Assembly (NCBI RefSeq): GCF_001302565.1
Contig: NZ_CP012750.1
Location: 1,612,001 to 1,676,000, forward strand
Source: Glutamicibacter halophytocola
GTDB lineage: Bacteria > Actinomycetota > Actinomycetes > Actinomycetales > Micrococcaceae
Length of the DNA stretch: 64,000 nt
Direction of reading: 5' to 3'
Under the pieces are notes generated by a model, which saw only the letters and a list, made by a program, of their open reading frames with translations, had not been told where the DNA came from and ran no database searches. A program made the translations under genes and the position numbers. This document shows, piece by piece, positions 1 to 64,000 of the stretch; positions within the stretch are counted from its first letter, which is position 1; each line of letters begins with the position of its first letter.

Positions 1-432
1 GGTTGCAAGCAGGTGCTCTTCCTCGACGCCTTCAATGACAATGCTGTTGAAGAACTGGGCGGCATGAATGTTTTCTTTGTCACCAAGGACAGCAAGCTGG
101 TTACACCTGCACTGACCGGAACCATCCTTGAAGGTGTTACCCGTTCATCGGTGATCCAGCTGGCCAAGGACCGTGGCATCACAGTGGAAGAACGAAAGAT
201 CACCCTCGACGAATGGCGTGATGGCGTTGCTTCCGGTGATATCACGGAAGTATTTGCCTGCGGTACCGCTGCGGTAATCACTCCAATCGGCCTGCTCAAG
301 AATGACGATGAACTCATCGGAGACGAGAACGCTCCTGCCGGTGAAGTGACGATGTCCATCCGCGAGGAACTGCTGGGCATCCAGCTGGGCACCGTCGAAG
401 ATCGACACGGCTGGCTGGAGCGTTTGGCCTAG
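1..432 (+). CDS. ilvE: Branched-chain amino acid aminotransferase, C-terminal part (cut by window start)
   Basis: PLP-dependent enzyme of fold type IV that transfers the amino group in the last step of leucine, isoleucine and valine synthesis. The reading frame is open from base 1, so only about 143 C-terminal residues are present. Visible family features are the MNVFFV strand, the TPALTGTILEGVTR segment (phosphate and substrate binding side) and the FACGTAAVITPIG segment near the C-terminus. The active-site lysine lies upstream of the window. A small GC-rich hairpin (461-476) follows but lacks a T-run, so termination there is doubtful. Identification is from motif recognition and is firm for the family. 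Confidence 0.9.
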   Translation, partial: GCKQVLFLDAFNDNAVEELGGMNVFFVTKDSKLVTPALTGTILEGVTRSSVIQLAKDRGITVEERKITLDEWRDGVASGDITEVFACGTAAVITPIGLLKNDDELIGDENAPAGEVTMSIREELLGIQLGTVEDRHGWLERLA

Positions 433-506
433 ACGCCAATCCAAACGACTACGATGGTCTCGGGGCATAAGCCCCGGGGCCATTGTTGTATGCGAAAAGG
501 AATGAA

Positions 507-1598
507 ATGCACGTACTGGTAACTGGCGGTGCAGGCTACATAGGATCTCACGCCGTGCTCTTGCTGCTCGAAGCTGGCCACAAGGTTTCCGTCTTCGACA
601 ATCTGAGCAATTCATCGCCCGAATCCCTGAGGCGCGTACGCGACATGTCCAATTCGGCTCCCGAGCTTTTCATTGGCGACTTGCTGGATAGCGACCGCCT
701 GGATTCCGTCTTGAGCCAGACCAAGCCGGACGCAGTCATCCACTTTGGCGGTTTGAAGGCCGTAGGAGAGTCCGTTGAAAAGCCGATTTCCTACTACCAG
801 AACAATGTTGTTGGCACCTTGAATCTGGTGTCAGCGATGGAAAAAGCTGGCGTTAAGCGACTGGTTTTCAGCTCATCCGCAACGGTCTACGCCGAGTCCA
901 CTCAGTTGCCACTGGTTGAAGATGCACAGCGTGCCGCATCAAACCCCTACGGGCGAACCAAACTGCATATCGAACAAATCCTCGAGGACCTTGCGGTTTC
1001 CGACTCCTCCTGGTCCATCGCCACCTTGCGCTACTTCAATCCAGTTGGCGCTCATCCTTCGGGAAACATCGGCGAAGATCCGCAGGGTATCCCGAACAAC
1101 CTCATGCCGTTTATTGCACAGGTAGCGGTCGGCCGCCGCAGCGAAGTCCAGGTCTTCGGCAATGATTACCCAACCTACGATGGAACTGGCGTGCGGGACT
1201 ACATTCACGTCATGGACCTTGCCCAGGGCCACCTGGATGCATTGGACTTCTTGAACACCCACACCGGCCAGTACGTCTGGAATCTCGGAACCGGAAGCGG
1301 AACGAGCGTCCTGGATGTCATTGGCGCGTTCTCGCGGGCCTGTGGCCGGCAGCTTCCATACAAGTTGGTAGAGCGTCGCCCGGGCGATATCGCCGAGTAC
1401 TACGGTGATCCGACAACAGCCCGCTTGGAGCTCGGCTGGAAGGCCGAACGAGGAGTCGAGGAAATGGCTCGGGATATGTGGGAATGGCAGTCGAAGAACC
1501 CCGCTGGATATCCGGATTATGATCTTGACGGAATTTCTGAAGAAGAAATCAACGAGTTTATCCGTGGAAGCCGCGCCACGATCGCTAAACAAGACTAG
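507..1598 (+). CDS. galE: UDP-glucose 4-epimerase
   Basis: Interconverts UDP-glucose and UDP-galactose (possibly also the N-acetyl forms). It is an extended short-chain dehydrogenase with the NAD-binding motif GGAGYIGSH at residues 8-16 and a catalytic SSSATVY...YGRTK pattern. Length is 363 residues, slightly longer than classical GalE because of a C-terminal extension rich in acidic residues. The frame is open further upstream from a TTG at 483, but the ATG at 507 follows an AAAGGAAT ribosome site and begins exactly at the Rossmann strand, so 507 is chosen. Together with galU at 24.7 kb it could feed UDP-sugars to the wall polymer locus; that link is inference. Confidence 0.93.
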   Translation: MHVLVTGGAGYIGSHAVLLLLEAGHKVSVFDNLSNSSPESLRRVRDMSNSAPELFIGDLLDSDRLDSVLSQTKPDAVIHFGGLKAVGESVEKPISYYQNNVVGTLNLVSAMEKAGVKRLVFSSSATVYAESTQLPLVEDAQRAASNPYGRTKLHIEQILEDLAVSDSSWSIATLRYFNPVGAHPSGNIGEDPQGIPNNLMPFIAQVAVGRRSEVQVFGNDYPTYDGTGVRDYIHVMDLAQGHLDALDFLNTHTGQYVWNLGTGSGTSVLDVIGAFSRACGRQLPYKLVERRPGDIAEYYGDPTTARLELGWKAERGVEEMARDMWEWQSKNPAGYPDYDLDGISEEEINEFIRGSRATIAKQD

Positions 1599-1613
1599 AC
1601 AAGAGAAAACCGA

Positions 1614-2378
1614 ATGAAAATTGCAAGATTTGTAGTAGACGGTGATCCGCTGTACGGAGTCGTTGATGGCAACGACATCCACGTCCTGGCAGGAGACCCG
1701 TTCTTCCAGGGAATCAAAACCACAGGGGCAACCCACAGCCTGGATGATGTTCGCCTGGTGGCGCCAATCATTCCACGTTCAAAAGTGGTCGGGTTCGGGC
1801 GCACCTACCGTGAACACGCCAAGGAACTGGGCAATGAAGTTCCGCAGGAACCCATCATGTTCTTGAAGCCCAATACCTCGGTGGTTGGACATGGGGATCC
1901 TGTCACCCTGCCAGCGTTCTCTGATGAGGTTTCCTTCGAGGGCGAACTAGCTGTCGTCATTGGGCGTATTTGCAAGGACGTCCCTGCCGACAAGGCCCAA
2001 GACGTCATCTTCGGCTACACCGTAGCCAATGACCTCACCGCGCGCGATGCGCAACGCAGCGATCTGCAGTGGGCCCGCGCCAAGGGGTTCGACGGTTCTT
2101 GCCCGCTGGGCCCCTGGATTGAAACTGAATTGCCGGATCCAGACGACGTCGGCATTATTACCCGAGTCAACGGTGAAGTTAAGCAAGATGGCTCCACCAA
2201 CGAAATGATTTGGCCGGTCAATGAACTGGTGGCGCGAGCTTCGGAAGCCTTTACGCTCTTGCCAGGCGATGTGATCATGACTGGAACACCTGCAGGTGTG
2301 GGACTGGTCAATGCGGGGGATGTCGTTGAAATCGACGTTGAAGGAATCGGTTCATTGCGAAGCGTATTCCGGCGCTGA
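1614..2378 (+). CDS. Fumarylacetoacetate hydrolase family protein
   Basis: A 254-residue member of the FAH superfamily (fumarylpyruvate hydrolase / oxaloacetate tautomerase / 2-hydroxyhepta-diene-dioate isomerase group), metal-dependent enzymes acting on beta-dicarbonyl compounds. Seen: FGRTYREHAKELG, the FEGELAVVIG metal-ligand region, TVANDLTARDAQ and the end motif GDVIMTGTPAGVG. It begins 15 nt after galE and lies upstream of gltX, a common actinobacterial arrangement. The exact substrate cannot be read from sequence; many close relatives are annotated only as family members. Confidence 0.88.
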   Translation: MKIARFVVDGDPLYGVVDGNDIHVLAGDPFFQGIKTTGATHSLDDVRLVAPIIPRSKVVGFGRTYREHAKELGNEVPQEPIMFLKPNTSVVGHGDPVTLPAFSDEVSFEGELAVVIGRICKDVPADKAQDVIFGYTVANDLTARDAQRSDLQWARAKGFDGSCPLGPWIETELPDPDDVGIITRVNGEVKQDGSTNEMIWPVNELVARASEAFTLLPGDVIMTGTPAGVGLVNAGDVVEIDVEGIGSLRSVFRR

Positions 2379-2449
2379 GTTAGTTTAACTAATCTTTATC
2401 TGGGTACAATAGTTATTAACACCAACTTGCCATCATCATTTTGGTGGAA

Positions 2450-2492
2450 CCGCACTGGCTCTCGATCATTTATGTGATCGGGAGCCTTGCGG
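2450..2492 (+). terminator. Hairpin between the FAH-family gene and gltX
   Basis: Inverted repeat with arms 2457-2468 and 2475-2486 around a TTTATG loop, extended outward by CCGCA/TGCGG. It ends 44 nt before the gltX start. No T-run follows directly, so it may be a weak terminator or a leader structure of gltX. Confidence 0.5.
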
Positions 2493-2536
2493 TTTAAATG
2501 CGACTTTCGGCGCGAAAGGCATAGAATGAAGTCATC

Positions 2537-4042
2537 ATGACTGATCTATCGCTGATTCCCGAAGTAACCGAAGATACCCCGGTACGCGTTCGCTTTTGCC
2601 CATCACCCACTGGAACTCCACACGTTGGATTGATCCGTACGGCCCTGTTCAACTGGGCTTACGCTCGTCACACGGGCGGCAAGATGATTTTCCGCATCGA
2701 AGATACGGATGCGAAGCGCGACTCGGAGGAAAGCTACAACCAGGTGCTGGACGCCTTGAACTGGTTGGGTATCGACTGGGATGAAGGCGTTAACGTCGGT
2801 GGGCCGCACGAGCCTTACCGCCAGTCTCAGCGAGGCGAGATCTACCAAGATGTCATCGCCAAGCTCCGCGCGGCCGGGCACCTGTACGAGTCATATTCCA
2901 CCCCCGAGGAAATCGAAGCGCGCCACAAGGCTGCCGGCCGGGATCCAAAACTTGGCTATGACAACTTTGACCGCGAGCTCACCGACGAGCAGAAGGCAGC
3001 GTTCAAGGCAGAAGGCCGCGAGCCTGTGCTGCGTGTTCGCATGCCGGATCACGACGTCACGTTCAATGACCTGGTCCGTGGCGAGATCACGTTCAAGGCA
3101 GGCAGCGTGCCGGACTATGTCGTCGTTCGCGCCAACGGACAGCCCCTGTACACGCTGGTCAACCCGGTTGACGACGCCTTGATGGGCATCACCCATGTGC
3201 TTCGCGGTGAAGACCTGCTGTCTTCAACGCCACGCCAGGTTGTCTTGTATGCACTCCTGCACGATATCGGCGTTGCAAAGTACATGCCGCGCTTCGGGCA
3301 CTTGCCATACGTGATGGGCCAGGGAAACAAGAAGCTTTCCAAGCGCGATCCAGAATCAAGCTTGTTCCTGCACCGCGACAACGGGTTCATCCCAGAGGGC
3401 CTGCTCAACTATCTGGCATTGCTCGGCTGGTCATTGAGCGCCGATGAAGACATCTTCACCAGCGAGCAACTCGTTGAAGCCTTCGACGTTACCGATGTCC
3501 TGTCCAACCCGGCACGATTCGATGTCAAAAAGGCCGAAGCCATCAACGGTACGCATGTGCGCATGCTGGAACCCAAGGACTTCCGGGATCGCTTGGTTCC
3601 ATATCTCCAGGCCGCTGAACTTGTTGGTGCCGAGCTGACCGCTCGCGAAAACGAAATCCTTGATCAGGCTGCTCCACTGGTACAGGAGCGTATCGCGCTC
3701 TTGGGCGAAGCTACCGACATGCTGGAGTTCCTCTTCAAGTCGGACGATGAGATTGTCATCGCTGACAACGCCCTGAAGGGCATGCCGGCGAACCTCGCAG
3801 AGGTGGTTGATGCATCGGTTCAGGCGCTGGAAGGCTTGTCGGACTGGAACGCAGAGACCATCCAGGCAGCGCTTCGTGGCAAATTGGTTGACGAGTTGGA
3901 GCTCAAGCCGCGCCAGGCTTTCGGCCCTGCCCGTGTAGCAATTTCGGGTAAGCGCGTATCGCCACCGCTCTTCGAGTCCATGGAAATCCTGGGCCGCGAG
4001 TCGAGCTTGAACCGTCTTCGTGCTTTTGGCGAATCCCGGTAG
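2537..4042 (+). CDS. gltX: Glutamyl-tRNA synthetase
   Basis: Class I aminoacyl-tRNA synthetase of 501 residues that charges tRNA-Glu. The HIGH-type signature [10 protein letters not shown] is at about residues 21-30 and the KMSKS-type loop KKLSKRD near residue 265; the C-terminal anticodon-binding half follows. In most actinobacteria GluRS is non-discriminating and also loads Glu on tRNA-Gln, to be amidated by GatCAB; this is family knowledge, not visible here. Genes for tRNA-Gln(CUG) and tRNA-Glu(CUC), both potential substrates, lie 370 nt downstream. Confidence 0.96.
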
Positions 4043-4072
4043 GGTCATTCCCTAGCACTAGCGGTACATGCA

Positions 4073-4123
4073 GAGCACCTTGGATGTTTGCAACATTGAA
4101 TGATGTTGGCATCCAAGGTGCTC
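4073..4123 (+). terminator. Transcription terminator after gltX
   Basis: A 14-bp perfect stem (4073-4086 with 4110-4123) topped by an inner 6-bp stem (4091-4096 with 4103-4108), followed by a T-rich stretch. It lies 30 nt after the gltX stop. Confidence 0.75.
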
Positions 4124-4410
4124 TTGCTTTTGCCGGCTAGTGAGCGTTTGTGCGGGGGAGTCCAAGTGAAGCTACCGCGATTCAGGCTGAATGCTGGGGT
4201 GCGTCAATTCACAGTGGCAATTTGCGGCGGAAGCGGAATCCCGGCAAGCCCAAAAAGCTATTTTTCAGCGATTCTGCGCGGAAATTGGGAGCAGCCATGT
4301 GCCGACTCCTCGATTTGTGTAGTTCTTGGCTGGACGGTATAGTTTTATCTCGTGCTACGGAAGTGGCCTGGAATAATGCTTGACAGAATTCCTAAACTCC
4401 CAAGTCACAA
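4124..4410. other. Non-coding stretch upstream of the tRNA pair
   Basis: No convincing gene here. A TTGACA hexamer at 4380-4385 and a TAAACT at 4393-4398 lie just ahead of the first tRNA, but their spacing does not form one standard promoter. Confidence 0.4.
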
Positions 4411-4482
4411 TGGGATATGGTGTAATTGGCAACACAACGGTTTCTGGTTCCGTCATTCTAGGTTCGAGTCCTGGTATCCCAG
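4411..4482 (+). tRNA. tRNA-Gln (CUG)
   Basis: A full cloverleaf can be drawn: acceptor TGGGATA pairs with TATCCCA, the anticodon loop reads TTCTGGT with anticodon CTG, and the T-arm contains GGTTCGAGTCC. The discriminator base is G at 4482. CCA is not encoded. It lies 46 nt ahead of tRNA-Glu and is probably co-transcribed with it. Confidence 0.92.
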
Positions 4483-4528
4483 CGCTTCATCGGATTCGTC
4501 CGGTGAGCCAAGGTAAAACTTGGCGTAC

Positions 4529-4604
4529 GGCCCCATCGTATAGCGGCCTAGTACTCCGCCCTCTCACGGCGGCAACACGGGTTCGAATCCCGTTGGGGTC
4601 ACCA
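4529..4604 (+). tRNA. tRNA-Glu (CUC)
   Basis: Cloverleaf with acceptor GGCCCCA/TGGGGTC, anticodon stem CCGCC/GGCGG around the loop CTCTCAC (anticodon CTC), T-arm with GGGTTCGAATCCC, discriminator A and an encoded CCA at 4602-4604. Confidence 0.95.
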
Positions 4605-4611
4605 TATGAAA

Positions 4612-4642
4612 AACCACGGAGAGATCCGTGGTTTTTTCTTTT
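4612..4642 (+). terminator. Rho-independent terminator after tRNA-Glu
   Basis: The stem ACCACGGA/TCCGTGGT around a GAGA loop is followed by TTTTTTCTTTT, a textbook intrinsic terminator closing the tRNA pair. Confidence 0.9.
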
Positions 4643-4694
4643 GCATGGAAAATGTGCCTCTATCTCTCAGCAATCACCGTCGCCATAAGGCAAG

Positions 4695-6473
4695 ATGGTG
4701 CACATGGAGTCGAACTCAGATCAGATCAGGCCTGCATTGAGCGAGGCTGCTGGTGACGGGCAAATCAGCAACACCACCATCAAGAGCCTCATCGAATTGC
4801 GTGGCATTCTCAGTGATCTAGTTTTTGTCGGCAACTCGTCTTCCGCAACCTCTGAAAGTGATCAGTTGCGTGAGAAGACAGTGCATCAAATATCAGACTA
4901 TCTGATACCAAGAGTCTCCAACCTCGGCGCACCGCTGCTAGCGGTGATAGGCGGATCAACTGGATCCGGCAAGTCCACTCTCGTTAACTCGTTGGTGGGT
5001 GAGCAAATCAGCATTTCGGGTGCTGTCAGGCCGACAACCAGAACGCCGGTTCTCGCCTTTAATCCCATGGACCAACCATTCTTTGAATCCGACCGCGTAC
5101 TGCCCGAACTCACTCGCGTTTCCGGCGGCGGGTTTGCAGTAGCCGGAGATTCTTCCCGTCACGATGCTCTGGTCATGAAGCCACACGGGAACGTTCCCCA
5201 AGGGCTGGCAATTCTTGATGCGCCCGATATCGATTCTGTTTCAGACGATAACAGGGCACTAGCAGGACAACTGCTCAACGCCGCCGATTTATGGATTTTC
5301 GTGACAACAGCCAATCGCTACGCAGATGCTCTGCCATGGGAGCTGCTCACGGACGCGGGCGTTCGGGACATTACGGTATGCGTAGTCCTCAATCGGGTTC
5401 CGCCAGGTGCCGAGCGCGACATAGTCCCAGATCTGCGCCGTTTACTGATTGAAAAGAACTTGGATCCCGCTTTATTGCATGTCGTCAATGAGACACAGCT
5501 CAATGAACAAGACTTATTGCCGGGGGAGCACCTCGAGCCGCTCATGGCCTGGCTTAATGCCTTGGCCGCGGATTCATCCAAGCGCCAGCAGGTGGCAGCG
5601 CAAACTCTTGCAGGAGCATTGAAGCGCACTACTGCCGACGTAGGCGAGCTACTGGCTGAATTGCAAGATCAAGAAGCACAACTCGACGACTTGCGACGGC
5701 TGACCAATGAGAGGTTTGCACAAGCCCAGGAACGGATTAATGCCGCACTCAATGATGGCTCCTTGCTCCGTGGGGAAATCTTGTCGCGTTGGCAGGATTT
5801 TGTTGGTGCTGGAGAACTCCTTCGGGGCATTGAGGGCGCAATCGGCCGGGTGAGAGATCGAGTCGGAGCGTTCTTCTCAGGGCGGCCGCCAGCCACGCAT
5901 CGCGTGGAACAGGCAATCGAGTCCGGATTGCATACAGTCTTTATCGCAGAGATCACCAAGGCTTGCCATGACGTGGACAGGTCGTGGAAGAATACTCCGC
6001 TCGGGCAGGTGCTCCGAGACGGGCTAGAGGCACCGCGGCCTTCCAATGATCTCAGCGAGCAAGCTGCAGAGAGTATCCGTCTGTGGCAGAAAGATATTCT
6101 TGAGATGATTCGCGAAGAAGGTGCTGGCAAACGCAAAACCGCCCGCATGGCTGCCTTCGGAATCAACGGAGTCGCGGTCATCCTGATGGTTGTCGTCTTC
6201 GCCTCTACCGCAGGGCTAACTGGTCTGGAAATTGGCATCGCTGGTGGATCCGCGGTCGTTGGGCAGAAGCTTTTGGAAGCGATATTCGGCGAGGACGCAG
6301 TGCGCAGGATGGCGATGAGAGCCCGGAAAATGCTGGATGCGCGTGCCCAGGGTTTGATTGCCAAGACCTCCGAGCCCTATGCCAACGGAATTGGCCGTGC
6401 GGCTCAACCCGAGGTTGCTCAGGCATTGAGCCGCGTCACCGAAGGACTGAACAGCAAAGGGGCCAAGAAGTGA
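4695..6473 (+). CDS. Dynamin-like membrane-associated GTPase (first of a pair)
   Basis: A 592-residue P-loop GTPase of the actinobacterial dynamin-like/YfjP-type family. The G1 motif GGSTGSGKST is near residue 85, the G3 region reads LDAPDID, and the G4 position is the non-canonical LNRVP in place of NKxD. Long helical stretches follow, and a hydrophobic segment (about residues 485-525) could insert in the membrane. The next gene overlaps it by 4 nt and encodes a second GTPase, so the two are probably made together and may form a hetero-oligomer. The ATG at 4695 is used; an ATG at 4704 is possible. Role (membrane remodelling or envelope stress) is inferred from family only. Confidence 0.8.
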   Translation: MVHMESNSDQIRPALSEAAGDGQISNTTIKSLIELRGILSDLVFVGNSSSATSESDQLREKTVHQISDYLIPRVSNLGAPLLAVIGGSTGSGKSTLVNSLVGEQISISGAVRPTTRTPVLAFNPMDQPFFESDRVLPELTRVSGGGFAVAGDSSRHDALVMKPHGNVPQGLAILDAPDIDSVSDDNRALAGQLLNAADLWIFVTTANRYADALPWELLTDAGVRDITVCVVLNRVPPGAERDIVPDLRRLLIEKNLDPALLHVVNETQLNEQDLLPGEHLEPLMAWLNALAADSSKRQQVAAQTLAGALKRTTADVGELLAELQDQEAQLDDLRRLTNERFAQAQERINAALNDGSLLRGEILSRWQDFVGAGELLRGIEGAIGRVRDRVGAFFSGRPPATHRVEQAIESGLHTVFIAEITKACHDVDRSWKNTPLGQVLRDGLEAPRPSNDLSEQAAESIRLWQKDILEMIREEGAGKRKTARMAAFGINGVAVILMVVVFASTAGLTGLEIGIAGGSAVVGQKLLEAIFGEDAVRRMAMRARKMLDARAQGLIAKTSEPYANGIGRAAQPEVAQALSRVTEGLNSKGAKK

Positions 6474-8113
6474 CAGAACGAAAAGTCGTCCGTGCTGTTA
6501 ATGGCCTGAACCAGCAGATTGACTGTGTTGTTGAAGCCATGCAGCTTGCTGAGCCGTATTTGGATTCAGAAAGCATCGACTTGGCAGCATCGGTCATCAG
6601 GAAATCCGAATCACGGCGAAATCTGTCTTCGGAACACGTGGTCGTCGGGCTTTTTGGCGCTACGGGAAGCGGAAAGTCGACGCTATTCAATGCCTTGGTT
6701 GGGCGTGAACTGGCATCCACAGGGGTGATACGACCAACGACCACGAACACTGTGGCTGCGATCTGGGATACAGCGGGAGCCAATGAACTTCTGGATTGGC
6801 TCGAAGTCAACGACCGCCATGTCATCGAGGCATCAGCGGAACCGAAGCGGGGGTCTTCGAAAAAGGACTTCGATTCTGGTTTGCTGCTCTTGGATTTGCC
6901 GGACATGGACTCGACGAGGGTGGAACACCACCAGATTGCTACCCGGCTAGTTGGCCAAGTTGATTTCCTCGTCTGGGTTCTTGATCCTCAAAAATATGCT
7001 GACGCGTCTATTCATCATGGATATTTGAACTCCTTGCGCAGCCAGCAGGGAAATATATTGATCGTTCTGAATCAGATAGATCGAGTGGCCGCCTCCGATA
7101 GGAATAGCATCGTTAGTTCCTTGCGCGAGATCCTGGCTTCCTCGGGGCTGGAACGACTTCCGGTGGTGTGCGCGTCGGCTTCCACGGGAGAAGGGCTGGA
7201 GGAAGTCCAACGGCAGATTGCTGCGGCCGCGAAAAACAAGGCGATATCTACCCGCAGGTTGCGAGCAGACGTTGATCAAGTGGTTCACCATCTCAAAGCC
7301 GAGCTGAGTGCTGAAAAAGTGCGTCTGCCGGATCAGATGCAGCAGTCCGAGCTGGAGCGGGCTATAGCCAATGCCCATGGGGCGCAATATATTGCAGAGG
7401 CCGTAGAGACTTCCTACAAGCTCCGCGCCGCGCGACGCACGGGCTGGCCCGTGACTACCTGGCTGATTCGATTGCGCAACGATCCGCTACAGCGAATGAA
7501 CTTGGGAAGAAAGCGGGAGGCAGCCGAACTGTCCATCACCTCGCGCCCTGAACTTTCTGTTGCCGAATCCGCGGCCATCGACCATGCCATCGACAACTAC
7601 GTGCAGGAAGCCACGCAGGAACTGCCCGACAGCTGGATAGAACCGGTCCGGGAAGAAGTTGGCAGCAACGTGCAGCACCTGGACAGTGCCGTGGATGCCG
7701 CCATCGCTGGCACGCCCTTGGGCGTGGAAAAGCCGTCCTGGTGGTGGCCGGCAGTCAAATTTGTCCAGTGGGTCTCTTTGCTGGCAGCGCTGGCCGGGGC
7801 ACTGTGGCTGGCTGCCTACCCTGTGGCCGGCTACTTCCAATTCGACCTTCCCGCAGCCCCTCGTGTCGAAGGCATAGCTGCTCCCACGCTTGTTTTTGCC
7901 ATCGGCGTGTTGCTGGGTATCGTGCTGGGAATTGCTTGTTCATTCGTCAATCGAATAGTGGCTAAAGTTAAGCGTAGGAAGGCATTAAGAAATATAGAAC
8001 GTTCAGTATCTGGGCAGGTTCGCGCTGCGGTGGTTGAACCCGTCGACCACTATCTGAATACCTACAACAGCTATGCCGCCATTATTACCTCAGCAGCAAA
8101 GAAAGCCGAATAG
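6470..8113 (+). CDS. Dynamin-like membrane-associated GTPase (second of a pair)
   Basis: A 547-residue partner of the preceding GTPase, starting with GTG in a GTGA overlap. The G1 motif FGATGSGKST is at residues 62-71, G3 is LDLPDMDS, and the G4 position reads NQID, closer to NKxD than in its partner. Two strongly hydrophobic segments (about 428-450 and 463-485) near the C-terminus predict a membrane hairpin. Tandem dynamin-like pairs are known in bacteria, for example DynA/DynB in Streptomyces, where they act at division septa; equivalence is not shown here. thiL follows 6 nt later. Confidence 0.8.
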   Translation: MTERKVVRAVNGLNQQIDCVVEAMQLAEPYLDSESIDLAASVIRKSESRRNLSSEHVVVGLFGATGSGKSTLFNALVGRELASTGVIRPTTTNTVAAIWDTAGANELLDWLEVNDRHVIEASAEPKRGSSKKDFDSGLLLLDLPDMDSTRVEHHQIATRLVGQVDFLVWVLDPQKYADASIHHGYLNSLRSQQGNILIVLNQIDRVAASDRNSIVSSLREILASSGLERLPVVCASASTGEGLEEVQRQIAAAAKNKAISTRRLRADVDQVVHHLKAELSAEKVRLPDQMQQSELERAIANAHGAQYIAEAVETSYKLRAARRTGWPVTTWLIRLRNDPLQRMNLGRKREAAELSITSRPELSVAESAAIDHAIDNYVQEATQELPDSWIEPVREEVGSNVQHLDSAVDAAIAGTPLGVEKPSWWWPAVKFVQWVSLLAALAGALWLAAYPVAGYFQFDLPAAPRVEGIAAPTLVFAIGVLLGIVLGIACSFVNRIVAKVKRRKALRNIERSVSGQVRAAVVEPVDHYLNTYNSYAAIITSAAKKAE

Positions 8114-8119
8114 AACTCT

Positions 8120-9130
8120 GTGACTATTAATCAGCCTGAAGCAACCGTCGGAGACCTTGGCGAACAAGGAATACTTGATACTATTCTTCCGCTCCTTGAC
8201 TCGCGCACGGCAAACCTCGGTCCAGGCGATGATGCTGGCGCACTGAATGTCCAAGGAACAGAGATCCTGGTTTCAGTCGATACTCTTGTCGAAAACCAGG
8301 ACTTCAAGTTGATCTGGCCAAGCGGTCTTGAACACCGTGCCTACGACATTGGCTGGAAATCCATTGCGCAGAACGTTTCGGACATCAACGCGATGGGTGG
8401 CCGTTCCACCGGTGCGGTGATTTCCTTGTCGCTGCCTCCAACAACGTCTCTTGAATGGGTCAAGGATTTCGCCCAGGGGATTGCCGACGCAATCAATGCG
8501 CTGGGGGCCAAAGAGCTGACTATTCTCGGCGGAGATCTCGGAAAATCAACGGAAATCTCGGTGACGACTACCGTACTGGGAGAAACCGCGCATGGAAAGA
8601 TTCTGCGCAGCGGTGCCAAGCCAGGCGACGTGATCGCGGTGGCGGGGCGTCTGGGTGATGCCGGAGCTGGCCTGTCGGTTTTGGAGCATGGCAGCAGTGC
8701 AAGCACGTGGAGCAGGGCGGTGCGCCGCATAGCTGAAGCGCAATGCAAGCCGGTCCCGCCTCTTGGTTCTGGCCCCCGTGCCGCAGAAGCAGGTGCCCAC
8801 GCCATGATGGACCTCTCTGATGGCCTCGTGCGCGATACAGCGCGACTGGCCAAGAGCAGCGGTGTCAGCATCGATTTCGAGCGCCAGGTATTGCAGAAAT
8901 TTGCAGCGCGGCTAGCCCCCGCCGCACAGCTGACCAAGACCGATCCGATGGATTGGGTGCTCCATGGCGGTGAAGACTTCGGACTTCTTGCTGCTTTCCC
9001 GGCAGATGCCGAGGTACCTGAAGAATTCACCGTTCTCGGTGTCGCCAAGGCACGCAGCGGCCGACGCTCCCTGGTCACCGTTGATGGGAAAACCGTGACG
9101 GCAAACGCCGGCTTTGACCACTTCAGCTAG
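8120..9130 (+). CDS. thiL: Thiamine-monophosphate kinase
   Basis: Phosphorylates thiamine monophosphate to the cofactor thiamine diphosphate using ATP. It has 336 residues and belongs to the PurM/ThiL fold. Seen: GPGDDAG near residues 34-40, the SVDTLVE metal-binding motif, DIGWKSIAQNVSDINAMGG, and the C-terminal MMDLSDGL and HGGEDFGLLA motifs. The GTG start lies 6 nt after the second dynamin-like gene, so it probably shares that transcript. In many relatives thiL sits beside ddl and DUF3515; here that place holds an LCP gene. Confidence 0.93.
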   Translation: MTINQPEATVGDLGEQGILDTILPLLDSRTANLGPGDDAGALNVQGTEILVSVDTLVENQDFKLIWPSGLEHRAYDIGWKSIAQNVSDINAMGGRSTGAVISLSLPPTTSLEWVKDFAQGIADAINALGAKELTILGGDLGKSTEISVTTTVLGETAHGKILRSGAKPGDVIAVAGRLGDAGAGLSVLEHGSSASTWSRAVRRIAEAQCKPVPPLGSGPRAAEAGAHAMMDLSDGLVRDTARLAKSSGVSIDFERQVLQKFAARLAPAAQLTKTDPMDWVLHGGEDFGLLAAFPADAEVPEEFTVLGVAKARSGRRSLVTVDGKTVTANAGFDHFS

Positions 9131-9157
9131 CCTATTGCTGAGGTTGCAGCGCGCTTT

Positions 9158-9883
9158 CTAGGCGTGATCGTTCTGGACCCGAAGCAGCTCGGATAGTTCA
9201 TGGGCTGCGCTGGTGACCGCTTCATGATGGATCTTTCCGGGCTGCCGGGTGAGGCGTTCTATGGGTCCGGATAATGAGAGCGCTGCGATGACGCGGCCAG
9301 ACTGTCCACGTACTGGAGCGGAGACAGAAGCGACGCCAGGTTCACGTTCTCCCAGGGACTGGGCCCATCCACGACGGCGCACGCCGGCCAAGATCGTTGG
9401 CGTGAAGCGTGCGTGGTGTAGCCCTTCGACCATCCGCTCATTGTCTTCCCATGCCAGAAGGACCTGAGCAGCGGAACCTGCCTTCATTGACAGCTGGGTC
9501 CCAACAGGAATGGTGTCGCGCAAGCCAATGGGGCGCTCGGCGCTGGCAATGCAGACGCGGAAGTCGCCCTGCTTGCGGAAAATCTGGGTGCTCTCGCCGG
9601 TGAGGTCGCGCAGCTTGATGAGGATCGGTCCAGCCGCGCTGACCAACCGGTCTTCGCCGGCAGCGCTTGCCAATTCCACGAGGCGGTTTCCGAGTTCAAA
9701 GCGGCCATGCATATCCCTGCCTACCAGCCCGTGGTGAACAAGGGACTGCGCGATGCGGTGCACCGTAGGGCGCGAAATATCGGTCAACTCCACCAGCTGT
9801 GACAGGGATGTTGGACCGTTTTCCAGTGCATTGAGAATGGCTGCCGCTTTATCGAGAACACCTACACCGCTACCTATTGTCAT
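9158..9883 (-). CDS. ltbR: IclR-family transcriptional regulator of leuCD (LtbR/NdgR type)
   Basis: About 241 residues: an N-terminal winged helix-turn-helix (SLSQLVELTDISRPTVHRIA) and a C-terminal IclR effector domain. It is divergent from leuCD. This is the arrangement of LtbR of Corynebacterium glutamicum and NdgR of Streptomyces, IclR proteins that control leuCD and other amino acid genes; the regulatory role here is by analogy. The frame is open to an ATG at 9904 (248 aa), but the ATG at 9883 gives the family-like start ahead of GVGVLDKAA and has a GGAA upstream. It is convergent with thiL (27 nt apart). Confidence 0.82.
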   Translation of the reverse strand: MTIGSGVGVLDKAAAILNALENGPTSLSQLVELTDISRPTVHRIAQSLVHHGLVGRDMHGRFELGNRLVELASAAGEDRLVSAAGPILIKLRDLTGESTQIFRKQGDFRVCIASAERPIGLRDTIPVGTQLSMKAGSAAQVLLAWEDNERMVEGLHHARFTPTILAGVRRRGWAQSLGEREPGVASVSAPVRGQSGRVIAALSLSGPIERLTRQPGKIHHEAVTSAAHELSELLRVQNDHA

Positions 9884-9997
9884 GGTTCCAGTATCACGTC
9901 TCATTATTTGAGATTCAAGTCCGCATACTGGAAATGACTATCTGTGAAGTGTCAAAGTTGAACTACCACAATTTACGTAGCTTGAGGAGTGTGTCGC

Positions 9998-11446
9998 ATG
10001 TCCGCCATGCAGTCGCCCCAGACATTGGCAGAAAAAGTTTGGAGCGCACATGTTGTGCGCCAAGGTGAAGGAAATGGAGAGTCCCGCCAGCCGGACTTGA
10101 TTTACATTGACCTTCACCTCCTACACGAGGTGACCTCCCCGCAGGCCTTCGAAGGCCTTCGCCTGGCCGGTCGACAGTTGCGCCGACCAGACCTGACCAT
10201 TGCGACGGAAGACCACAACACTCCCACGCTCGAAATCGACAAGCCCATTGCCGACTTGACCAGCCGCACCCAGATTAATACCCTGCGTGAGAACTGCAAG
10301 GAATTCGGTGTTCGCCTGCACTCCCTGGGCGACAAGGAACAGGGCATCGTTCACGTGGTCGGTCCGCAGCTGGGCCTGACCCAGCCGGGCATGACCGTGG
10401 TCTGCGGCGACTCGCACACCTCAACACACGGAGCCTTCGGCGCCTTGGCCTTCGGCATTGGCACCTCAGAGGTTGAGCACGTCATGGCCACCCAGTCCTT
10501 GAGCCTGAAGCCATTCAAGACCATGGCCATCAATGTCGAAGGCACGCTGAAGCCGGGGGTGACGTCCAAGGACATCATCCTGGCCGTCATCGCCAAGATC
10601 GGCACCGGCGGCGGCCAGGGCTATGTGCTGGAATACCGGGGTTCGGCAATCCGCTCGCTGTCCATGGACGCGCGCATGACCATCTGCAACATGTCCATTG
10701 AGGCAGGCGCCCGCGCCGGAATGATCGCCCCGGATGAGACGACCTTCGAGTATGTCAAGGGCCGCCCGCACGCGCCAAAGGGCGAGGATTGGGACACGGC
10801 AGTCGAAGACTGGAAACAGCTGCACTCCGATGAAGGTGCCCAGTTTGACGCAGAAGTGTTCTTGAACGCTGATGAACTCGAGCCATTTGTCACCTGGGGG
10901 ACCAACCCGGGCCAGGGAGTCTCGCTGTCCCAGAGCGTTCCTTCGCCCGAAGACTTCGAAGACGAGAATGACCGCAAGGCCTGTGAGCGTGCGCTGAACT
11001 ACATGGGGCTGACCGGCGGTACCCCGATGAAGGATATCCGCGTGGATACGGTCTTCTTGGGTTCTTGCACCAACTCCCGAATGGAAGACCTGCGCGCCGC
11101 AGCGGAAGTCATCAAGGGCAAGGTCAAGGATCCGGCGATCCGGATGATTGTTGTGCCAGGATCCGCGCGGGTCCGCCTGGAAGCGGAAGCTGAAGGGCTG
11201 GACCAGGTGTTCAAGGACTTCGGGGCCGAATGGCGATTCGCCGGTTGCTCCATGTGCCTGGGAATGAATCCCGACCAGCTGGACGAGGGGGAGCGTTGCG
11301 CATCGACCTCCAACCGCAACTTTGAAGGCCGACAGGGCAAGGGCGGGCGCACCCACCTGGTTTCACCGCTGGTCGCGGCAGCAACCGCAGTGCGTGGAAC
11401 CCTGTCCTCGCCAAGCGACCTGGCCAACACTCCGGCCGCAGTCTAG
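9998..11446 (+). CDS. leuC: 3-isopropylmalate dehydratase large subunit
   Basis: Catalytic subunit of isopropylmalate isomerase, which converts 2- to 3-isopropylmalate in leucine synthesis with a [4Fe-4S] cluster. The three cluster cysteines are visible at residues 357 (GSCTNSR), 417 and 420 (CSMCLGMN). The aconitase-type [15 protein letters not shown] segment is also present. The ATG at 9998 follows GAGGAG (9984-9989) with 8-nt spacing; an in-frame GTG at 9989 overlaps that site and is rejected. leuD follows after 14 nt. Confidence 0.96.
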
Positions 11447-11460
11447 AAAGGATTACCACG

Positions 11461-12066
11461 ATGGAAAAGATTATTACCCACACCGGCATTGGTGTTCCGC
11501 TGCGGCAGAGCAACGTGGACACGGATCAGATCATTCCTGCCGTGTACCTCAAGCGCATCACCCGCACCGGCTTCGAGGACGCCTTGTTTGCCGGCTGGCG
11601 CCGCGACGAGAACTTCATCCTCAACAAGGAGCCGTTCAATGCCGGATCCGTGCTGGTCGCCGGACCTGACTTCGGCACTGGCTCATCGCGCGAACACGCT
11701 GTCTGGGCATTGAAGGATTACGGCTTCAAAGCCGTGATTTCAGCCCGATTTGCCGACATCTTCCGCGGCAACTCCGGCAAGCAGGGATTGGTGGCAGCCG
11801 AGGTTGCGCAAAGCGACATCGAATTGATCTGGAAAGAGCTGGAAAACAATCCGGGCACTACCGTGACCGTGGATCTTGAATCCCGCACCGTTGCCTGCGG
11901 TTCGATTTCGGCACCCTTCCAGATCGACGACTACACCCGCTGGCGCTTGATGGAGGGCCTGGATGATATTGGCCTGACCCTGCAGCAGGAGGAGGCCATC
12001 ACGGCCTACGAAGCCCGGCGTCCGGCACACAAGCCCCAGACACTGCCTGCGCTGACTGCTGATTGA
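11461..12066 (+). CDS. leuD: 3-isopropylmalate dehydratase small subunit
   Basis: A 201-residue swivelling-domain partner of LeuC; the heterodimer carries out the isomerisation. Seen: [13 protein letters not shown] near the N-terminus and the substrate-loop region [17 protein letters not shown] ribosome site (AAAGGA) precedes the ATG. It is the second gene of a leuCD operon that ends at a strong hairpin. Confidence 0.95.
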
Positions 12067-12093
12067 GAGCTTCTTCTCCAAGCTGGAATAATA

Positions 12094-12140
12094 GGCCCGC
12101 TCTTCTCCGTTGTTATAGCGGGAGAGCGGGCCTTCTGCTC
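12094..12140 (+). terminator. Terminator of the leuCD operon
   Basis: The stem GGCCCGCTCT (12094-12103) pairs with AGAGCGGGCC (12123-12132), with further pairing in the loop, followed by TTCTGCTCTTCTT. Confidence 0.75.
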
Positions 12141-12324
12141 TTCTTGGGACGCACGCGCCGCTCAGTGTCGTGACGTGGCTGAAAGCATGCTCACAATGTG
12201 TGCGCCACGGGATGAACTGAACATACCAGCGGGTATATAAGCGGTATGCTTGCTTAGTCCTGCCAGTTCGAAAGCTCAGAAGCTTCGGCGGGCGATAACG
12301 ACTACGCGATGAGGTAATTCATAC

Positions 12325-13644
12325 ATGGGTAAGATCTTGACGATCCATGGTGGTGTTCCACTTGAGGGCACCGTACGAGTCGGTGGAGCAAAGAACCTAG
12401 TGCCAAAAGCCATGGTCGCAGCTCTGCTTGGTGGCACTCCTTCGGTTCTGCGCAATGTGCCGGAAATCAAAGACGTCGTCGTAGTACGAAGCCTGCTTGA
12501 AATACATGGTGTCAAGGTTGACCAGGACCCAACCACCGGTGATCTCACCATGGATCCAACCGAAGTCAAGACGGCCTCCAACCAGGCCATTGATGCCCAT
12601 GCAGGCGACTCTCGCATTCCCATTCTTTTCTGCGGGCCGCTGATCCACTCGTTGGGCGAAGCGTTCATCCCTGATCTTGGCGGCTGCCGCATTGGCGACC
12701 GTCCAATCGACTTCCACCTGGAGGTCCTGCGCGAATTTGGCGCAGTGGTGGACAAGGCTCCAGACGGCATCCGCATCTCGGCTCCCAACGGATTGACCGG
12801 TGCCAAGCTCTCCTTGCAGTACCCAAGCGTCGGCACCACCGAACAGGTACTGCTCTCGGCCGTTCGTGCCAAGGGCGTCACGGAAGTCAGCAACGCAGCC
12901 ATTGAGCCGGAAATCCTGGATCTCATCTCGCTGCTGCAGAAGATGGGCGCCATCATCTCCGTGCACCGTGACCGCGTCATCCGCATTCAGGGCGTTGACC
13001 AGCTCACCGGTTTTGACCACACCGCCCTGCCAGACCGCAATGAGGCCGCGTCGTGGGCTTCAGCGGCACTGGTCACCAAGGGAGATATCTTCGTGCAGGA
13101 TGCGCAGCAGCGCGACCTGACCGCGTTCCTTCACGTCTACCGCCAGATCGGTGGCGAATTCGAGGTCAAGTCCAACGGCATTCGCTTCTACCACCCAGGC
13201 GGAGACCTCAACCCGCTGATCCTGGAAACCGACGTTCACCCGGGCTTCATGACTGACTGGCAGCAGCCGCTGGTTGTCGCATTGACCCAGGCCAAGGGTG
13301 TATCCGTGATCCACGAAACCGTCTACGAGAACCGGTTCGGATTCACTGACGCACTGGTGCGCATGGGCTCCACGGTCCAGGTGCACACCGACTGCCTCGG
13401 TTCCACTCCTTGCCGTTTTGGCCAGCGCAACTTCAAGCACTCCGCTGTTGTCGTAGGCCCTGCCAAGCTCACCGGCGCTGACATTGACGTTCCAGACCTC
13501 CGTGGCGGATTCTCCCACCTGATTGCAGCACTAGCTGCCGAGGGAACCAGCCGTGTCACCGGTATTGAAATCATCAACCGCGGATACGAGCACTTCATGG
13601 ACAAGCTGCAGAGCTTGGGCGCCAATGTTGAGTTGAGCAACTAA
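12325..13644 (+). CDS. murA: UDP-N-acetylglucosamine 1-carboxyvinyltransferase
   Basis: First committed enzyme of peptidoglycan synthesis: transfers enolpyruvate from PEP to UDP-GlcNAc. It has 439 residues. The catalytic-loop cysteine is Cys121 in the motif GGCRIGDRP (equivalent to Cys115 in E. coli). The Asp variant of mycobacteria, which gives fosfomycin resistance, is therefore absent. Gene order murA-plsC-gpsA-ddl groups wall and phospholipid precursor enzymes. A GAGG ribosome site precedes the ATG. Confidence 0.94.
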   Translation: MGKILTIHGGVPLEGTVRVGGAKNLVPKAMVAALLGGTPSVLRNVPEIKDVVVVRSLLEIHGVKVDQDPTTGDLTMDPTEVKTASNQAIDAHAGDSRIPILFCGPLIHSLGEAFIPDLGGCRIGDRPIDFHLEVLREFGAVVDKAPDGIRISAPNGLTGAKLSLQYPSVGTTEQVLLSAVRAKGVTEVSNAAIEPEILDLISLLQKMGAIISVHRDRVIRIQGVDQLTGFDHTALPDRNEAASWASAALVTKGDIFVQDAQQRDLTAFLHVYRQIGGEFEVKSNGIRFYHPGGDLNPLILETDVHPGFMTDWQQPLVVALTQAKGVSVIHETVYENRFGFTDALVRMGSTVQVHTDCLGSTPCRFGQRNFKHSAVVVGPAKLTGADIDVPDLRGGFSHLIAALAAEGTSRVTGIEIINRGYEHFMDKLQSLGANVELSN

Positions 13645-13661
13645 AAAAGGGGATCTTGTCC

Positions 13662-14426
13662 GTGGTTAAGATCCTGGCTCCGGGGGAGTCTGCAAAAACC
13701 AAGCGAGTCTTTTCAGTCCTGGCAGGAATTGTCCGGCCAGTGATGAACGGGCTGATTGGCAGGTCATGGAAGGGTTTTGAAAACCTTCCGCAAGGTGGCT
13801 ACATCGTCTGCCCCAATCACCTGACTGAAATTGATCCGCTGGTAGTTGGACACGCGATTTACAGCAATGGCAGGCTTCCCCGTTGGCTTGCCAAGGAGTC
13901 GCTCTTCAAGCCGCCGGTACTCGGCTGGTTCTTGCGCACCACCGGGCAGGTTCCGGTTTCCCGGAGCTCAGCTAGCGCTGCTGAATCCCTGAAGCAGGCC
14001 CAGAAGGTCCTGGATGCCGGTGGAGTAATCGTGATCTATCCTGAAGGCACGCTCACCAGGGATCCAAACCTTTGGCCAATGATTGGCCGCACCGGTGCCG
14101 CACGTCTTGCCTTGCAGACTGGCGCACCGGTTGTGCCCATGGCCCATTGGGGCGATCAGGAGCTATTGCCGAGATATTCCAAGAAGATGTATCTCTTCCC
14201 GCGCAAGCACGTGACCGTATCTGTTGGGGCGCCGGTAAACTTGGATGACTTGCGGGAAGGACCTCGAACTCGCACCGTGCTCCAGGAGGCCACCAACCGC
14301 ATCATGGATGCGATCACTGTTTTGCAGGCTGAATTGCGTGAAGAAGAACCGCCAGCCAAGCGCTGGGACCCCAGCGAACACGGTCAGGCGCAAACTGGCC
14401 GCAGCTTCGAAAAACCGGATAATTAA
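13662..14426 (+). CDS. plsC: 1-acyl-sn-glycerol-3-phosphate acyltransferase
   Basis: Membrane-associated acyltransferase making phosphatidic acid. About 254 residues with the NHLTEID motif (NHx4D, catalytic His and Asp) and YPEGT, plus the GQVPVSRS block. The frame can start at TTG 13656, but the AAAAGGGGA ribosome site (13645-13653) is spaced 8-9 nt from the GTG at 13662 and only 2-3 nt from the TTG, so GTG is preferred. It follows murA by 17 nt and precedes gpsA, whose product glycerol-3-phosphate enters the same pathway. Confidence 0.87.
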   Translation: MVKILAPGESAKTKRVFSVLAGIVRPVMNGLIGRSWKGFENLPQGGYIVCPNHLTEIDPLVVGHAIYSNGRLPRWLAKESLFKPPVLGWFLRTTGQVPVSRSSASAAESLKQAQKVLDAGGVIVIYPEGTLTRDPNLWPMIGRTGAARLALQTGAPVVPMAHWGDQELLPRYSKKMYLFPRKHVTVSVGAPVNLDDLREGPRTRTVLQEATNRIMDAITVLQAELREEEPPAKRWDPSEHGQAQTGRSFEKPDN

Positions 14427-14463
14427 TCATTACTCCACATCATCACTTTCTAGAGGACTGATA

Positions 14464-15498
14464 ATGACAAAGCCGCTTCCACGTAAGATCGCCGTGATGG
14501 GTGCCGGCAGCTGGGGTACCACCTTTGCCAAGGTATTGGCAGACTCCGTTGCCGACCAAGGCATCCCAGTGCAGATCTGGGCGCGCCGGGATGACGCAGC
14601 CCACGAGATCAATGAACGCCACACCAATTCCCGGTACCTTCGCGAGACCAAGCTTCCGGCCAACATTTCGGCTTCCTCAAACCAGCGCGAAGTCCTGGAG
14701 GGCGCGGACCTGGTCGTGCTGGCTATCCCATCTCAGTCGCTGCGCCGCGAACTGGCCGTTTTCAAGAAATACTTTGAGCCAGAAGCCGTGCTGCTCTCGC
14801 TGATGAAGGGCCTTGAACGCGGTACCGATCAGCGCATGAGTGAAGTGATCGCCGAAGTTACCCAGTTCCCCGAGGAACGCGTAGCGGTGCTGTCCGGACC
14901 GAACCTCGCCATGGAAATCGCCCGCGAGCAGCCAACGGCTTCGGTGGTTGCCTGCACCGATCCGGAAACTGCACAGTGGATCGCTGAGCTTTGCTCTGCA
15001 CCATATTTCCGCCCTTACACCAACGATGACGTGTTGGGCGTGGAGCTTGGCGGCATCGTCAAGAACATCATCGCCCTCGCTGTCGGCATGTGCGATGGCA
15101 TGGGCATGGGAGACAACACCAAGTCCACGGTGATCACCCGTGGCTTGGCCGAGACCACCAGGCTCGTGCTCTCGCTTGGCGGTCGCTTGGATACCTTGGC
15201 TGGCCTGTCGGGCCTCGGTGACTTGGTGGCAACTTGCTCTTCTTCGCTCTCGCGCAACAACACCGCTGGACGGTTGCTGGGGCAGGGACTCTTCCTCGAT
15301 GAAGTCAACGACCGCATGTCCCAAACTGCCGAAGGCATCAAGTCTGCCCGTGCAGTCTTCGATCTGGCTCGTGCCCATGAAGTCGAAATGCCAATTACGG
15401 AAGCAGTTGTCATGGTGCTTGAAGGCTCATTGAGCGTTGAAAACATGGCAGCGCGCCTGCTGTCACGTGAACTGAAATCCGAAGGGGAACTGAACTGA
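14464..15498 (+). CDS. gpsA: Glycerol-3-phosphate dehydrogenase [NAD(P)+]
   Basis: Reduces dihydroxyacetone phosphate to sn-glycerol-3-phosphate, precursor of phospholipids and of glycerol-phosphate wall polymers. It has 344 residues with the nucleotide-binding motif MGAGSWGTTFA and the catalytic-lysine region GGIVKNIIALAVG. The frame runs open 73 codons upstream into plsC, but the ATG at 14464 after AGAGGACTGATA is the real start. The stop overlaps the ddl start by one base (TGATG), indicating translational coupling. Confidence 0.94.
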   Translation: MTKPLPRKIAVMGAGSWGTTFAKVLADSVADQGIPVQIWARRDDAAHEINERHTNSRYLRETKLPANISASSNQREVLEGADLVVLAIPSQSLRRELAVFKKYFEPEAVLLSLMKGLERGTDQRMSEVIAEVTQFPEERVAVLSGPNLAMEIAREQPTASVVACTDPETAQWIAELCSAPYFRPYTNDDVLGVELGGIVKNIIALAVGMCDGMGMGDNTKSTVITRGLAETTRLVLSLGGRLDTLAGLSGLGDLVATCSSSLSRNNTAGRLLGQGLFLDEVNDRMSQTAEGIKSARAVFDLARAHEVEMPITEAVVMVLEGSLSVENMAARLLSRELKSEGELN

Positions 15499-16610
15499 TG
15501 ACCGATCGCAAGCCTCGTGTCCTGCTCCTCTTTGGAGGACGCTCTTCTGAGCACTCGGTATCCTGCGTCACCGCGGCCGGCGTTATGCACGCCATTGATC
15601 GTGAACGCTTTGACGTCATTCCCGTGGGTATCACCCGCGATGGAGGATGGACCCTGTTGGACAAGGATCCGGAAGGATGGGCACTGGACTCCGGGCAGCT
15701 GCCCGAGATCTCTTCCATCGACCACCCTGTACAGCTGTCTCCTGAACCAAATAAGACATCGCTCCAGGCCTTCGGCAACGCAAAGATTTCTGAGATTTCA
15801 GAAGTGGATGTTGTCTTCCCGCTGCTACATGGTCCCTTCGGCGAGGACGGCTCCATCCAGGGCATGTTGGAAACCGCCGGAGTGCCTTATGTCGGCTCCG
15901 GCATCGCCGCCAGCGCCATGGGCATGGACAAGCACTTCATGAAGGTGATTTTTGAACAAGCCGGATTCAACGTCGGCCCGTATGAAGTTATCACCAACAA
16001 GCAGTGGCTACGGGACAGCGAGGCGGCCCTGGCCCGTTGCCAGCATTTGGAATACCCGCTGTTCGTGAAGCCAGCCCGTGCCGGTTCGTCTGTCGGCATC
16101 ACCAAGGTCGACGTTCCTTCTGGGCTTCGAGCTGCAGTGGAGCTTGCACGCGCCGAAGATCCCAAGGTGATTGTCGAGCAGGGAATTGCTGGTCGTGAAA
16201 TCGAATGCGGAGTGCTGGAAGGCCGTGGTAGTTCTGCTGCGCGAGCCTCATTGCCAGGCGAGATTGTCGTAGCTGATAACGGCCACACATTCTATGATTT
16301 TGAAGCCAAATATGTAGATGGCGCCGCGGCACAATTGAGCTGTCCTGCAGAACTCAGCGAAGAGGCCACCGCGGAAATCCGCGAGCTTGCAGTCAAGGCT
16401 TTTGACTCCTTGGATGCCGAGGGCCTTTCACGTGTTGATTTCTTCTACACGCCGGATGGCCAATGGATCATCAACGAAATCAACACCATGCCAGGCTTTA
16501 CGCCCTCAAGCATGTACCCGCAGATGTGGGGCAAGACCGGAATTGACTACCGTGAGCTGATCAATGAGCTCATTGCCCTGGCAACTGAACGAAACGTCGG
16601 GCTGCGGTAA
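15498..16610 (+). CDS. ddl: D-alanine--D-alanine ligase
   Basis: ATP-grasp enzyme producing the D-Ala-D-Ala dipeptide of peptidoglycan precursors. It has 370 residues. Seen: GGRSSEHSVS at the N-terminus, FPLLHGPFGEDGS, the KPARAGSSVGI ATP-grasp motif, and NEINTMPGFTPSSMYP at the C-terminus. The tyrosine of the omega-loop motif (FYDFEAKYVDG) marks a normal D-Ala ligase, not a D-Ala-D-Lac vancomycin-resistance type. It is the last gene of the murA operon. Confidence 0.94.
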   Translation: MTDRKPRVLLLFGGRSSEHSVSCVTAAGVMHAIDRERFDVIPVGITRDGGWTLLDKDPEGWALDSGQLPEISSIDHPVQLSPEPNKTSLQAFGNAKISEISEVDVVFPLLHGPFGEDGSIQGMLETAGVPYVGSGIAASAMGMDKHFMKVIFEQAGFNVGPYEVITNKQWLRDSEAALARCQHLEYPLFVKPARAGSSVGITKVDVPSGLRAAVELARAEDPKVIVEQGIAGREIECGVLEGRGSSAARASLPGEIVVADNGHTFYDFEAKYVDGAAAQLSCPAELSEEATAEIRELAVKAFDSLDAEGLSRVDFFYTPDGQWIINEINTMPGFTPSSMYPQMWGKTGIDYRELINELIALATERNVGLR

Positions 16611-16623
16611 GTCTTCGATAACC

Positions 16624-16675
16624 AACTAATAATGGTGTGGTGCTCCGAATTCGGAGCACCACACCATTATTAGTT
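16624..16675. terminator. Bidirectional terminator: 52-nt perfect palindrome
   Basis: A perfect inverted repeat with 26-nt arms centred on GAATTC (16647-16652), lying between the convergent ddl and DUF3515 genes. Symmetry lets it stop transcripts from both sides. No mismatch is seen over the whole length. Confidence 0.85.
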
Positions 16676-16693
16676 GCGTGTACAGCCTGTTGA

Positions 16694-17233
16694 CTACAGC
16701 TGCTCTGATTTATCCACGCTGACACAGGCCTTCTGTGCTGGAATTTTTGCTGCGGCATCAGCGAGTGACGCGAGCACTGTGCTTGAAGGAATGACATTCG
16801 GATCAAGTACTACTTCGGTCGCCGGGGTACGGCCGTACGTCGTCAGCGTCCATATTCCGGTCTTGTCGTCTTCGTGGGCAACCCAATCAACATCATTGAC
16901 CGAAACACACGGGTCAGAGGTGGGCGTCGGCACTTGAACACCACAACGCAAAACCACTTTGGATGGATCGCCCCACGCGGAGGTCGACTGCGATGTAGTG
17001 GTGCGGCGATCAGCATCACCGATAATGTCTGGAAGAACTACCATCATGTCTGCGCAGAGTGGATTGGAAGCATCCGGAGCCGCATCCACAGCTGCCACAG
17101 ATGAGCATGCGGTGAGAAGAGGCAAAAATAGCGCTCCAACTATGGCGCTGCGGACTAATTGGCCTGCTTTTGGATTAAGTTTTGGTGACAGTCGGGCTGT
17201 GACACTGATTTTAGACACGTTATAAGCGTACAT
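16694..17233 (-). CDS. DUF3515 family lipoprotein
   Basis: A 179-residue secreted protein. It has a basic N-terminus, a hydrophobic stretch ending in the lipobox LTAC, then a conserved extracellular domain with cysteine pairs (CADMM, RCGV, DPCVSV, KACVSV). DUF3515 proteins usually sit next to ddl in actinobacteria, as here, and their function is unknown. Starts at 17233 (ATG) or at the in-frame GTG 15 nt downstream cannot be separated, as no clear ribosome site is seen. It is convergent with ddl. Confidence 0.82.
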   Translation of the reverse strand: MYAYNVSKISVTARLSPKLNPKAGQLVRSAIVGALFLPLLTACSSVAAVDAAPDASNPLCADMMVVLPDIIGDADRRTTTSQSTSAWGDPSKVVLRCGVQVPTPTSDPCVSVNDVDWVAHEDDKTGIWTLTTYGRTPATEVVLDPNVIPSSTVLASLADAAAKIPAQKACVSVDKSEQL

Positions 17234-17284
17234 CGGCTATCTGAAAGATAAGATGTATTGAGTTGAAACTGTGAAAGGTAGCAT

Positions 17285-18340
17285 ATGTCCTTCGAAGAGC
17301 AGCCAGCAAGGCAGCATGCAAAGAAGAAGCGCACTGGGCGTGTAGTACTTTTAAGTGTTCTATCCGTAATGGTGATCGCAGCGCTGGTTGCCGGGCTTTA
17401 CGCCTGGAACCTGGCACGCACCTTTGATGAAAACAGCAACAAGCTTGCTGATGCTTTCCCGGCTGAGGAAACTCGTCCTGAGGTCAAGGACGAATCCAAA
17501 GACGCTATCAATATTCTTTTGCTCGGAACGGACACTCGTGAAGAGCGCTCCGAAGATGAACAAGGCGATGATTTTGCAACGCTTCCCAACGGCGGCCGCT
17601 CCGACACGATGATGCTGGTTCACATCCCGTCAGATCGAAAGAACGTTTTTGTCACTTCGATCATGCGTGACACCTGGCTGGACATTCCGGGCGTTGGAAC
17701 GGCCAAGATCAACCGTGCATTTGCCAGTGGTGGCGTGCCCAAGGCCGTAGAGACCCTCGAAGGGCTTTTTGGCATCCGCATCAACCATGTGGCTTCGATT
17801 GACTTCGAAGGATTCAAGGGACTGACTGACGCCGTTGGCGGAGTGACGATCGATAACCCGATCGCCTTCACTCCGGTACACGCCAAGGGATATTACTTCC
17901 CAGAGGGCGTTCAAAAGCTCGATGGCGATAACGCCCTGGCCTTTGTTCGCGAGCGCAAGGCCTTCACCGGCGCCGGCGGCAGCGATTACCGCCGCGTGAA
18001 AAACCAGCAGCTGTTCGTCAAGGCCCTGATCGGTCAAATCCTGTCGAAGGAAACTTTGACGAGCCCGTCAAAGATCCAGAATGTTGTTAGCGAGATCGCG
18101 CCGTATGTCGCAGTTGATGACACCTTGGATTCGGCTAAGATTGCGGGAATCGCCTCGTCAATGCTTAATATCCGCTCTGACGACATGACGTTCTTCACCC
18201 TTCCGAACAATGGCCCGGGGCGTTCCGCTGATGGCCAGTCGATTGTAATTCCAGATATGGAAACCATCAACAAGTTCGGCGAAGCACTTCAGAATGACAC
18301 TGTGGACGAGTTCGTAGCGTCAACAGACCTGTCACAGTAA
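17285..18340 (+). CDS. LytR-CpsA-Psr (LCP) family wall-polymer ligase
   Basis: A 351-residue type II membrane protein: cytoplasmic basic tail, one membrane segment (about residues 20-42), extracellular LCP domain. Motifs: LLLGTDTR, RSDTMMLVHI, SIMRDTWLDIPG, KINRAFA and AVGGV. LCP enzymes move undecaprenyl-phosphate-linked glycopolymers onto peptidoglycan. An AAAGG site lies 6 nt before the ATG. It sits between DUF3515 and DAK2, where relatives often have thiL. A second LCP gene starts at 27.2 kb in the polymer locus; the two share the same domain layout. Confidence 0.9.
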   Translation: MSFEEQPARQHAKKKRTGRVVLLSVLSVMVIAALVAGLYAWNLARTFDENSNKLADAFPAEETRPEVKDESKDAINILLLGTDTREERSEDEQGDDFATLPNGGRSDTMMLVHIPSDRKNVFVTSIMRDTWLDIPGVGTAKINRAFASGGVPKAVETLEGLFGIRINHVASIDFEGFKGLTDAVGGVTIDNPIAFTPVHAKGYYFPEGVQKLDGDNALAFVRERKAFTGAGGSDYRRVKNQQLFVKALIGQILSKETLTSPSKIQNVVSEIAPYVAVDDTLDSAKIAGIASSMLNIRSDDMTFFTLPNNGPGRSADGQSIVIPDMETINKFGEALQNDTVDEFVASTDLSQ

Positions 18341-18363
18341 TACCACTTAAGGACCGACTTTCC

Positions 18364-19332
18364 ATGACCCCCCAGAAGCTCGATACTTCCGTGCGTGCCA
18401 TCAACGAATGGCTTGCGCGGAGCGTCAAGAGTCTCGGGAACCATTCTGACCGGCTCAATGCCATCAATGTTTTCCCGGTGGCCGACGGCGATACAGGGAG
18501 CAATCTCTACCTCACCGCGCGGGCTGGCCATGATGCTGTCAGCGAATTGGAAAGTGACGATATCGGTGGTTTTCTCGAAGTTGCCGCGCGAGCCTCAATG
18601 GAATCAGCGCGCGGCAACTCCGGCACCCTTTTCGCCGTATTCCTCAGTGGCCTGAGCGAACCGTGGATTGGGCACGAGCGCTTGACGGCTCCATTGCTTG
18701 CCCTCGGCCTGGAGCGGGCAAAAGTCCGATCCTGGTCCGCGCTGAGTGAACCGGTGGAGGGCACCATGCTTTCGGTGATCAATGCGATCGCCTTGGCCGC
18801 TGGGTCTACGCTGGCCCATATCAAAACCGACCATGAAAGCCGTGCCGCGCTGGACACGCTATTGGTTCAGATGAAGCAGGCCGCGCAGCTTGCCGTCAAA
18901 GGTACCGAAACTGAGCTTGCGCCGTTGCTTGAAGCAGGCGTTGTAGACGCCGGTGCCGTGGGCATGCTGATCATCATTGATGAATTATGCGCTGCAATCC
19001 GCAACGCGGACACCGACTTTACCTCTTATGAGGATTTCCACGGCTATAAGATCCAAGACCCCCATGTGCATCTGAATCGCGAGGCAGAATCGGGCGTAGA
19101 AGTAATGTGTACCGTTTCGCTGGACGCGCTGGGCGCAGCGACCTTGCGCGGCCAGCTGGATGCCATGGGCAACTCGGTGATCATGTCTCCGGTGAATCAG
19201 CTGGAAGAAGATACATATCGATGGCGTGTGCACGTGCATGTCGATGAAGCCCAGCCCGCGCTTGAACTCATTGGCAAGTATGGTGAACCGGTGAATGTCA
19301 GCGTAACCGACCTCTGCACTCACGATGACTAA
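18364..19332 (+). CDS. DAK2 domain-containing protein (FakA-like)
   Basis: 322 residues with the DhaL/DAK2 nucleotide-binding signature NVFPVADGDTGSNLYLT and ARGNSGT, then a middle domain with EVMCTVSLDA. The family includes fatty acid kinase FakA, which phosphorylates fatty acids bound to FakB. This protein is clearly shorter than FakA (about 550 residues) and appears to lack the C-terminal domain. Its stop overlaps the recG start by 8 nt. The DAK2-recG-rsmD-coaD order is conserved in actinobacteria. Confidence 0.82.
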   Translation: MTPQKLDTSVRAINEWLARSVKSLGNHSDRLNAINVFPVADGDTGSNLYLTARAGHDAVSELESDDIGGFLEVAARASMESARGNSGTLFAVFLSGLSEPWIGHERLTAPLLALGLERAKVRSWSALSEPVEGTMLSVINAIALAAGSTLAHIKTDHESRAALDTLLVQMKQAAQLAVKGTETELAPLLEAGVVDAGAVGMLIIIDELCAAIRNADTDFTSYEDFHGYKIQDPHVHLNREAESGVEVMCTVSLDALGAATLRGQLDAMGNSVIMSPVNQLEEDTYRWRVHVHVDEAQPALELIGKYGEPVNVSVTDLCTHDD

Positions 19333-21511
19333 TCAGTCTTCTGTGCAATTCGAGGATTCAGAGCTTGCCAGCTACCTGGGCAGCAAGAATGCCCAGGCCT
19401 TGGAAAAGGTTTTTGGCTACACAACGGTGGGGGATTTCCTCTGGCACTTTCCGCGTCGCTACGTTGAGGTGGGCGAACTTACCCCCATAGCGGAGCTGCC
19501 TTTCGATGAACATGTCACCGTCGTCGCGCAAGTAGTCGACGTCAGCCAGCGACAGATGCACTCCCGCCGCGGATTCATTTTCGAGGTGACGGTCAGCGAT
19601 GAGCTCAGCTCAGGCGGGCAAGAACTGAAAATGACGTTCTTCAACGGCTACCAGGCACGCACGGACTTGACCGTTGGAACGATCGCCATGTTCAGCGGAA
19701 AAGTGGGCTGGTACCAGGACCACCTCCAGTTGAGCCAGCCGGACTATGCTGTTCTTGACGAAGCCTCGCAAGCTGATCCTCGTCCAATCCCGATTTATCC
19801 GGCTTCAGCGAAGATGCCGAATAAGCGGATCCGCGATTTGATGGGTCTGTTGCTCCCACACCTTTCAGAAGACAACCTGCCTGAGTTCCTTCCCGAGGAA
19901 GTCCTGGGCTCCCATCGTTATCCCGAACGCCACAGGGCCTTTTTAGAACGCCATGCACCTCGTGAGATCAAGCACGCCTACATCGCGAGGCAGCGATTTG
20001 CTTTTGAAGAAGCATTCATTCTCCAGCTTTCACTGGCTGAGCGCAGCCGCCAGCTGGGCACACAGCCAGCGATTGCCCGTCCCCGGGTTGCCGGGAGGCT
20101 GGCCGAGAGATTCGAAAGCCAGCTGCCCTTCGACCTGACCGTGGATCAGCTCCAAGTCGGGGATCAAATCGCTGCTGATTTGTCACAGGCCCACCCGATG
20201 CATCGCCTGCTGCAAGGCGAAGTGGGTTCGGGAAAGACCATCGTTGCGTTGCGAGCCATACTCCAGGTCATTGATGCCGGCGGCCAGGCAGCCCTCTTGG
20301 CCCCCACCGAAGTGCTCGCCGCACAGCACTTTGCATCCATCAAGAAAATGCTCGGTGCGCTGGCGGAGCCAGGCCTATTCGGCGAAGGCGAAGGCACCGG
20401 AGTTGCTCTGCTGACGGGTTCGGCAAAAACAGCTCAACGACGCGAGGCACTGCTGGGCATAGCCAGTGGGGAAACCGGCCTCATTATCGGTACGCATGCC
20501 CTATTGGGCGACCAAGTCCAATTTGCCGAACTTGGGCTGGTCGTTGTTGACGAACAGCACCGATTCGGGGTGGAACAGCGCGATGCCTTGCGGGCAAAAT
20601 CAGGCGATGCCCTCCCGCATACGCTGGTGATGACCGCGACCCCGATCCCTCGAACGGTCGCCATGACGGTCTTCGGCGATTTGGATACATCAACTATCAA
20701 GCGCCTGCCCGCTGGCCGTGCACCGATTCAAACGCATATTGTTCCCATGCAGCTTTCCGGGTATCGCCAGCGGTTATATTCGCGGATGACCGAAGAAGTC
20801 TCCAAGGGACATCAGGTCTATGTGGTGTGCCCGCGGATTACGGATACTGCTGCAGAGCAAGGCGTGCTTCTTTCAACCTATGATGAGCCATCTGGCCAAA
20901 CCATGAGCGTCGAGGCGATGACAGAGCAGTTGGCTGGCATGCCTGAGTTTGCTGGTATCCGCATAGAGGCCTTGCATTCGCAACTTGAATCCGTGCAGAA
21001 ACAACAAGTCATGGATTCCTTTGCTCGAGGCGAAATTGACATACTCGTTTCGACAACGGTGATTGAGGTTGGCGTTGACGTGCACAACGCGACACTGATG
21101 GTCATCATGGATGCAGAGAGATTCGGGATCTCGCAGCTTCATCAGCTGCGCGGTCGTGTAGGACGAGGCGGGTTGCCGGGGACCTGTCTGATGACGACCT
21201 GGCTTGATGCTGACCATGCTTCCGTCTCGCGGTTGAAAACGATTGAGTCCACGATGGATGGTTTTGAACTGGCCGAGGCAGACTTGGCCGAACGGCGTGA
21301 AGGGAACATCCTGGGTGTCCAGCAGTCAGGCAGCCAATCGTCCCTGAAGGAGCTGAGCATCATCAAGGACCGTACGGTTATCGAACAAGCGCGCAACCAT
21401 GTCGATGCGCTGATGAAGATGCCGTTGTGGGAAGAAAAGTATCCGCGTCTTGTGGAAATAGCCGGCGCTTGGGCCGACGAGTCAACCAAAGAATTCTTGA
21501 ACAAGAATTAG
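19325..21511 (+). CDS. recG: ATP-dependent DNA helicase RecG
   Basis: A 728-residue superfamily 2 helicase that remodels stalled forks and Holliday junctions. It has an N-terminal wedge/OB domain, Walker A GEVGSGKT near residue 300, the RecG-type DEQH box (VVVDEQHRFG), MTATPIPRT, and C-terminal helicase motifs GVDVHNATLMVI and QLRGRVGRG. Start ATG at 19325 overlaps the DAK2 stop. Confidence 0.95.
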   Translation: MTNQSSVQFEDSELASYLGSKNAQALEKVFGYTTVGDFLWHFPRRYVEVGELTPIAELPFDEHVTVVAQVVDVSQRQMHSRRGFIFEVTVSDELSSGGQELKMTFFNGYQARTDLTVGTIAMFSGKVGWYQDHLQLSQPDYAVLDEASQADPRPIPIYPASAKMPNKRIRDLMGLLLPHLSEDNLPEFLPEEVLGSHRYPERHRAFLERHAPREIKHAYIARQRFAFEEAFILQLSLAERSRQLGTQPAIARPRVAGRLAERFESQLPFDLTVDQLQVGDQIAADLSQAHPMHRLLQGEVGSGKTIVALRAILQVIDAGGQAALLAPTEVLAAQHFASIKKMLGALAEPGLFGEGEGTGVALLTGSAKTAQRREALLGIASGETGLIIGTHALLGDQVQFAELGLVVVDEQHRFGVEQRDALRAKSGDALPHTLVMTATPIPRTVAMTVFGDLDTSTIKRLPAGRAPIQTHIVPMQLSGYRQRLYSRMTEEVSKGHQVYVVCPRITDTAAEQGVLLSTYDEPSGQTMSVEAMTEQLAGMPEFAGIRIEALHSQLESVQKQQVMDSFARGEIDILVSTTVIEVGVDVHNATLMVIMDAERFGISQLHQLRGRVGRGGLPGTCLMTTWLDADHASVSRLKTIESTMDGFELAEADLAERREGNILGVQQSGSQSSLKELSIIKDRTVIEQARNHVDALMKMPLWEEKYPRLVEIAGAWADESTKEFLNKN

Positions 21512-21525
21512 CAGGAGAGAGTGGA

Positions 21526-22116
21526 ATGAGCCGAATTATTGCTGGTGCAGCTGGAGGTCAGCCGCTGAAATCGGTTCCCGGGGACGCGACTCGACCAACA
21601 ACGGATCGGGTCAAGGAGGCGCTTTTTTCCCGCCTTGAAAGCTGGGACCTTCTTGCCGGGGCACGGGTTCTGGACCTCTTCGCGGGTTCGGGCGCATTGG
21701 GAATTGAATCCGCTAGCCGGGGAGCACGACAGGTAGTTCTCGTTGAGAAGGCGCCCAAAGCGGCCAGCGTCTGCCAGCAAAACGCGGCACTAGTCAATAA
21801 GGTGCTGAAATCGACAACGGTTTCTGTTCAACGAGGCTCGGTTGATGCCGTATTGGACAGCTATGTGAATGCGGCTTCTGGTCTGCCCAGCCGAACCTTC
21901 GACTTGGTCCTGCTGGATCCGCCGTATCCGCTGACCGAACCTGAGCTCGCGGTAACTTTGCAGAAAATCTCAAAAATCCTGGCCGAAGACGCGACCATCG
22001 TTATTGAACGGTCGAGCCGTTCGCCAGAACCGCAATGGCCAAGCCAGTTGGTGAATTTCTCCGACAAGAAGTACGGAGAAACTCACCTATGGTTTGCTGA
22101 ACCTGTCGAGGTCTAG
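21526..22116 (+). CDS. rsmD: 16S rRNA (guanine966-N2)-methyltransferase
   Basis: About 196 residues, class I SAM-dependent methyltransferase. The SAM motif is DLFAGSGALGIE and the catalytic motif LLDPPYP (D/NPPY). The open frame extends 33 codons into recG, but the ATG at 21526 after AGGAGAGAGTGGA is chosen. The 3' end overlaps the convergent next gene by 30 nt. Confidence 0.92.
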   Translation: MSRIIAGAAGGQPLKSVPGDATRPTTDRVKEALFSRLESWDLLAGARVLDLFAGSGALGIESASRGARQVVLVEKAPKAASVCQQNAALVNKVLKSTTVSVQRGSVDAVLDSYVNAASGLPSRTFDLVLLDPPYPLTEPELAVTLQKISKILAEDATIVIERSSRSPEPQWPSQLVNFSDKKYGETHLWFAEPVEV

Positions 22117-22869
22117 GCCAGAGCGAACTTCTGCAGGATAGGGTCCGGCGTCTTGGCAACGCTGGACCAGATCCTCGGAAATCTCTTGCCTTGAAGCGGT
22201 GAGGATGAGATTGCCCGGGTATCTCTGCGTAAACATCTCCGGGGTTGAGCTGAGCATCACGAAGTTAAAAGCAGAGCGTGCCGCTGCAACTTGTGATTTT
22301 GTGAATCGCAAGGGGGGATCGTCGCCGACGTTGACGAAGAGCAACCCGTCGGAAGCCAGTGATTCCCTGAGCTCGGTGTAGTACTCGGGGACTGTCAGAT
22401 GCTCGGGCGCCTCCGGACCGGAAAAGATGTCGAGGACGATTACATCGAATTTTTCTCCGGCAAGTTCCTCAGCCAAAACCGATCGGGCATCGGCCACGAG
22501 GGGTGTGAGCTTGCAGTTGGCAGGCAGGGGCAATTGCGTGAGGACAAAATCGAGAAGTTCTCGTTCAATATCGACCGCCACGTGGCTGCTCGATGGGTAG
22601 GCAATGCTGGCCCAGCGCGCCAAAGTTAGTGCTCCTGCACCAAGATGAAGCATCCTCAATGGCTTATCGGGACTGCGCAATACCTGCAGGTGATTGGCAA
22701 TGCGTGCCAAATATTCGTAGAAGACATCCTCAGGGTGCACCAAATTGACGTGTGATTGCGGGGCATCGCCAATGGCCAGGATTTTGGAACCAGGAATCAG
22801 GTCGTCATCGTAGATCGTGGCATGTACCTGCACGAATCCCAGCCAGCGTTTTGGTGTCTTATTGCTCAT
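22087..22869 (-). CDS. Spermidine synthase-like methyltransferase-fold protein
   Basis: 260 residues with a Rossmann core similar to polyamine aminopropyltransferases: MLHLGAGALTLARW, the acidic loop VAVDIERELLDF, and FDVIVLDIFSG. The N-terminal part needed for polyamine substrate recognition is not obvious, so true spermidine synthase activity is doubtful; many actinobacterial relatives are labelled only as spermidine synthase-like. It overlaps the upstream aminotransferase by 4 nt and is likely in one operon with it. Confidence 0.72.
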   Translation of the reverse strand: MSNKTPKRWLGFVQVHATIYDDDLIPGSKILAIGDAPQSHVNLVHPEDVFYEYLARIANHLQVLRSPDKPLRMLHLGAGALTLARWASIAYPSSSHVAVDIERELLDFVLTQLPLPANCKLTPLVADARSVLAEELAGEKFDVIVLDIFSGPEAPEHLTVPEYYTELRESLASDGLLFVNVGDDPPLRFTKSQVAAARSAFNFVMLSSTPEMFTQRYPGNLILTASRQEISEDLVQRCQDAGPYPAEVRSGLDLDRFSKP

Positions 22870-24077
22870 CGGTTCAGGACCTCGGGGAGCAGCTGCAGTT
22901 TCTTAACCGCAGCGGAGAGGACCTCGGGTTTCTTGCAGAATGCGAAGCGCAGCAACCCCTGGTAGCTGGATACGTTTTCCGGATGCACGAAAACTGACAA
23001 CGGAATAGCAGCAACTCCCACCGATGCCGGCATTTTGCGAGCGACCTCAATGGCGTCGCTATGCCTGAAGCTATTGATATCTGCCACAAGAAAGTAAGTG
23101 CCTTTGGGCCTGATCACCGGAATACCCGCGTTTTCAAGCCCGTCGGCAAGAATTTGCGCGCCATCTGCCAGTTCAGAGGCGAAACCTTCGAAGAAGGCCA
23201 CCGGCAGGTCCAGGGCCTTGGCGACAGCAGGTTGAAAAGCCGGGCCTGAAGAATACGTGAGGAATTGCTTTACGGTGCGAACCGCGGTGATCAAGTTCTT
23301 TGGACCGGTTGCCCAACCGACTTTCCAGCCGGTAAATGAAAACGACTTGCCGGCGGAAGATATTGTAATTGTGCGTTCGAAGCCGCCGGGCAAGCTGGCG
23401 ATTGGCACATGTTTGGTACCGAACGTCAGATGTTCATAGACTTCGTCGGCAACAATGATGCAGTCATGCCTGTGCGCCAGGGCAATGACTTCATTGAGGA
23501 CCTGTGTTGAGAACACCGTTCCTGTTGGGTTATGCGGATTGTTGATGAGTATGACCCGCGTTTTGTCTGTGACGGCTTGACGCAGTCCCTCTATGCTCGG
23601 CTCAAAAGCCGGAGCTTTCAACTGAACGACTTTGTGTTGCGCATTGGCCAAGCCGATCATTGCTGCATAAGAGTCATAGTACGGTTCGAAGGTCACCACT
23701 TCATCGCCGGGTTCCAAGAAGGCCAGCAACGCCGCCGCGATGGCTTCGGTTGCGCCGGTGGAGACGACTACTTCGGTCTCGGGATCAATATCCAATGAGT
23801 AGAAACGGTTCTGGTGCTCCGAGATGGCTTGGCGCAGTTGGAGGATTCCGGAACCGGGCGCATATTGATTTGCGCCGGAAAGTATTGCGTCAACGGCGAT
23901 TTGCCGAATCTCGGCTGGGCCCTCCGTATCCGGAAATCCTTGACCCAGGTTGATGGCTTCATGCTGATTGGCAAGAGCGGTAATCTCTTCAAAGATGGTC
24001 ACCCCGGGCTGGCCGGATGCGTCTAGCAAATTCGCGCCGTGTGCTGTTCTCTGCCAAGGAGTCATGGAAATGCTCAT
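22866..24077 (-). CDS. PLP-dependent aminotransferase class I
   Basis: 403 residues, fold type I. Seen: INLGQGFPD at the N-terminus, NNPHNPTG, VADEVYEHL, and the PLP lysine in SSAGKSFSFTGWK near residue 245, with FCKKPEVL at the C-terminus. The pattern fits the N-succinyldiaminopimelate / methionine / kynurenine aminotransferase group; the substrate cannot be fixed from sequence. The first ATG (24077) is used and an ATG at 24065 is also in frame. It is divergent from coaD. Confidence 0.85.
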   Translation of the reverse strand: MSISMTPWQRTAHGANLLDASGQPGVTIFEEITALANQHEAINLGQGFPDTEGPAEIRQIAVDAILSGANQYAPGSGILQLRQAISEHQNRFYSLDIDPETEVVVSTGATEAIAAALLAFLEPGDEVVTFEPYYDSYAAMIGLANAQHKVVQLKAPAFEPSIEGLRQAVTDKTRVILINNPHNPTGTVFSTQVLNEVIALAHRHDCIIVADEVYEHLTFGTKHVPIASLPGGFERTITISSAGKSFSFTGWKVGWATGPKNLITAVRTVKQFLTYSSGPAFQPAVAKALDLPVAFFEGFASELADGAQILADGLENAGIPVIRPKGTYFLVADINSFRHSDAIEVARKMPASVGVAAIPLSVFVHPENVSSYQGLLRFAFCKKPEVLSAAVKKLQLLPEVLNR

Positions 24078-24189
24078 AGGTTCATTATGGACGTGCCACA
24101 GTTAAATGTTATTCATTGAGTCGACGAATCGTTACGGGACATTCACCGAAGTTCCAACAATCGGCGCCAATCCTTGATAAGTTCAATTC

Positions 24190-24657
24190 ATGCGAAGAGC
24201 AGTATGTCCCGGTTCCTTTGACCCGATTCACAATGGTCATGTCGAAATCATCGCGCGCGCGGCCAGCCTTTTTGACGAGGTGATCGTAGCGGTATCCACC
24301 AACTACTCGAAGAAATACCGCTTTAGCGAAGATGAGAGAGTGGCCATGGTCGAGGAAACCGTGGGCGGACTGCGCGGCGTCAGCGCAATTCCGATGGACC
24401 AAGGACTATTGGCCGAGTTTTGCAAAGAGCACGGAGCCGAGGCAATCGTGAAGGGGCTTCGAAGCACGGTCGACTATGCCTACGAAATCCCAATGGCCAC
24501 GATGAACCGGCACTTGACCGGTGTCGAAACCGTATTTCTGCAGGCTGATTCCCGGTATACGCACTTGTCGTCGTCGCTTCTCAAGGAAGTGCAATCGCTG
24601 GGCGGAGACGTCGCGGAATACTTTCCGCGCGCCGTCATGAAAAGGCTGATGCGCTGA
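24190..24657 (+). CDS. coaD: Phosphopantetheine adenylyltransferase
   Basis: 155 residues; adenylates 4'-phosphopantetheine in coenzyme A synthesis. Nucleotidyltransferase motif PGSFDPIHNGH at residues 8-18 with the catalytic His, and the C-terminal THLSSSLLKEV (ISSTxxR-type) motif. Length is normal for the family. It stands alone between the aminotransferase and galU. Confidence 0.94.
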   Translation: MRRAVCPGSFDPIHNGHVEIIARAASLFDEVIVAVSTNYSKKYRFSEDERVAMVEETVGGLRGVSAIPMDQGLLAEFCKEHGAEAIVKGLRSTVDYAYEIPMATMNRHLTGVETVFLQADSRYTHLSSSLLKEVQSLGGDVAEYFPRAVMKRLMR

Positions 24658-24674
24658 CCGCATCTCAATATAAT

Positions 24675-24702
24675 TTGTAATTACACAGGGTAGATATAAG
24701 AT
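24675..24702 (+). promoter_or_regulatory. Candidate promoter for galU
   Basis: TTGTAA at 24675-24680 and TAAGAT at 24697-24702 with a 16-nt spacer, in the short gap between coaD and galU. Suggested by pattern only. Confidence 0.4.
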
Positions 24703-24749
24703 GAGACCCTTGAAAGTTCCCTCAAACCAACTCGGACGGTTTTCCTAAT

Positions 24750-25649
24750 ATGAATCAACGGGCCATCACCAAGGCAGTCATTCCAGCCGCAGGACTCGGA
24801 ACTCGATTCCTGCCAGCAACCAAGGCAATGCCGAAGGAAATGCTGCCGGTAGTCGATAAACCTGCAATTCAGTACGTCGTGTCCGAGGCAGTAAAGGCAG
24901 GATTCACTGACTTGCTGATGGTTACGGGTCGTAGCAAGCGAGCATTGGAAGACCACTTTGACCGTGTTCCTTCGCTGGAGTACTCGCTGGAAGCCAAGGG
25001 TGACAAGAAGAAACTGGACGCAATCCACGAAGCTACCCACCTCGGCGATATTCACTACGTTCGCCAGGGAGATCCCAAGGGGCTCGGTCACGCAGTCCTT
25101 TGCGCCAAGCAGCACGTCGGAAACGAGCCATTTGCAGTGTTGCTCGGTGACGACCTGATAGACGAGCGCGATGAGCTTCTTTCAATCATGGCCGACGTGC
25201 AGCGGAAGACGGGTGGCTCGGTCATCGCATTGATGGAGGTGGAGCCGCAGCAGATCAGCGCCTATGGTTGCGCTGATGTTTCAGCTGTCGAAGGCGAAGA
25301 ATTCGTCAAGGTCAATGGTCTGGTAGAAAAGCCTGCCGTAGACGAGGCGCCTAGCAATTTGGCAATTATCGGCCGCTACTTGCTTCACCCGCGCGTCTTT
25401 GAAGTCCTGGAGCACACCGCCCCAGGTCGTGGCAACGAAATTCAGCTCACTGACGCTTTGCAAGTATTGGCTTCCGCTGAAGGCGAAGGCTCCGGCGTTC
25501 ACGCAGTTGTATTCCGCGGTCGCCGCTACGACACGGGCGACAAGCTCAGCTACCTGCAGGCCAACATCACCCTCGCAGTAGATCACGAGGATCTTGGCGC
25601 CGGCCTGAAGGCTTGGCTGAAAGATTTCGTTGCTAAGATCGACGATTAA
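24750..25649 (+). CDS. galU: UTP--glucose-1-phosphate uridylyltransferase
   Basis: 299 residues; makes UDP-glucose from UTP and glucose-1-phosphate. Nucleotide-binding motif GLGTRFLPATKAMPKEMLP near residues 14-32, with VDKPAIQYVV next to it and RGNEIQLTDAL later. UDP-glucose is a glycosyl donor for wall polymers and the substrate of GalE, and galU directly precedes the wall-polymer region. It ends at a palindromic terminator. Confidence 0.94.
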   Translation: MNQRAITKAVIPAAGLGTRFLPATKAMPKEMLPVVDKPAIQYVVSEAVKAGFTDLLMVTGRSKRALEDHFDRVPSLEYSLEAKGDKKKLDAIHEATHLGDIHYVRQGDPKGLGHAVLCAKQHVGNEPFAVLLGDDLIDERDELLSIMADVQRKTGGSVIALMEVEPQQISAYGCADVSAVEGEEFVKVNGLVEKPAVDEAPSNLAIIGRYLLHPRVFEVLEHTAPGRGNEIQLTDALQVLASAEGEGSGVHAVVFRGRRYDTGDKLSYLQANITLAVDHEDLGAGLKAWLKDFVAKIDD

Positions 25650-25721
25650 TTAGGCACGGACTGCTTCGACAGAAATTCTGGCAGCCTTTGTCCCCAAGCT
25701 TTTTGCGGTTTTTATAAAGTG

Positions 25722-25753
25722 ATGGCGACCTAGTTCTAGAACTAGGTCGCCAT
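25722..25753. terminator. Bidirectional terminator after galU
   Basis: A perfect 32-nt palindrome (16-nt arms, centre 25737/25738) between galU and the convergent SGNH hydrolase gene. T-rich sequence precedes it and TTGTTGT follows. Confidence 0.8.
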
Positions 25754-25869
25754 TGTTGTCTCGAAACGAGACGTTCTGCTCTGGATTGAGATCATCTTCA
25801 AGAATCGGTGTCGGGTCCTATGCGAGCGGGATGCCCTCTGGTGACATCAGAATTGTGCCCGCCCCTAAT

Positions 25870-26589
25870 TTAGGATGCGGGCAGGGATAATCCCTTGATG
25901 ATTTTTTTGGCTATAGCCAGATGCCCTTGCGTGTTGGGGTGGAACAAGTCGGACTTCCCCTTCCACGTCTTCGTTCCTCGCGGCCCGCGATTATGGGTAT
26001 TTGTGTAAAGGTCTGACAGCGGAATGAAGATTCCACTGTTTTGTGCGCAGGTTTCTTTGATGATGGTATCCAGATCCTGCGCGATTTTAGTTTCTGGACG
26101 GTACCAGACTCCCAAGCAGACGAATTCTACTGAAGGGGAGTGGGCCTTGATCCTTTTCAGATAATTCTGGTACTCCTTGCGAAAGGCAACGGTCGGTGTA
26201 TTGCCACCGGCGTCATTGGTGCCCAGCTCGATGATTGCGAGATCAAGGTTCTTGGGCATGGTTTTGCTATGGGCGATGTAATTCAACTTCGCTCCAGATT
26301 TGGCCACGGTTGTGATGGACTGGGTTCCGGTCGTCCTGAGCCTCCGTGACGTGATGGCGCGGAAGCTTTGAGGTAGTAGCCGTGCGTCGCGGCCAACACT
26401 GATCGAGTCCCCTGCAAACAGCACCCGGTCAAAATTATTTGCCCCGGAAGGATGTGTGGGTGATGCGCTCGGAGTTGCATCGACAGCGTGGCTGTTAGCC
26501 GAGACGATGCCTTGGATAGCGGGAACAAGGGTGACAGCCAATACAACGAACAGCACAAGTGCAAATGCTGCTTTTTGTCGGATTGACAT
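25870..26589 (-). CDS. SGNH/GDSL-family hydrolase, membrane-anchored or secreted
   Basis: About 239 residues. The N-terminus has a hydrophobic signal or anchor, then the SGNH blocks: GDS in FAGDSISVG (catalytic Ser), GTND (block III) and DLFHPNTQGH (catalytic Asp and His). Such esterases often act on acyl or acetyl groups of cell-surface glycans. The frame is open to an ATG at 26634, but only the ATG at 26589 has a ribosome site (AGGGATAG) and begins just before the signal. Position at the edge of the teichoic-acid-type locus suggests a role in tailoring the polymer; that is inference. Confidence 0.8.
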   Translation of the reverse strand: MSIRQKAAFALVLFVVLAVTLVPAIQGIVSANSHAVDATPSASPTHPSGANNFDRVLFAGDSISVGRDARLLPQSFRAITSRRLRTTGTQSITTVAKSGAKLNYIAHSKTMPKNLDLAIIELGTNDAGGNTPTVAFRKEYQNYLKRIKAHSPSVEFVCLGVWYRPETKIAQDLDTIIKETCAQNSGIFIPLSDLYTNTHNRGPRGTKTWKGKSDLFHPNTQGHLAIAKKIIKGLSLPAS

Positions 26590-27204
26590 TTTTCTATCCC
26601 TATTTACGTCAGGCACGTTCGGATCTCGCTTCAAGATGCATGGGTGTTTGTCGATTGCTCAAAGTTTAACGGGTGGACCTGCTAATCCGTGGCCGGCTGT
26701 GAAGTCCTAGGTGTGAGTCCCATCGCTGAAGAGTCAGACTGCATATTCTTGAATCCAACTCATCGAAGTTTGAAAATGGCGACTGACCAAGCAGACCAAG
26801 AATCTGCGACGTGGATCTCTGAAGGCATGCTCCGGTTACTATACTCGCCACTGTCGGCCGCAGTAGATGCTCCTCTTTGCGGACCGCGCGAAGTGGAAGC
26901 TGCAGATCCGGGTTAGAAAGCCGGGTGGTTGCCCCTCGCATGGCTCCGGAGAAAATGTGCTCCCACTTATCGATTCTGATTCAATTGCGTATTTTACGAG
27001 GGAATAGATTTCTGAATATATTCACCGAATTTAGCGGCACCATCTAACCTAATTTTCTATGCCTCTAATCGCGTGGCGCTTATCACTCTGGTTTCCGGTC
27101 AATGCACTCAGCATAATCACAAGTAGCCTATGTATGCTTGCTCTTTGCGTGAAGTCTCCCGGATAGTCCGTTGGCTTCAGTTTGGTAGCCCGGGTGGAGA
27201 TGAT
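26590..27204. other. Non-coding stretch before the second LCP gene
   Basis: About 600 nt without a convincing gene on either strand. Short open frames lack ribosome sites and family signatures. A stretch near 26640-26735 faintly resembles a decayed serine-type tRNA but does not fold into a cloverleaf. Regulatory sequences for the divergent SGNH and LCP genes are expected here. Confidence 0.45.
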
Positions 27205-28275
27205 TTGAAACACGAAGAACCTGAAGAATTCTTATTTGCGTCTCGAAGCGCGCGTAATGAAGTTGAGCGAAAGAGGAAGAAGCGAACGAGAAACATAGTT
27301 GTCGCCGTGGTGGCGGCAATGCTGGTTTGCGTACTTGGCGCTGGGTATTTCGTCTTTGACCTCCAGCGGCAGTTCAATTCCAAATCCAACTCGCTGGCCC
27401 TTGGATTTTCTGACGCTGATCAGGAAGCGCGCCCAGTGAAAGACCCCGACGATAAGTCGATGAACATTCTGATGCTCGGTGTTGACCATGCAGCGGATGA
27501 CAGTGACGGTTCTGCCGCACTGAGCGGAGCCGTGGAACAGCGCAGCGATTCGATGATGCTGGTGCATATCCCAGAAGACCGCTCACAGGTCTACGTCATG
27601 TCCATGGTTCGCGACATGTACGTGGATATTCCTGGATACGGGAGCAACAAGTTGAACGCTGCCGTATCGCTGGGTGGGGTTCCGTTGTTAATGCGGACGG
27701 TTGAAGGCCTCTTTGACACCAAAATCGATCATGTCGCCATGGTTGATTTTGAGGGATTCAAGGAACTATCAACTGCACTCGGGGGAGTCACTGTAGACAA
27801 TGACATCCCGTTCACTGCTAACGACACCGACTATTTCTACCCAGTTGGAAGCATTGAGCTCGAAGGCGACCGCGCACTGCGCTTCGTTCGCGAACGCAAA
27901 TCTTTTACCAATGGCGATTACCAGCGAGTAGCCAACCAGCGTAAGTTCATCGCCGCAGCTGCAAATAAACTTCTTTCGTCTGACACCCTCACCAACCCGG
28001 TGAAGCTGTACGACATTGTCGACACCGTGTCGCCGTATCTGACATTCGACGAAGACTTCGATGCGGCCACCCTCGTCGGGCTCGGATTGCAGCTCAAAAA
28101 TGTCGATACTCAGAACATGGCAATGTTCACCATGCCCACCGCCGGAACATCGATGACTGCTGACGGTCAGTCCATTGAATTAGCTAGCGAATTGGCGATT
28201 GCCCAAATTGGTGAAGCGCTGCGGACAGACACGATGCAAGAGTATCTGGAAGAGAATCCTCCCGAAACAGAGTAA
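27205..28275 (+). CDS. LytR-CpsA-Psr (LCP) family wall-polymer ligase (second copy)
   Basis: About 356 residues, one N-terminal membrane segment and an extracellular LCP domain with MLGVDHA, RSDSMMLVHI, SMVRDMYVDIPG, NKLNAAV and GGVTVDNDIPF. It presumably attaches the polymer made by the downstream genes to peptidoglycan. A TTG at 27205 preceded by GGTGGAG is preferred; the frame also opens at an ATG at 27130 that lacks a ribosome site and would add 25 residues. The layout matches the LCP protein at 17.3 kb, and the motif regions align closely. Confidence 0.86.
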   Translation: MKHEEPEEFLFASRSARNEVERKRKKRTRNIVVAVVAAMLVCVLGAGYFVFDLQRQFNSKSNSLALGFSDADQEARPVKDPDDKSMNILMLGVDHAADDSDGSAALSGAVEQRSDSMMLVHIPEDRSQVYVMSMVRDMYVDIPGYGSNKLNAAVSLGGVPLLMRTVEGLFDTKIDHVAMVDFEGFKELSTALGGVTVDNDIPFTANDTDYFYPVGSIELEGDRALRFVRERKSFTNGDYQRVANQRKFIAAAANKLLSSDTLTNPVKLYDIVDTVSPYLTFDEDFDAATLVGLGLQLKNVDTQNMAMFTMPTAGTSMTADGQSIELASELAIAQIGEALRTDTMQEYLEENPPETE

Positions 28276-28411
28276 ACACTGTGATCGGTGTGACAAATGC
28301 GTGGATGCACCTGTCGAATCACGTGGATGACGGATCCTATCTACTAGACTTTGAACATCTGTGCTTACTAACCAAGCGACAGTTGGCATTCGAGAATGAG
28401 GACTTTTGAGC

Positions 28412-29260
28412 ATGACAGTTGCAGAGGAGGCCGACAAGTTCGGCTTGCACCGTGTAGGTGCGCGTCCTTCGTTGGGCGACTATCTGAGGCAAACTTGGGA
28501 GCGTCGTGAGTTCATTTATGAATTAGCGAAAGCTCGAGTTCAGAAGCAGAATCAACAAAACCGTTTGGGAATGCTCTGGGTAGTTCTCAAGCCAACCATG
28601 ATTGCAATCATGTATGGCGTGATTTTTGGTGTCTTGCAAGGCGACAAAAAAGCTGCAGATTTCCCGGTTTTCGTGATTATCGGTGTCTTCCTCTTTGAGT
28701 TCTTCACCAGCTCGATGAATGGCGGGGCAAAGTCGATCACAGGCAACTCCGCCTTGGTTCAATCCCTTTCATTTCCGCGCCTCAGCTTGCCGGTTGCTCA
28801 GATCACCCAGAACTTGCTGACTCTGATGCCAATGGTTGCCGTCATGTTCATATATTCGATGATTCTGGGCACAACGCCAAAGTGGTCATGGTTCGGGATC
28901 ATTCCGCTCATTGCAATATTCAGTGTTTTCAACATGGGTGTTGCCCTCATTTGTGCCAGGATCACGGTCCACGTGCGGGACTTCACGCAGATTCTTCCGC
29001 TGGTCACACGCATGCTTTTCTACACCTCCGGCGTCCTCTTCAGCGTCGATCGAATTCTCAGCCACTGGCCGTGGCTGGTAACCGTCTTTGATTTCCACCC
29101 GCTGTATCAGACACTGCAGCTAGCGCGAGGGATGATCATGGACAATGCTGAATACGATCCGATGGGCTGGGTCGTTGTAATTGTCTGGTCTCTTCTGATT
29201 CTTGTCGTGGGACTTATTTTCTTCTGGAAGGCTGAGGAGCGTTACGGCCGTGCCAATTAG
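28412..29260 (+). CDS. tagG: ABC-2 type polysaccharide/teichoic acid exporter, permease (TagG/Wzm type)
   Basis: 282 residues with six hydrophobic segments and the Wzm/TagG N-terminal pattern (LARAKVR-like stretch KARVQKQNQQNRLGMLWVVLK... region near residues 35-55). It forms the membrane channel with the next gene's ATPase to export a lipid-linked polymer. ATG at 28412 is preferred over an in-frame TTG at 28406. The ATPase gene starts inside its last codons (11-nt overlap), indicating coupled translation. Confidence 0.87.
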   Translation: MTVAEEADKFGLHRVGARPSLGDYLRQTWERREFIYELAKARVQKQNQQNRLGMLWVVLKPTMIAIMYGVIFGVLQGDKKAADFPVFVIIGVFLFEFFTSSMNGGAKSITGNSALVQSLSFPRLSLPVAQITQNLLTLMPMVAVMFIYSMILGTTPKWSWFGIIPLIAIFSVFNMGVALICARITVHVRDFTQILPLVTRMLFYTSGVLFSVDRILSHWPWLVTVFDFHPLYQTLQLARGMIMDNAEYDPMGWVVVIVWSLLILVVGLIFFWKAEERYGRAN

Positions 29261-30128
29261 TTTTGATGATCTGATCAACCCCGGGTTGCACCCTGAATAT
29301 GAACCCGCACCGATTTTTTCTGACGATACGTCCTTCATCGATGTCGTTAAGCCGGAAGACATCAAGTCTTCCACGCTGACCGTTGATGAATCCCGTACGC
29401 CGGTAGTCATGGTGGACAACCTGCATGTTAAATACCAGGTGTTCTCCAGTGGCAAAGCGTTGGGCAATGCAGGTGCGCGGAGGCTACTGCAGCCAAAGAT
29501 GCGTGGCGTGCGTACGGTACATGCGCTCAAGGGTATTTCCTTCGTTGCCTACGAAAATGAATCCATTGGCATCATCGGTTCCAACGGCTCGGGTAAGTCG
29601 ACGCTATTGCGTGCAATCACCGGACTGACGCCTCCTGCGGCTGGATCGGTCTATGCGCGTTCGCGCCCGAGCCTTCTGGGCGTCGGCGCTGCCCTGATTC
29701 CGGACCTCTCTGGCGACAAGAACATCACCTTGGGCGGTCTGGCCTTGGGATACAACCGTGAGCAGGTCGAACATATGCGTGAGGAAATCACCAAGTTTGC
29801 CGAGCTGGAAGAATTTATCGACCTGCCCATGCGGACTTACTCCTCAGGAATGGCTGCACGTCTGAAATTCGCCATCGCAGCTTCCAAGGAACACGACATC
29901 CTTATTGTCGATGAAGCCTTGGCAGTGGGCGACGCGAAGTTCCGCAAGCGCAGTGAAGCCAAGATCCGTGAAATTCGCGAGAATGCCGGCACCGTGTTCC
30001 TGGTTTCGCACTCAATGAATTCAATCAAGGAAACCTGCAATCGGTGCATCTGGATTGAAAAGGGTGTCCAGAAAATGGACGGCGACCCGGACACCGTGAT
30101 CAAGGCCTACCAGAAGCACAAGAAGTAA
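29250..30128 (+). CDS. tagH: ABC exporter ATPase for wall polymer (TagH/Wzt type)
   Basis: 292 residues. Walker A GSNGSGKST, ABC signature YSSGM, Walker B ILIVDEAL and switch His in VSHSMNS. An N-terminal extension of about 50 residues precedes the ATPase core. The upstream-open frame begins at 29202, but the GTG at 29250 has GAGGAG 10 nt upstream and overlaps the permease stop, as expected for a coupled pair. No C-terminal carbohydrate-binding domain of the Wzt type is present, so the substrate is probably recognised through its lipid or by the permease. Confidence 0.87.
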   Translation: MPISFDDLINPGLHPEYEPAPIFSDDTSFIDVVKPEDIKSSTLTVDESRTPVVMVDNLHVKYQVFSSGKALGNAGARRLLQPKMRGVRTVHALKGISFVAYENESIGIIGSNGSGKSTLLRAITGLTPPAAGSVYARSRPSLLGVGAALIPDLSGDKNITLGGLALGYNREQVEHMREEITKFAELEEFIDLPMRTYSSGMAARLKFAIAASKEHDILIVDEALAVGDAKFRKRSEAKIREIRENAGTVFLVSHSMNSIKETCNRCIWIEKGVQKMDGDPDTVIKAYQKHKK

Positions 30129-30135
30129 GAGACGA

Positions 30136-31173
30136 ATGACTGAATTCCCCGGCGTATCCTACGTCATGCCAGTGCTGAACGAGGCCGACTACCTGGAAGA
30201 GGCTGTCAACTCGATTCTCACCCAGGACTATGACGGAGAAAAGGAGCTGGTTATTGCGCTCGGTCCGAGTACCGACGACACCGATGCTGTTGCGCGCCGC
30301 CTGGCTGAAGCGGACTCCCGCATCACCCTGGTTGACAACCCCAAAGGCCGTACGCCGATTGCGCTGAATTTGGCAATCAAGGAGTCAATACATCCGATCA
30401 TCATGCGCGTAGATGCGCACAGCGAGCTTCCATCCAACTACACCCGTCGTGGGGTAGAGACGCTGTATCGCGTCGGAGCCCACGATGTTGGCGGGCTGAT
30501 GGACGCTCGGGGCCGTACAACAGTACAACGGGCCATCGCAGCGGCCTACCACTCCAAATTCGGTTTTGGTGGCCCCGCGTATCATTCTGGTGCTCCCGAG
30601 GGCGAAGCTGAGTCCGCTTATCTAGGAATCTTTCGCCGCGAAGTGTTTGACGAGGTCGGCTTTTACGACGAGAACATGTGGCGTGCCCAGGACTGGGAGC
30701 TCTGCCTTCGAATTCGCCAGGCTGGCCACAAGGTGTGGTTCGACCCTGAACTGAAGGTCGGTTACTACCCGCGCGAGAACTTCAAGGCCTTGGCACGGCA
30801 GTCCTATGCTTCTGGCACGTGGCGCGGTGAAATCGCACGTCGATTCCCGGAAGGAAAATCGCTGCGGCATGATATTCCGCCCCTGCTTCTTGCCGGAGTG
30901 GGTCTCGGGTCGATTGCCTTGATCGTTGCGCCCTTGACCAAGGATCGCGCACCCCGTGCCCTTCAGTCCCTGATCAATGTTGCCGCTTCGGCGCCGCTCG
31001 TCTATGTGGCGGCAACGATGGCTGCTGGCTTTGCTTCCAAGGGCGAAGGGCTCAAGGAGAAACTCCTTACCGCTGGCGCGTTCCAATCAATTCATCTTCC
31101 GTGGGCCGCCGGGTACCTCAAGGGGCGCATCTTTGGCGCCGGCGGAACTTTGGATAAAGGCCGGGTCAAGTGA
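30136..31173 (+). CDS. Family 2 glycosyltransferase with C-terminal membrane segments
   Basis: 345 residues. GT-A core with VSYVMPVLNEADYLEEAV at the start, MRVDAH (DxD-type metal site) and RAQDWELCLR. The last 90 residues hold hydrophobic segments (LLLAGVGLGSIALIVAPL and a second one), as in polyprenyl-linked sugar transferases acting at the membrane. It follows tagH by 7 nt and overlaps the next gene by 4 nt, so it is in the exporter operon. Confidence 0.84.
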   Translation: MTEFPGVSYVMPVLNEADYLEEAVNSILTQDYDGEKELVIALGPSTDDTDAVARRLAEADSRITLVDNPKGRTPIALNLAIKESIHPIIMRVDAHSELPSNYTRRGVETLYRVGAHDVGGLMDARGRTTVQRAIAAAYHSKFGFGGPAYHSGAPEGEAESAYLGIFRREVFDEVGFYDENMWRAQDWELCLRIRQAGHKVWFDPELKVGYYPRENFKALARQSYASGTWRGEIARRFPEGKSLRHDIPPLLLAGVGLGSIALIVAPLTKDRAPRALQSLINVAASAPLVYVAATMAAGFASKGEGLKEKLLTAGAFQSIHLPWAAGYLKGRIFGAGGTLDKGRVK

Positions 31174-31991
31174 CTGTCGACCGCCCAAAGAATCCGACGC
31201 TGGACCAGCTCCGAGCTGTCTGCCAGCCACCTGAGGTGAAAGCTCGGAAGAACGCTGAACACTGGACCGCCGAACTCTATCTTCGGCATATTTCCATTTA
31301 CCTGACGGCAGTTTTGGTCAGAACACGCATCACGGCTAATGGAGTCACCGGTTTGATGATCCTTGCCGGCTGGTGCATGTCGCTTGCGCTACTCATACCG
31401 GGTATTTGGGGTCCTGTTCTCGCGGTTGTCTTGTCGCAAGTCCAGCTGTATTTAGATTGCTCTGATGGCGAGGTGGCGCGGTGGCGCGCCTCCCAGTCGC
31501 CACGTGGAATCTTCATCGATATGGTGGGGCACCATACGACGGAAGCCTTGATTCCCATTGCGCTGGGTTACCGGGTGTTCAAAGAACTCTCGGTCGACGG
31601 CGCGATGAGTGCACAGGCATGGCCTGTCCTGTTCATGGGTGCTTGCTTGTCTGTCCTGCTGGTCCTCAATCGTTCGCAGTCCCTGATGGTCCACGCTGCT
31701 CGGGGCATGGCTGGTTTGCCGAAGCTTCCGGATACTGCTGCCGCGCGAGCTGTCTCTACCGCGACTGCTATTGGACGTTTACGCGCGATGGCGCGATTCC
31801 TTCCATTCCACCGTTTGCTGCATGCTGTGGAGCTGAGCTTGCTCATTCTCCTGTGCTCCATCATTTCGGCCATTGCAGGGACGCCAGGGCTGGCGGAAAA
31901 GTGGATGATATGGATTCTGCTTCCCGCCTGCGTATTGGTGAATATCGGGCACTTCTTATCAAATATGGTGTCTTCGCGGTTGAAAGCGTAA
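31170..31991 (+). CDS. CDP-alcohol phosphatidyltransferase family membrane protein
   Basis: 273 residues, several membrane segments. The CDP-alcohol motif runs from D96 (D96xxD99G100xxA103R104, eight residues, G113xxxD117xxx) but the fourth acidic position is His121. The fourth Asp is the proposed catalytic base in structurally studied members, so the change is notable; I recall similar His variants among capsule and wall-polymer cluster members, which I cannot confirm here. It could transfer a phospho-alcohol from a CDP donor, perhaps made by TagD, onto a polymer intermediate. GTG start in a GTGA overlap. Confidence 0.82.
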   Translation: MTVDRPKNPTLDQLRAVCQPPEVKARKNAEHWTAELYLRHISIYLTAVLVRTRITANGVTGLMILAGWCMSLALLIPGIWGPVLAVVLSQVQLYLDCSDGEVARWRASQSPRGIFIDMVGHHTTEALIPIALGYRVFKELSVDGAMSAQAWPVLFMGACLSVLLVLNRSQSLMVHAARGMAGLPKLPDTAAARAVSTATAIGRLRAMARFLPFHRLLHAVELSLLILLCSIISAIAGTPGLAEKWMIWILLPACVLVNIGHFLSNMVSSRLKA

Positions 31992-32031
31992 AGCTTCGCT
32001 ATCGCAACTAAACAAACGGAAAGGGCAGAGC

Positions 32032-32922
32032 ATGGATAATCGACTCGCTCCAACAATCGGCGTTGTCGTATTGACCATGGGCAATCGCCCGGTAGAACTG
32101 CGTCGTGCGTTGGATTCGCTGCTCGCGCAACGGGACGTCGTCATCAATGCGGTAGTTGTTGGCAACGGTTGGGATCCAACCGATATCCCTGAAGGTATCA
32201 AGACCCATTTCCTGCCTGAAAACCTCGGCATTCCTGCCGGAAGAAATGCCGGCGTGGCTCAAGTCGAGGGGGAGTACCTTTGCTTCCTCGATGACGATTC
32301 GTGGTTTCTGGACGACGATTTCTTAATTACTGCCGTAAACCGTTTTAAGAAGTACCCGAGGATGGGGCTGCTCCAGCCTCGCATCACCGATCCTGAACAC
32401 AGTGATCAGAATCCGACTCGCTGGATTCCCCGGTTGAAGAAGCGCACCGCGGAAGAACCAAGCCGCGTCTTCCACGTCGGAGAGACCTGCCTCGTGACAA
32501 CCCGCGAGCTCTTTGACCTCACCGGCGGTTGGGCCGGTGGGTTCTGGTATGCGCACGAAGGCATCGAACTTGCCTGGCGTATTTGGGACACTGGAACGTA
32601 CGTCTGGTATGCCGGCGACATGCGTATCGGACACCCTGTAGTGGACCCGCGTCGGCATGAAGAGTTCTATCGGCTTAACGCCCGCAATCGTGTTTGGCTT
32701 GCTCGCAGGAATTTGCCTGCACCGTTCACCTGGATCTACCCGACAACGTGGATGCTCATTGAATGCCTGCGAATGCGCAAGAAACCCAACGCAGTCAACC
32801 AGTACTTGGCTGGTTGGAAGGCGGGTTGGAAGGGAAGCCCGTGGTATCGGGAACCACGCTCGAAGCTGCGTTGGATAACGGTGCTTCGAATGACTCTTTC
32901 GGGACGTCCACCGATTATTTGA
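32032..32922 (+). CDS. Family 2 glycosyltransferase
   Basis: 296 residues, GT-A fold. IGVVVLTMGNRP at the start, NLGIPAGRNAGV (typical rhamnosyl/galactosyltransferase pattern), FLDDDS (DxD) and the acceptor-side region with HEGIELAWR. No membrane segment is obvious. It lies 40 nt after the CDP-alcohol transferase gene in the same direction. Sugar specificity cannot be read from sequence. Confidence 0.84.
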   Translation: MDNRLAPTIGVVVLTMGNRPVELRRALDSLLAQRDVVINAVVVGNGWDPTDIPEGIKTHFLPENLGIPAGRNAGVAQVEGEYLCFLDDDSWFLDDDFLITAVNRFKKYPRMGLLQPRITDPEHSDQNPTRWIPRLKKRTAEEPSRVFHVGETCLVTTRELFDLTGGWAGGFWYAHEGIELAWRIWDTGTYVWYAGDMRIGHPVVDPRRHEEFYRLNARNRVWLARRNLPAPFTWIYPTTWMLIECLRMRKKPNAVNQYLAGWKAGWKGSPWYREPRSKLRWITVLRMTLSGRPPII

Positions 32923-33076
32923 CCGCTGCTGTTCAAGCGGAAAGGATGATCGCCGGAATATCGGTCGGTCAGAATCGGTTTAGCCGATCGAGTGGACTAC
33001 CGCTAGGCTAGCTGGTAGGTAAACAGAAGATTAACGCTTATCGGACTACTGGCGCGATAATTAGTGTGTACCCACA

Positions 33077-33100
33077 AAGAACAGCGATTGCACTGTTCTT
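33077..33100 (+). terminator. Weak terminator-like hairpin
   Basis: An 8-bp perfect stem (33077-33084 with 33093-33100) and an 8-nt loop in the 240-nt gap ahead of tagD. No T-run beyond TTCTT, so its strength is uncertain. Confidence 0.35.
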
Positions 33101-33163
33101 CCAGTACACCAGCTAGAGCGGCCATTCAATTGCCAGAAATAGACTTTGCAGAAGGAAATTCAA

Positions 33164-33625
33164 ATGACTAAGACCGTGTTGACCTATGGAACCTTCGACT
33201 TGTTCCACATTGGGCACCTGAACATCTTGAAGCGTTTGAAAGCCAAGGGTGACCGCTTGATCGTCGGTGTCTCCACCGACGAATTCAACGCGATCAAGGG
33301 TAAAAAGCCGGTAGTGCCTTTCGAACAGCGTCTTGAAATCGTCCAGGCCATCGAGTACGTTGACCTTGCTATCCCGGAAGAGAACTGGGAGCAGAAGCGC
33401 CTTGATATCAAGAAGTATGATGCCAAGGTCTTCGGAATTGGTGAAGACTGGAAGGGCAAATTCGATGACCTCGGTGACGAAGTAGAGGTGGTCTACCTTC
33501 CGCGTACTTCGGGAATCTCAACCACTGAGATGAAGCGCGTGCTGAGCGAATTTGATGAACGCCATGTCCAGTCCTTGAAGAGCACTTTGGATACGCTGAG
33601 CCAGATTGTCAAGGAACTTAGCTAA
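33164..33625 (+). CDS. tagD: Glycerol-3-phosphate cytidylyltransferase
   Basis: 153 residues. Nucleotidyltransferase motif GTFDLFHIGH at the N-terminus and RTSGISTTEM near residue 120, both characteristic of TagD/TarD-type enzymes that make CDP-glycerol from CTP and glycerol-3-phosphate. An extended C-terminus of about 25 residues is present. The ATG at 33164 after GAAGGAA is chosen over an upstream open frame. It directly precedes the glycerophosphotransferase genes, as expected if it supplies their donor. The donor could be another CDP-polyol phosphate. Confidence 0.9.
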   Translation: MTKTVLTYGTFDLFHIGHLNILKRLKAKGDRLIVGVSTDEFNAIKGKKPVVPFEQRLEIVQAIEYVDLAIPEENWEQKRLDIKKYDAKVFGIGEDWKGKFDDLGDEVEVVYLPRTSGISTTEMKRVLSEFDERHVQSLKSTLDTLSQIVKELS

Positions 33626-33673
33626 GCGAAGTTTCTGACTGCAAGCATTTGTAATACCTTATTGAAAGATCTC

Positions 33674-34948
33674 ATGTCCAACGAGTACTTCAGCAGTTCA
33701 ATCAAAGGCAGCATTAAGTCCCTATTGCGCATGGTTGGGCGTCAGCCCGGAGCTAAGCGACTTAATCGGGCCATGGGCTTTGTCAACCGACCCGTTGGAG
33801 CAAACGTTGGCGTGTCCAATATCCAGCTTCCTGGATCTGTTGCCGTGTACTTTGGAGACGGTGCCGACAAGATTTATCAGGTTGCCCAGTGGCTGCCCGT
33901 TCTTGAAGAGCTGCATCAAAAAGAAGAAGTTCTACTGGTGTTCCGCACGCTCGGCGCCTTTAAGGCTGCCGGAAAGCTGACTGCCCTTCCCAAGGTTTTC
34001 GTTCGACGATTCTCGGACCTCATGGACGTTTATGATGACAATGAATTAAAACTTGTTATTTACGTTAACAACTCTCGCAGTAATTTCCAGTCCTTGGATC
34101 ACCCGCGACTGGTGCATGTACACGTGAACCATGGCGAGAGCGACAAGCTTTCGATGGTCTCCAATAAGGCCAAGGCTTATGACAAAGTATTTGTCGCTGG
34201 CCCGGCAGCTATCAAACGGCATCAGACCATGCTGATTGATTTTGATTACAACAAGTTGCTTGTGACAGGGCGCCCCCAACTTGATATTGACTTCAAGTTG
34301 GAGCTATCGCCAAGCGATAAATTGGATGTAATGTATGCGCCGACGTGGGAAGGCGAAAACGAAGATAATAACTATACTTCGTTGGATAAATATGGTGTCG
34401 CTATAGTCGAGGCGCTGCTTGAAAACCCACTGTGGCGGGTCATTTACAAACCGCACCCTCGCATTCAGTCCAGTACTACTCCAGGTATTGCTCAAGCGCA
34501 TGCACGCGTTCTGGAGCTGCTCAAGACTGCGAATGATGCCGGGGCGAAACACGTAATTTCTGAGCAGGGCAATATCTTGGCCATGTTCGACTCGACTGAT
34601 GCTCTGATTACTGATGTTTCAAGCGTTGGCCTGGATTATCTTTATCTTCACCCGGACAACCCCTTGGTCATTTCCGATCGTCGTACCAACCGGGAAATTC
34701 TTCACCGCGATGCTCCTGTCGCGCAGTCGTGCCATATTGTAGACGCGGATAGTGTAAAAAATATTCAGGACTTGCTAACCAGTGCGCTGACGCATGACGT
34801 GCATAAGGAGCAGCGCCTTGAGATGCGGCAGTTCTATTTTGGAGATCTTAATCGAGGCGATTCAACGACGCGCTTCCAAAACGTGATTCAAGAATTAATC
34901 AGTGAACGCCAGGGCAAGCTGCAGAGCTTCCGGGGCTGGCATAGCTAG
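33674..34948 (+). CDS. CDP-glycerol glycerophosphotransferase family protein (TagB/TagF type)
   Basis: About 424 residues of a GT-B-like fold. Signatures: HVHVNHGESDK (the HG motif of the family), YAPTWEG near residue 220, IYKPHPR near 258, and LITDVSSVGLDYLYL near 312 (TDYSS-type donor site). Such enzymes add glycerol-phosphate (or ribitol-phosphate) from a CDP donor to a membrane-linked acceptor. It follows tagD by about 50 nt. ATG 33674 is used; a TTG at 33662 is in frame. The same motif set recurs in the two minus-strand genes at 38.8-41.4 kb. Confidence 0.84.
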   Translation: MSNEYFSSSIKGSIKSLLRMVGRQPGAKRLNRAMGFVNRPVGANVGVSNIQLPGSVAVYFGDGADKIYQVAQWLPVLEELHQKEEVLLVFRTLGAFKAAGKLTALPKVFVRRFSDLMDVYDDNELKLVIYVNNSRSNFQSLDHPRLVHVHVNHGESDKLSMVSNKAKAYDKVFVAGPAAIKRHQTMLIDFDYNKLLVTGRPQLDIDFKLELSPSDKLDVMYAPTWEGENEDNNYTSLDKYGVAIVEALLENPLWRVIYKPHPRIQSSTTPGIAQAHARVLELLKTANDAGAKHVISEQGNILAMFDSTDALITDVSSVGLDYLYLHPDNPLVISDRRTNREILHRDAPVAQSCHIVDADSVKNIQDLLTSALTHDVHKEQRLEMRQFYFGDLNRGDSTTRFQNVIQELISERQGKLQSFRGWHS

Positions 34949-35208
34949 TTCGCCCCTTGTACTACCGCCCAGGCTGCTGATGATTTCACTTCCGCAGCCA
35001 TTGGATCGCTACTCCGTTTAATCAAGTATCCCTGGAGTCGACTCCAAGACTATTTTCAGGTTAGCAGTGGCATTTCAACGCTGTTTGAGTGATGACGAGG
35101 GGTAACCTTGTTCAGTGGATCACATGGCCGGTAGCCAACGCACTAGGTTGTTGGTGACTTTCCCATGCTATTAGGGCAAGAACGGCTAAAATAATGAAGG
35201 ATTTATTC

Positions 35209-38200
35209 GTGCCAGTTGAGATTCGATCTGTGCAAGATCTAGCGCAGTCTGCAATGCAAAGTTTGCGTACCCGCCGGTTGAAGCACAAGAAGTACCGCTA
35301 TTACCCGGGATACCAGCAACTGGATCTCTCTGTTCGTGGGGAAACACTTCATATCGACGCGCGCGTGGAGCATCGAGTGCGATCGGTATCCGTACTCCAC
35401 GGCAACCACATTGTCTCTTCTGTTGAGCCACTTTCATCGGCTTTAGCCAACAAAGCGGACGGTGAATTGCGCCAAATCCACGCAGAAATGGATCTGACCT
35501 CGCTTCTTGAGCAATGGCATGAGTATCGCGAGCGTTCATCTGCGGACGAAGAGCCTGAATTCACTGAAACTGATGCCGACGAAGCCGAAGACAACTCGGT
35601 CACATTAGAAGATGACCGGTATTCCGGTACGGTTCGCCTTGCTCTTACTTTCAGTGCGGATTTTGATGCTTTGCCATCTGGCATTGCGTGGTTGCAGCTG
35701 TCTGAAGGCGGAGAACTAGTTCGCCGAAGAGAAGTTCGGAGGCAAATTGAAGCCGGCGAGGTCACTCTCAGCGGCCCGGTAATTGCTCATCGAATATTGG
35801 GGCGATTCGCATCAACCACGCTTGGTGACGACCCGGTATACATTTCGGGTGAACGCAGCGTAGGGCTATATATCAACAAGAAGGCCGAAGTGGCTTTGGG
35901 CCTGAACCGTCCACTAAGGTTTAATCACCGCATTCGCACTGACATCACCCAGGTTCGAGATGGCAAGTTGTCATTGGGCGGCGTTTTGGAAACCCAGAGC
36001 GATCGCCTTACTGAGGTGACTCTGCACCTTGTGGGGCGTAAGTCGGACTTCTCCGTTGAGTCGCCAGTTATGCTGTCTTTTGACGAAAAGCTTGCAGCAA
36101 AACGCTTTGGACGTGCTATCTATAATTGGTCTGCATCTGTGGATTTCAAGTCAGTCGACTGGAGCAAGATCGACCGCGGAGATAACTACGATCTCTATCT
36201 TTTGGCGTCATCCAATTCAAGCAGTGAAGTCTCGCGAATACGCGTGACACGAACTCCCTTTGGCGTTCGGTCTACAACGCGTGCCGATACTTTGACGGTA
36301 GGCGACAAGACACTAGCCATATCTCCATATTTCACCTTCAAGGCCAAATCGACATCACTCATTCTGGAAGTTTTCGACAAGGATGCGTTCGCCGTGCTTG
36401 CCGAGACCAAGCAACGCAGTTTCCCAGATGACCAGAGCCTAGGCTCCAAGCCAATATGGATCGTTGGCGAACTGTCCTATAAAGCGCAGGATAACGGGCT
36501 GCACTTGTTTAAGTATCTGCGAAGCGAGCGTAAAGACATTGATGCTTACTACGTGATCGATGAAAATGCTCCGGATCTGCGGAATTTTGACTCCTTGGAC
36601 CACGTCGTATTTCATGGCAGCAAGGAGCATTTTGAACTAGCTATTCGTTGCCAGCGTTTTATTGGGACTCATCACGCGGATTACCTGTTCCCAACCAGGC
36701 ACCATAGCTTCTCCTCACGTTGCAGGGCCACACGAGTATTTTTGCAGCATGGCGTCATGGGGACTAAGTGGATGGTTCCCAACTACGGAAAGAACTCTCC
36801 TGGTTTTGCCACGGACCTCTTCATGGTCTCGTCAGAACGCGAAAAGCAATACATTGTCAATGATTTCCAGTACTCGCCGGACGAAGTCAAAGTTACGGGG
36901 CTGTCCCGCTTTGACGCGTTGCTTGCCGACGACCTTGCGGTCAACGAAAACATGCTGCTGATAATTCCGACGTGGCGAGACTGGTTGCAGAATGAAGAAG
37001 TTTTTCTTGAATCAGAGTATCTAGATCAATGGAAAAACTTGCTGAATTCGCCGGAGCTTCAGGCACTTGTTGAAAAGCACGGATTAGAAGTCGTCTTTTG
37101 CTTGCACCCTAATATGATGCAATTCAGGGAACACTTCGATGGCGCCCCGGCTCGATTGATAGTCCAGGGTGAGATTGACGTTCAGGAGCTTATCAAGACT
37201 TCTGCGATTATGGTTACCGATTATTCATCGGTGAATTTTGACTTCAGTTTCCTGCATAGGCCGGTTCACTACTTCCAATTTGATCGCGCGCGCTTCCTCG
37301 GTCCAAAAGGTTCCCACTTGAATCTTGATGAAGAATTGCCGGGGCGTATTGCCTTTGACGCTGAGACGTTGTTGAAGGATCTTGCGCAAACCTTGGAACG
37401 CGGCAAGAGCATGGAGGAAAAATACCGCAATCGTGCAGACGTCTTTATGACGTATCGGGATCAAAATAATTCGCAACGGGTAACAGAGGAAATTGAGAAA
37501 GCAGAGTTGCGGAAAAACTCTGGCATCGGCTGGCGCGCCGAATTACCGGTGAAGTTGAAAAACAGGTTCCGACGAAACAAGCGCTATTTCGACGTCATGC
37601 GCAGGCTATTCAAGCTCTACAAGCTTGCTCCCATGGATGACGACCTGATCGTATTTGAGTCAGGACTTGGGCGACAATATGGGGATTCACCGCGATACAT
37701 TTACGAGGAATTGATTCGACAAGGCGATACTCGTCGTAAGGTCTGGGTTTATTCAGGAAGACACCGATTCACGGATCCCTTGACCACCACAGTCAAGCGA
37801 CTGTCTCCCGAATACTTCTGGTACCTAGCCAGGGCAAAGTACTGGGTGAATAACCAGAGCTTCCCGCATTATGTGCAGCGTCGTTCCAAGGGAGTGTTCT
37901 TGCAAACTTGGCATGGAACTCCACTCAAGCAGATGGCCCTCGACATTCGAGAAGTTCATGGTCGCGACGAGGGGTACCTGGAGCGAGTTACAAGGGCAAC
38001 GCGTCAATGGACGCATCTCATTTCGCCCTCAAGATACACCAGCGACATCATGCGATCTGCATATGCTTTCTCAGGTGAAGCTGTGGAGGTTGGGTATCCT
38101 CGAAACGATATCTTGACAAGCCAAGACGTTGTGGACCGTGAGAGAAATATTCGCGATGAGCTCGCTATACCGCCCGGGGTCAAAACCGTCCTATATGCTC

Positions 38201-38721
38201 CGACGTTCCGCGACGACGCTGCCTCAGGCCGTGGCAAATTCAGGTTTGATTTGCCAATGGACTTGGATGAGTTTGATATGCGCTTCGGCGAAGACACGAT
38301 CCTCTTGCTGCGTATGCATGTGTTGGTATCGAACGCAGTTAGTATTCCGGAACACCTGAGGCATCGCATCATCGATGTTTCGCGGCATCCAGATATCCAG
38401 GAACTGTACTTGGCATCCGATGTGCTCATAACGGATTATTCATCGGTGTTTTTTGATTATTCGTTGTTGCGTCGACCAATAATCTTCTACGCATACGATT
38501 TGGAGAACTACCGGGACAACCTTCGCGGTTTCTATTTGGATTACGAAAGTGCTCTGCCGGGGCCAATCGTTGAAAACGAAAGTGACCTTTGGAGGACACT
38601 AGCCTCGGCCTTGGCCGGTGAACCCCTAGCCGGTGTGGACCGTGAGGAGTTCATAAAGAAATTTGCTCCTCATGATGACGGGTTTGCATCACAGCGTGTC
38701 GTGGAGCGTTTCTTTAAATAG
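35209..38721 (+). CDS. Double-domain CDP-glycerol glycerophosphotransferase (polymerase-type)
   Basis: About 1170 residues in three parts. Residues 1 to about 410 match no family I recognise and contain beta-rich sequence and an acidic stretch. Residues about 416-770 form one glycerophosphotransferase domain (HGVMG near 510, VTDYSS near 669), and about 810-1165 a second (TWHGTP near 901, ITDYSS near 1075). Duplicated domains suggest two transfer activities, as in bifunctional capsule or teichoic polymerases, or a primase plus polymerase. The frame opens at ATG 35194, but GTG 35209 has AAGGA 7 nt upstream and is preferred. A bidirectional terminator follows. Confidence 0.86.
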   Translation: MPVEIRSVQDLAQSAMQSLRTRRLKHKKYRYYPGYQQLDLSVRGETLHIDARVEHRVRSVSVLHGNHIVSSVEPLSSALANKADGELRQIHAEMDLTSLLEQWHEYRERSSADEEPEFTETDADEAEDNSVTLEDDRYSGTVRLALTFSADFDALPSGIAWLQLSEGGELVRRREVRRQIEAGEVTLSGPVIAHRILGRFASTTLGDDPVYISGERSVGLYINKKAEVALGLNRPLRFNHRIRTDITQVRDGKLSLGGVLETQSDRLTEVTLHLVGRKSDFSVESPVMLSFDEKLAAKRFGRAIYNWSASVDFKSVDWSKIDRGDNYDLYLLASSNSSSEVSRIRVTRTPFGVRSTTRADTLTVGDKTLAISPYFTFKAKSTSLILEVFDKDAFAVLAETKQRSFPDDQSLGSKPIWIVGELSYKAQDNGLHLFKYLRSERKDIDAYYVIDENAPDLRNFDSLDHVVFHGSKEHFELAIRCQRFIGTHHADYLFPTRHHSFSSRCRATRVFLQHGVMGTKWMVPNYGKNSPGFATDLFMVSSEREKQYIVNDFQYSPDEVKVTGLSRFDALLADDLAVNENMLLIIPTWRDWLQNEEVFLESEYLDQWKNLLNSPELQALVEKHGLEVVFCLHPNMMQFREHFDGAPARLIVQGEIDVQELIKTSAIMVTDYSSVNFDFSFLHRPVHYFQFDRARFLGPKGSHLNLDEELPGRIAFDAETLLKDLAQTLERGKSMEEKYRNRADVFMTYRDQNNSQRVTEEIEKAELRKNSGIGWRAELPVKLKNRFRRNKRYFDVMRRLFKLYKLAPMDDDLIVFESGLGRQYGDSPRYIYEELIRQGDTRRKVWVYSGRHRFTDPLTTTVKRLSPEYFWYLARAKYWVNNQSFPHYVQRRSKGVFLQTWHGTPLKQMALDIREVHGRDEGYLERVTRATRQWTHLISPSRYTSDIMRSAYAFSGEAVEVGYPRNDILTSQDVVDRERNIRDELAIPPGVKTVLYAPTFRDDAASGRGKFRFDLPMDLDEFDMRFGEDTILLLRMHVLVSNAVSIPEHLRHRIIDVSRHPDIQELYLASDVLITDYSSVFFDYSLLRRPIIFYAYDLENYRDNLRGFYLDYESALPGPIVENESDLWRTLASALAGEPLAGVDREEFIKKFAPHDDGFASQRVVERFFK

Positions 38722-38743
38722 GAAGGCTTGGCCAACTGCCAAA

Positions 38744-38786
38744 ACGACGTGGTGCCGGACCTCTCAAAGGTCCGGCACCACGTCGT
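38744..38786. terminator. Bidirectional terminator of the polymer locus
   Basis: A 19-bp perfect stem (38744-38762 with 38768-38786) around a CTCAA loop, between the convergent large transferase gene and the minus-strand pair. Confidence 0.82.
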
Positions 38787-38797
38787 GTTAAAGCCGA

Positions 38798-40012
38798 CTA
38801 GCGGCCAGCTTCGCTATGCTTTTCGACTAATGCAAGAGATTCGGAAATGAATCTTTGCATGCTGGAACCTGGAGTAATGTCGCCAAAGTAATAGTTGACC
38901 AACTCCTGTTGCCGGAAGCTTTGATCGGCTAAGGCATCACGTGCCGAGCTGGCGAAATCTTTTATTTCATTCGCCTTCAACGTTGGGACTTGTGCGAGCG
39001 CCGGAGAGTCAACGAGGCTGGCATCTTCCGACACGGGTTTCGTTACGTACAGTAGTTTTCCGGTGGCCAAAAAGTCATAAGCAATGGCCGATATATCAGT
39101 GACGCAGGCATCGGCAACCGACCATTGCCAACCCCAATGGGCCGAATCGTCGAAAAAGAACTGAGCTTCCGAGTCTTCGTTAGTTGTGCTCAGTTGCATT
39201 TTTATTCGTTCTAGAGCTTGCCGGTAAGCTTTTGAGTTCTGGCCCGAACGTGGGTGCGGACGAAAAATAATGTTGAATCCGCCGTCTCTGGTCAGCTCGT
39301 CAATCAGCTGTTCGCCATGAGAAAGCACCGATCCGTAATTCATGGACGGCCTGTCGCCTTCCCACGTTGGAGCGTAGAGTATCGTCGGCAGTTCGTTGTT
39401 TAAATCTATTGGTGACTCATAGTGAACATCAATTTGTGGACGGCCAACTAAGCGGCAGCGCGTTGACGCGTCGAAATTTCGCAAGTGCTTTTGCAGGCGG
39501 TCATGGGCAGCCTGGCCAGCTGAAAAAACGTAATCGTAGGCCTTGAGCTGGTTGGACCACATGTACGCTTTTTCGCTTTCACCATGGCAAATGAATACAT
39601 GGTCAGGAGAATTGAAACGCATGATTTGGAAGTTGCGGATATTTTGATTCACATAGAACACCACACGCAGATCCTGGGACTGTACTAGTCGCTCAACATC
39701 CTCAATTTTTGGCGCAAAGTGAATCGGCAGAGGGCATTCTTTGAATAAATGCATGGCGGCGTCAGGATTTCGCACGATGAGTACTACAGGAACAAACTCG
39801 GCTAAGGCGAGAAGCGGCTCGTACCATTGCCTGATCTGATATGCATTGACCATCGCATCGGGAAAGTGCAACGCGACTTTGTACCTGTCCGCACCGCCAG
39901 GTAGTTTGCGCAGCTCTGCAGCGTGATCGCGAATGAATTCTAGTTGTTTTCGAGTAGCAAGACTCGTATGGATTTTATTGATGATCCTATTGACGGTTCG
40001 ATCTATGTTCAT
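38798..40012 (-). CDS. CDP-glycerol glycerophosphotransferase family protein, paralogue A
   Basis: 404 residues. Motifs YQIRQWYEP, VFYVNQNIRNFQ, VFICHGESEK, YAPTWEGDRPSMNYGS, FRPHPRSG and CVTDISAIAYDFLATGK. It is closely related to the gene just upstream (40150-41385), with most of these motifs identical, and more distantly to the gene at 33.7 kb. The frame is open to 40153, but the ATG at 40012 has AAGGAAC at good spacing. Role in adding a polyol phosphate to the wall polymer, perhaps as primer or side-chain transferase, is inferred. Confidence 0.82.
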   Translation of the reverse strand: MNIDRTVNRIINKIHTSLATRKQLEFIRDHAAELRKLPGGADRYKVALHFPDAMVNAYQIRQWYEPLLALAEFVPVVLIVRNPDAAMHLFKECPLPIHFAPKIEDVERLVQSQDLRVVFYVNQNIRNFQIMRFNSPDHVFICHGESEKAYMWSNQLKAYDYVFSAGQAAHDRLQKHLRNFDASTRCRLVGRPQIDVHYESPIDLNNELPTILYAPTWEGDRPSMNYGSVLSHGEQLIDELTRDGGFNIIFRPHPRSGQNSKAYRQALERIKMQLSTTNEDSEAQFFFDDSAHWGWQWSVADACVTDISAIAYDFLATGKLLYVTKPVSEDASLVDSPALAQVPTLKANEIKDFASSARDALADQSFRQQELVNYYFGDITPGSSMQRFISESLALVEKHSEAGR

Positions 40013-40149
40013 AAAAGTTCCTTCACCACGAAAACTGACGCAAGAGTTAAGCATAATTTGCCGGATCTTATTTCTCGGGGCCCATGTTCTCAGTACTTGC
40101 GTCGGGTGCAGTCTTGTCAAAATTTCTAATCGCCAATGAGATCTTAGGA

Positions 40150-41385
40150 TCAAGCGGCTTTTTTCAGCGGTAGCTGTTCTGCCTGTACATCCCCTACAAC
40201 TAGCTTGAGGGACTCGGTGATGAACCGGCGCATGCTGGCGCCTGCAGCCACATCTCCAAAGTAGTATTCAACGACTTCGTGCAAGTCCATATTATTTTCC
40301 GTGAGAGCGGAACGAATGAGCGTTGGCGCATTTTCTGAGGCGTCTGCGCTCAGAGAGGGCACCCTGGCCAAGGCCGGTGAATTCTGAACCGTGGCTTCGC
40401 TAGAAGCTGGTCGGGTGACATACATTGGCTTGCCCGTTGCCAAAAAGTCGTAAGCGACTGCCGAGATGTCGGTGACGCAAAAATCCGATGTGCTCCATTG
40501 CCAACCCCAATCAGTGGTGTCGTCAAAGAACAGCTGTGCGCTCGAAGCGGCATTGGCCTCTGCCAGCTTACGGCGAATTCTTTCTACAGCCTTTCCATAG
40601 GCTGCAGAGTTCTTGCCAGACCGAGGGTGCGGGCGGAAGATCAAATTGAACCCGCCGTCACTGATGAGTGCATCGACCAGTTGCTCGCCATGTGAAACTA
40701 CAGACCCGTACTGCATTGACGGGCGGTCGCCCTCCCACGTTGGCGCATAGAGCACCGTGGGTAAGGCTGGGTTTGGGGAAAAAGGAGCCACGTATGAAAC
40801 GTCAATCTGCGGGCGTCCAATGAGGCGAGTTCGTTCATGGACATCGAAATTGTGCAATTGCGAGGTGAGGCGGTCACGTGCAGCCTGACCAGCGGAAAAT
40901 ACGAAGTCGTACGCCTTCAACTGGTTGGACCACATGTAGGACTTTTCACTCTCACCGTGGCAGATAAAGACATGCTTAGGTTCATTGAAACGCAACATCT
41001 GGAAATTTTGAATGTTCTGGTTTACATAGAACATCAGGCGCAAGTCTTGAGAACCAACGAGGCGCTCAAGGTCTTCAACCGTTGGGGCGTAGTACACAGG
41101 CAACGGGCATTCATCGCGCAAAGCCAAAGCGGTATCCGGGCGACGAGTGATGACAGCTATTGGCATGAAATCGGCCAGTTGCTTCATAGGTTCGTACCAC
41201 TGGCGGATTTGATACGCGTTGACCATCTCGTCTGCGAAATACAAGGCGGCCTTATAGCGGTCTTCGCCAACCGGAGCGTGGAGTAGATCTGTGGCATGAC
41301 GCTCGATGAATTGACGCTGCTGCTTATCAGCAAGACTTTGACGGGCACGCTTTGCCACCCTTTGCAGGGTATTCAATAGCTTCAT
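40150..41385 (-). CDS. CDP-glycerol glycerophosphotransferase family protein, paralogue B
   Basis: 411 residues with the same motif set as paralogue A (YQIRQWYEP, VFICHGESEK, YAPTWEGDRPSMQYGS, FRPHPRSG, CVTDISAVAYDFLATGK). A tandem duplication is the simplest origin. Start ATG 41385 has AAAGGAT 6 nt upstream. It is the first gene of a two-gene minus-strand operon whose upstream region faces the yceD promoter. Confidence 0.84.
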   Translation of the reverse strand: MKLLNTLQRVAKRARQSLADKQQRQFIERHATDLLHAPVGEDRYKAALYFADEMVNAYQIRQWYEPMKQLADFMPIAVITRRPDTALALRDECPLPVYYAPTVEDLERLVGSQDLRLMFYVNQNIQNFQMLRFNEPKHVFICHGESEKSYMWSNQLKAYDFVFSAGQAARDRLTSQLHNFDVHERTRLIGRPQIDVSYVAPFSPNPALPTVLYAPTWEGDRPSMQYGSVVSHGEQLVDALISDGGFNLIFRPHPRSGKNSAAYGKAVERIRRKLAEANAASSAQLFFDDTTDWGWQWSTSDFCVTDISAVAYDFLATGKPMYVTRPASSEATVQNSPALARVPSLSADASENAPTLIRSALTENNMDLHEVVEYYFGDVAAGASMRRFITESLKLVVGDVQAEQLPLKKAA

Positions 41386-41688
41386 CTCAGATCCTTTGCC
41401 GATAGTAACTGCACCGTTCTCACAAGCATAAGATCAAGATCTAGTTAAGGGCTGTTTACATGCCTTGAAACGCCCATGAACCTAGGTAATTTTAAGGTTA
41501 TGACCTAAATTCGCACAGGTAAGCCCACTGGCAGGCGGTCAAAAACAGCTTTTCGGCCCTTCGAGCCAGATGCGCATGGACTTCATTTTGAATCGCGCTA
41601 CGATATGTTGTGGTGAGTGCAACACCAACGGGAGGGTTCTATAACTGGTTTCAGTTTGGGATCTTGGGTTGTGGCAAGCTAAGATGAA
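41386..41688. other. Divergent intergenic region
   Basis: About 300 nt between the paralogue operon and yceD. AT-rich around 41440-41515. It must hold promoters for both directions; only the yceD-side candidate is recognisable. Confidence 0.5.
41656..41685 (+). promoter_or_regulatory. Candidate promoter for yceD-rpmF-rnc
   Basis: TTGGGA (41656-41661) and TAAGAT (41680-41685) separated by 18 nt. Transcription would begin near 41692, just past the ATG at 41689, which bears on the choice of yceD start. Confidence 0.4.
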
Positions 41689-42339
41689 ATGTCGGACTAT
41701 GTTTTAGTAGGAGTCATCATTAGCGAAAAGCGTTCTGATCGATCGCCACATGGCGCACTCGATCGCAACTCGCCTCTGGTTTTTTCAACCAGGGATCTCG
41801 GCCGTTCGCCGGGCTCAATGGAGATTCTCAACGAGCAGGTTCCGGCACCCGCAGATGTGGGAAATGCACTCATCGGCATTCGTGGAGGATCTGAGCTTGA
41901 CTTAGATCTTCGCCTTGAAGCCGTGCATGAAGGAATTTTGGTATCGGGTACCGCTACAGCGCAAATTGCTGGGGAATGTGGACGATGCCTGGATTCCATC
42001 GAGTACGACTACGAGGCTGATATTCAGGAGCTCTTCTACTATGAAGAGAGCGAAGAATTCGAAGACGATGATGATGTGGATCAGTATTGGGTAATCGGTG
42101 ACTTGATTGACATCGATCCGGTATTACGGAGCGCAGTGGTTACCGCCCTGCCGTTCCAGCCGGTTTGCCGGGAAGATTGCTTGGGGCTCTGCAATGAATG
42201 CGGAATCAACCTCAACGAAGACCCTGAGCATCACCATGAGATTCTGGATCCACGTTGGGCAGCGCTAGCGCAGCTGTCCGACAATGTCGCAGAGGATGCG
42301 GCAACAAATAAAACGTCAGACAAGAGAGAAGAGAAGTAG
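41689..42339 (+). CDS. yceD: YceD family (DUF177) protein, ribosome-linked
   Basis: 216 residues from the ATG. Conserved features: [17 protein letters not shown], a CGRC pair, an acidic middle, and the C-terminal [13 protein letters not shown] cysteine cluster. DUF177 genes precede rpmF in many bacteria and are tied to 23S rRNA accumulation. A TAGGAG sequence (41708-41713) lies 5 nt before an in-frame ATT (41719), and family members tend to begin there, so an unusual start is possible. It ends 2 nt before rpmF. Confidence 0.85.
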
Positions 42340-42341
42340 TC

Positions 42342-42545
42342 GTGGCTGTTCCAAAGCGGAAGATGTCCCGTGCGAATACTCGTGCCCGCCGTTCTCAGTG
42401 GAAGGCTACCGCACCGAGCTTGGTGAAGACCGTTGAAAACGGTCGCGTAACCTACAGCCTGCCTCACCAGGCTAAGGTTGTCACCGACTCGGCTGGTACC
42501 GAATTGTTCCTTGAGTACAAGGGTCGCAAGGTCGCAGACGTCTAA
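42342..42545 (+). CDS. rpmF: 50S ribosomal protein L32
   Basis: 67 residues, basic, with the L32 N-terminus [19 protein letters not shown]. No cysteines are present, so this is the zinc-independent form. GTG start, 2 nt after yceD and 3 nt before rnc, so the three are one operon. Confidence 0.95.
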
Positions 42546-42548
42546 GAC

Positions 42549-43247
42549 ATGTCTTCTAAAGAAGAACTTATGAAACGTCTCGGAATCGATATTGATTCCG
42601 AGACGTTTCGTCTTGCATTCACCCATCGCTCGTATTCATACGAGAACGGTGGCATTCCAACGAACGAACGCCTTGAATTCCTCGGCGACTCGATCCTTGG
42701 CTTCTGCGTTGCGGAATACCTCTACGCAAAATTCCCGGATCTGCCCGAAGGCGATCTCGCAAAGCGCCGTGCTGCCATTGTCAGCACCCGTGCCCTGGCG
42801 ATGATCGCTCGCGATCTGGAAGTCGGAGAGCACTTGCTGCTTGGACGCGGGGAAGCCCAATCCAACGGTGCCAACAAGTCCTCCATTTTGGCTGACACCA
42901 TGGAGTCGATTCTTGGTGCCACCTACCTGGTACAGGGGATGGACGCCGCACGAGCCTTTGTGCTGCGCTTTGTCACCCCGCTGCTAGAGGATCCCCGGCT
43001 GATTGGAGCCACAACCGACTGGAAGACTGTTATCCAGGAAGTCGTTGCCTCCCGCAAACTTGGCGAGCTTCGTTACCAGGTCACCGGATCCGGCCCGGAC
43101 CACGCCCGCACCTACATTGCTGTACTGCAAATTGGCGACGAGGGATACGGGCAGGGACATGGTCCCTCGAAAAAAGAAGCTGAGCAGGAAGCTGCCCACC
43201 AAACGTGGTTGCAGTTCAATCCTGGCGAGCAAGTACCCAAAAGCTAA
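42549..43247 (+). CDS. rnc: Ribonuclease III
   Basis: 232 residues; cleaves double-stranded RNA in rRNA and mRNA processing. The catalytic signature [10 protein letters not shown] is at about residues 39-48, a second acidic site at [10 protein letters not shown], and a C-terminal double-stranded RNA-binding domain ends with [11 protein letters not shown]. The first 20 codons contain a perfect 16-bp inverted repeat (42572-42609), described separately. rpmF-rnc-mutM order is typical of actinobacteria. Confidence 0.95.
42570..42611 (+). promoter_or_regulatory. Perfect hairpin within the start of rnc coding sequence
   Basis: Arms 42572-42587 and 42594-42609 are exact reverse complements (16 bp), extended outward by a U-G and an A-U pair; the 6-nt loop can close to a tetraloop. 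It covers about codons 8-21 of rnc. As RNA it would be a near-perfect 18-bp duplex, the kind of substrate RNase III cuts. Autoregulation is inferred by analogy with the E. coli rnc leader. Confidence 0.75.
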
Positions 43248-43258
43248 GCGCCACCCAG

Positions 43259-44179
43259 ATGCCTGAACTGCCAGAAGTGGAAGTAGTCCGTCGAGGGCTG
43301 GAAAAATGGGTGCGCACGCGACGGATCGAAGCCGTACAGGTGCTGGATCCGCGTTCGGTCAGGCGCCACCTGGATGGCCCGCTCGATTTCGAGCAAACTT
43401 TGACAGGCTGCACCATCTCCTCGGTAGTGCGCCGAGGAAAATTTCTCTGGCTAGGACTCGATGGGCTGGATGTGCCGGCGGTCCTCGTCGCGCACCTGGG
43501 GATGAGCGGCCAACTACTAGTTGAGCAGCCAGAAGCGGCGGACGAAAAACACCTTAAAGTCAGGTTGTCTCTGGAAGAGCAGCTGGACTATCCAGATGAA
43601 CTCAGATTTGTTGATCAGCGGATATTCGGCGGGATGTTCCTCTCGCCGCTGGTAGCAACCTCCGACGGGCTGCCGGCCGGGCTGGGGTCCCCAGAACCTG
43701 CCATACCCCAGGCTGCCGCGCACATTGCCCGCGATGTCCTTGACCCGAATCGCAGTGCCGAGGACCTCTATCTTGCCCTGCGCCGCCGTACTACCGACCT
43801 CAAGCGCGCCATCCTGGACCAGGCAGTCATTTCCGGGGTGGGCAACATCTACGCTGATGAGGCGTTATGGCAGGCCAAGCTGTCGGGATCCCGGAAAACT
43901 GCCACGATCAGGCGTCCTGAAGTACAACGGCTCAACGATGCACTGATCGATGTCATGACCCGCGCGCTGGCGGCCGGCGGCACCAGCTTTGATTCCTTGT
44001 ACGTGAATGTCAACGGAGCCAGCGGCTATTTTGCCCGCTCGCTCAACGCGTACGGACGCGAGGGCAAACCCTGCCTGCGCTGCGCCGAAAACGGGGTGGC
44101 CTCGGTGATCCGCCGGGACGCGTTCATGGGGCGCTCGTCCTACACTTGCCCGGTGTGCCAGCCACGTCCGCGGCGCTAG
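43259..44179 (+). CDS. mutM: Formamidopyrimidine-DNA glycosylase
   Basis: 306 residues; removes oxidised purines such as 8-oxoguanine and nicks the abasic site. The processed N-terminus PELPEVE gives the catalytic Pro and Glu; RRGKFLW carries the conserved Lys; [13 protein letters not shown] precedes the C-terminal zinc finger (CLRC and CPVC). The frame opens inside rnc, but the ATG at 43259 gives the exact family start. smc, which often follows closely, is displaced by 6 kb here. Confidence 0.95.
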
Positions 44180-44329
44180 AAGTCAATCTTTCGGACGCGT
44201 GGTTTGAACCTCACCCAGCTAGAGGTGGTCTCAACAAATGGTGGTACCGCTTATCACGTCAAGGAGTAGGGCTGTTCTGTTTATTGCTGCTCGGGCCGTT
44301 CGCATGTATGTTAGGTACGTGTCAGGCAG

Positions 44330-44840
44330 GACTGGGCGTATTGTTGACGAACGGTTTCCGTGTGCTTCAGCCATGCCAGAGGTCGTGCGTTTCCCAATTT
44401 CCGGGTGTTCCCATTGCTTCGATAGATAAGTGCGTGAGGCTGGGAACTCTTGCAAGAGCGCGGCCAATTGTTCAGACCAATCCGTTCCAGAATCGATGGA
44501 CTGCAGAACATAGGCAATAATTGCCAGAACGTTCCAAGAACCGAAGAAAACTTTCGCGCTTTCATCTTCCCGCAAGTGGTCGATGGTAGTGATTTGCCCG
44601 ATTTTTTGGCCTTACTGGGGTCGTTCTGAAGCTTACTGTTGAACAGACGAAAGCGTTGAGCGGCGACATCGCGGATGCAGTTAAGGCTGGCCAGCCAGCT
44701 CGTCATGAACATTTTGACCGGGCGCCGAATGCAAATGGGATCTGTACCTTGCCCCGTTGCCACAGGCCGCGGTATAGGACCGTGAAGCGACCCAGTTTTA
44801 TGTGCTCCAAATGCAGCTGCAAAAAGAACTCTAGATTCCA
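44330..44840 (-). pseudogene. Decayed Abi family protein (Abi_2, abortive infection)
   Basis: Three minus-strand frames together give a recognisable Abi_2-type C-terminal half: LGRFTVLYRGL...FAFGAR (44715-44840), then KMFMTSWLASLNCIRDVAA...LFNSKLQ (about 44600-44715), then TIDHLREDESAK and LAIIAYVLQSIDSGTDW (about 44380-44600). The frame changes once near 44716 and once at a six-A run near 44610; the C-terminal end seems shifted again. The N-terminal half is not found upstream. Intact members are phage-exclusion proteins of about 300 residues, so this is a relic. Two or more separate shifts make a sequencing error unlikely. Confidence 0.72.
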
Positions 44841-45454
44841 CCTGCAGGAAGTGACATGGAACTATTCAGATGCGAATCGTGCTGGTTGTCCTCCTGCAGG
44901 GACTAGCGGCATGGAAGCGGCAAACCTCGTTTTCCGCTCAGCGACATCCCACTGGGGCAGTGCTTCTTGGAGAAGCCCTGTCCTTCTTTACTGCCAGGAG
45001 AAATTTCTTCTCAGCCGAGCACCTACTCATGGCTGAGCAACGGCACCGGAAGGCAACCATTAGGGCAAGGTTGATGGGACCGGATATGTCCGCTCGACTT
45101 CATCTGATCAGACTCGAACGCCTAGCCTCATCGCCTTGTTTAGCGGGTTTAGCACTATGTGCGTTCGTCCAGTCTCCTAGAATAACTATCCTGGCCGAAG
45201 CGTGCGTAGAGGTTTACGTGATTACAGAAAAGCTAACCAAAGATTTTCTATTGATCTTCTTCTTCGCCATGGAAATCGAGTCGAGCTAAACACACCGCTT
45301 TGATTTCTTGCTGACAATTTTAGCCCAGCATGAATATTCGACGCAGATCGTTCTTCTAAAGATTAGATTTTTATTGGCATTTCAAATAAACTGCAGCTCT
45401 GTAGATACATTTCTTCGTCTACATTCATCACTCATTCAAGGAGTTCACTTGACC
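44841..45454. other. Non-coding stretch with no recognisable gene
   Basis: A plus-strand frame at 44870-45289 (139 codons) lacks family resemblance and a ribosome site. Remains of the Abi N-terminal half were sought on the minus strand and not found. Confidence 0.4.
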
Positions 45455-46018
45455 ATGTCACCATCTGGCTCTGCGCCATTAGATCCGCGTAATGGATTCG
45501 GCGTTACAGCTCTTGTCCTCGGAATCATCGCCGTTATTTTCTCATTCATTCCTCTCGTGGGAATAGTCTCCTTCTTCGTTGGCGGACTAGCCGTAATCTT
45601 CGGTATTATTGGTCTCACGCGAAAGAATCGGGCAAAAGGTCTGTCTGTTGCAGGTCTAATCCTCGGGGCTGTAGGAATCATCATTGCTGGAATTGTCACT
45701 GCGACAACTGCTGCATTTGTCAGCAGCGTTGATGAGGAAATGAACAAAGAAGCCACAGTCGTATACAAGGCAACTTCAGAAAATAATGCGACAGTCATGT
45801 TCGGGGCGACAAGCGGTACGTCCAACGAGGATTTCAAGGGTAAATGGGAGCAAGAAACCACCGTCACCGGGTGGGACGCAACTTCCCTCATTGTAACCAG
45901 TGGCGATTACACTACATCGCAGAAGGTTTCCTGCGAGATCATCATTGATGGGGAGAGCGTGGCCAAGCAGTCCGGAACCGACAATGTCAGCTGCACGGCG
46001 GATACCATCTCCAAGTAG
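45455..46018 (+). CDS. DUF4190-type membrane protein with MmpS-like C-terminal domain
   Basis: About 187 residues. Two membrane segments (about 15-40 and 60-85) separated by GLTRKNRAKG give the DUF4190 pattern. The extracellular C-terminal domain has VVYKATSENNATVMFGATSG and two cysteines (KVSCEI, NVSCTA), resembling MmpS accessory proteins. No MmpL transporter is nearby. An AAGGAG site (45438-45443) fits either a TTG at 45449 or the ATG at 45455. Function unknown. Confidence 0.72.
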   Translation: MSPSGSAPLDPRNGFGVTALVLGIIAVIFSFIPLVGIVSFFVGGLAVIFGIIGLTRKNRAKGLSVAGLILGAVGIIIAGIVTATTAAFVSSVDEEMNKEATVVYKATSENNATVMFGATSGTSNEDFKGKWEQETTVTGWDATSLIVTSGDYTTSQKVSCEIIIDGESVAKQSGTDNVSCTADTISK

Positions 46019-46031
46019 CAGCACCAACGAA

Positions 46032-46085
46032 AAGCAGCCCGATCCCATTCAGGACTTCCCGAATAGGATCGGGCTGCTTATTTCT
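46032..46085 (+). terminator. Terminator after the DUF4190 gene
   Basis: A stem of 14 bp (46032-46045 with 46066-46079) and inner ATTC/GAAT pairing, followed by a T-rich stretch. Confidence 0.8.
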
Positions 46086-46397
46086 GCCTCGTCTTTGTTG
46101 CGTAGAACTTCGGTATTCGAAGCATAATTCCAGTGCATCACTTGCTTGGGGAATCCAGGAAAGCGAAAATGCAGGACCCGTTGGATTAGCGTTGGTAGGA
46201 ATGCTTGCTGCAATTATCGGCCTGTAACTGGGCTATTTATGTGTCCTCAAAGAATCAATGCTAATGCTGCCGCCAATGCTGGTATTGCTATTACCAGGCG
46301 CAGTCAGGATTATTATCGGCGTCAGCGCGGAATGGCATTCAGACAGGAAAGCGCGCCAATCTCCTTGTGCAAATGGGACGGATGCTAGCATTTAAAA
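46086..46397. other. Intergenic region with a possible membrane-protein relic
   Basis: One plus-strand frame reads a hydrophobic stretch ending GLALVGMLAAIIGL and a stop near 46226, without a start codon. It may be a fragment of a lost small membrane protein or chance. Confidence 0.25.
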
Positions 46398-47264
46398 ATG
46401 ACCGTTATACCCGATTCCTCGCCCGTTGTCCTGTTGCATGGCTGGCCAGTCACGGAGAATCACTGGCGGCACTTGGTGCCAGTTCTCGGCAAAGCAGGGT
46501 ACAGCATCATCCCAATCACTTTGCCTGGACTCGGAGCTGCACCAGAAGGATCTCAGAGCTTCCGAAAAACAGACCTCGCCATGTGGGTTCGTAACGAACT
46601 GGCACGACAAGGAATTACACGATTCGCCCTGATTGGGCACGACTGGGGTGCCACAGTGGCCGCCCTACTAGCTGCGGAACTGGGATCCGCGGTGACCGCG
46701 CTCGTCGTAGAAGAAGAAATCCTACCGGGAATCGACATCGACATCCCCGCCCCAGGGCGAGACTACTACCCGACTTGGCACGGCTCATTCAACAGTGTGC
46801 CTGGACTTGCCGACCACCTTGTGCCCACAAACGAAGCTGTCTTTTACGGAGAGTTTCTTGCGCAAAGCGCAGGGCCACCGAGGCTAGATGACGAAGCAGT
46901 TAATTCATACATCCAGGCCTATTCTCGATCGGGCGTCTTGGAAGCGGGGCTCAGCTACTACCGCACCCGGAGCGGTGATGTCGCCGACGTCCGAGGGCTG
47001 CTGACCGGCCCTTTGATGAAGACCCCGGTACTCGCCATAGGAGGAAGATATGCGATGGGATCTGCCGTTGCCGAAGGCATGCGATTGCTGGCCACAAATG
47101 TAAACGGTCTCGTTTTCAATAGCTCTGGTCACTACCCCCTGGAACAAGAACCCATCGAAACCTCGCAGGCGATTCTTGCCTTCCTGCACCGCTATCACTC
47201 GACGGAAAAACATGGTCTTTCTACTAAGCCCACTATGCTGTCTCGCTTGAAAACAAGCGACTAG
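46398..47264 (+). CDS. Alpha/beta hydrolase (epoxide hydrolase/haloalkane dehalogenase-like)
   Basis: 288 residues. Oxyanion region LLHGWPVTENHW near residue 12, nucleophile elbow GHDWGA (Asp, as in epoxide hydrolases and dehalogenases) near residue 75, and the catalytic His in SSGHYPLEQEP near residue 252. The usual acidic residue after the GGRYAMG strand is not plain. Substrate unknown. Preceded and followed by long non-coding stretches, so it stands alone. Confidence 0.78.
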   Translation: MTVIPDSSPVVLLHGWPVTENHWRHLVPVLGKAGYSIIPITLPGLGAAPEGSQSFRKTDLAMWVRNELARQGITRFALIGHDWGATVAALLAAELGSAVTALVVEEEILPGIDIDIPAPGRDYYPTWHGSFNSVPGLADHLVPTNEAVFYGEFLAQSAGPPRLDDEAVNSYIQAYSRSGVLEAGLSYYRTRSGDVADVRGLLTGPLMKTPVLAIGGRYAMGSAVAEGMRLLATNVNGLVFNSSGHYPLEQEPIETSQAILAFLHRYHSTEKHGLSTKPTMLSRLKTSD

Positions 47265-48347
47265 CAGTCACTTAAATTTGTCCATCCCTCACCGAAGATC
47301 AATCCGGTGAGGGCTGGCTGCGAGTTTTGCGCCAAGAGAAGGATTTCTCCTTTTCCCATGAACCTCCGTTTCCCCCAAAAAAATGGAAGTCCGGCGTGAA
47401 ACTTAGACATAGACTACCCCTCGTATCCAAACTCAGCGACGCTTTACACGGGTGAGTCCTCTTTCGGCGTGAGCAGCCATTGGCCCCTTTGCCCGAACGG
47501 TGAGTGAGTGGGGAGAAGTTTCTTTGTGTCTAGACGAGGTAGAACAAAGGCTGGTCGGCAATATGCCACTGCGAAATATCACCGGTCAATCCGCAAATTC
47601 GTGCCCCCAAGAATGAATTCGTGCTGGTGAGCGGCTAGGAATCCCAAATGCTGGAGAGTCGCCTACATAACGAATTAACTACCGCACTCGGCGCGAGGAT
47701 GGGGCGACCCGCCGCGTGTGTTCAACGTCTGTGGGTATTACACCTAGGTCACCACGTCATTTGGCTGCTGCGATGGGAAAAGCACGGAAGTCGCTTCGGT
47801 GGGCTTGCTTGAAGTCCGCGGGCGTGATCGAGGATGCTTCGACCATTGAAGAAATGTACGCCGTGGCGATCGCCGAAGTGGACTTGGAGCGCAGAATGGC
47901 CGGGTCCGAAGGGATTGCCGAGAAACACATCGCGGCGTTGATGGCTACAGCTCAGCACCTGATATTCGTCAGCCGTTCTCACTGACTGGCTGGAGAATCG
48001 AAAATATATAAGACAGGGGGACAGCGCCCGGAATGAATGCCGGGCTCAATGCCACGAATCTTCAACGAACGCGAATTGGCTCCTCAATTCTCTCCTAGTG
48101 GAAAAATGGCGCAGGCGTTTGAGGAAACGAGAACAACCTTGAAACCTGGATTCGCGGGCGGCACCGCCGACCGCCCGGATCCGACGATGCCGGACGACCT
48201 CGCTGGCCTCGCCAGGATGGATGCGACCTGCTATGGCGTGCTCTCCAACATGGGTTTCGGCAGCGGATGGCTTGTCTTCCTAAGAGTTCCTGGAGGTGAA
48301 CCAGGTTGCTGGCGTTGGCATGAAGTTTTGCCGATGCGGGGGACGAC
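47265..48347. other. Long non-coding stretch in the accessory region
   Basis: Over 1 kb with no clear gene. The best candidate is a plus-strand frame ending at 47985 whose last 70 codons from ATG 47773 (MGKARKSL...) look protein-like (IEEMYAVAIAEVDLERRM) but have no ribosome site or known family. A second plus-strand frame, 48037-48351, is less convincing. Probably eroded sequence. Confidence 0.4.
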
Positions 48348-49193
48348 CTAGGACGGGTGCCGGATCGCAGCAGGTAGCGCAGGGTCCCGGCTCCATGCGC
48401 TCCAGCTTCCTGGATAGAGCCTGCCCTGTCCAAGCCCGGCATATTCCATCGCCAGCAGGTTGTGGCAGGCTGTCACCCCGGCCCCGCAGTAGCTGACCAC
48501 GCCGGAGGCATCGACAATGCCCTCGGCTACGAACCTGTCGCGAATTATTTGGGGCGGCTTGATCATTCCGCCGGCCTCGAGGTGATCCCGGCACGGAACA
48601 TTGATCGCCTCGGGGATATGCCCTCGGCGAGGGTCGGCTTCGGGAACCTTGCCCAGCCGCGGATCGGTTTCGGGTTCCTCGCCGCGGTACCGGTTATTCG
48701 GCCGGGCATCGATCAGCACGGCTTCCGAAAGAGCTGCCACGTCCCGGGTGGACAGCAGGGAACCTGCAGGCCACGGCCGGGGAGGGAAAACAGCGGGCCT
48801 AGGATGAACCAGAGAGGAGTCCAGAGCGCCTGGATAGGCTTGGATGCCGCCGGATACCACGGCCGCAGGAACCTCGAGCAGCCGCAGCATCCACACCAAG
48901 CGCGCAGCGATGACCCCGCCTGCGTCATCGTAGGCGGCCACCGGCCTGGAACCGTCAATCCCGGCTCGGGACATGGCCCGGACGAAATCCTCCGGCGCCG
49001 GGAAGGGGCCTCTGCCGGAGTCCTCGGTGATTTCTCCGGTGAGGTCGGCATCGAGATCGACAAATACCGCACCGGGCACATGACCCGTGCGGTAGGCATC
49101 AAAACCCGGGCGGTCCCAGTACCAGCGGGCATCAACCAGGACGATTTCTTGGACATGATTTTTGCACCATTGCCAGCTGACAAACGGTTCCAT
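48348..49193 (-). CDS. Sulfurtransferase (two-domain rhodanese)
   Basis: 281 residues with two rhodanese domains. The first has VDARWYWDRPG and GHVPGAVFVDLD; the second has LIDARPNNRYRGE, GHIPEAINVP and the active-site loop YCGAGVTACH with catalytic Cys. The CGAGVT loop is of the mercaptopyruvate/thiosulfate sulfurtransferase type. It would move sulfane sulfur to cyanide or thiols. Stands alone in the accessory stretch between mutM and smc. Confidence 0.87.
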   Translation of the reverse strand: MEPFVSWQWCKNHVQEIVLVDARWYWDRPGFDAYRTGHVPGAVFVDLDADLTGEITEDSGRGPFPAPEDFVRAMSRAGIDGSRPVAAYDDAGGVIAARLVWMLRLLEVPAAVVSGGIQAYPGALDSSLVHPRPAVFPPRPWPAGSLLSTRDVAALSEAVLIDARPNNRYRGEEPETDPRLGKVPEADPRRGHIPEAINVPCRDHLEAGGMIKPPQIIRDRFVAEGIVDASGVVSYCGAGVTACHNLLAMEYAGLGQGRLYPGSWSAWSRDPALPAAIRHPS

Positions 49194-49294
49194 GCGGCCT
49201 CACAAATGGCGATAGGACTACGGAAGGTACTGCTGTTGTCCATATTCGACCCAATTCATGTATCCTGCCAAGTCATGTCCACCATGTGGTGACT

Positions 49295-49329
49295 GAAGGC
49301 CTTTCGAATTCAATAGGGGAAAGGCCTTC
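49295..49329 (-). terminator. Hairpin downstream of the serine hydrolase
   Basis: An 11-bp perfect stem (49295-49305 with 49319-49329) directly after the stop of the minus-strand serine hydrolase gene. No T-run on that strand. Confidence 0.5.
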
Positions 49330-49340
49330 CTTGAATCGCG

Positions 49341-50156
49341 TCAGGACAACTGCGAAGCCAGGACCTGCTCATTGAAGGGCGCCCAGGCGTCCACCGCCCA
49401 CTGGCCGAAATTCTTATCGGTCAGCGTCACGCACGCCAGGCGATGCTCCGGGTCGACCCACAGGAACGTGCCGGATTGGCCAAAGTGCCCGAAGGTGCTG
49501 GCCGGATGGTCTTTGCCGGTCCAGTGCGGATTCTTGGTGGAACGAATTTCAAAGCCCAGGCCCCAATCGTTGGGATTCTGCCGCCCGTAACCGGGCAGGA
49601 TGCCGGACAGGTTTTCAAAATGAACTCGGGTGGCATCGTCCAGTGTTTCCCGGGCCACGATGGTGGGGTTGAGCAACTCGGCGGCGAACTTGGCCAGATC
49701 CGCGGCCGTGGACCGGCCATCCTTGGCGCAGCTGCCCGCGATCTTGGTGCAGGCCATGCCCAGCGGCGCAAAAACCGCCTCTTGGGCGTAGTCGGCCATG
49801 CTGATCGAGGTCTGCGCCTCAAGGTGCGCGGCAAGCTTCTCGAAACCGGTGTTTGAGTAGCCGCGCTTGGCACCTGGCGCAAAGCGGATGGTCTCGGAAT
49901 CAAAGTCGTAGCCGGCGGTGTGGGCCAGCAGATGGTGAACCGTGGACCCTTCAGGACCGGCGGGATCGTCAAGGCTGATCGCTTCTTCTTCCAGGGCTAC
50001 CAGGAAGGTATAGGCACTGAGCAGCTTGGTGACCGATGCCAGAGAATACACGCGGTCCACGTCACCGTGCTGGTCGACCACGCCACCGTGGCCATCAATG
50101 ACAACGGAAACTGCGTTCGCGGAAGGCCACTGGTCAATCTGGCTCAGAATGCTCAT
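49341..50156 (-). CDS. Serine hydrolase of the beta-lactamase class C / DD-peptidase family
   Basis: 271 residues, shorter than class C enzymes. SxxK motif SVTK near residue 42, YxN motif YSN near residue 100, and HFGQSG at the third motif. No signal peptide is visible, so it is probably cytoplasmic and an esterase- or EstB-like member rather than a resistance enzyme. Divergent from smc with about 150 nt between them. Confidence 0.82.
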   Translation of the reverse strand: MSILSQIDQWPSANAVSVVIDGHGGVVDQHGDVDRVYSLASVTKLLSAYTFLVALEEEAISLDDPAGPEGSTVHHLLAHTAGYDFDSETIRFAPGAKRGYSNTGFEKLAAHLEAQTSISMADYAQEAVFAPLGMACTKIAGSCAKDGRSTAADLAKFAAELLNPTIVARETLDDATRVHFENLSGILPGYGRQNPNDWGLGFEIRSTKNPHWTGKDHPASTFGHFGQSGTFLWVDPEHRLACVTLTDKNFGQWAVDAWAPFNEQVLASQLS

Positions 50157-50305
50157 GGAATGATCTATCCCTCGATATTTCTTGATGGTATGTGCGAGCA
50201 GAATCAGAAAAACCCGAGCGCGCTTCGCTAGAATTGCGTGAAGGATTGAGTGCTACTGCCCAAACCAACCTTAGCGATACGACCCAAACTTAGGAACTTC
50301 ACGCC

Positions 50306-53300
50306 GTGCATCTAAAGACTCTTACCGTTCGCGGATTCAAGTCTTTCGCGTCGGCAACAACGTTCGAGTTCGAACCCGGCGTCACCGCGGTGGTTGGCCC
50401 CAACGGCTCCGGCAAGTCCAATGTCGTTGATGCGCTCGCCTGGGTGATGGGGGAGCAGGGGGCCAAGACGCTGCGTGGCGGGAAGATGGAAGACGTCATC
50501 TTCGCCGGCACGTCCGGACGCCCGCCTTTGGGCCGTGCCCACGTTTCGCTGACCATCGACAACGCCGATGGACAGCTTCCCATTGACTATGCGGAAGTGA
50601 CCATCTCCCGCACGCTGTTCCGCGCCGGCGGTTCGGAATACGCCATCAACGGGAACTCCTGCCGCCTGCTTGATATCCAAGAACTGCTCTCGGATTCAGG
50701 GCTTGGCCGGGAAATGCACGTCATCGTCGGCCAGGGGCAGCTGGACCGCATCCTGCACGCTACCGCCGAAGACCGCCGGGGATTCATCGAAGAGGCCGCC
50801 GGGGTGCTCAAGCACCGTCGCAGGAAAGAAAAAACCCTGCGCAAGCTGCAGGCCATGCAGGGCAACCTCGACCGCCTTGAAGACCTCAATGCCGAGGTCC
50901 GCCGCCAGCTGGCCCCCTTGGGACGGCAAGCAAAGATCGCGCGCCGCGCCCAGAGCGTGCAGCACGATGTGCGTGATGCCAAGTCGCGTTTGCTCGCTGA
51001 TGACCTGGTGACCCTCAATAACCGGCTTGCCCAGGACATCGATGACGAGTCCAAGGTCCAGGCGCAGCAGCAAGAAGCCTCGGATCGGCTTGAACGGGTC
51101 AAAAGGCATATCGCAGAACTTGGCGCCCAGGTAGAAAATGTCACCCCGCGCTTGGGGCAAATGCAAGATACCTGGGTGGCACTGAGCACCCAGGCCGAAC
51201 GGTTTCGCTCCTTGGCCGCCTTGGCACGTGAACGCAGCAAACTGCTGGAAAGCAATGAAACCCACTTTGATTCCAGCCGTGATCCTGAACGGCTCGAATC
51301 CCAGGCCGAGCGCCTGGGCGAAGAACTCGAAGAGCTTGAACTGGCGCTGGAAGACCGCCACGAAATCCTCGCCGAAGCTGTGGAGGCCAAGGAAGAGGCT
51401 GAAGAACAGTCCCGGGCAGAGCAGCAGCGCATGGCGGCCATGCTCCGTGCCGCGGCAGACCGCCGCGAAGGGATCTCCCGGCTGGCCTCGCAAGTCGCCT
51501 CGGCGCGCAGCCGGGTGGATGTCACCCGGGCAGAGATCATCCGGCTGCAGGAAAGCGTTCAATCCTTTGACTCGGACCTGCAACTCGATCAGCGTTCCCA
51601 TGATGAAGTCTCTGCCGAGCTGGAAACCCAGCTTGCCGGCGAAACGGATCTGAACGAGGAATTTGAGCTGGCGGACAAGGAATTCTCCGCACTGGCCCAA
51701 GCCCAGCAGGCCGACACCCAACGGGAACGCGAACTATCGGTGCGCGTCTCCGGCCTGCGGTCAAGGCTTGAAGCGCTGAAGCTCAACACCACGCCCGATG
51801 ACCAGTCCTCGCACCTGCTGCAGTCGGCCTCGACTGCGCTGCTCGGGCGCCTTGGCGAGCTGATGACCGTGAACCCCGGCTACGAGCAAGCCGTCGCAGC
51901 GATCCTCCGGGACAACGCGGAATCGCTCGTGGCAGTTGATGCCCAGTCGGCAGCCGGCCTGCTTGAGCAGCTCCAGTCCAAGGAGTCCAGCGCCGTCTTC
52001 CTGCACGCGGATATCGGCCAAACCGCCACGCCATCGCCAAAGCTGGGCAACGCTATTATCGCCCGCGAAGTCGTCAGTTCAGAGAACAAGGTCTCCGCCC
52101 TGCTGGACCAGCTGTTCGAAGGCCACTACGTCGTTGAAGAACTCGGCCAAGCACGCAGCGTGCTGGCTGAATATCCACAGGCGAAGGTAACCACCTTGGA
52201 CGGGACCACATTCTCGTCGCTGCGCAGCTCAGTGGGTGATGCCGCTGGAGCGTCGCTGATTGCCCAACAGGCCATGGTGGAGCAAACCGAGGCCGAACTG
52301 AACGAATGCCAGGACGAACTCGGGGTGGTCGAGGAGCGCATTGCCGCACGCGCACCGCAGCTTTCCGTCGCCGGGCAGCAACGGGAAGACGCGCTCTCGG
52401 CGCTGACCGAATCGGATGCCACCATCGATGAGCTCAGTTCATATTTGGCGCGACTGGGACAAAAGCTGCGCAGCGCGCAGGCTGACAAGCTCCAGCTCAT
52501 CGAGCGCCTGGAAACCTCGAACGAGAAGCTTGAAATCGAGCAGGAATCCCTTGAAGAGATCACCGAGCGCATGGAGCTTGCCTCCACGGACCAGGAAGAA
52601 GAAACCATCGATGACGCAGCGCGTGCCGCGCTCGCCGATGCCGCCGCTGCCGCGCGCCAGCAGGAACTAGAAGCCCGCCTGGCGTTGCGCAGCAGCGAGG
52701 AGCGGGTATCGGCGTTGCGCTCGCGGATCGAGGGTCTTCGCCGCACCGCAGCTGCTGAACGCAACCACCGCGAAGTCGCAGCCCGCCGGGCCGAACAGCG
52801 CAAGGCGCAGGCTGCCAATGCGAGCCGAGTCGAACAGGCCGCCGAACGGGTTTTGCGCTTCATTGAAGTCTCGGTGTCCATGGCCGGGCAGGAACGCGAA
52901 GAACTCGCTTCCAAAAAGGCCGAACTCGACCAGATGCTCGGCAACCAGCGCACCGAGGCCGAGCAGCTCAGCGCCGAACTGGCCAGGCTGGCCGACGCGG
53001 TGCACCGTGATGAGATGGCCCGCGCAGAATTGCGCCTGCGCATCGAAAACCTGGAAACCAAGGCCCTGGAAGAACTGGGATTCACTCCCGATCACCTGAT
53101 TGCCATCTATGGCCCGGATCAACTGATCCCTGAAGCCATCGATGAAGATGATAAATGGGGGAGCCTGCGACAAAATGTCGACGAAGACGGCAACCTCATT
53201 GGAACCAAGCCCTTTGACCGCGTTGAACAGGAAAAGCGCCTGAAGAAAGCGGAGCGGGACCTATCGGCCTTGGGCAAGGTCAATCCGCTTGCGCTCGAGG

Positions 53301-53875
53301 AATTTGCGGCTCTCGAAGAACGGCACAAGTTCCTCTCGGGCCAGCTTGAAGACCTGAAGAAGTCGCGGGGAGACCTGGAACAGATCATTGCCGATGTGGA
53401 TGCCCACGTGGAGCGGGTCTTCACCGAGGCTTTTAACGACACTGCGGTTCAGTTCAAGCGGATCTTTGACCGGCTGTTCCCCGGCGGCGAGGGCCAACTC
53501 GTGCTCACCGATCCAGAACACATGCTGACCACGGGCATCGAAGTGGAAGCGCGTCCCGCCGGGAAGAAGATCAAGCGCCTGTCGCTGCTCTCCGGTGGCG
53601 AGCGCTCATTGACGGCAGTGGCTCTGCTCGTTGCCATCTTCAAGGCGCGCCCTTCGCCCTTCTACGTCATGGACGAGGTCGAGGCTGCACTTGATGACAT
53701 GAACCTGGGCCGCCTGATCACGATTTTCGAGGAGCTTCGCGAGTCCTCCCAGCTGATCGTCATTACCCACCAGAAGAAGACCATGGAAGTGGCCGACGCG
53801 CTTTATGGCGTTACCATGCGCGGCGACGGTGTCACCACGGTCATCAGCCAGAAAATGGAACGAACCCTGACCTAG
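50306..53875 (+). CDS. smc: Chromosome segregation protein SMC
   Basis: 1189 residues, the usual length. Walker A GPNGSGKSN at residues 31-39, coiled coil, hinge domain about 510-670, second coiled coil, then C-signature LLSGGERSLTA near residue 1093 and Walker B YVMDEVEAALDD. Forms condensin with ScpA and ScpB. GTG start with AGGAA 9 nt upstream. Normally close to mutM and ftsY; here both neighbours are kilobases away. Confidence 0.96.
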   Translation: MHLKTLTVRGFKSFASATTFEFEPGVTAVVGPNGSGKSNVVDALAWVMGEQGAKTLRGGKMEDVIFAGTSGRPPLGRAHVSLTIDNADGQLPIDYAEVTISRTLFRAGGSEYAINGNSCRLLDIQELLSDSGLGREMHVIVGQGQLDRILHATAEDRRGFIEEAAGVLKHRRRKEKTLRKLQAMQGNLDRLEDLNAEVRRQLAPLGRQAKIARRAQSVQHDVRDAKSRLLADDLVTLNNRLAQDIDDESKVQAQQQEASDRLERVKRHIAELGAQVENVTPRLGQMQDTWVALSTQAERFRSLAALARERSKLLESNETHFDSSRDPERLESQAERLGEELEELELALEDRHEILAEAVEAKEEAEEQSRAEQQRMAAMLRAAADRREGISRLASQVASARSRVDVTRAEIIRLQESVQSFDSDLQLDQRSHDEVSAELETQLAGETDLNEEFELADKEFSALAQAQQADTQRERELSVRVSGLRSRLEALKLNTTPDDQSSHLLQSASTALLGRLGELMTVNPGYEQAVAAILRDNAESLVAVDAQSAAGLLEQLQSKESSAVFLHADIGQTATPSPKLGNAIIAREVVSSENKVSALLDQLFEGHYVVEELGQARSVLAEYPQAKVTTLDGTTFSSLRSSVGDAAGASLIAQQAMVEQTEAELNECQDELGVVEERIAARAPQLSVAGQQREDALSALTESDATIDELSSYLARLGQKLRSAQADKLQLIERLETSNEKLEIEQESLEEITERMELASTDQEEETIDDAARAALADAAAAARQQELEARLALRSSEERVSALRSRIEGLRRTAAAERNHREVAARRAEQRKAQAANASRVEQAAERVLRFIEVSVSMAGQEREELASKKAELDQMLGNQRTEAEQLSAELARLADAVHRDEMARAELRLRIENLETKALEELGFTPDHLIAIYGPDQLIPEAIDEDDKWGSLRQNVDEDGNLIGTKPFDRVEQEKRLKKAERDLSALGKVNPLALEEFAALEERHKFLSGQLEDLKKSRGDLEQIIADVDAHVERVFTEAFNDTAVQFKRIFDRLFPGGEGQLVLTDPEHMLTTGIEVEARPAGKKIKRLSLLSGGERSLTAVALLVAIFKARPSPFYVMDEVEAALDDMNLGRLITIFEELRESSQLIVITHQKKTMEVADALYGVTMRGDGVTTVISQKMERTLT

Positions 53876-53975
53876 CGGGGATGCCGCCCTTCGTCCCCAG
53901 CCATCACATGGCCAAGGGGGAGAAGGGTTCCTGCAGGGAATTGCTCATTGCGGATACGGGCGAACTGCCCCGCGC

Positions 53976-55577
53976 CTACTGGCTGGCGCTGGCCAGATGG
54001 CGCCGTGCGATGGCCGACTGCACAGCTGCCAAGCGTTCCTGGGCTCGCAGCCATTGCGGGTCCAGCCGAACGGCTCCACCCATGGCGGCTTCCGCTCCGG
54101 AGAGGTCACCGGCCTTGATCAGGCATTCGCCCAAGCGCAGGTGCGAGGCTGGCTTGTCCGGTGAAATGCGGCAGGCCTGTTCCATGGCGCTGGCCGCTTG
54201 CTGGTAGTCCTTTTGCCCGGCAAAGGCGTAGCTGATGCGAACGTAGTAGTGCGAATTCCCGGGGGCCAGATCGATGGCCCGTTGCATCGAGACTTGAGCA
54301 GTGCGATAGTCCTGTGCTTTCAGCTGCCATTCACCCAGGCGAAGATGGTATTCCGGTTTCTCGGGTGCCAGCGCGACGGCGTGCTGCATTGCATCAATGG
54401 CATCGGACCAGCGGTTCTGGTCAGCGTACGCATAGCTCAGGCGGACGTGCGCCGCCGGCTGGTTGGCATTGATCTGCAGGGATCGGCTAATGGAGGCTTC
54501 TGCCTCCTTTGATCTGCCTGCTTTCAGCAGCAGCTCGCCTAGGCGCAAGCGGGCATCTGCTTTTGACGGCGCCGCTTTGACTGCCTGGCGAATGGCCCGG
54601 ATGGCATCGGACAGGTTCCCGTGTTTTTCGTGAATCCGGCTGAGGCGCGCATGTGCACGGGCCAATGACGGATCAATGGCTATGGCCCTTTGAAATGCCA
54701 ATTTGGCTTCGTCGAATTCGCCGGCGGCGAGCAGCATTTCGCCCAGCCGATAGGGCAGCCGCGCGATTTTTGGATTCATGGACTCAGCGGTGCGCATGGC
54801 CTTAATAGCGGCGGCACTATCTCCATGCCGGGAAAACTCAGCAGCCTGCTTTTCGTGCGGATAGTGCGTGAGCTCCGTATTGGTTCTCACCACGTTATAG
54901 AAGTTGTCCAGATCGAATTCGCCGTGGGCAATCTCGCTGACGAGGCGCTTGAGCTTGTAGGTGTCATTCAAGAAGAACGAAACCGGATGCCCTCCATATT
55001 CCAATGGAACCAGTGTTCCCTTGGTCATGCGCTCGATGGCTTGGGCGTGTTCCACGTCTACCGTATCCGGGCAATAGAACACGTAGCCTTGGGCGTCCTT
55101 GCAGTCTCCTGAGCGGATGTAATTGTGCTTGAAGTCAAAAAGATGTCCTTCGTCGCCCCATCGATCGTCCTTGACCTCGCCGTCAGCGGCGATATCGTAC
55201 AGCGGTGATAGGGCAATGAACGTTTTCGCGCCAAGTTTCGTCGCGAGGCTGATGGCGGCCATGCCACCCATGCTCCCGCCGTAGGTGATCAAAGTGGTCC
55301 CCTTGGCACGTTCCTTGATGATGTCGACGACTTGTTCGATTTCATCTGTTTGGTACCAGTGGTTTCTGCTGCGCTTAACCAGGAATTCATTCAATCCGAG
55401 TTGTGCAAAGATGCCACGTCCGTAGCCGCCCTCGAAGGGGCTGGGCTCAACGGCGTCAATGTACTTGTTCCTCGCCTCGAAAGTGACGATTGATATGGGA
55501 AAACCGCCGTCGTGATAGTCGAGGGCAAGGTCGCGGCCGACAAACAGCTCTTCGTGGATAACGGAATTCTTTAGCAC
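53976..55577 (-). CDS. Alpha/beta-hydrolase-like domain fused to tetratricopeptide repeats
   Basis: 533 residues. Residues 1 to about 225 resemble an alpha/beta hydrolase with a nucleophile elbow GGSMGG (S102). From about 245 to 525 there are about eight TPR units of 34 residues. Alternate units carry RLGExLLKAG-type and RLSYAYAxQ-type first helices, giving a 68-residue higher-order repeat. No signal peptide. GTG start at 55577 with AGGG upstream. Divergent from a TarS-like glycosyltransferase, and so probably part of a surface-glycan island; function is unknown. Confidence 0.75.
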   Translation of the reverse strand: MLKNSVIHEELFVGRDLALDYHDGGFPISIVTFEARNKYIDAVEPSPFEGGYGRGIFAQLGLNEFLVKRSRNHWYQTDEIEQVVDIIKERAKGTTLITYGGSMGGMAAISLATKLGAKTFIALSPLYDIAADGEVKDDRWGDEGHLFDFKHNYIRSGDCKDAQGYVFYCPDTVDVEHAQAIERMTKGTLVPLEYGGHPVSFFLNDTYKLKRLVSEIAHGEFDLDNFYNVVRTNTELTHYPHEKQAAEFSRHGDSAAAIKAMRTAESMNPKIARLPYRLGEMLLAAGEFDEAKLAFQRAIAIDPSLARAHARLSRIHEKHGNLSDAIRAIRQAVKAAPSKADARLRLGELLLKAGRSKEAEASISRSLQINANQPAAHVRLSYAYADQNRWSDAIDAMQHAVALAPEKPEYHLRLGEWQLKAQDYRTAQVSMQRAIDLAPGNSHYYVRISYAFAGQKDYQQAASAMEQACRISPDKPASHLRLGECLIKAGDLSGAEAAMGGAVRLDPQWLRAQERLAAVQSAIARRHLASASQ

Positions 55578-55869
55578 GGGTAAACCCTAGCTTCGCGACG
55601 ATGGCGGGTTCAATACATTACCGAGGTACCGTGTCGCTTACCATCGAGGTGAAGTGGTCCATGGTGGCCGGCACGCGAGAGTTCGCGATCTTCAATCGAC
55701 ATGATTAGAGTGGTCAAAGCCCAATCGGAACTATCGTTATGAATTTGTAACATTACTAATCAGGTGGCAAATAGCACCTTCCCAATGGTCGCTTCTAGTG
55801 TCGCTTCTCTGTATATAATTAGGGTAGACATACATCGAACCCGGAAGGGTTCTGGAATTTGGGAAATTG
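55578..55869. promoter_or_regulatory. Divergent intergenic region with a TATAAT box
   Basis: TATAAT at 55814-55819 lies about 50 nt before the ATG of the glycosyltransferase; no good -35 is seen at standard spacing. The rest is AT-rich and unassigned. Confidence 0.35.
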
Positions 55870-57384
55870 ATGGCTCTGTTTAGAAGGCGCAGTAAAGCTT
55901 CAAGTGGCAACGTTTCGCATGCGGTGTCCCCGCCAGATCAGGGCGAGCCCGCAGCGCCAGTGATCCCCGCGGCGCGCGCCAAGGCCACGGCTCCGCAAAT
56001 TTCCGGTGATCCCGAAACGGTGGCAGAGGCCGCTGAGCCGCAACCGGCCGGAGTTTTTGTCAGCGTCATCATTCCTGTTTACAACTCAATGCCCTACTTG
56101 ACTGAATTGCTCAACTCCCTGGAACTGCAGGACTTGGACAAGAGCCTTTACGAGGTCATTGCAGTCAACGACGGATCCACTGATTTTGGCGGGGAGATCC
56201 TGGATGTCTATGCCAAGCGCAACGACAACTTCACCGTCGTGCATCAGGAAAACAGCGGGTGGCCGGGCAAACCGCGCAATGTCGGAACTGCACTGGCCAA
56301 GGGCGAGTATGTTTTCTATGCGGATTCTGATGACACCTTGGGAACCGAAGCGCTGCGCCGCATGCGCGACTTCGCCTTGGAGCATGATGTAGATGTCCTC
56401 GCCCCAAAACTCGTTCCCGTTGGCGGTCGAGTGATCCGCACTTCACTGTTCTCTTCAACCCAGATCGATGTGCCACTCGAACAGATCTTTGCGACTTTGA
56501 TGCCGCAGAAGCTCATTCGCCGCCAGATGATCCTCGATCACGACCTGCGCTTTGCGGAGGAAAAAGTCCGTCTCGAAGATGGAATGGTGCTGGCAGGATG
56601 CTACCTGCATGCCAAGCGCGTAAGCGTCCTTGGCGATTACGACTACTACTACATTCGGGAACGCGGGGACGGGAACAACATCAGTGCCCAGCCTTTTGAG
56701 CCAATGGGCTACGTCGAATCCATGACGCACATCAGCAATACGATCCGCGCCAACACCCTTGACGATCCAGAGCTGGGCCGCCGCCTGATTGCAGGCCTAT
56801 TCAAGCGCAAGGGCTTGAAGTTCTTCGCCGGAGAGCGATTCTTGAAATACCGTGAAGCCCGCGCCAAGCTGTGGACGGCGGCATTCGGCCCATACGTCCA
56901 GGAGTTCCTGGCCGAGCGCACCGGCGAAGTGCTCAGCGAGCACGATGCTGCCAAGGCCGCGGCAATTATTGCCGGGGACTACGAGGAACTGAAGCGGCTG
57001 GCGGCGAAGGATGATGACGTTGCTGGGCGCCCGGAGCTGATCAAGGCCACCAGCAAGAGCGATCATTTTGAATTGCGCTTCTCCAGCCCTGCCATCGGGC
57101 CGGCTCCTCGTGGAGTATATGTTGACGAACGCGAAACCGATCGTCGTCTTCAGTTCCCCATCGTGGAGCAAGACTCCGGGCAGTACATTGCCAAGATTTC
57201 CTACGCAACGTTGGGCGCCAGCTTCAAGGGCAAAGCAGACATACACGTCAATTACGACCATGCAGAAACCCGGCGTATTCGCATGCCGGCCAACGTCAAG
57301 GAAACAACACATGCCGGTGCCATTGTGTTCCGGACAGTCACCGGTGCGTTGAGCATCGATCTGCGCAAGGCGAAGCTCGCCTGA
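55870..57384 (+). CDS. Family 2 glycosyltransferase (TarS-like)
   Basis: 504 residues. After a 60-residue low-complexity, Ala/Pro-rich leader comes a GT-A domain: VSVIIPVYNSMPYL, NDGSTDFGG, WPGKPRNVG and YADSDD (DxD). The WPGKPRN and DSDD pattern and the C-terminal beta-rich domain recall TarS/TarP-type transferases that decorate wall teichoic acid with GlcNAc. It may glycosylate the polymer made by the 27-41 kb locus; that is inference. ATG 55870 follows a TTG at 55867. Confidence 0.82.
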   Translation: MALFRRRSKASSGNVSHAVSPPDQGEPAAPVIPAARAKATAPQISGDPETVAEAAEPQPAGVFVSVIIPVYNSMPYLTELLNSLELQDLDKSLYEVIAVNDGSTDFGGEILDVYAKRNDNFTVVHQENSGWPGKPRNVGTALAKGEYVFYADSDDTLGTEALRRMRDFALEHDVDVLAPKLVPVGGRVIRTSLFSSTQIDVPLEQIFATLMPQKLIRRQMILDHDLRFAEEKVRLEDGMVLAGCYLHAKRVSVLGDYDYYYIRERGDGNNISAQPFEPMGYVESMTHISNTIRANTLDDPELGRRLIAGLFKRKGLKFFAGERFLKYREARAKLWTAAFGPYVQEFLAERTGEVLSEHDAAKAAAIIAGDYEELKRLAAKDDDVAGRPELIKATSKSDHFELRFSSPAIGPAPRGVYVDERETDRRLQFPIVEQDSGQYIAKISYATLGASFKGKADIHVNYDHAETRRIRMPANVKETTHAGAIVFRTVTGALSIDLRKAKLA

Positions 57385-57395
57385 ACGCGCACAAG

Positions 57396-57441
57396 AAAAT
57401 GATGGAGTGGATGCCATAGTTGGCATCCACTCCATCATTTT
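57396..57441. terminator. Bidirectional terminator
   Basis: A 21-bp perfect stem, 57396-57416 with 57421-57441, around a TAGT loop. The A-rich start and T-rich end make it work on both strands, between the convergent glycosyltransferase and MFS genes. Confidence 0.9.
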
Positions 57442-57485
57442 AAAACCAGGTTCCGGCGCCGAGCGGTGCTGCGGGCCGCCGGTGA

Positions 57486-58754
57486 CTAGCGCGGGTTCTT
57501 GGGAGCCGGGGATTCCTCGTCCAACGCCACAGGGCGGATCGTGCGGGGAACCAGGGACCAGCCAATCAAGCCCACCAGGGCAACCAGGGCCGAGATTCCA
57601 AAGGCAATTTCATAGTTCAGCGTGTCAGCCAGGAAGCCTGCAAGCAGCGGGCCGATAATCGCTCCGAAATCCTGGCACATCTGGAAACCGGCCAAAGCCT
57701 TGCCGCCGTTGCGTCCGGTGCCGATGACATCGGAAACCGACGCCTGCTGCGCCGGCCCGAGGATGCCGCCGCCGAAACCGGCGAAAATCGAGCAAATGAC
57801 AAACCCGGCCCCCGAGGTGAAAATCCCCATGGATCCGATGGACAGCAGCAAGAGGGCCAAGCCAATCATGACTGGCATCTTGCGGCCCACCTTATCGGTC
57901 AGCTTCCCGGAGAATAGCAGTGCGCAGCCATTGCCAATGGCAAACAGCGCCATCGACAATCCGGCAATCGTGGTGCCCAAGCCCTGACCGAAAACGGATA
58001 AGGCAAAGAGCGGAATCATGCTGTTGCGGATGCCGAAGGCCAGCCATCCGTAGCTGAAACCGGAGAACAGCGCCGCGCGATAGGCGGGGGAGCTCAGCGC
58101 CTCCCGGGTCGTGACCACTTCGATCGCTTGGCGGGTCGTGGCAGAATCCTCGGCATCCCGATCCAGGTCGCGGCGGCGGCCCAGCGCGAAGTAGACCACG
58201 GCTGCAGCGATCACCAGGGCGGTGCCGTAAATGAAGAACGGCAGGCGCATGCCCAGCGGCGCCAAGAAGCTTCCGAGCACCGGACCGGCCACGTTGCCCA
58301 GCAAGAAGGCGCCGGCGTACAGCCCGGAAATGCGGCCGCGGGACTCTTCGGGTGAAAGCCGCGCAATCAAGGCCATCGCGGAAATGGTGAACATGGTGGA
58401 TCCGAAGCCGCCGAGTCCGCGAGCGATCAGCAACTGGGTGTAATCCTGGACAATTCCGCACAACAGCGTCGAGACGGCCACCAGCAAGACACCTGTGACA
58501 TAAATGCGCGGTTCCCCGAGCTTGCCCACCAACGCACCGGCCACCGGAGCGAAAATCAAACGGGTAAAGGCAAAGATGCTCACGATAACACTGGCCGCGG
58601 CCGCGCCGACATCAAAACTCACTGCATACTGCGGCAGGATCGGGGCAATGAGCCCAAATCCCAGAGCGATAATGAAGGCCGCCACCAGAAGGACGCCAAT
58701 TTCGCGGGGGATCGGCGCGCGTGAAGCCGCTGTGCGGTTGAATAACTTGATCAT
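57486..58754 (-). CDS. Major facilitator superfamily transporter
   Basis: 422 residues with about 12 hydrophobic segments. Motif A-like GALVGKLGEPR between helices 2 and 3, and a second-half copy SGKLTDKVGRK. Resembles drug:proton antiporters of the DHA1/TetA type. Substrate unknown. ATG 58754. It is convergent with the TarS-like gene and separated by a strong terminator, so a functional link is not implied. Confidence 0.85.
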   Translation of the reverse strand: MIKLFNRTAASRAPIPREIGVLLVAAFIIALGFGLIAPILPQYAVSFDVGAAAASVIVSIFAFTRLIFAPVAGALVGKLGEPRIYVTGVLLVAVSTLLCGIVQDYTQLLIARGLGGFGSTMFTISAMALIARLSPEESRGRISGLYAGAFLLGNVAGPVLGSFLAPLGMRLPFFIYGTALVIAAAVVYFALGRRRDLDRDAEDSATTRQAIEVVTTREALSSPAYRAALFSGFSYGWLAFGIRNSMIPLFALSVFGQGLGTTIAGLSMALFAIGNGCALLFSGKLTDKVGRKMPVMIGLALLLLSIGSMGIFTSGAGFVICSIFAGFGGGILGPAQQASVSDVIGTGRNGGKALAGFQMCQDFGAIIGPLLAGFLADTLNYEIAFGISALVALVGLIGWSLVPRTIRPVALDEESPAPKNPR

Positions 58755-59082
58755 TGCCGATGGCCTGGGGCTAAACAGGCCTTCCAGCCTTTCTACGGGA
58801 CAGATAAGGGCGATAGGGCCAAACTAAGTCTATGTCTTCCTGGTCTTTCATATTTTGGCTACATGATGATGGCTCGGTATGGATACCCCTAGGCTGGACC
58901 AGTCCATTCACCTGTCAGTTCACAATGGGCCGGGATATTGAGCAAAGTCGGCACGCGTATGATTGGCTAGAGTGAAATTCGGGCATGCATCCCTCAGGCG
59001 AGACGATGCCCTGTCTTATACCGCGTGATGAAGCTACGACCAATTCGCTGGTATTCGAAGTCGAACTACATGGAGGAAGAAC
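58755..59082. other. Intergenic region
   Basis: About 330 nt upstream of both the MFS gene and the pyruvyltransferase gene; no clear promoter boxes or structured RNA were recognised. Confidence 0.4.
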
Positions 59083-60306
59083 TTGGCAGAGCTGGCCAAC
59101 GCCCATCATTGTGCTATTGCCGAATTGGCTAATGACCCCATCGGCAGCGCAATTTTTACGAAGTTGTCCAGTGACGACACGGAGATTCGTGCCGCGGTAC
59201 CTGTCCTGGGGTCGACCGTTGCAGTCCGATGCGTGCCTTCGAGCGAGGGATATATTGTCGGATGCGTCGGAACTAATGCCGCTGCCCTCCAATGGCTTAA
59301 CGACGTGCTGATTACGCAGGCATCGGTGGAATTCGATGTGCATGGCAATCCAATGCATGCGCTAGCCACCCGCGTGCCAACCGGAAATGTCCCGGCAGAG
59401 ATGATCCGCGCGGGACAAAAATTATTGGCATTGCGCAGGCAAGAGGAAGTTGGGGCTTTCGACCCGGGAACCCACATTCCCATGCATTGGTACTCGGCCA
59501 AACTCAATTTTGGCGACTGGGTGGGTCCACAAATGGTCCAGGCATACTCGGGTCGCCAACCAATTCAGTTCAACCGCCCCGGAACCAATGCCCGCGCCTT
59601 GTTCAGCGTTGGTTCGATTGCAGGCAAGATCAACCGGCACAATGTTGATGTCTGGGGCAGTGGCTTGATGCGTCCATTGACGATCAAGGAAGTTGAAGTG
59701 CGCAAGCGGCTCAAAGGGATTAAGGTCCACGCAGTGCGCGGCAAGCTGACCCGTCGCGAACTGCAAGATTCACTCGGTTGGGAAGTTCCCGAGGTCTATG
59801 GCGACCCAGCGCTACTTTTGCCAGATGTAATCCCGCCCCAGGACCAAGGTCATGGCCAAGTCGCAGTCGTTCCGCACTACGTTCATTTGCCAAGAATTGA
59901 CCACAATGCTGTGAGCGGACGAGTGGTAGATGTGCGCAATGATGTCAAGACGGTCGTCGAGGAGATCGCCGGGGCCCAAGCTGTGGTGTCCAGCTCCTTG
60001 CATGGTTTGATTGTTGCCCAGGCATATGGCGTGCCCTGGGTATGGCTTGACGTCATTGACCACCAGCTGGGGGGCAAGGACTTCAAGTTCGAGGACTTCT
60101 TCAGCTGTCTGGACCGCGAGGCCGTAAGCCGGATACAGGTCAGCGCAAGCGAGCTCGCAAGTATCGATCTAGCGGCACTGGGAGCCAAAGCGACGCTGCC
60201 GGCGCTTCAGATTGACTTGTCCCTGCTAAGCGACGCGTTTCCGATCGATCCTGTGTCTGGCCCGCTACACGAAGATTTTCGTGCCCGTGTAGAAGTACTC
60301 CGCTAG
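59083..60306 (+). CDS. Polysaccharide pyruvyl transferase family protein
   Basis: 407 residues. The C-terminal two thirds match the CsaB/pyruvyltransferase family: HWYSAKLNFGDWVGPQM, VWGSGLM, VRGKLTRREL, YGDPALLLPD and SSSLHGLIVAQAYGVP. The first 125 residues are an extension I do not recognise. The family attaches pyruvate ketals to sugars in wall polymers and exopolysaccharides. The TTG start at 59083 is supported by GGAGGAAG 3-5 nt upstream. Confidence 0.83.
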   Translation: MAELANAHHCAIAELANDPIGSAIFTKLSSDDTEIRAAVPVLGSTVAVRCVPSSEGYIVGCVGTNAAALQWLNDVLITQASVEFDVHGNPMHALATRVPTGNVPAEMIRAGQKLLALRRQEEVGAFDPGTHIPMHWYSAKLNFGDWVGPQMVQAYSGRQPIQFNRPGTNARALFSVGSIAGKINRHNVDVWGSGLMRPLTIKEVEVRKRLKGIKVHAVRGKLTRRELQDSLGWEVPEVYGDPALLLPDVIPPQDQGHGQVAVVPHYVHLPRIDHNAVSGRVVDVRNDVKTVVEEIAGAQAVVSSSLHGLIVAQAYGVPWVWLDVIDHQLGGKDFKFEDFFSCLDREAVSRIQVSASELASIDLAALGAKATLPALQIDLSLLSDAFPIDPVSGPLHEDFRARVEVLR

Positions 60307-60323
60307 CCCGGAATTGCCCATCG

Positions 60324-60370
60324 ACAAAGCCCACCTGGTCAGATGCGGAAGTGTCTGGCAGGTGCTTTGT
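60324..60370. terminator. Bidirectional terminator
   Basis: Outer stem ACAAAGC (60324-60330) with GCTTTGT (60364-60370) and inner ACCTG/CAGGT pairing, between two convergent genes. Confidence 0.7.
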
Positions 60371-60398
60371 CTATTGCCGCAAGGCTTGCCGCCTGACG

Positions 60399-61328
60399 CT
60401 ACGAATTTTTCTCGCCATCAGTAGTCACTGCGGTGGCTTCGGGGCGCGGTGCGCCCTTGAAGACATTCTCATAGCTGTTTGAGAGATGGCCGATATCCAG
60501 CGCTCGTTTTCCGGCCCCAGCAAGGCGATGGGCAAGGATCCCTCCGGCGGGCCCTAAGGCGATGAGCACGAGTTCACAGTCGCTGTCGGCAACGAGAGCT
60601 TGAACGCGATCCAAATCGTCGTACGCTCCCACTGGTTTCGAATAAATGAACTCGTGGCTCGCAAGGTTGTCGAACAGCTCAGGAATCAGATCAAATCGTG
60701 ACCCTTCACCGGTCACGATAGCCACCTTTTTGCCATCCCATACTTGACGCCACAGATCAACGGCACGCTGTCCCAAGGTCGAGAAGGCTTGGGGGCGAGT
60801 AACGTGGGCGCAGGCGTAGGCGCGGTCAGAAGCTGTAAGCTGCACTAAGCGCGGCCATAGTTCCTGATACACGCCGGACCAATGTGCATCACGGAACAGC
60901 TGGGGAAAACCAACTGCCAAATTGGCATCATTGCTGGTGAAAACATTCCGAAGGTCTTCTTGGAGTTCGGGGGAGTTCTTCTGAAAGCGAAGATTGAAAT
61001 CATTGAGCAGCATGAGCCGGAACTCGCCGTCACCGAAACGGGACATGGACACATCCGTTGTGGCTAGCAGTTCCAGAGTTTCCAGCAGCGTTTTGACTTG
61101 ATTGCGGTGGAACTTTGATACCTCCTGCATGACTTCAGAGGTTGCCGCAAGCCGGATAGTTTCGAGCTCCCGTCGATGTGTCTTCAGCTCATTGTGAATC
61201 TGGCGCAGCAGGGTCTTCTGATCCGGGTCGGCAGTAATTGGCGGGTCCAGCGTTACTGCGATTGGCTTGCTATTGACTACTTTGACGCTGAAAATTCTGT
61301 TGGCGACTTTTCGAATGCGATCTAACAT
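60399..61328 (-). CDS. GT-D fold glycosyltransferase domain protein (DUF1792-like)
   Basis: 309 residues. The motif SRFGDGEFRLML near residue 107 matches the DxE-type metal site of the GT-D family; GKKVAIVTGEGSRFD and LIALGPAGGILAHRL complete the fold. A coiled-coil-like stretch occupies residues 30-90. The first frame opens at 61370, but ATG 61328 has GAGGA 7 nt upstream. Probably adds glucose or a related sugar in a surface-glycan pathway; the acceptor is unknown. Confidence 0.78.
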   Translation of the reverse strand: MLDRIRKVANRIFSVKVVNSKPIAVTLDPPITADPDQKTLLRQIHNELKTHRRELETIRLAATSEVMQEVSKFHRNQVKTLLETLELLATTDVSMSRFGDGEFRLMLLNDFNLRFQKNSPELQEDLRNVFTSNDANLAVGFPQLFRDAHWSGVYQELWPRLVQLTASDRAYACAHVTRPQAFSTLGQRAVDLWRQVWDGKKVAIVTGEGSRFDLIPELFDNLASHEFIYSKPVGAYDDLDRVQALVADSDCELVLIALGPAGGILAHRLAGAGKRALDIGHLSNSYENVFKGAPRPEATAVTTDGEKNS

Positions 61329-61803
61329 GCGGAAATCCTCTTTCACTTCAGCTCTTGTTGAGCTTATCATTCTCCTCTTGCGTCATTTCCACTTCAATTG
61401 GCGCTGCAGACACATATACAGCAGGTTCTGACTAGGAAAATCATCAATGGGGTCAATCAGTGATCCCGGATCAACCCGCAGGCTTTGAAAGGATAATCGT
61501 CGAACAGTGGGCCGTATTTGAAGCCGCTGATCCAGCGTGGCGCGCTCGTGCTTCATATCGTCCAATGGCGACATCATTTCGATGATAATCTGCGGGCCTG
61601 CCGGGCAGGACCAGCTTGTCGGGCCCGTGCTCCAAGGAGGGGCTCCTTGCTTGACGATTTGCAGCCGAGATTCAGCAGCAGCGGCACTGCCAGCGGGCCT
61701 CGCCGGTCGAGCTCCAAGAAATATCGAGAAACAAGGCTCTTCTTACATGGTGCAGTACGGGGCATCGTCCCCAAAGGCGAGGAGGTGTGAGACGATTTAA
61801 CAC
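61329..61803. other. Non-coding stretch upstream of ftsY
   Basis: 475 nt without a supported gene; overlapping short frames on both strands have no ribosome sites. Two small hairpins occur (CAAGGAG/CTCCTTG near 61638 and GGGG/CCCC near 61762), possibly part of the ftsY leader. Confidence 0.4.
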
Positions 61804-62985
61804 GTGTCTGATTCGCTTACATTAACCATCATCATTGTCGCGGTTGTTGCCGTGGTGGGCATTGGCGTCGTTGCCTTTGTCACCAAGGGCCGCAAGCCCA
61901 AGACTCCATATACTTCCGAGCGCGATGCTGACGACCTGCCAGCCGGTCAATCCGCGGAAGGCACGACCGAGGTTGTTGCTGACGCCGCCGGTGCAACCGA
62001 TGCGGCCGTCGCTGTTGAAGAGCCCGTCGTACCGGTAACGCCGCAGTTCGATGTTCCCGAACCGGTCCAGGGCCGATTGGCGCGACTGCGTGCCCGCCTG
62101 ACCAAGTCCAACAACATGTTCTCCAAGGGACTGCTGGCACTGCTCAGCCAGGACACCATTGACGAGGATGTCTGGGAAGAAATCGAAGAGAATCTGCTGA
62201 TGGCAGACCTCGGCACCGAACCAGCCATGGAGCTCGTCGATGCCCTGCGCGAACGCGTGAAGATCGAAGGCAGCAAGGATCCTGCCCGCGTGAAGGCCAT
62301 GCTCCGCGAGGAACTGCTCAAGCTCGTGGATCCAAGCCTGGACCGCAGCTACCTGCCTGAGCCGCACCCGGATCGTCCAAGCATCATCATGGTCGTGGGC
62401 GTCAACGGCGTTGGCAAAACCACCACCATCGGCAAAATGGCCCGTGTCCTCGTCGCCGAGGACAAGGACGTGCTGTTGGGCGCTGCGGACACATTCCGCG
62501 CTGCAGCCGCGGAGCAGTTGGCCACCTGGGGCGACCGCGTGGGTGTCCCAACGGTCCGCTCCGACATCGACGGTGCCGACCCTGCCTCGGTGGCATTCGA
62601 AGCAGTTTCTGCCGGCATCGACCAGGAAGTCGACATCGTCATGATCGACACCGCTGGCCGTTTGCAGAACAAGGTCGGTTTGATGGACGAGCTGGGAAAG
62701 ATCAAGCGCGTCGTCGAAAAGAAGGCCACCATTGACGAGGTGCTGCTCGTCTTGGATGCCACCACCGGCCAGAATGGCCTGCAGCAGGCCAAGGTCTTCT
62801 CGGAGGTGGTCAACGTGACCGGCATCGTGCTGACCAAGCTCGACGGCACCGCCAAAGGCGGCATTGTTGTCGCGATCCAGCGGCAGCTGGGCGTACCAGT
62901 GAAGCTGGTTGGCCTGGGCGAGGGCCCGGATGATCTGGCGCCGTTCAGCCCAGAGGATTTCGTGGACGCTTTGCTCGAAGGGTAG
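61804..62985 (+). CDS. ftsY: Signal recognition particle receptor FtsY
   Basis: 393 residues. An N-terminal membrane segment (about 5-25), an acidic A-domain to about residue 80, then the NG GTPase. G1 GVNGVGKTT near residue 199, [11 protein letters not shown]3 DTAGR near 282 and G4 TKLDG near 344. Docks ribosome-SRP complexes at the membrane. GTG start; the nearest GGAGG is 17 nt upstream, an unusually long spacing. Confidence 0.95.
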
Positions 62986-62994
62986 TAGGCAACG

Positions 62995-63040
62995 ACAGGC
63001 CGGGTGGGCCCCGCTATGGCGGTCCCACCCGGCCTGTTTA
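62995..63040 (+). terminator. Terminator after ftsY
   Basis: A 14-bp perfect stem (62995-63008 with 63024-63037) followed by TTTAT. Confidence 0.85.
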
Positions 63041-63346
63041 TGCGCCAAATTCGATGCGCCACGCCGATGCCGATCAGTTGATGAAAATCTGGACCGGCAG
63101 GGACATTGCCGGCCTGAACGCTTCGTTGCGCCTTGTCAATGCCAAAAATGATGCGTATAGCCGCAGCCAGGGCATCCAAGCAGCCGCTTGTGGATGCCCA
63201 GTATTCCCAGAAACATGCCAGTTACCTTCGGTAGAAATGAAGGCTGGAAGTTTAACGTGAAATTACTACACCTGAACATCAGATGACGTTGGCACGACCA
63301 ATTGTCTGGATCGTTCGGTCTCCACCCGCAAAGGATCTCTTAGGAC
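63041..63346. other. Non-coding stretch before the acyltransferase
   Basis: About 300 nt with no supported gene; presumably the promoter region of the acyltransferase. Confidence 0.4.
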
Positions 63347-64000
63347 GTGTTGTCGAACCAAGACCTGCCCTTGCCCATTCAACGCGACCCGAGGCCCAGG
63401 GCCTTCCGCGCTGACATCCAGGGACTTCGCGCCATTGCCGTTGGCATTGTGGTGCTCTATCATTTCTGGGGACATTATCTTCCAGGTGGATTCGTCGGCG
63501 TTGACGTCTTCTTTGTCATCTCGGGATTCCTGATCACCTCGCACCTCATTTCCAAACCGCCAAAGAATGTGGCAGATGTCGGGCGTTTCTGGATGCGCCG
63601 AGTCAAGCGGCTTATCCCGGCGTCCTTCGTCGTGATTCTTTGCAGCGTCGTGGGAATTTGGCTCATAGCCCCCACTACGGTGTGGCAAGACTGGGGCTTG
63701 CAGGCCATAGCTGCGACCTTTTATTTCCAGAATTGGTTCCTCGCCCTCACCAAGGTCGATTATCTGGCCGAAGGCGATGCCGTAAGCCCGTTCCAGCATT
63801 TCTGGTCGCTGTCCGCAGAAGAGCAGTTTTACTTCGTGTGGCCAATCCTGATTGGCGCTCTGGTCATTGTGGCGCTGCGGTTCCAGCGGAAGCCTGGGAC
63901 CATGGCGCTAGCTGGAGTAGGCACAGTCTTTGCTGTGTCCCTGGGGTATTCCATCTACGCCACGGCCACGGATCCGGGCAGCGCTTATTTCTCCACCTTC
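63347..64000 (+). CDS. Acyltransferase-3 family membrane protein (OafA/YrhL type), cut by window end
   Basis: The frame is open to the window end: 218 residues visible. RADIQGLRAIAVGIVVLYHF (catalytic Arg and His), GGFVGVDVFFVISGFLI, RRVKRLIPAS and FQHFWSLSAEEQFY are classic for the family, with several membrane segments. It moves acetyl or other acyl groups to surface glycans; SGNH-fused versions exist but the C-terminus is missing here. An in-frame TAG at 63341 means the start is GTG 63347 or TTG 63350. ffh does not follow ftsY directly, as it does in some genomes. Confidence 0.87.
   Translation, partial: MLSNQDLPLPIQRDPRPRAFRADIQGLRAIAVGIVVLYHFWGHYLPGGFVGVDVFFVISGFLITSHLISKPPKNVADVGRFWMRRVKRLIPASFVVILCSVVGIWLIAPTTVWQDWGLQAIAATFYFQNWFLALTKVDYLAEGDAVSPFQHFWSLSAEEQFYFVWPILIGALVIVALRFQRKPGTMALAGVGTVFAVSLGYSIYATATDPGSAYFSTF

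Follow-up and report, generated by a model that had tools for sequence, protein, structure and literature searches.

A conserved RNA hairpin within the RNase III gene of Micrococcaceae and its probable role in feedback control

Introduction

Feedback control of RNase III in Escherichia coli, where the enzyme cuts its own message, operates through rncO (Bardwell 1989, Matsunaga 1996; as described in PMC3386247), a 5′ terminal stem-loop situated outside the coding sequence, in contrast to the hairpin described here, which lies inside rnc. RNase III of Staphylococcus aureus is reported to cut a stem-loop that lies within its coding region and is described as conserved in staphylococci, and protein accumulates to higher levels in catalytic mutants (Lioliou et al. 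2012, PMC3386247). The S. aureus site is at +296, far inside the gene, and consists of a bulged helix cut on one side, whereas the core of our hairpin begins at +25 and is nearly perfect.

The closest described system is that of Streptomyces coelicolor, in which AbsB (RNase III) was found in vitro to cut the polycistronic message that carries its own gene, at two stem-loops of which one lies in the rnc cistron (Xu et al. 2008; PMC10126417). The gene is the same as in our locus; the second site reported there is upstream, and both cuts are said to fall in the loops of the stem-loops (PMC10126417), unlike the cut in a perfect stem proposed below. SCO5570 and L32 (SCO5571) are named together with rnc in PMC5775266, a grouping in Streptomyces that resembles the gene cluster of our locus. 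Among the papers listed by literature searches that covered few subscription journals, none dealt with rnc feedback in Micrococcales.

The rnc locus and its hairpin

The window, that is, the whole stretch of 64,000 nucleotides of Glutamicibacter halophytocola DNA that was analysed, carries rnc in a cluster with the order upstream ORF, rpmF, rnc and mutM (Table 1), in which the product of the upstream ORF is probably, by our assumption, a DUF177/YceD protein. The rpmF stop codon is followed by 3 nt and then by the rnc start, so that a shared rpmF–rnc message is likely. Our family sample comprised rnc from 69 Micrococcaceae genomes (64 distinct stretches), and the end of an rpmF-like ORF was located 26–114 nt upstream of the stem in 68 of these 69 loci.

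Table 1. Features of the rnc locus, in window coordinates. Codon numbers count from the Thr of THRSY (position 0), so that the core occupies codons −16 to −12 and −9 to −5.
Feature	Position	Strand	Basis or remark
Upstream ORF	41689..42339	+	without NCBIfam match
rpmF, ribosomal protein L32	42342..42545	+	NCBIfam TIGR01031
rnc, ribonuclease III, 232 aa	42549..43247	+	ORF, ATG start at 42549; NCBIfam TIGR02191, 221 bits (cut-off 166)
Hairpin, 19 pairs including G.U, loop of 4 nt (42589–42592), rnc codons 8–21	42570..42611	+	RNA fold
Core 5′ arm, AAA CGT CTC GGA ATC (Lys Arg Leu Gly Ile)	42573..42587	+	family alignment columns 10–24
Core 3′ arm, GAT TCC GAG ACG TTT (Asp Ser Glu Thr Phe)	42594..42608	+	family alignment columns 31–45
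CGT CTT just 3′ of core (codons −4, −3)	42609..42614	+	first codon alone pairs, partly
mutM/fpg, DNA-formamidopyrimidine glycosylase, next gene	43259..44179	+	TIGR00577 and NF002211 above cut-off

The initial annotation of this DNA had pointed out two arms within the first rnc codons (42572–42587 and 42594–42609) that are exact reverse complements, with one or two further pairs outside them, and our analysis confirmed this observation and made it stronger than first stated. Folding extended the arms outwards by U42571.G42610 and A42570-U42611 and also inwards by G42588.U42593, which brings the stem to its full length. The minimum free energy of positions 42560–42620 was −29.9 kcal/mol, compared with −12.1 (sd 2.5) for 200 dinucleotide shuffles, none of which was as good (z −7.0), and reshuffling the gene's synonymous codons without altering the protein gave z −4.2 and again none of 200 shuffles as stable. 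The stem is placed on codon boundaries and its codons pair in register (AAA:UUU, CGU:ACG, CUC:GAG, GGA:UCC, AUC:GAU). The nearly identical peptide that had been noticed on the opposite strand is indeed there, but it follows from this in-register pairing and is a consequence rather than a second finding.

A G+C stem followed by a run of U, as in an intrinsic terminator or attenuator, was not found here, as the hairpin is followed by CTTGCATTC and the rnc frame goes on. No Rfam family reached its gathering score within 41600–43400, where the matches to the hairpin were microRNA models far below that score.

Selection on the RNA structure in Micrococcaceae

Across the 64 distinct family stretches, 95.2% of the cells of an 18-pair structure were paired, in comparison to 30–45% when one side was slid against the other, and both sides had changed at 10 of the 18 pairs; none of 500 shuffles equalled these sequences on any of five measures. 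In 39 of the 64 rows the outermost of the 18 pairs is not formed, which leaves a common core of 15–17 pairs. RNAalifold, without being given the structure, arrived at the same stem, and the 15 core pairs had a mean pair probability of 0.985 (lowest 0.747) when the 69 family genes were folded in about 200 nt of context. All 15 core pairs are formed in 61 of these genes, 14 in six and 13 in two. Compensatory changes in relatives, which had been proposed as a check on the hairpin, are strong, at third positions as well as over whole codons. The counter-example named at the same time, relatives with the same peptide and no pairing, is absent from the family sample, where every gene keeps at least 13 of the 15 core pairs, but is encountered in places outside the family (L143 and L149, see below).

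A protein-preserving shuffle scan along rnc in the 69 genes gave a mean z of −5.15 at the hairpin, with 99% of the values below −2, and −4.35 in the overlapping next window, while the remaining windows ranged from −1.4 to +0.2. As no other window in these 69 genes had a mean z below −1.4, neither a second hairpin elsewhere in rnc nor an S. aureus-type stem-loop near +296 was detected.

Codon choice pointed in the same direction in the 51 family members outside the genus of the window. Arg −15 is encoded by CGT in 46 of 47 rows with Arg and Leu −5 by CTT in 43 of 50, and the fixed CGT and CTT are unusual for these genes, in which Arg +16, for example, is CGC in 42 of 50 rows (84%). Use of the modal codon was 0.85 in the stem and 0.63 outside it (p 0.003); this comparison placed the fixed −4 and −3 codons outside and the varying Gly codon in the stem. 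This bears on the explanation by chance or codon bias, according to which a conserved protein segment written in preferred codons happens to pair. A conserved segment would indeed inherit some pairing, and at least one of 200 synonymous shuffles was as stable as the native sequence in 11 of the 69 family genes (weakest L030 with 18 and L071 with 8). However, none of the 200 was as stable in the other 58 genes, and the paired double changes and the unusual fixed codons stand against it as well. Within the limits of the covariation, free-codon-pair (see below) and protein-preserving shuffle tests, this explanation is refuted and its probability is negligible.

The codons CGT CTT just 3′ of the core are also synonymously near-fixed, being retained in 45 of 46 (98%) and 42 of 49 (86%) of the rows with the respective residue outside the genus of the window. 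The context folds gave no consistent partner for them, including the end of rpmF, a pairing that was considered by eye. An alternative hairpin, GAGACG-CTT-CGTCTT (−4.5 kcal/mol), was rejected as a general feature, since it is broken by CAT at −4 (L014–L016) and by ACT at −6 (L029). CGT CTT may possibly be part of the recognition by RNase III or by another factor.

Strand and uniqueness of the element

The 31 distinct family stems contain 32 G.U cells and 3 A.C cells (binomial p 4e-7, with cells that are not independent), and this large excess of G.U indicates that the structure acts in the sense RNA. A covariance model of the element scored the rnc locus of its own genome at 77.7 bits in sense and 45.6 bits in antisense orientation and had no other match below E 1.25 in that genome, in a search that would miss hairpins of other sequence. 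Taken together, the G.U excess, the sense score and the lack of a second genomic place show that the element works as sense RNA and in one place. A cis-acting RNase III autoregulatory site would be expected to form a stable duplex in the rnc message that is selected as RNA, and to be located in the RNase III gene and nowhere else in the genome, and this is what was found.

These data also bear on the proposal that the inverted repeat acts as DNA, as a protein-binding palindrome, or through antisense RNA. The exact reverse-complement arms in the window would suit either role, and Streptomyces is reported to have an antisense RNA against rnc, but DNA or antisense pairing would break at the G.U sites of the stems and the model scores favour the sense strand, so that we regard this proposal as very improbable.

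Spread across genomes

The covariance model matched 291 of 295 Micrococcaceae genomes at E ≤ 1e-6 (per-genome matches, not each placed in rnc), and the four misses (G104, G107, G198 and G255) are the genomes without an rnc match in the protein search. At the level of the order, 81 of 248 genomes matched at E ≤ 0.001, a count that includes 19 family members and weak matches that were not all checked, and at the level of the class 36 of 296 genomes matched, mostly weakly outside the order. Of 40 order matches that were fetched, 35 were located in rnc and five (L157, L162–L165) were not located there; z was at or below −2 in 28 of the 35 and above −2 in seven. The order matches that fold keep the stem with other codons, as in AAG:CTT (Lys/Leu), AGG:CTT, GAG:CTC, CAG:CTG and AGT:ACT. 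Among the seven, which fold no better than shuffles, L143 has Gln/Leu like its paired relatives, yet its z against synonymous shuffles is −0.3, and L149 encodes nearly the peptide of L148, yet its z is +0.8. In a separate order sample of 21 loci, all 15 core pairs were present in three and at most 12 in the remaining 18. The model matches and these counts indicate that the hairpin is general in Micrococcaceae and also occurs in several other families of Micrococcales, and that further families of this order lack it or have it in decayed form.

A hairpin common to the whole class was not supported. Among 91 order and class loci, z was below −2.5 at the gene start in 16, compared with 2.4% of other windows, and these 16 include six Streptomyces-like rows and two Micrococcales loci with the rnc hairpin (L042, L050). 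A separate rnc hairpin in family f45, at approximately codons 46–66 after THR, is very stable in L332 (z −6.7) and L328 (z −4.4, scan window +68) and was rejected, as the mean z over 30 f45 loci, the L332 and L328 genomes included, was −0.6.

The Streptomyces-like genus, which we take to be Streptomyces itself (L096, L097, L099, L100, L102, L106 and L283–L312), has a hairpin of its own at the same rnc codons, with a mean z of −3.9 over 35 loci, and a second stretch near scan window +33 with −3.2. The putative stem pairs GAAGGGCGG with CCGCCCTTC; it is one nucleotide out of the Micrococcales register and involves other residues, so that the two hairpins share neither sequence nor register. Our locus does share with this genus a hairpin in the first rnc codons, and the Streptomyces hairpin may be the site mapped in the S. 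coelicolor cistron.

Coupled codons

Named GTDB genomes were scanned with a pattern in which the inner stem was fixed and codons −15 and −6 were free. At least 117 stretches matched, and 80 loci were examined, 64 in rnc and 16 outside it. Among the examined matches, the free codons were complementary at all three positions in 53 of 53 rnc loci outside Pseudonocardiaceae, with eight different codon pairs, but in none of 11 Pseudonocardiaceae rnc loci (0 or 1 positions) and in one of the 16 matches outside rnc. The 53 paired loci belong to Glutamicibacter, Arthrobacter, Rothia, Brevibacterium, Cellulomonas, Cellulosimicrobium, Promicromonospora, Microbacterium, Leifsonia, Georgenia and others, genera that we take to be Micrococcales, and the 11 unpaired loci were presumed to be Pseudonocardiaceae by genus. 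The other free pair, at the third base of the Gly codon, separates these groups less well: it is complementary in 45 of those 53 loci, but in all 11 Pseudonocardiaceae loci and in seven of the 16 other matches as well.

Pseudonocardiaceae, which matched the pattern with unpaired middle codons, were not counted as carriers of the hairpin. Their 11 loci (L175, L177, L185, L206, L222 and six more) have a 9-pair inner stem in the rnc start, for example CTCGGNGTC/GACNCCGAG, next to which the middle codons (GCG/CTG in most) do not pair, and this can be interpreted either as an internal-loop variant or as plain codon bias.

Parsimony counts were made on a quick tree built from the rest of the protein, in which long branches were flagged. 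In the family, codons −15/−6 required four changes jointly (four and three separately), whereas the control pair −15/−5 required 12 (four and nine). Over all 175 unselected rows, the corresponding values were 41 (36 and 29) and 58 (36 and 35). Other positions discriminated less: over all rows, −16/−5 required 61 changes against 58 and 59 for the controls and was no better than these, a control was as parsimonious as −12/−9 in the family, and −13/−8 in the family required 22 (18 and 14) against 23 (18 and 9). The table of codon pairs was restricted to rnc rows with 13 or more pairs (159 of 219), a choice of which the covariation, the free-codon test and the tree are independent.

The coupling extends to the protein. 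In the 69 family genes the Gly codon used at −13 is matched to the residue at −8: Ser occurs with GGA (22), Pro with GGG (14), Ala with GGC (10), and either Ala (15) or Thr (4) with GGT, while four genes are exceptions. His/Met takes the place of Arg/Thr in L037, L043 and a Yaniella locus (L203). As several Micrococcales families keep the stem with other codon pairs, the residues themselves are coupled, namely Arg/Thr, Lys/Leu, Gln/Leu, Glu/Leu, His/Met, Ser/Thr and Arg/Ala, and the Gly rule and the His/Met exchanges imply that the RNA duplex couples residues that need not touch.

A probable target for RNase III feedback

We interpret the hairpin as a target that RNase III has within its own gene and that serves feedback control, a reading to which we assign a probability of about three in four. 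RNase III would bind and cut the duplex of 15–19 pairs in codons 8–21 of its own message. With enzyme in excess, the cut would detach the remaining gene from its start codon and ribosome entry site and trigger decay of the message, and the RNase III level would fall; when other double-stranded RNA occupies the enzyme, the rnc message would survive, and its hairpin would be opened and read through by ribosomes. A duplex that is kept while its letters change is as expected for a target of a double-strand-specific enzyme. The interpretation offered in the initial annotation is partly supported, by the in-cistron rnc cleavage reported for S. coelicolor and S. aureus and by the compensatory changes; cleavage of this hairpin itself, loss of the message, feedback and competition with ribosomes are what we infer.

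Several points count against cleavage. For a substrate of RNase III, a duplex of 15–19 pairs is short, and it does not account for the near-fixed CGT CTT beside the stem. The hairpin is also lacking in many families of the order, and some of the order matches that fold no better than shuffles have nearly the peptide of their paired relatives. The unpaired L143 and L149 bear on the generality of the element, and the loop cuts reported for S. coelicolor bear on the location of the cut; neither altered the probability given above.

Alternatively, the hairpin may limit translation uncut, either by slowing ribosomes as they leave the start or as a roadblock to which RNase III or some other protein is bound. 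An in-frame start-type codon lies exactly 24 nt upstream of the stem core in 52 of the 69 family genes, the ATG of the window included, which places the stem just ahead of the initiating ribosome and not over the start site, and this position and the high stability of the stem would both suit such a role. A simple roadblock, however, is not expected in the RNase III gene alone, the one place given by a genomic search that would miss hairpins of other sequence, and cuts within the cistron have been reported for two other groups, which makes translational control without cleavage unlikely. It has to be considered as well that the hairpin could time translation for the folding of the first helix of RNase III, with no feedback involved; it does cover the conserved stretch immediately ahead of THRSY, but the same region is encoded without a hairpin in many related genes, and we consider this distinctly less probable still.

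If feedback through cleavage is correct, several bacterial families would possess a defined and testable RNase III operator inside a coding sequence. We lean, with less confidence, towards the further view that the RNA duplex has shaped the protein, in that the start of rnc would serve both as part of the enzyme and as an operator at which opening by ribosomes competes with cutting by RNase III, and that the Streptomyces hairpin either arose separately or was re-registered. This would offer a clean example from nature of an enzyme in which pairs of amino acids are dictated by RNA structure, and it would matter for the reading of RNase III conservation in these bacteria and for synonymous recoding of rnc for expression.

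Other repeats in the window

Among the first eight listed inverted repeats of the window (I1–I8), the rnc hairpin (I6) was the sole one judged to be inside a gene. I1–I5 and I8 lie beyond or between large ORFs, and I7 comes after the end of an ORF on the plus strand but overlaps two large ORFs on the minus strand. Long and nearly perfect inverted repeats located just beyond gene ends, at 16623–16676, 38741–38789 and 57396–57441, are probably transcription terminators. Two tandem ORFs of 451 and 411 aa on the minus strand (38798–41385) have HVFICHGESEK and LPT-LYAPTWEGDRPSM in common and constitute a tandem duplicate, whose products we presume, by eye, to be glycerophosphotransferase-like.
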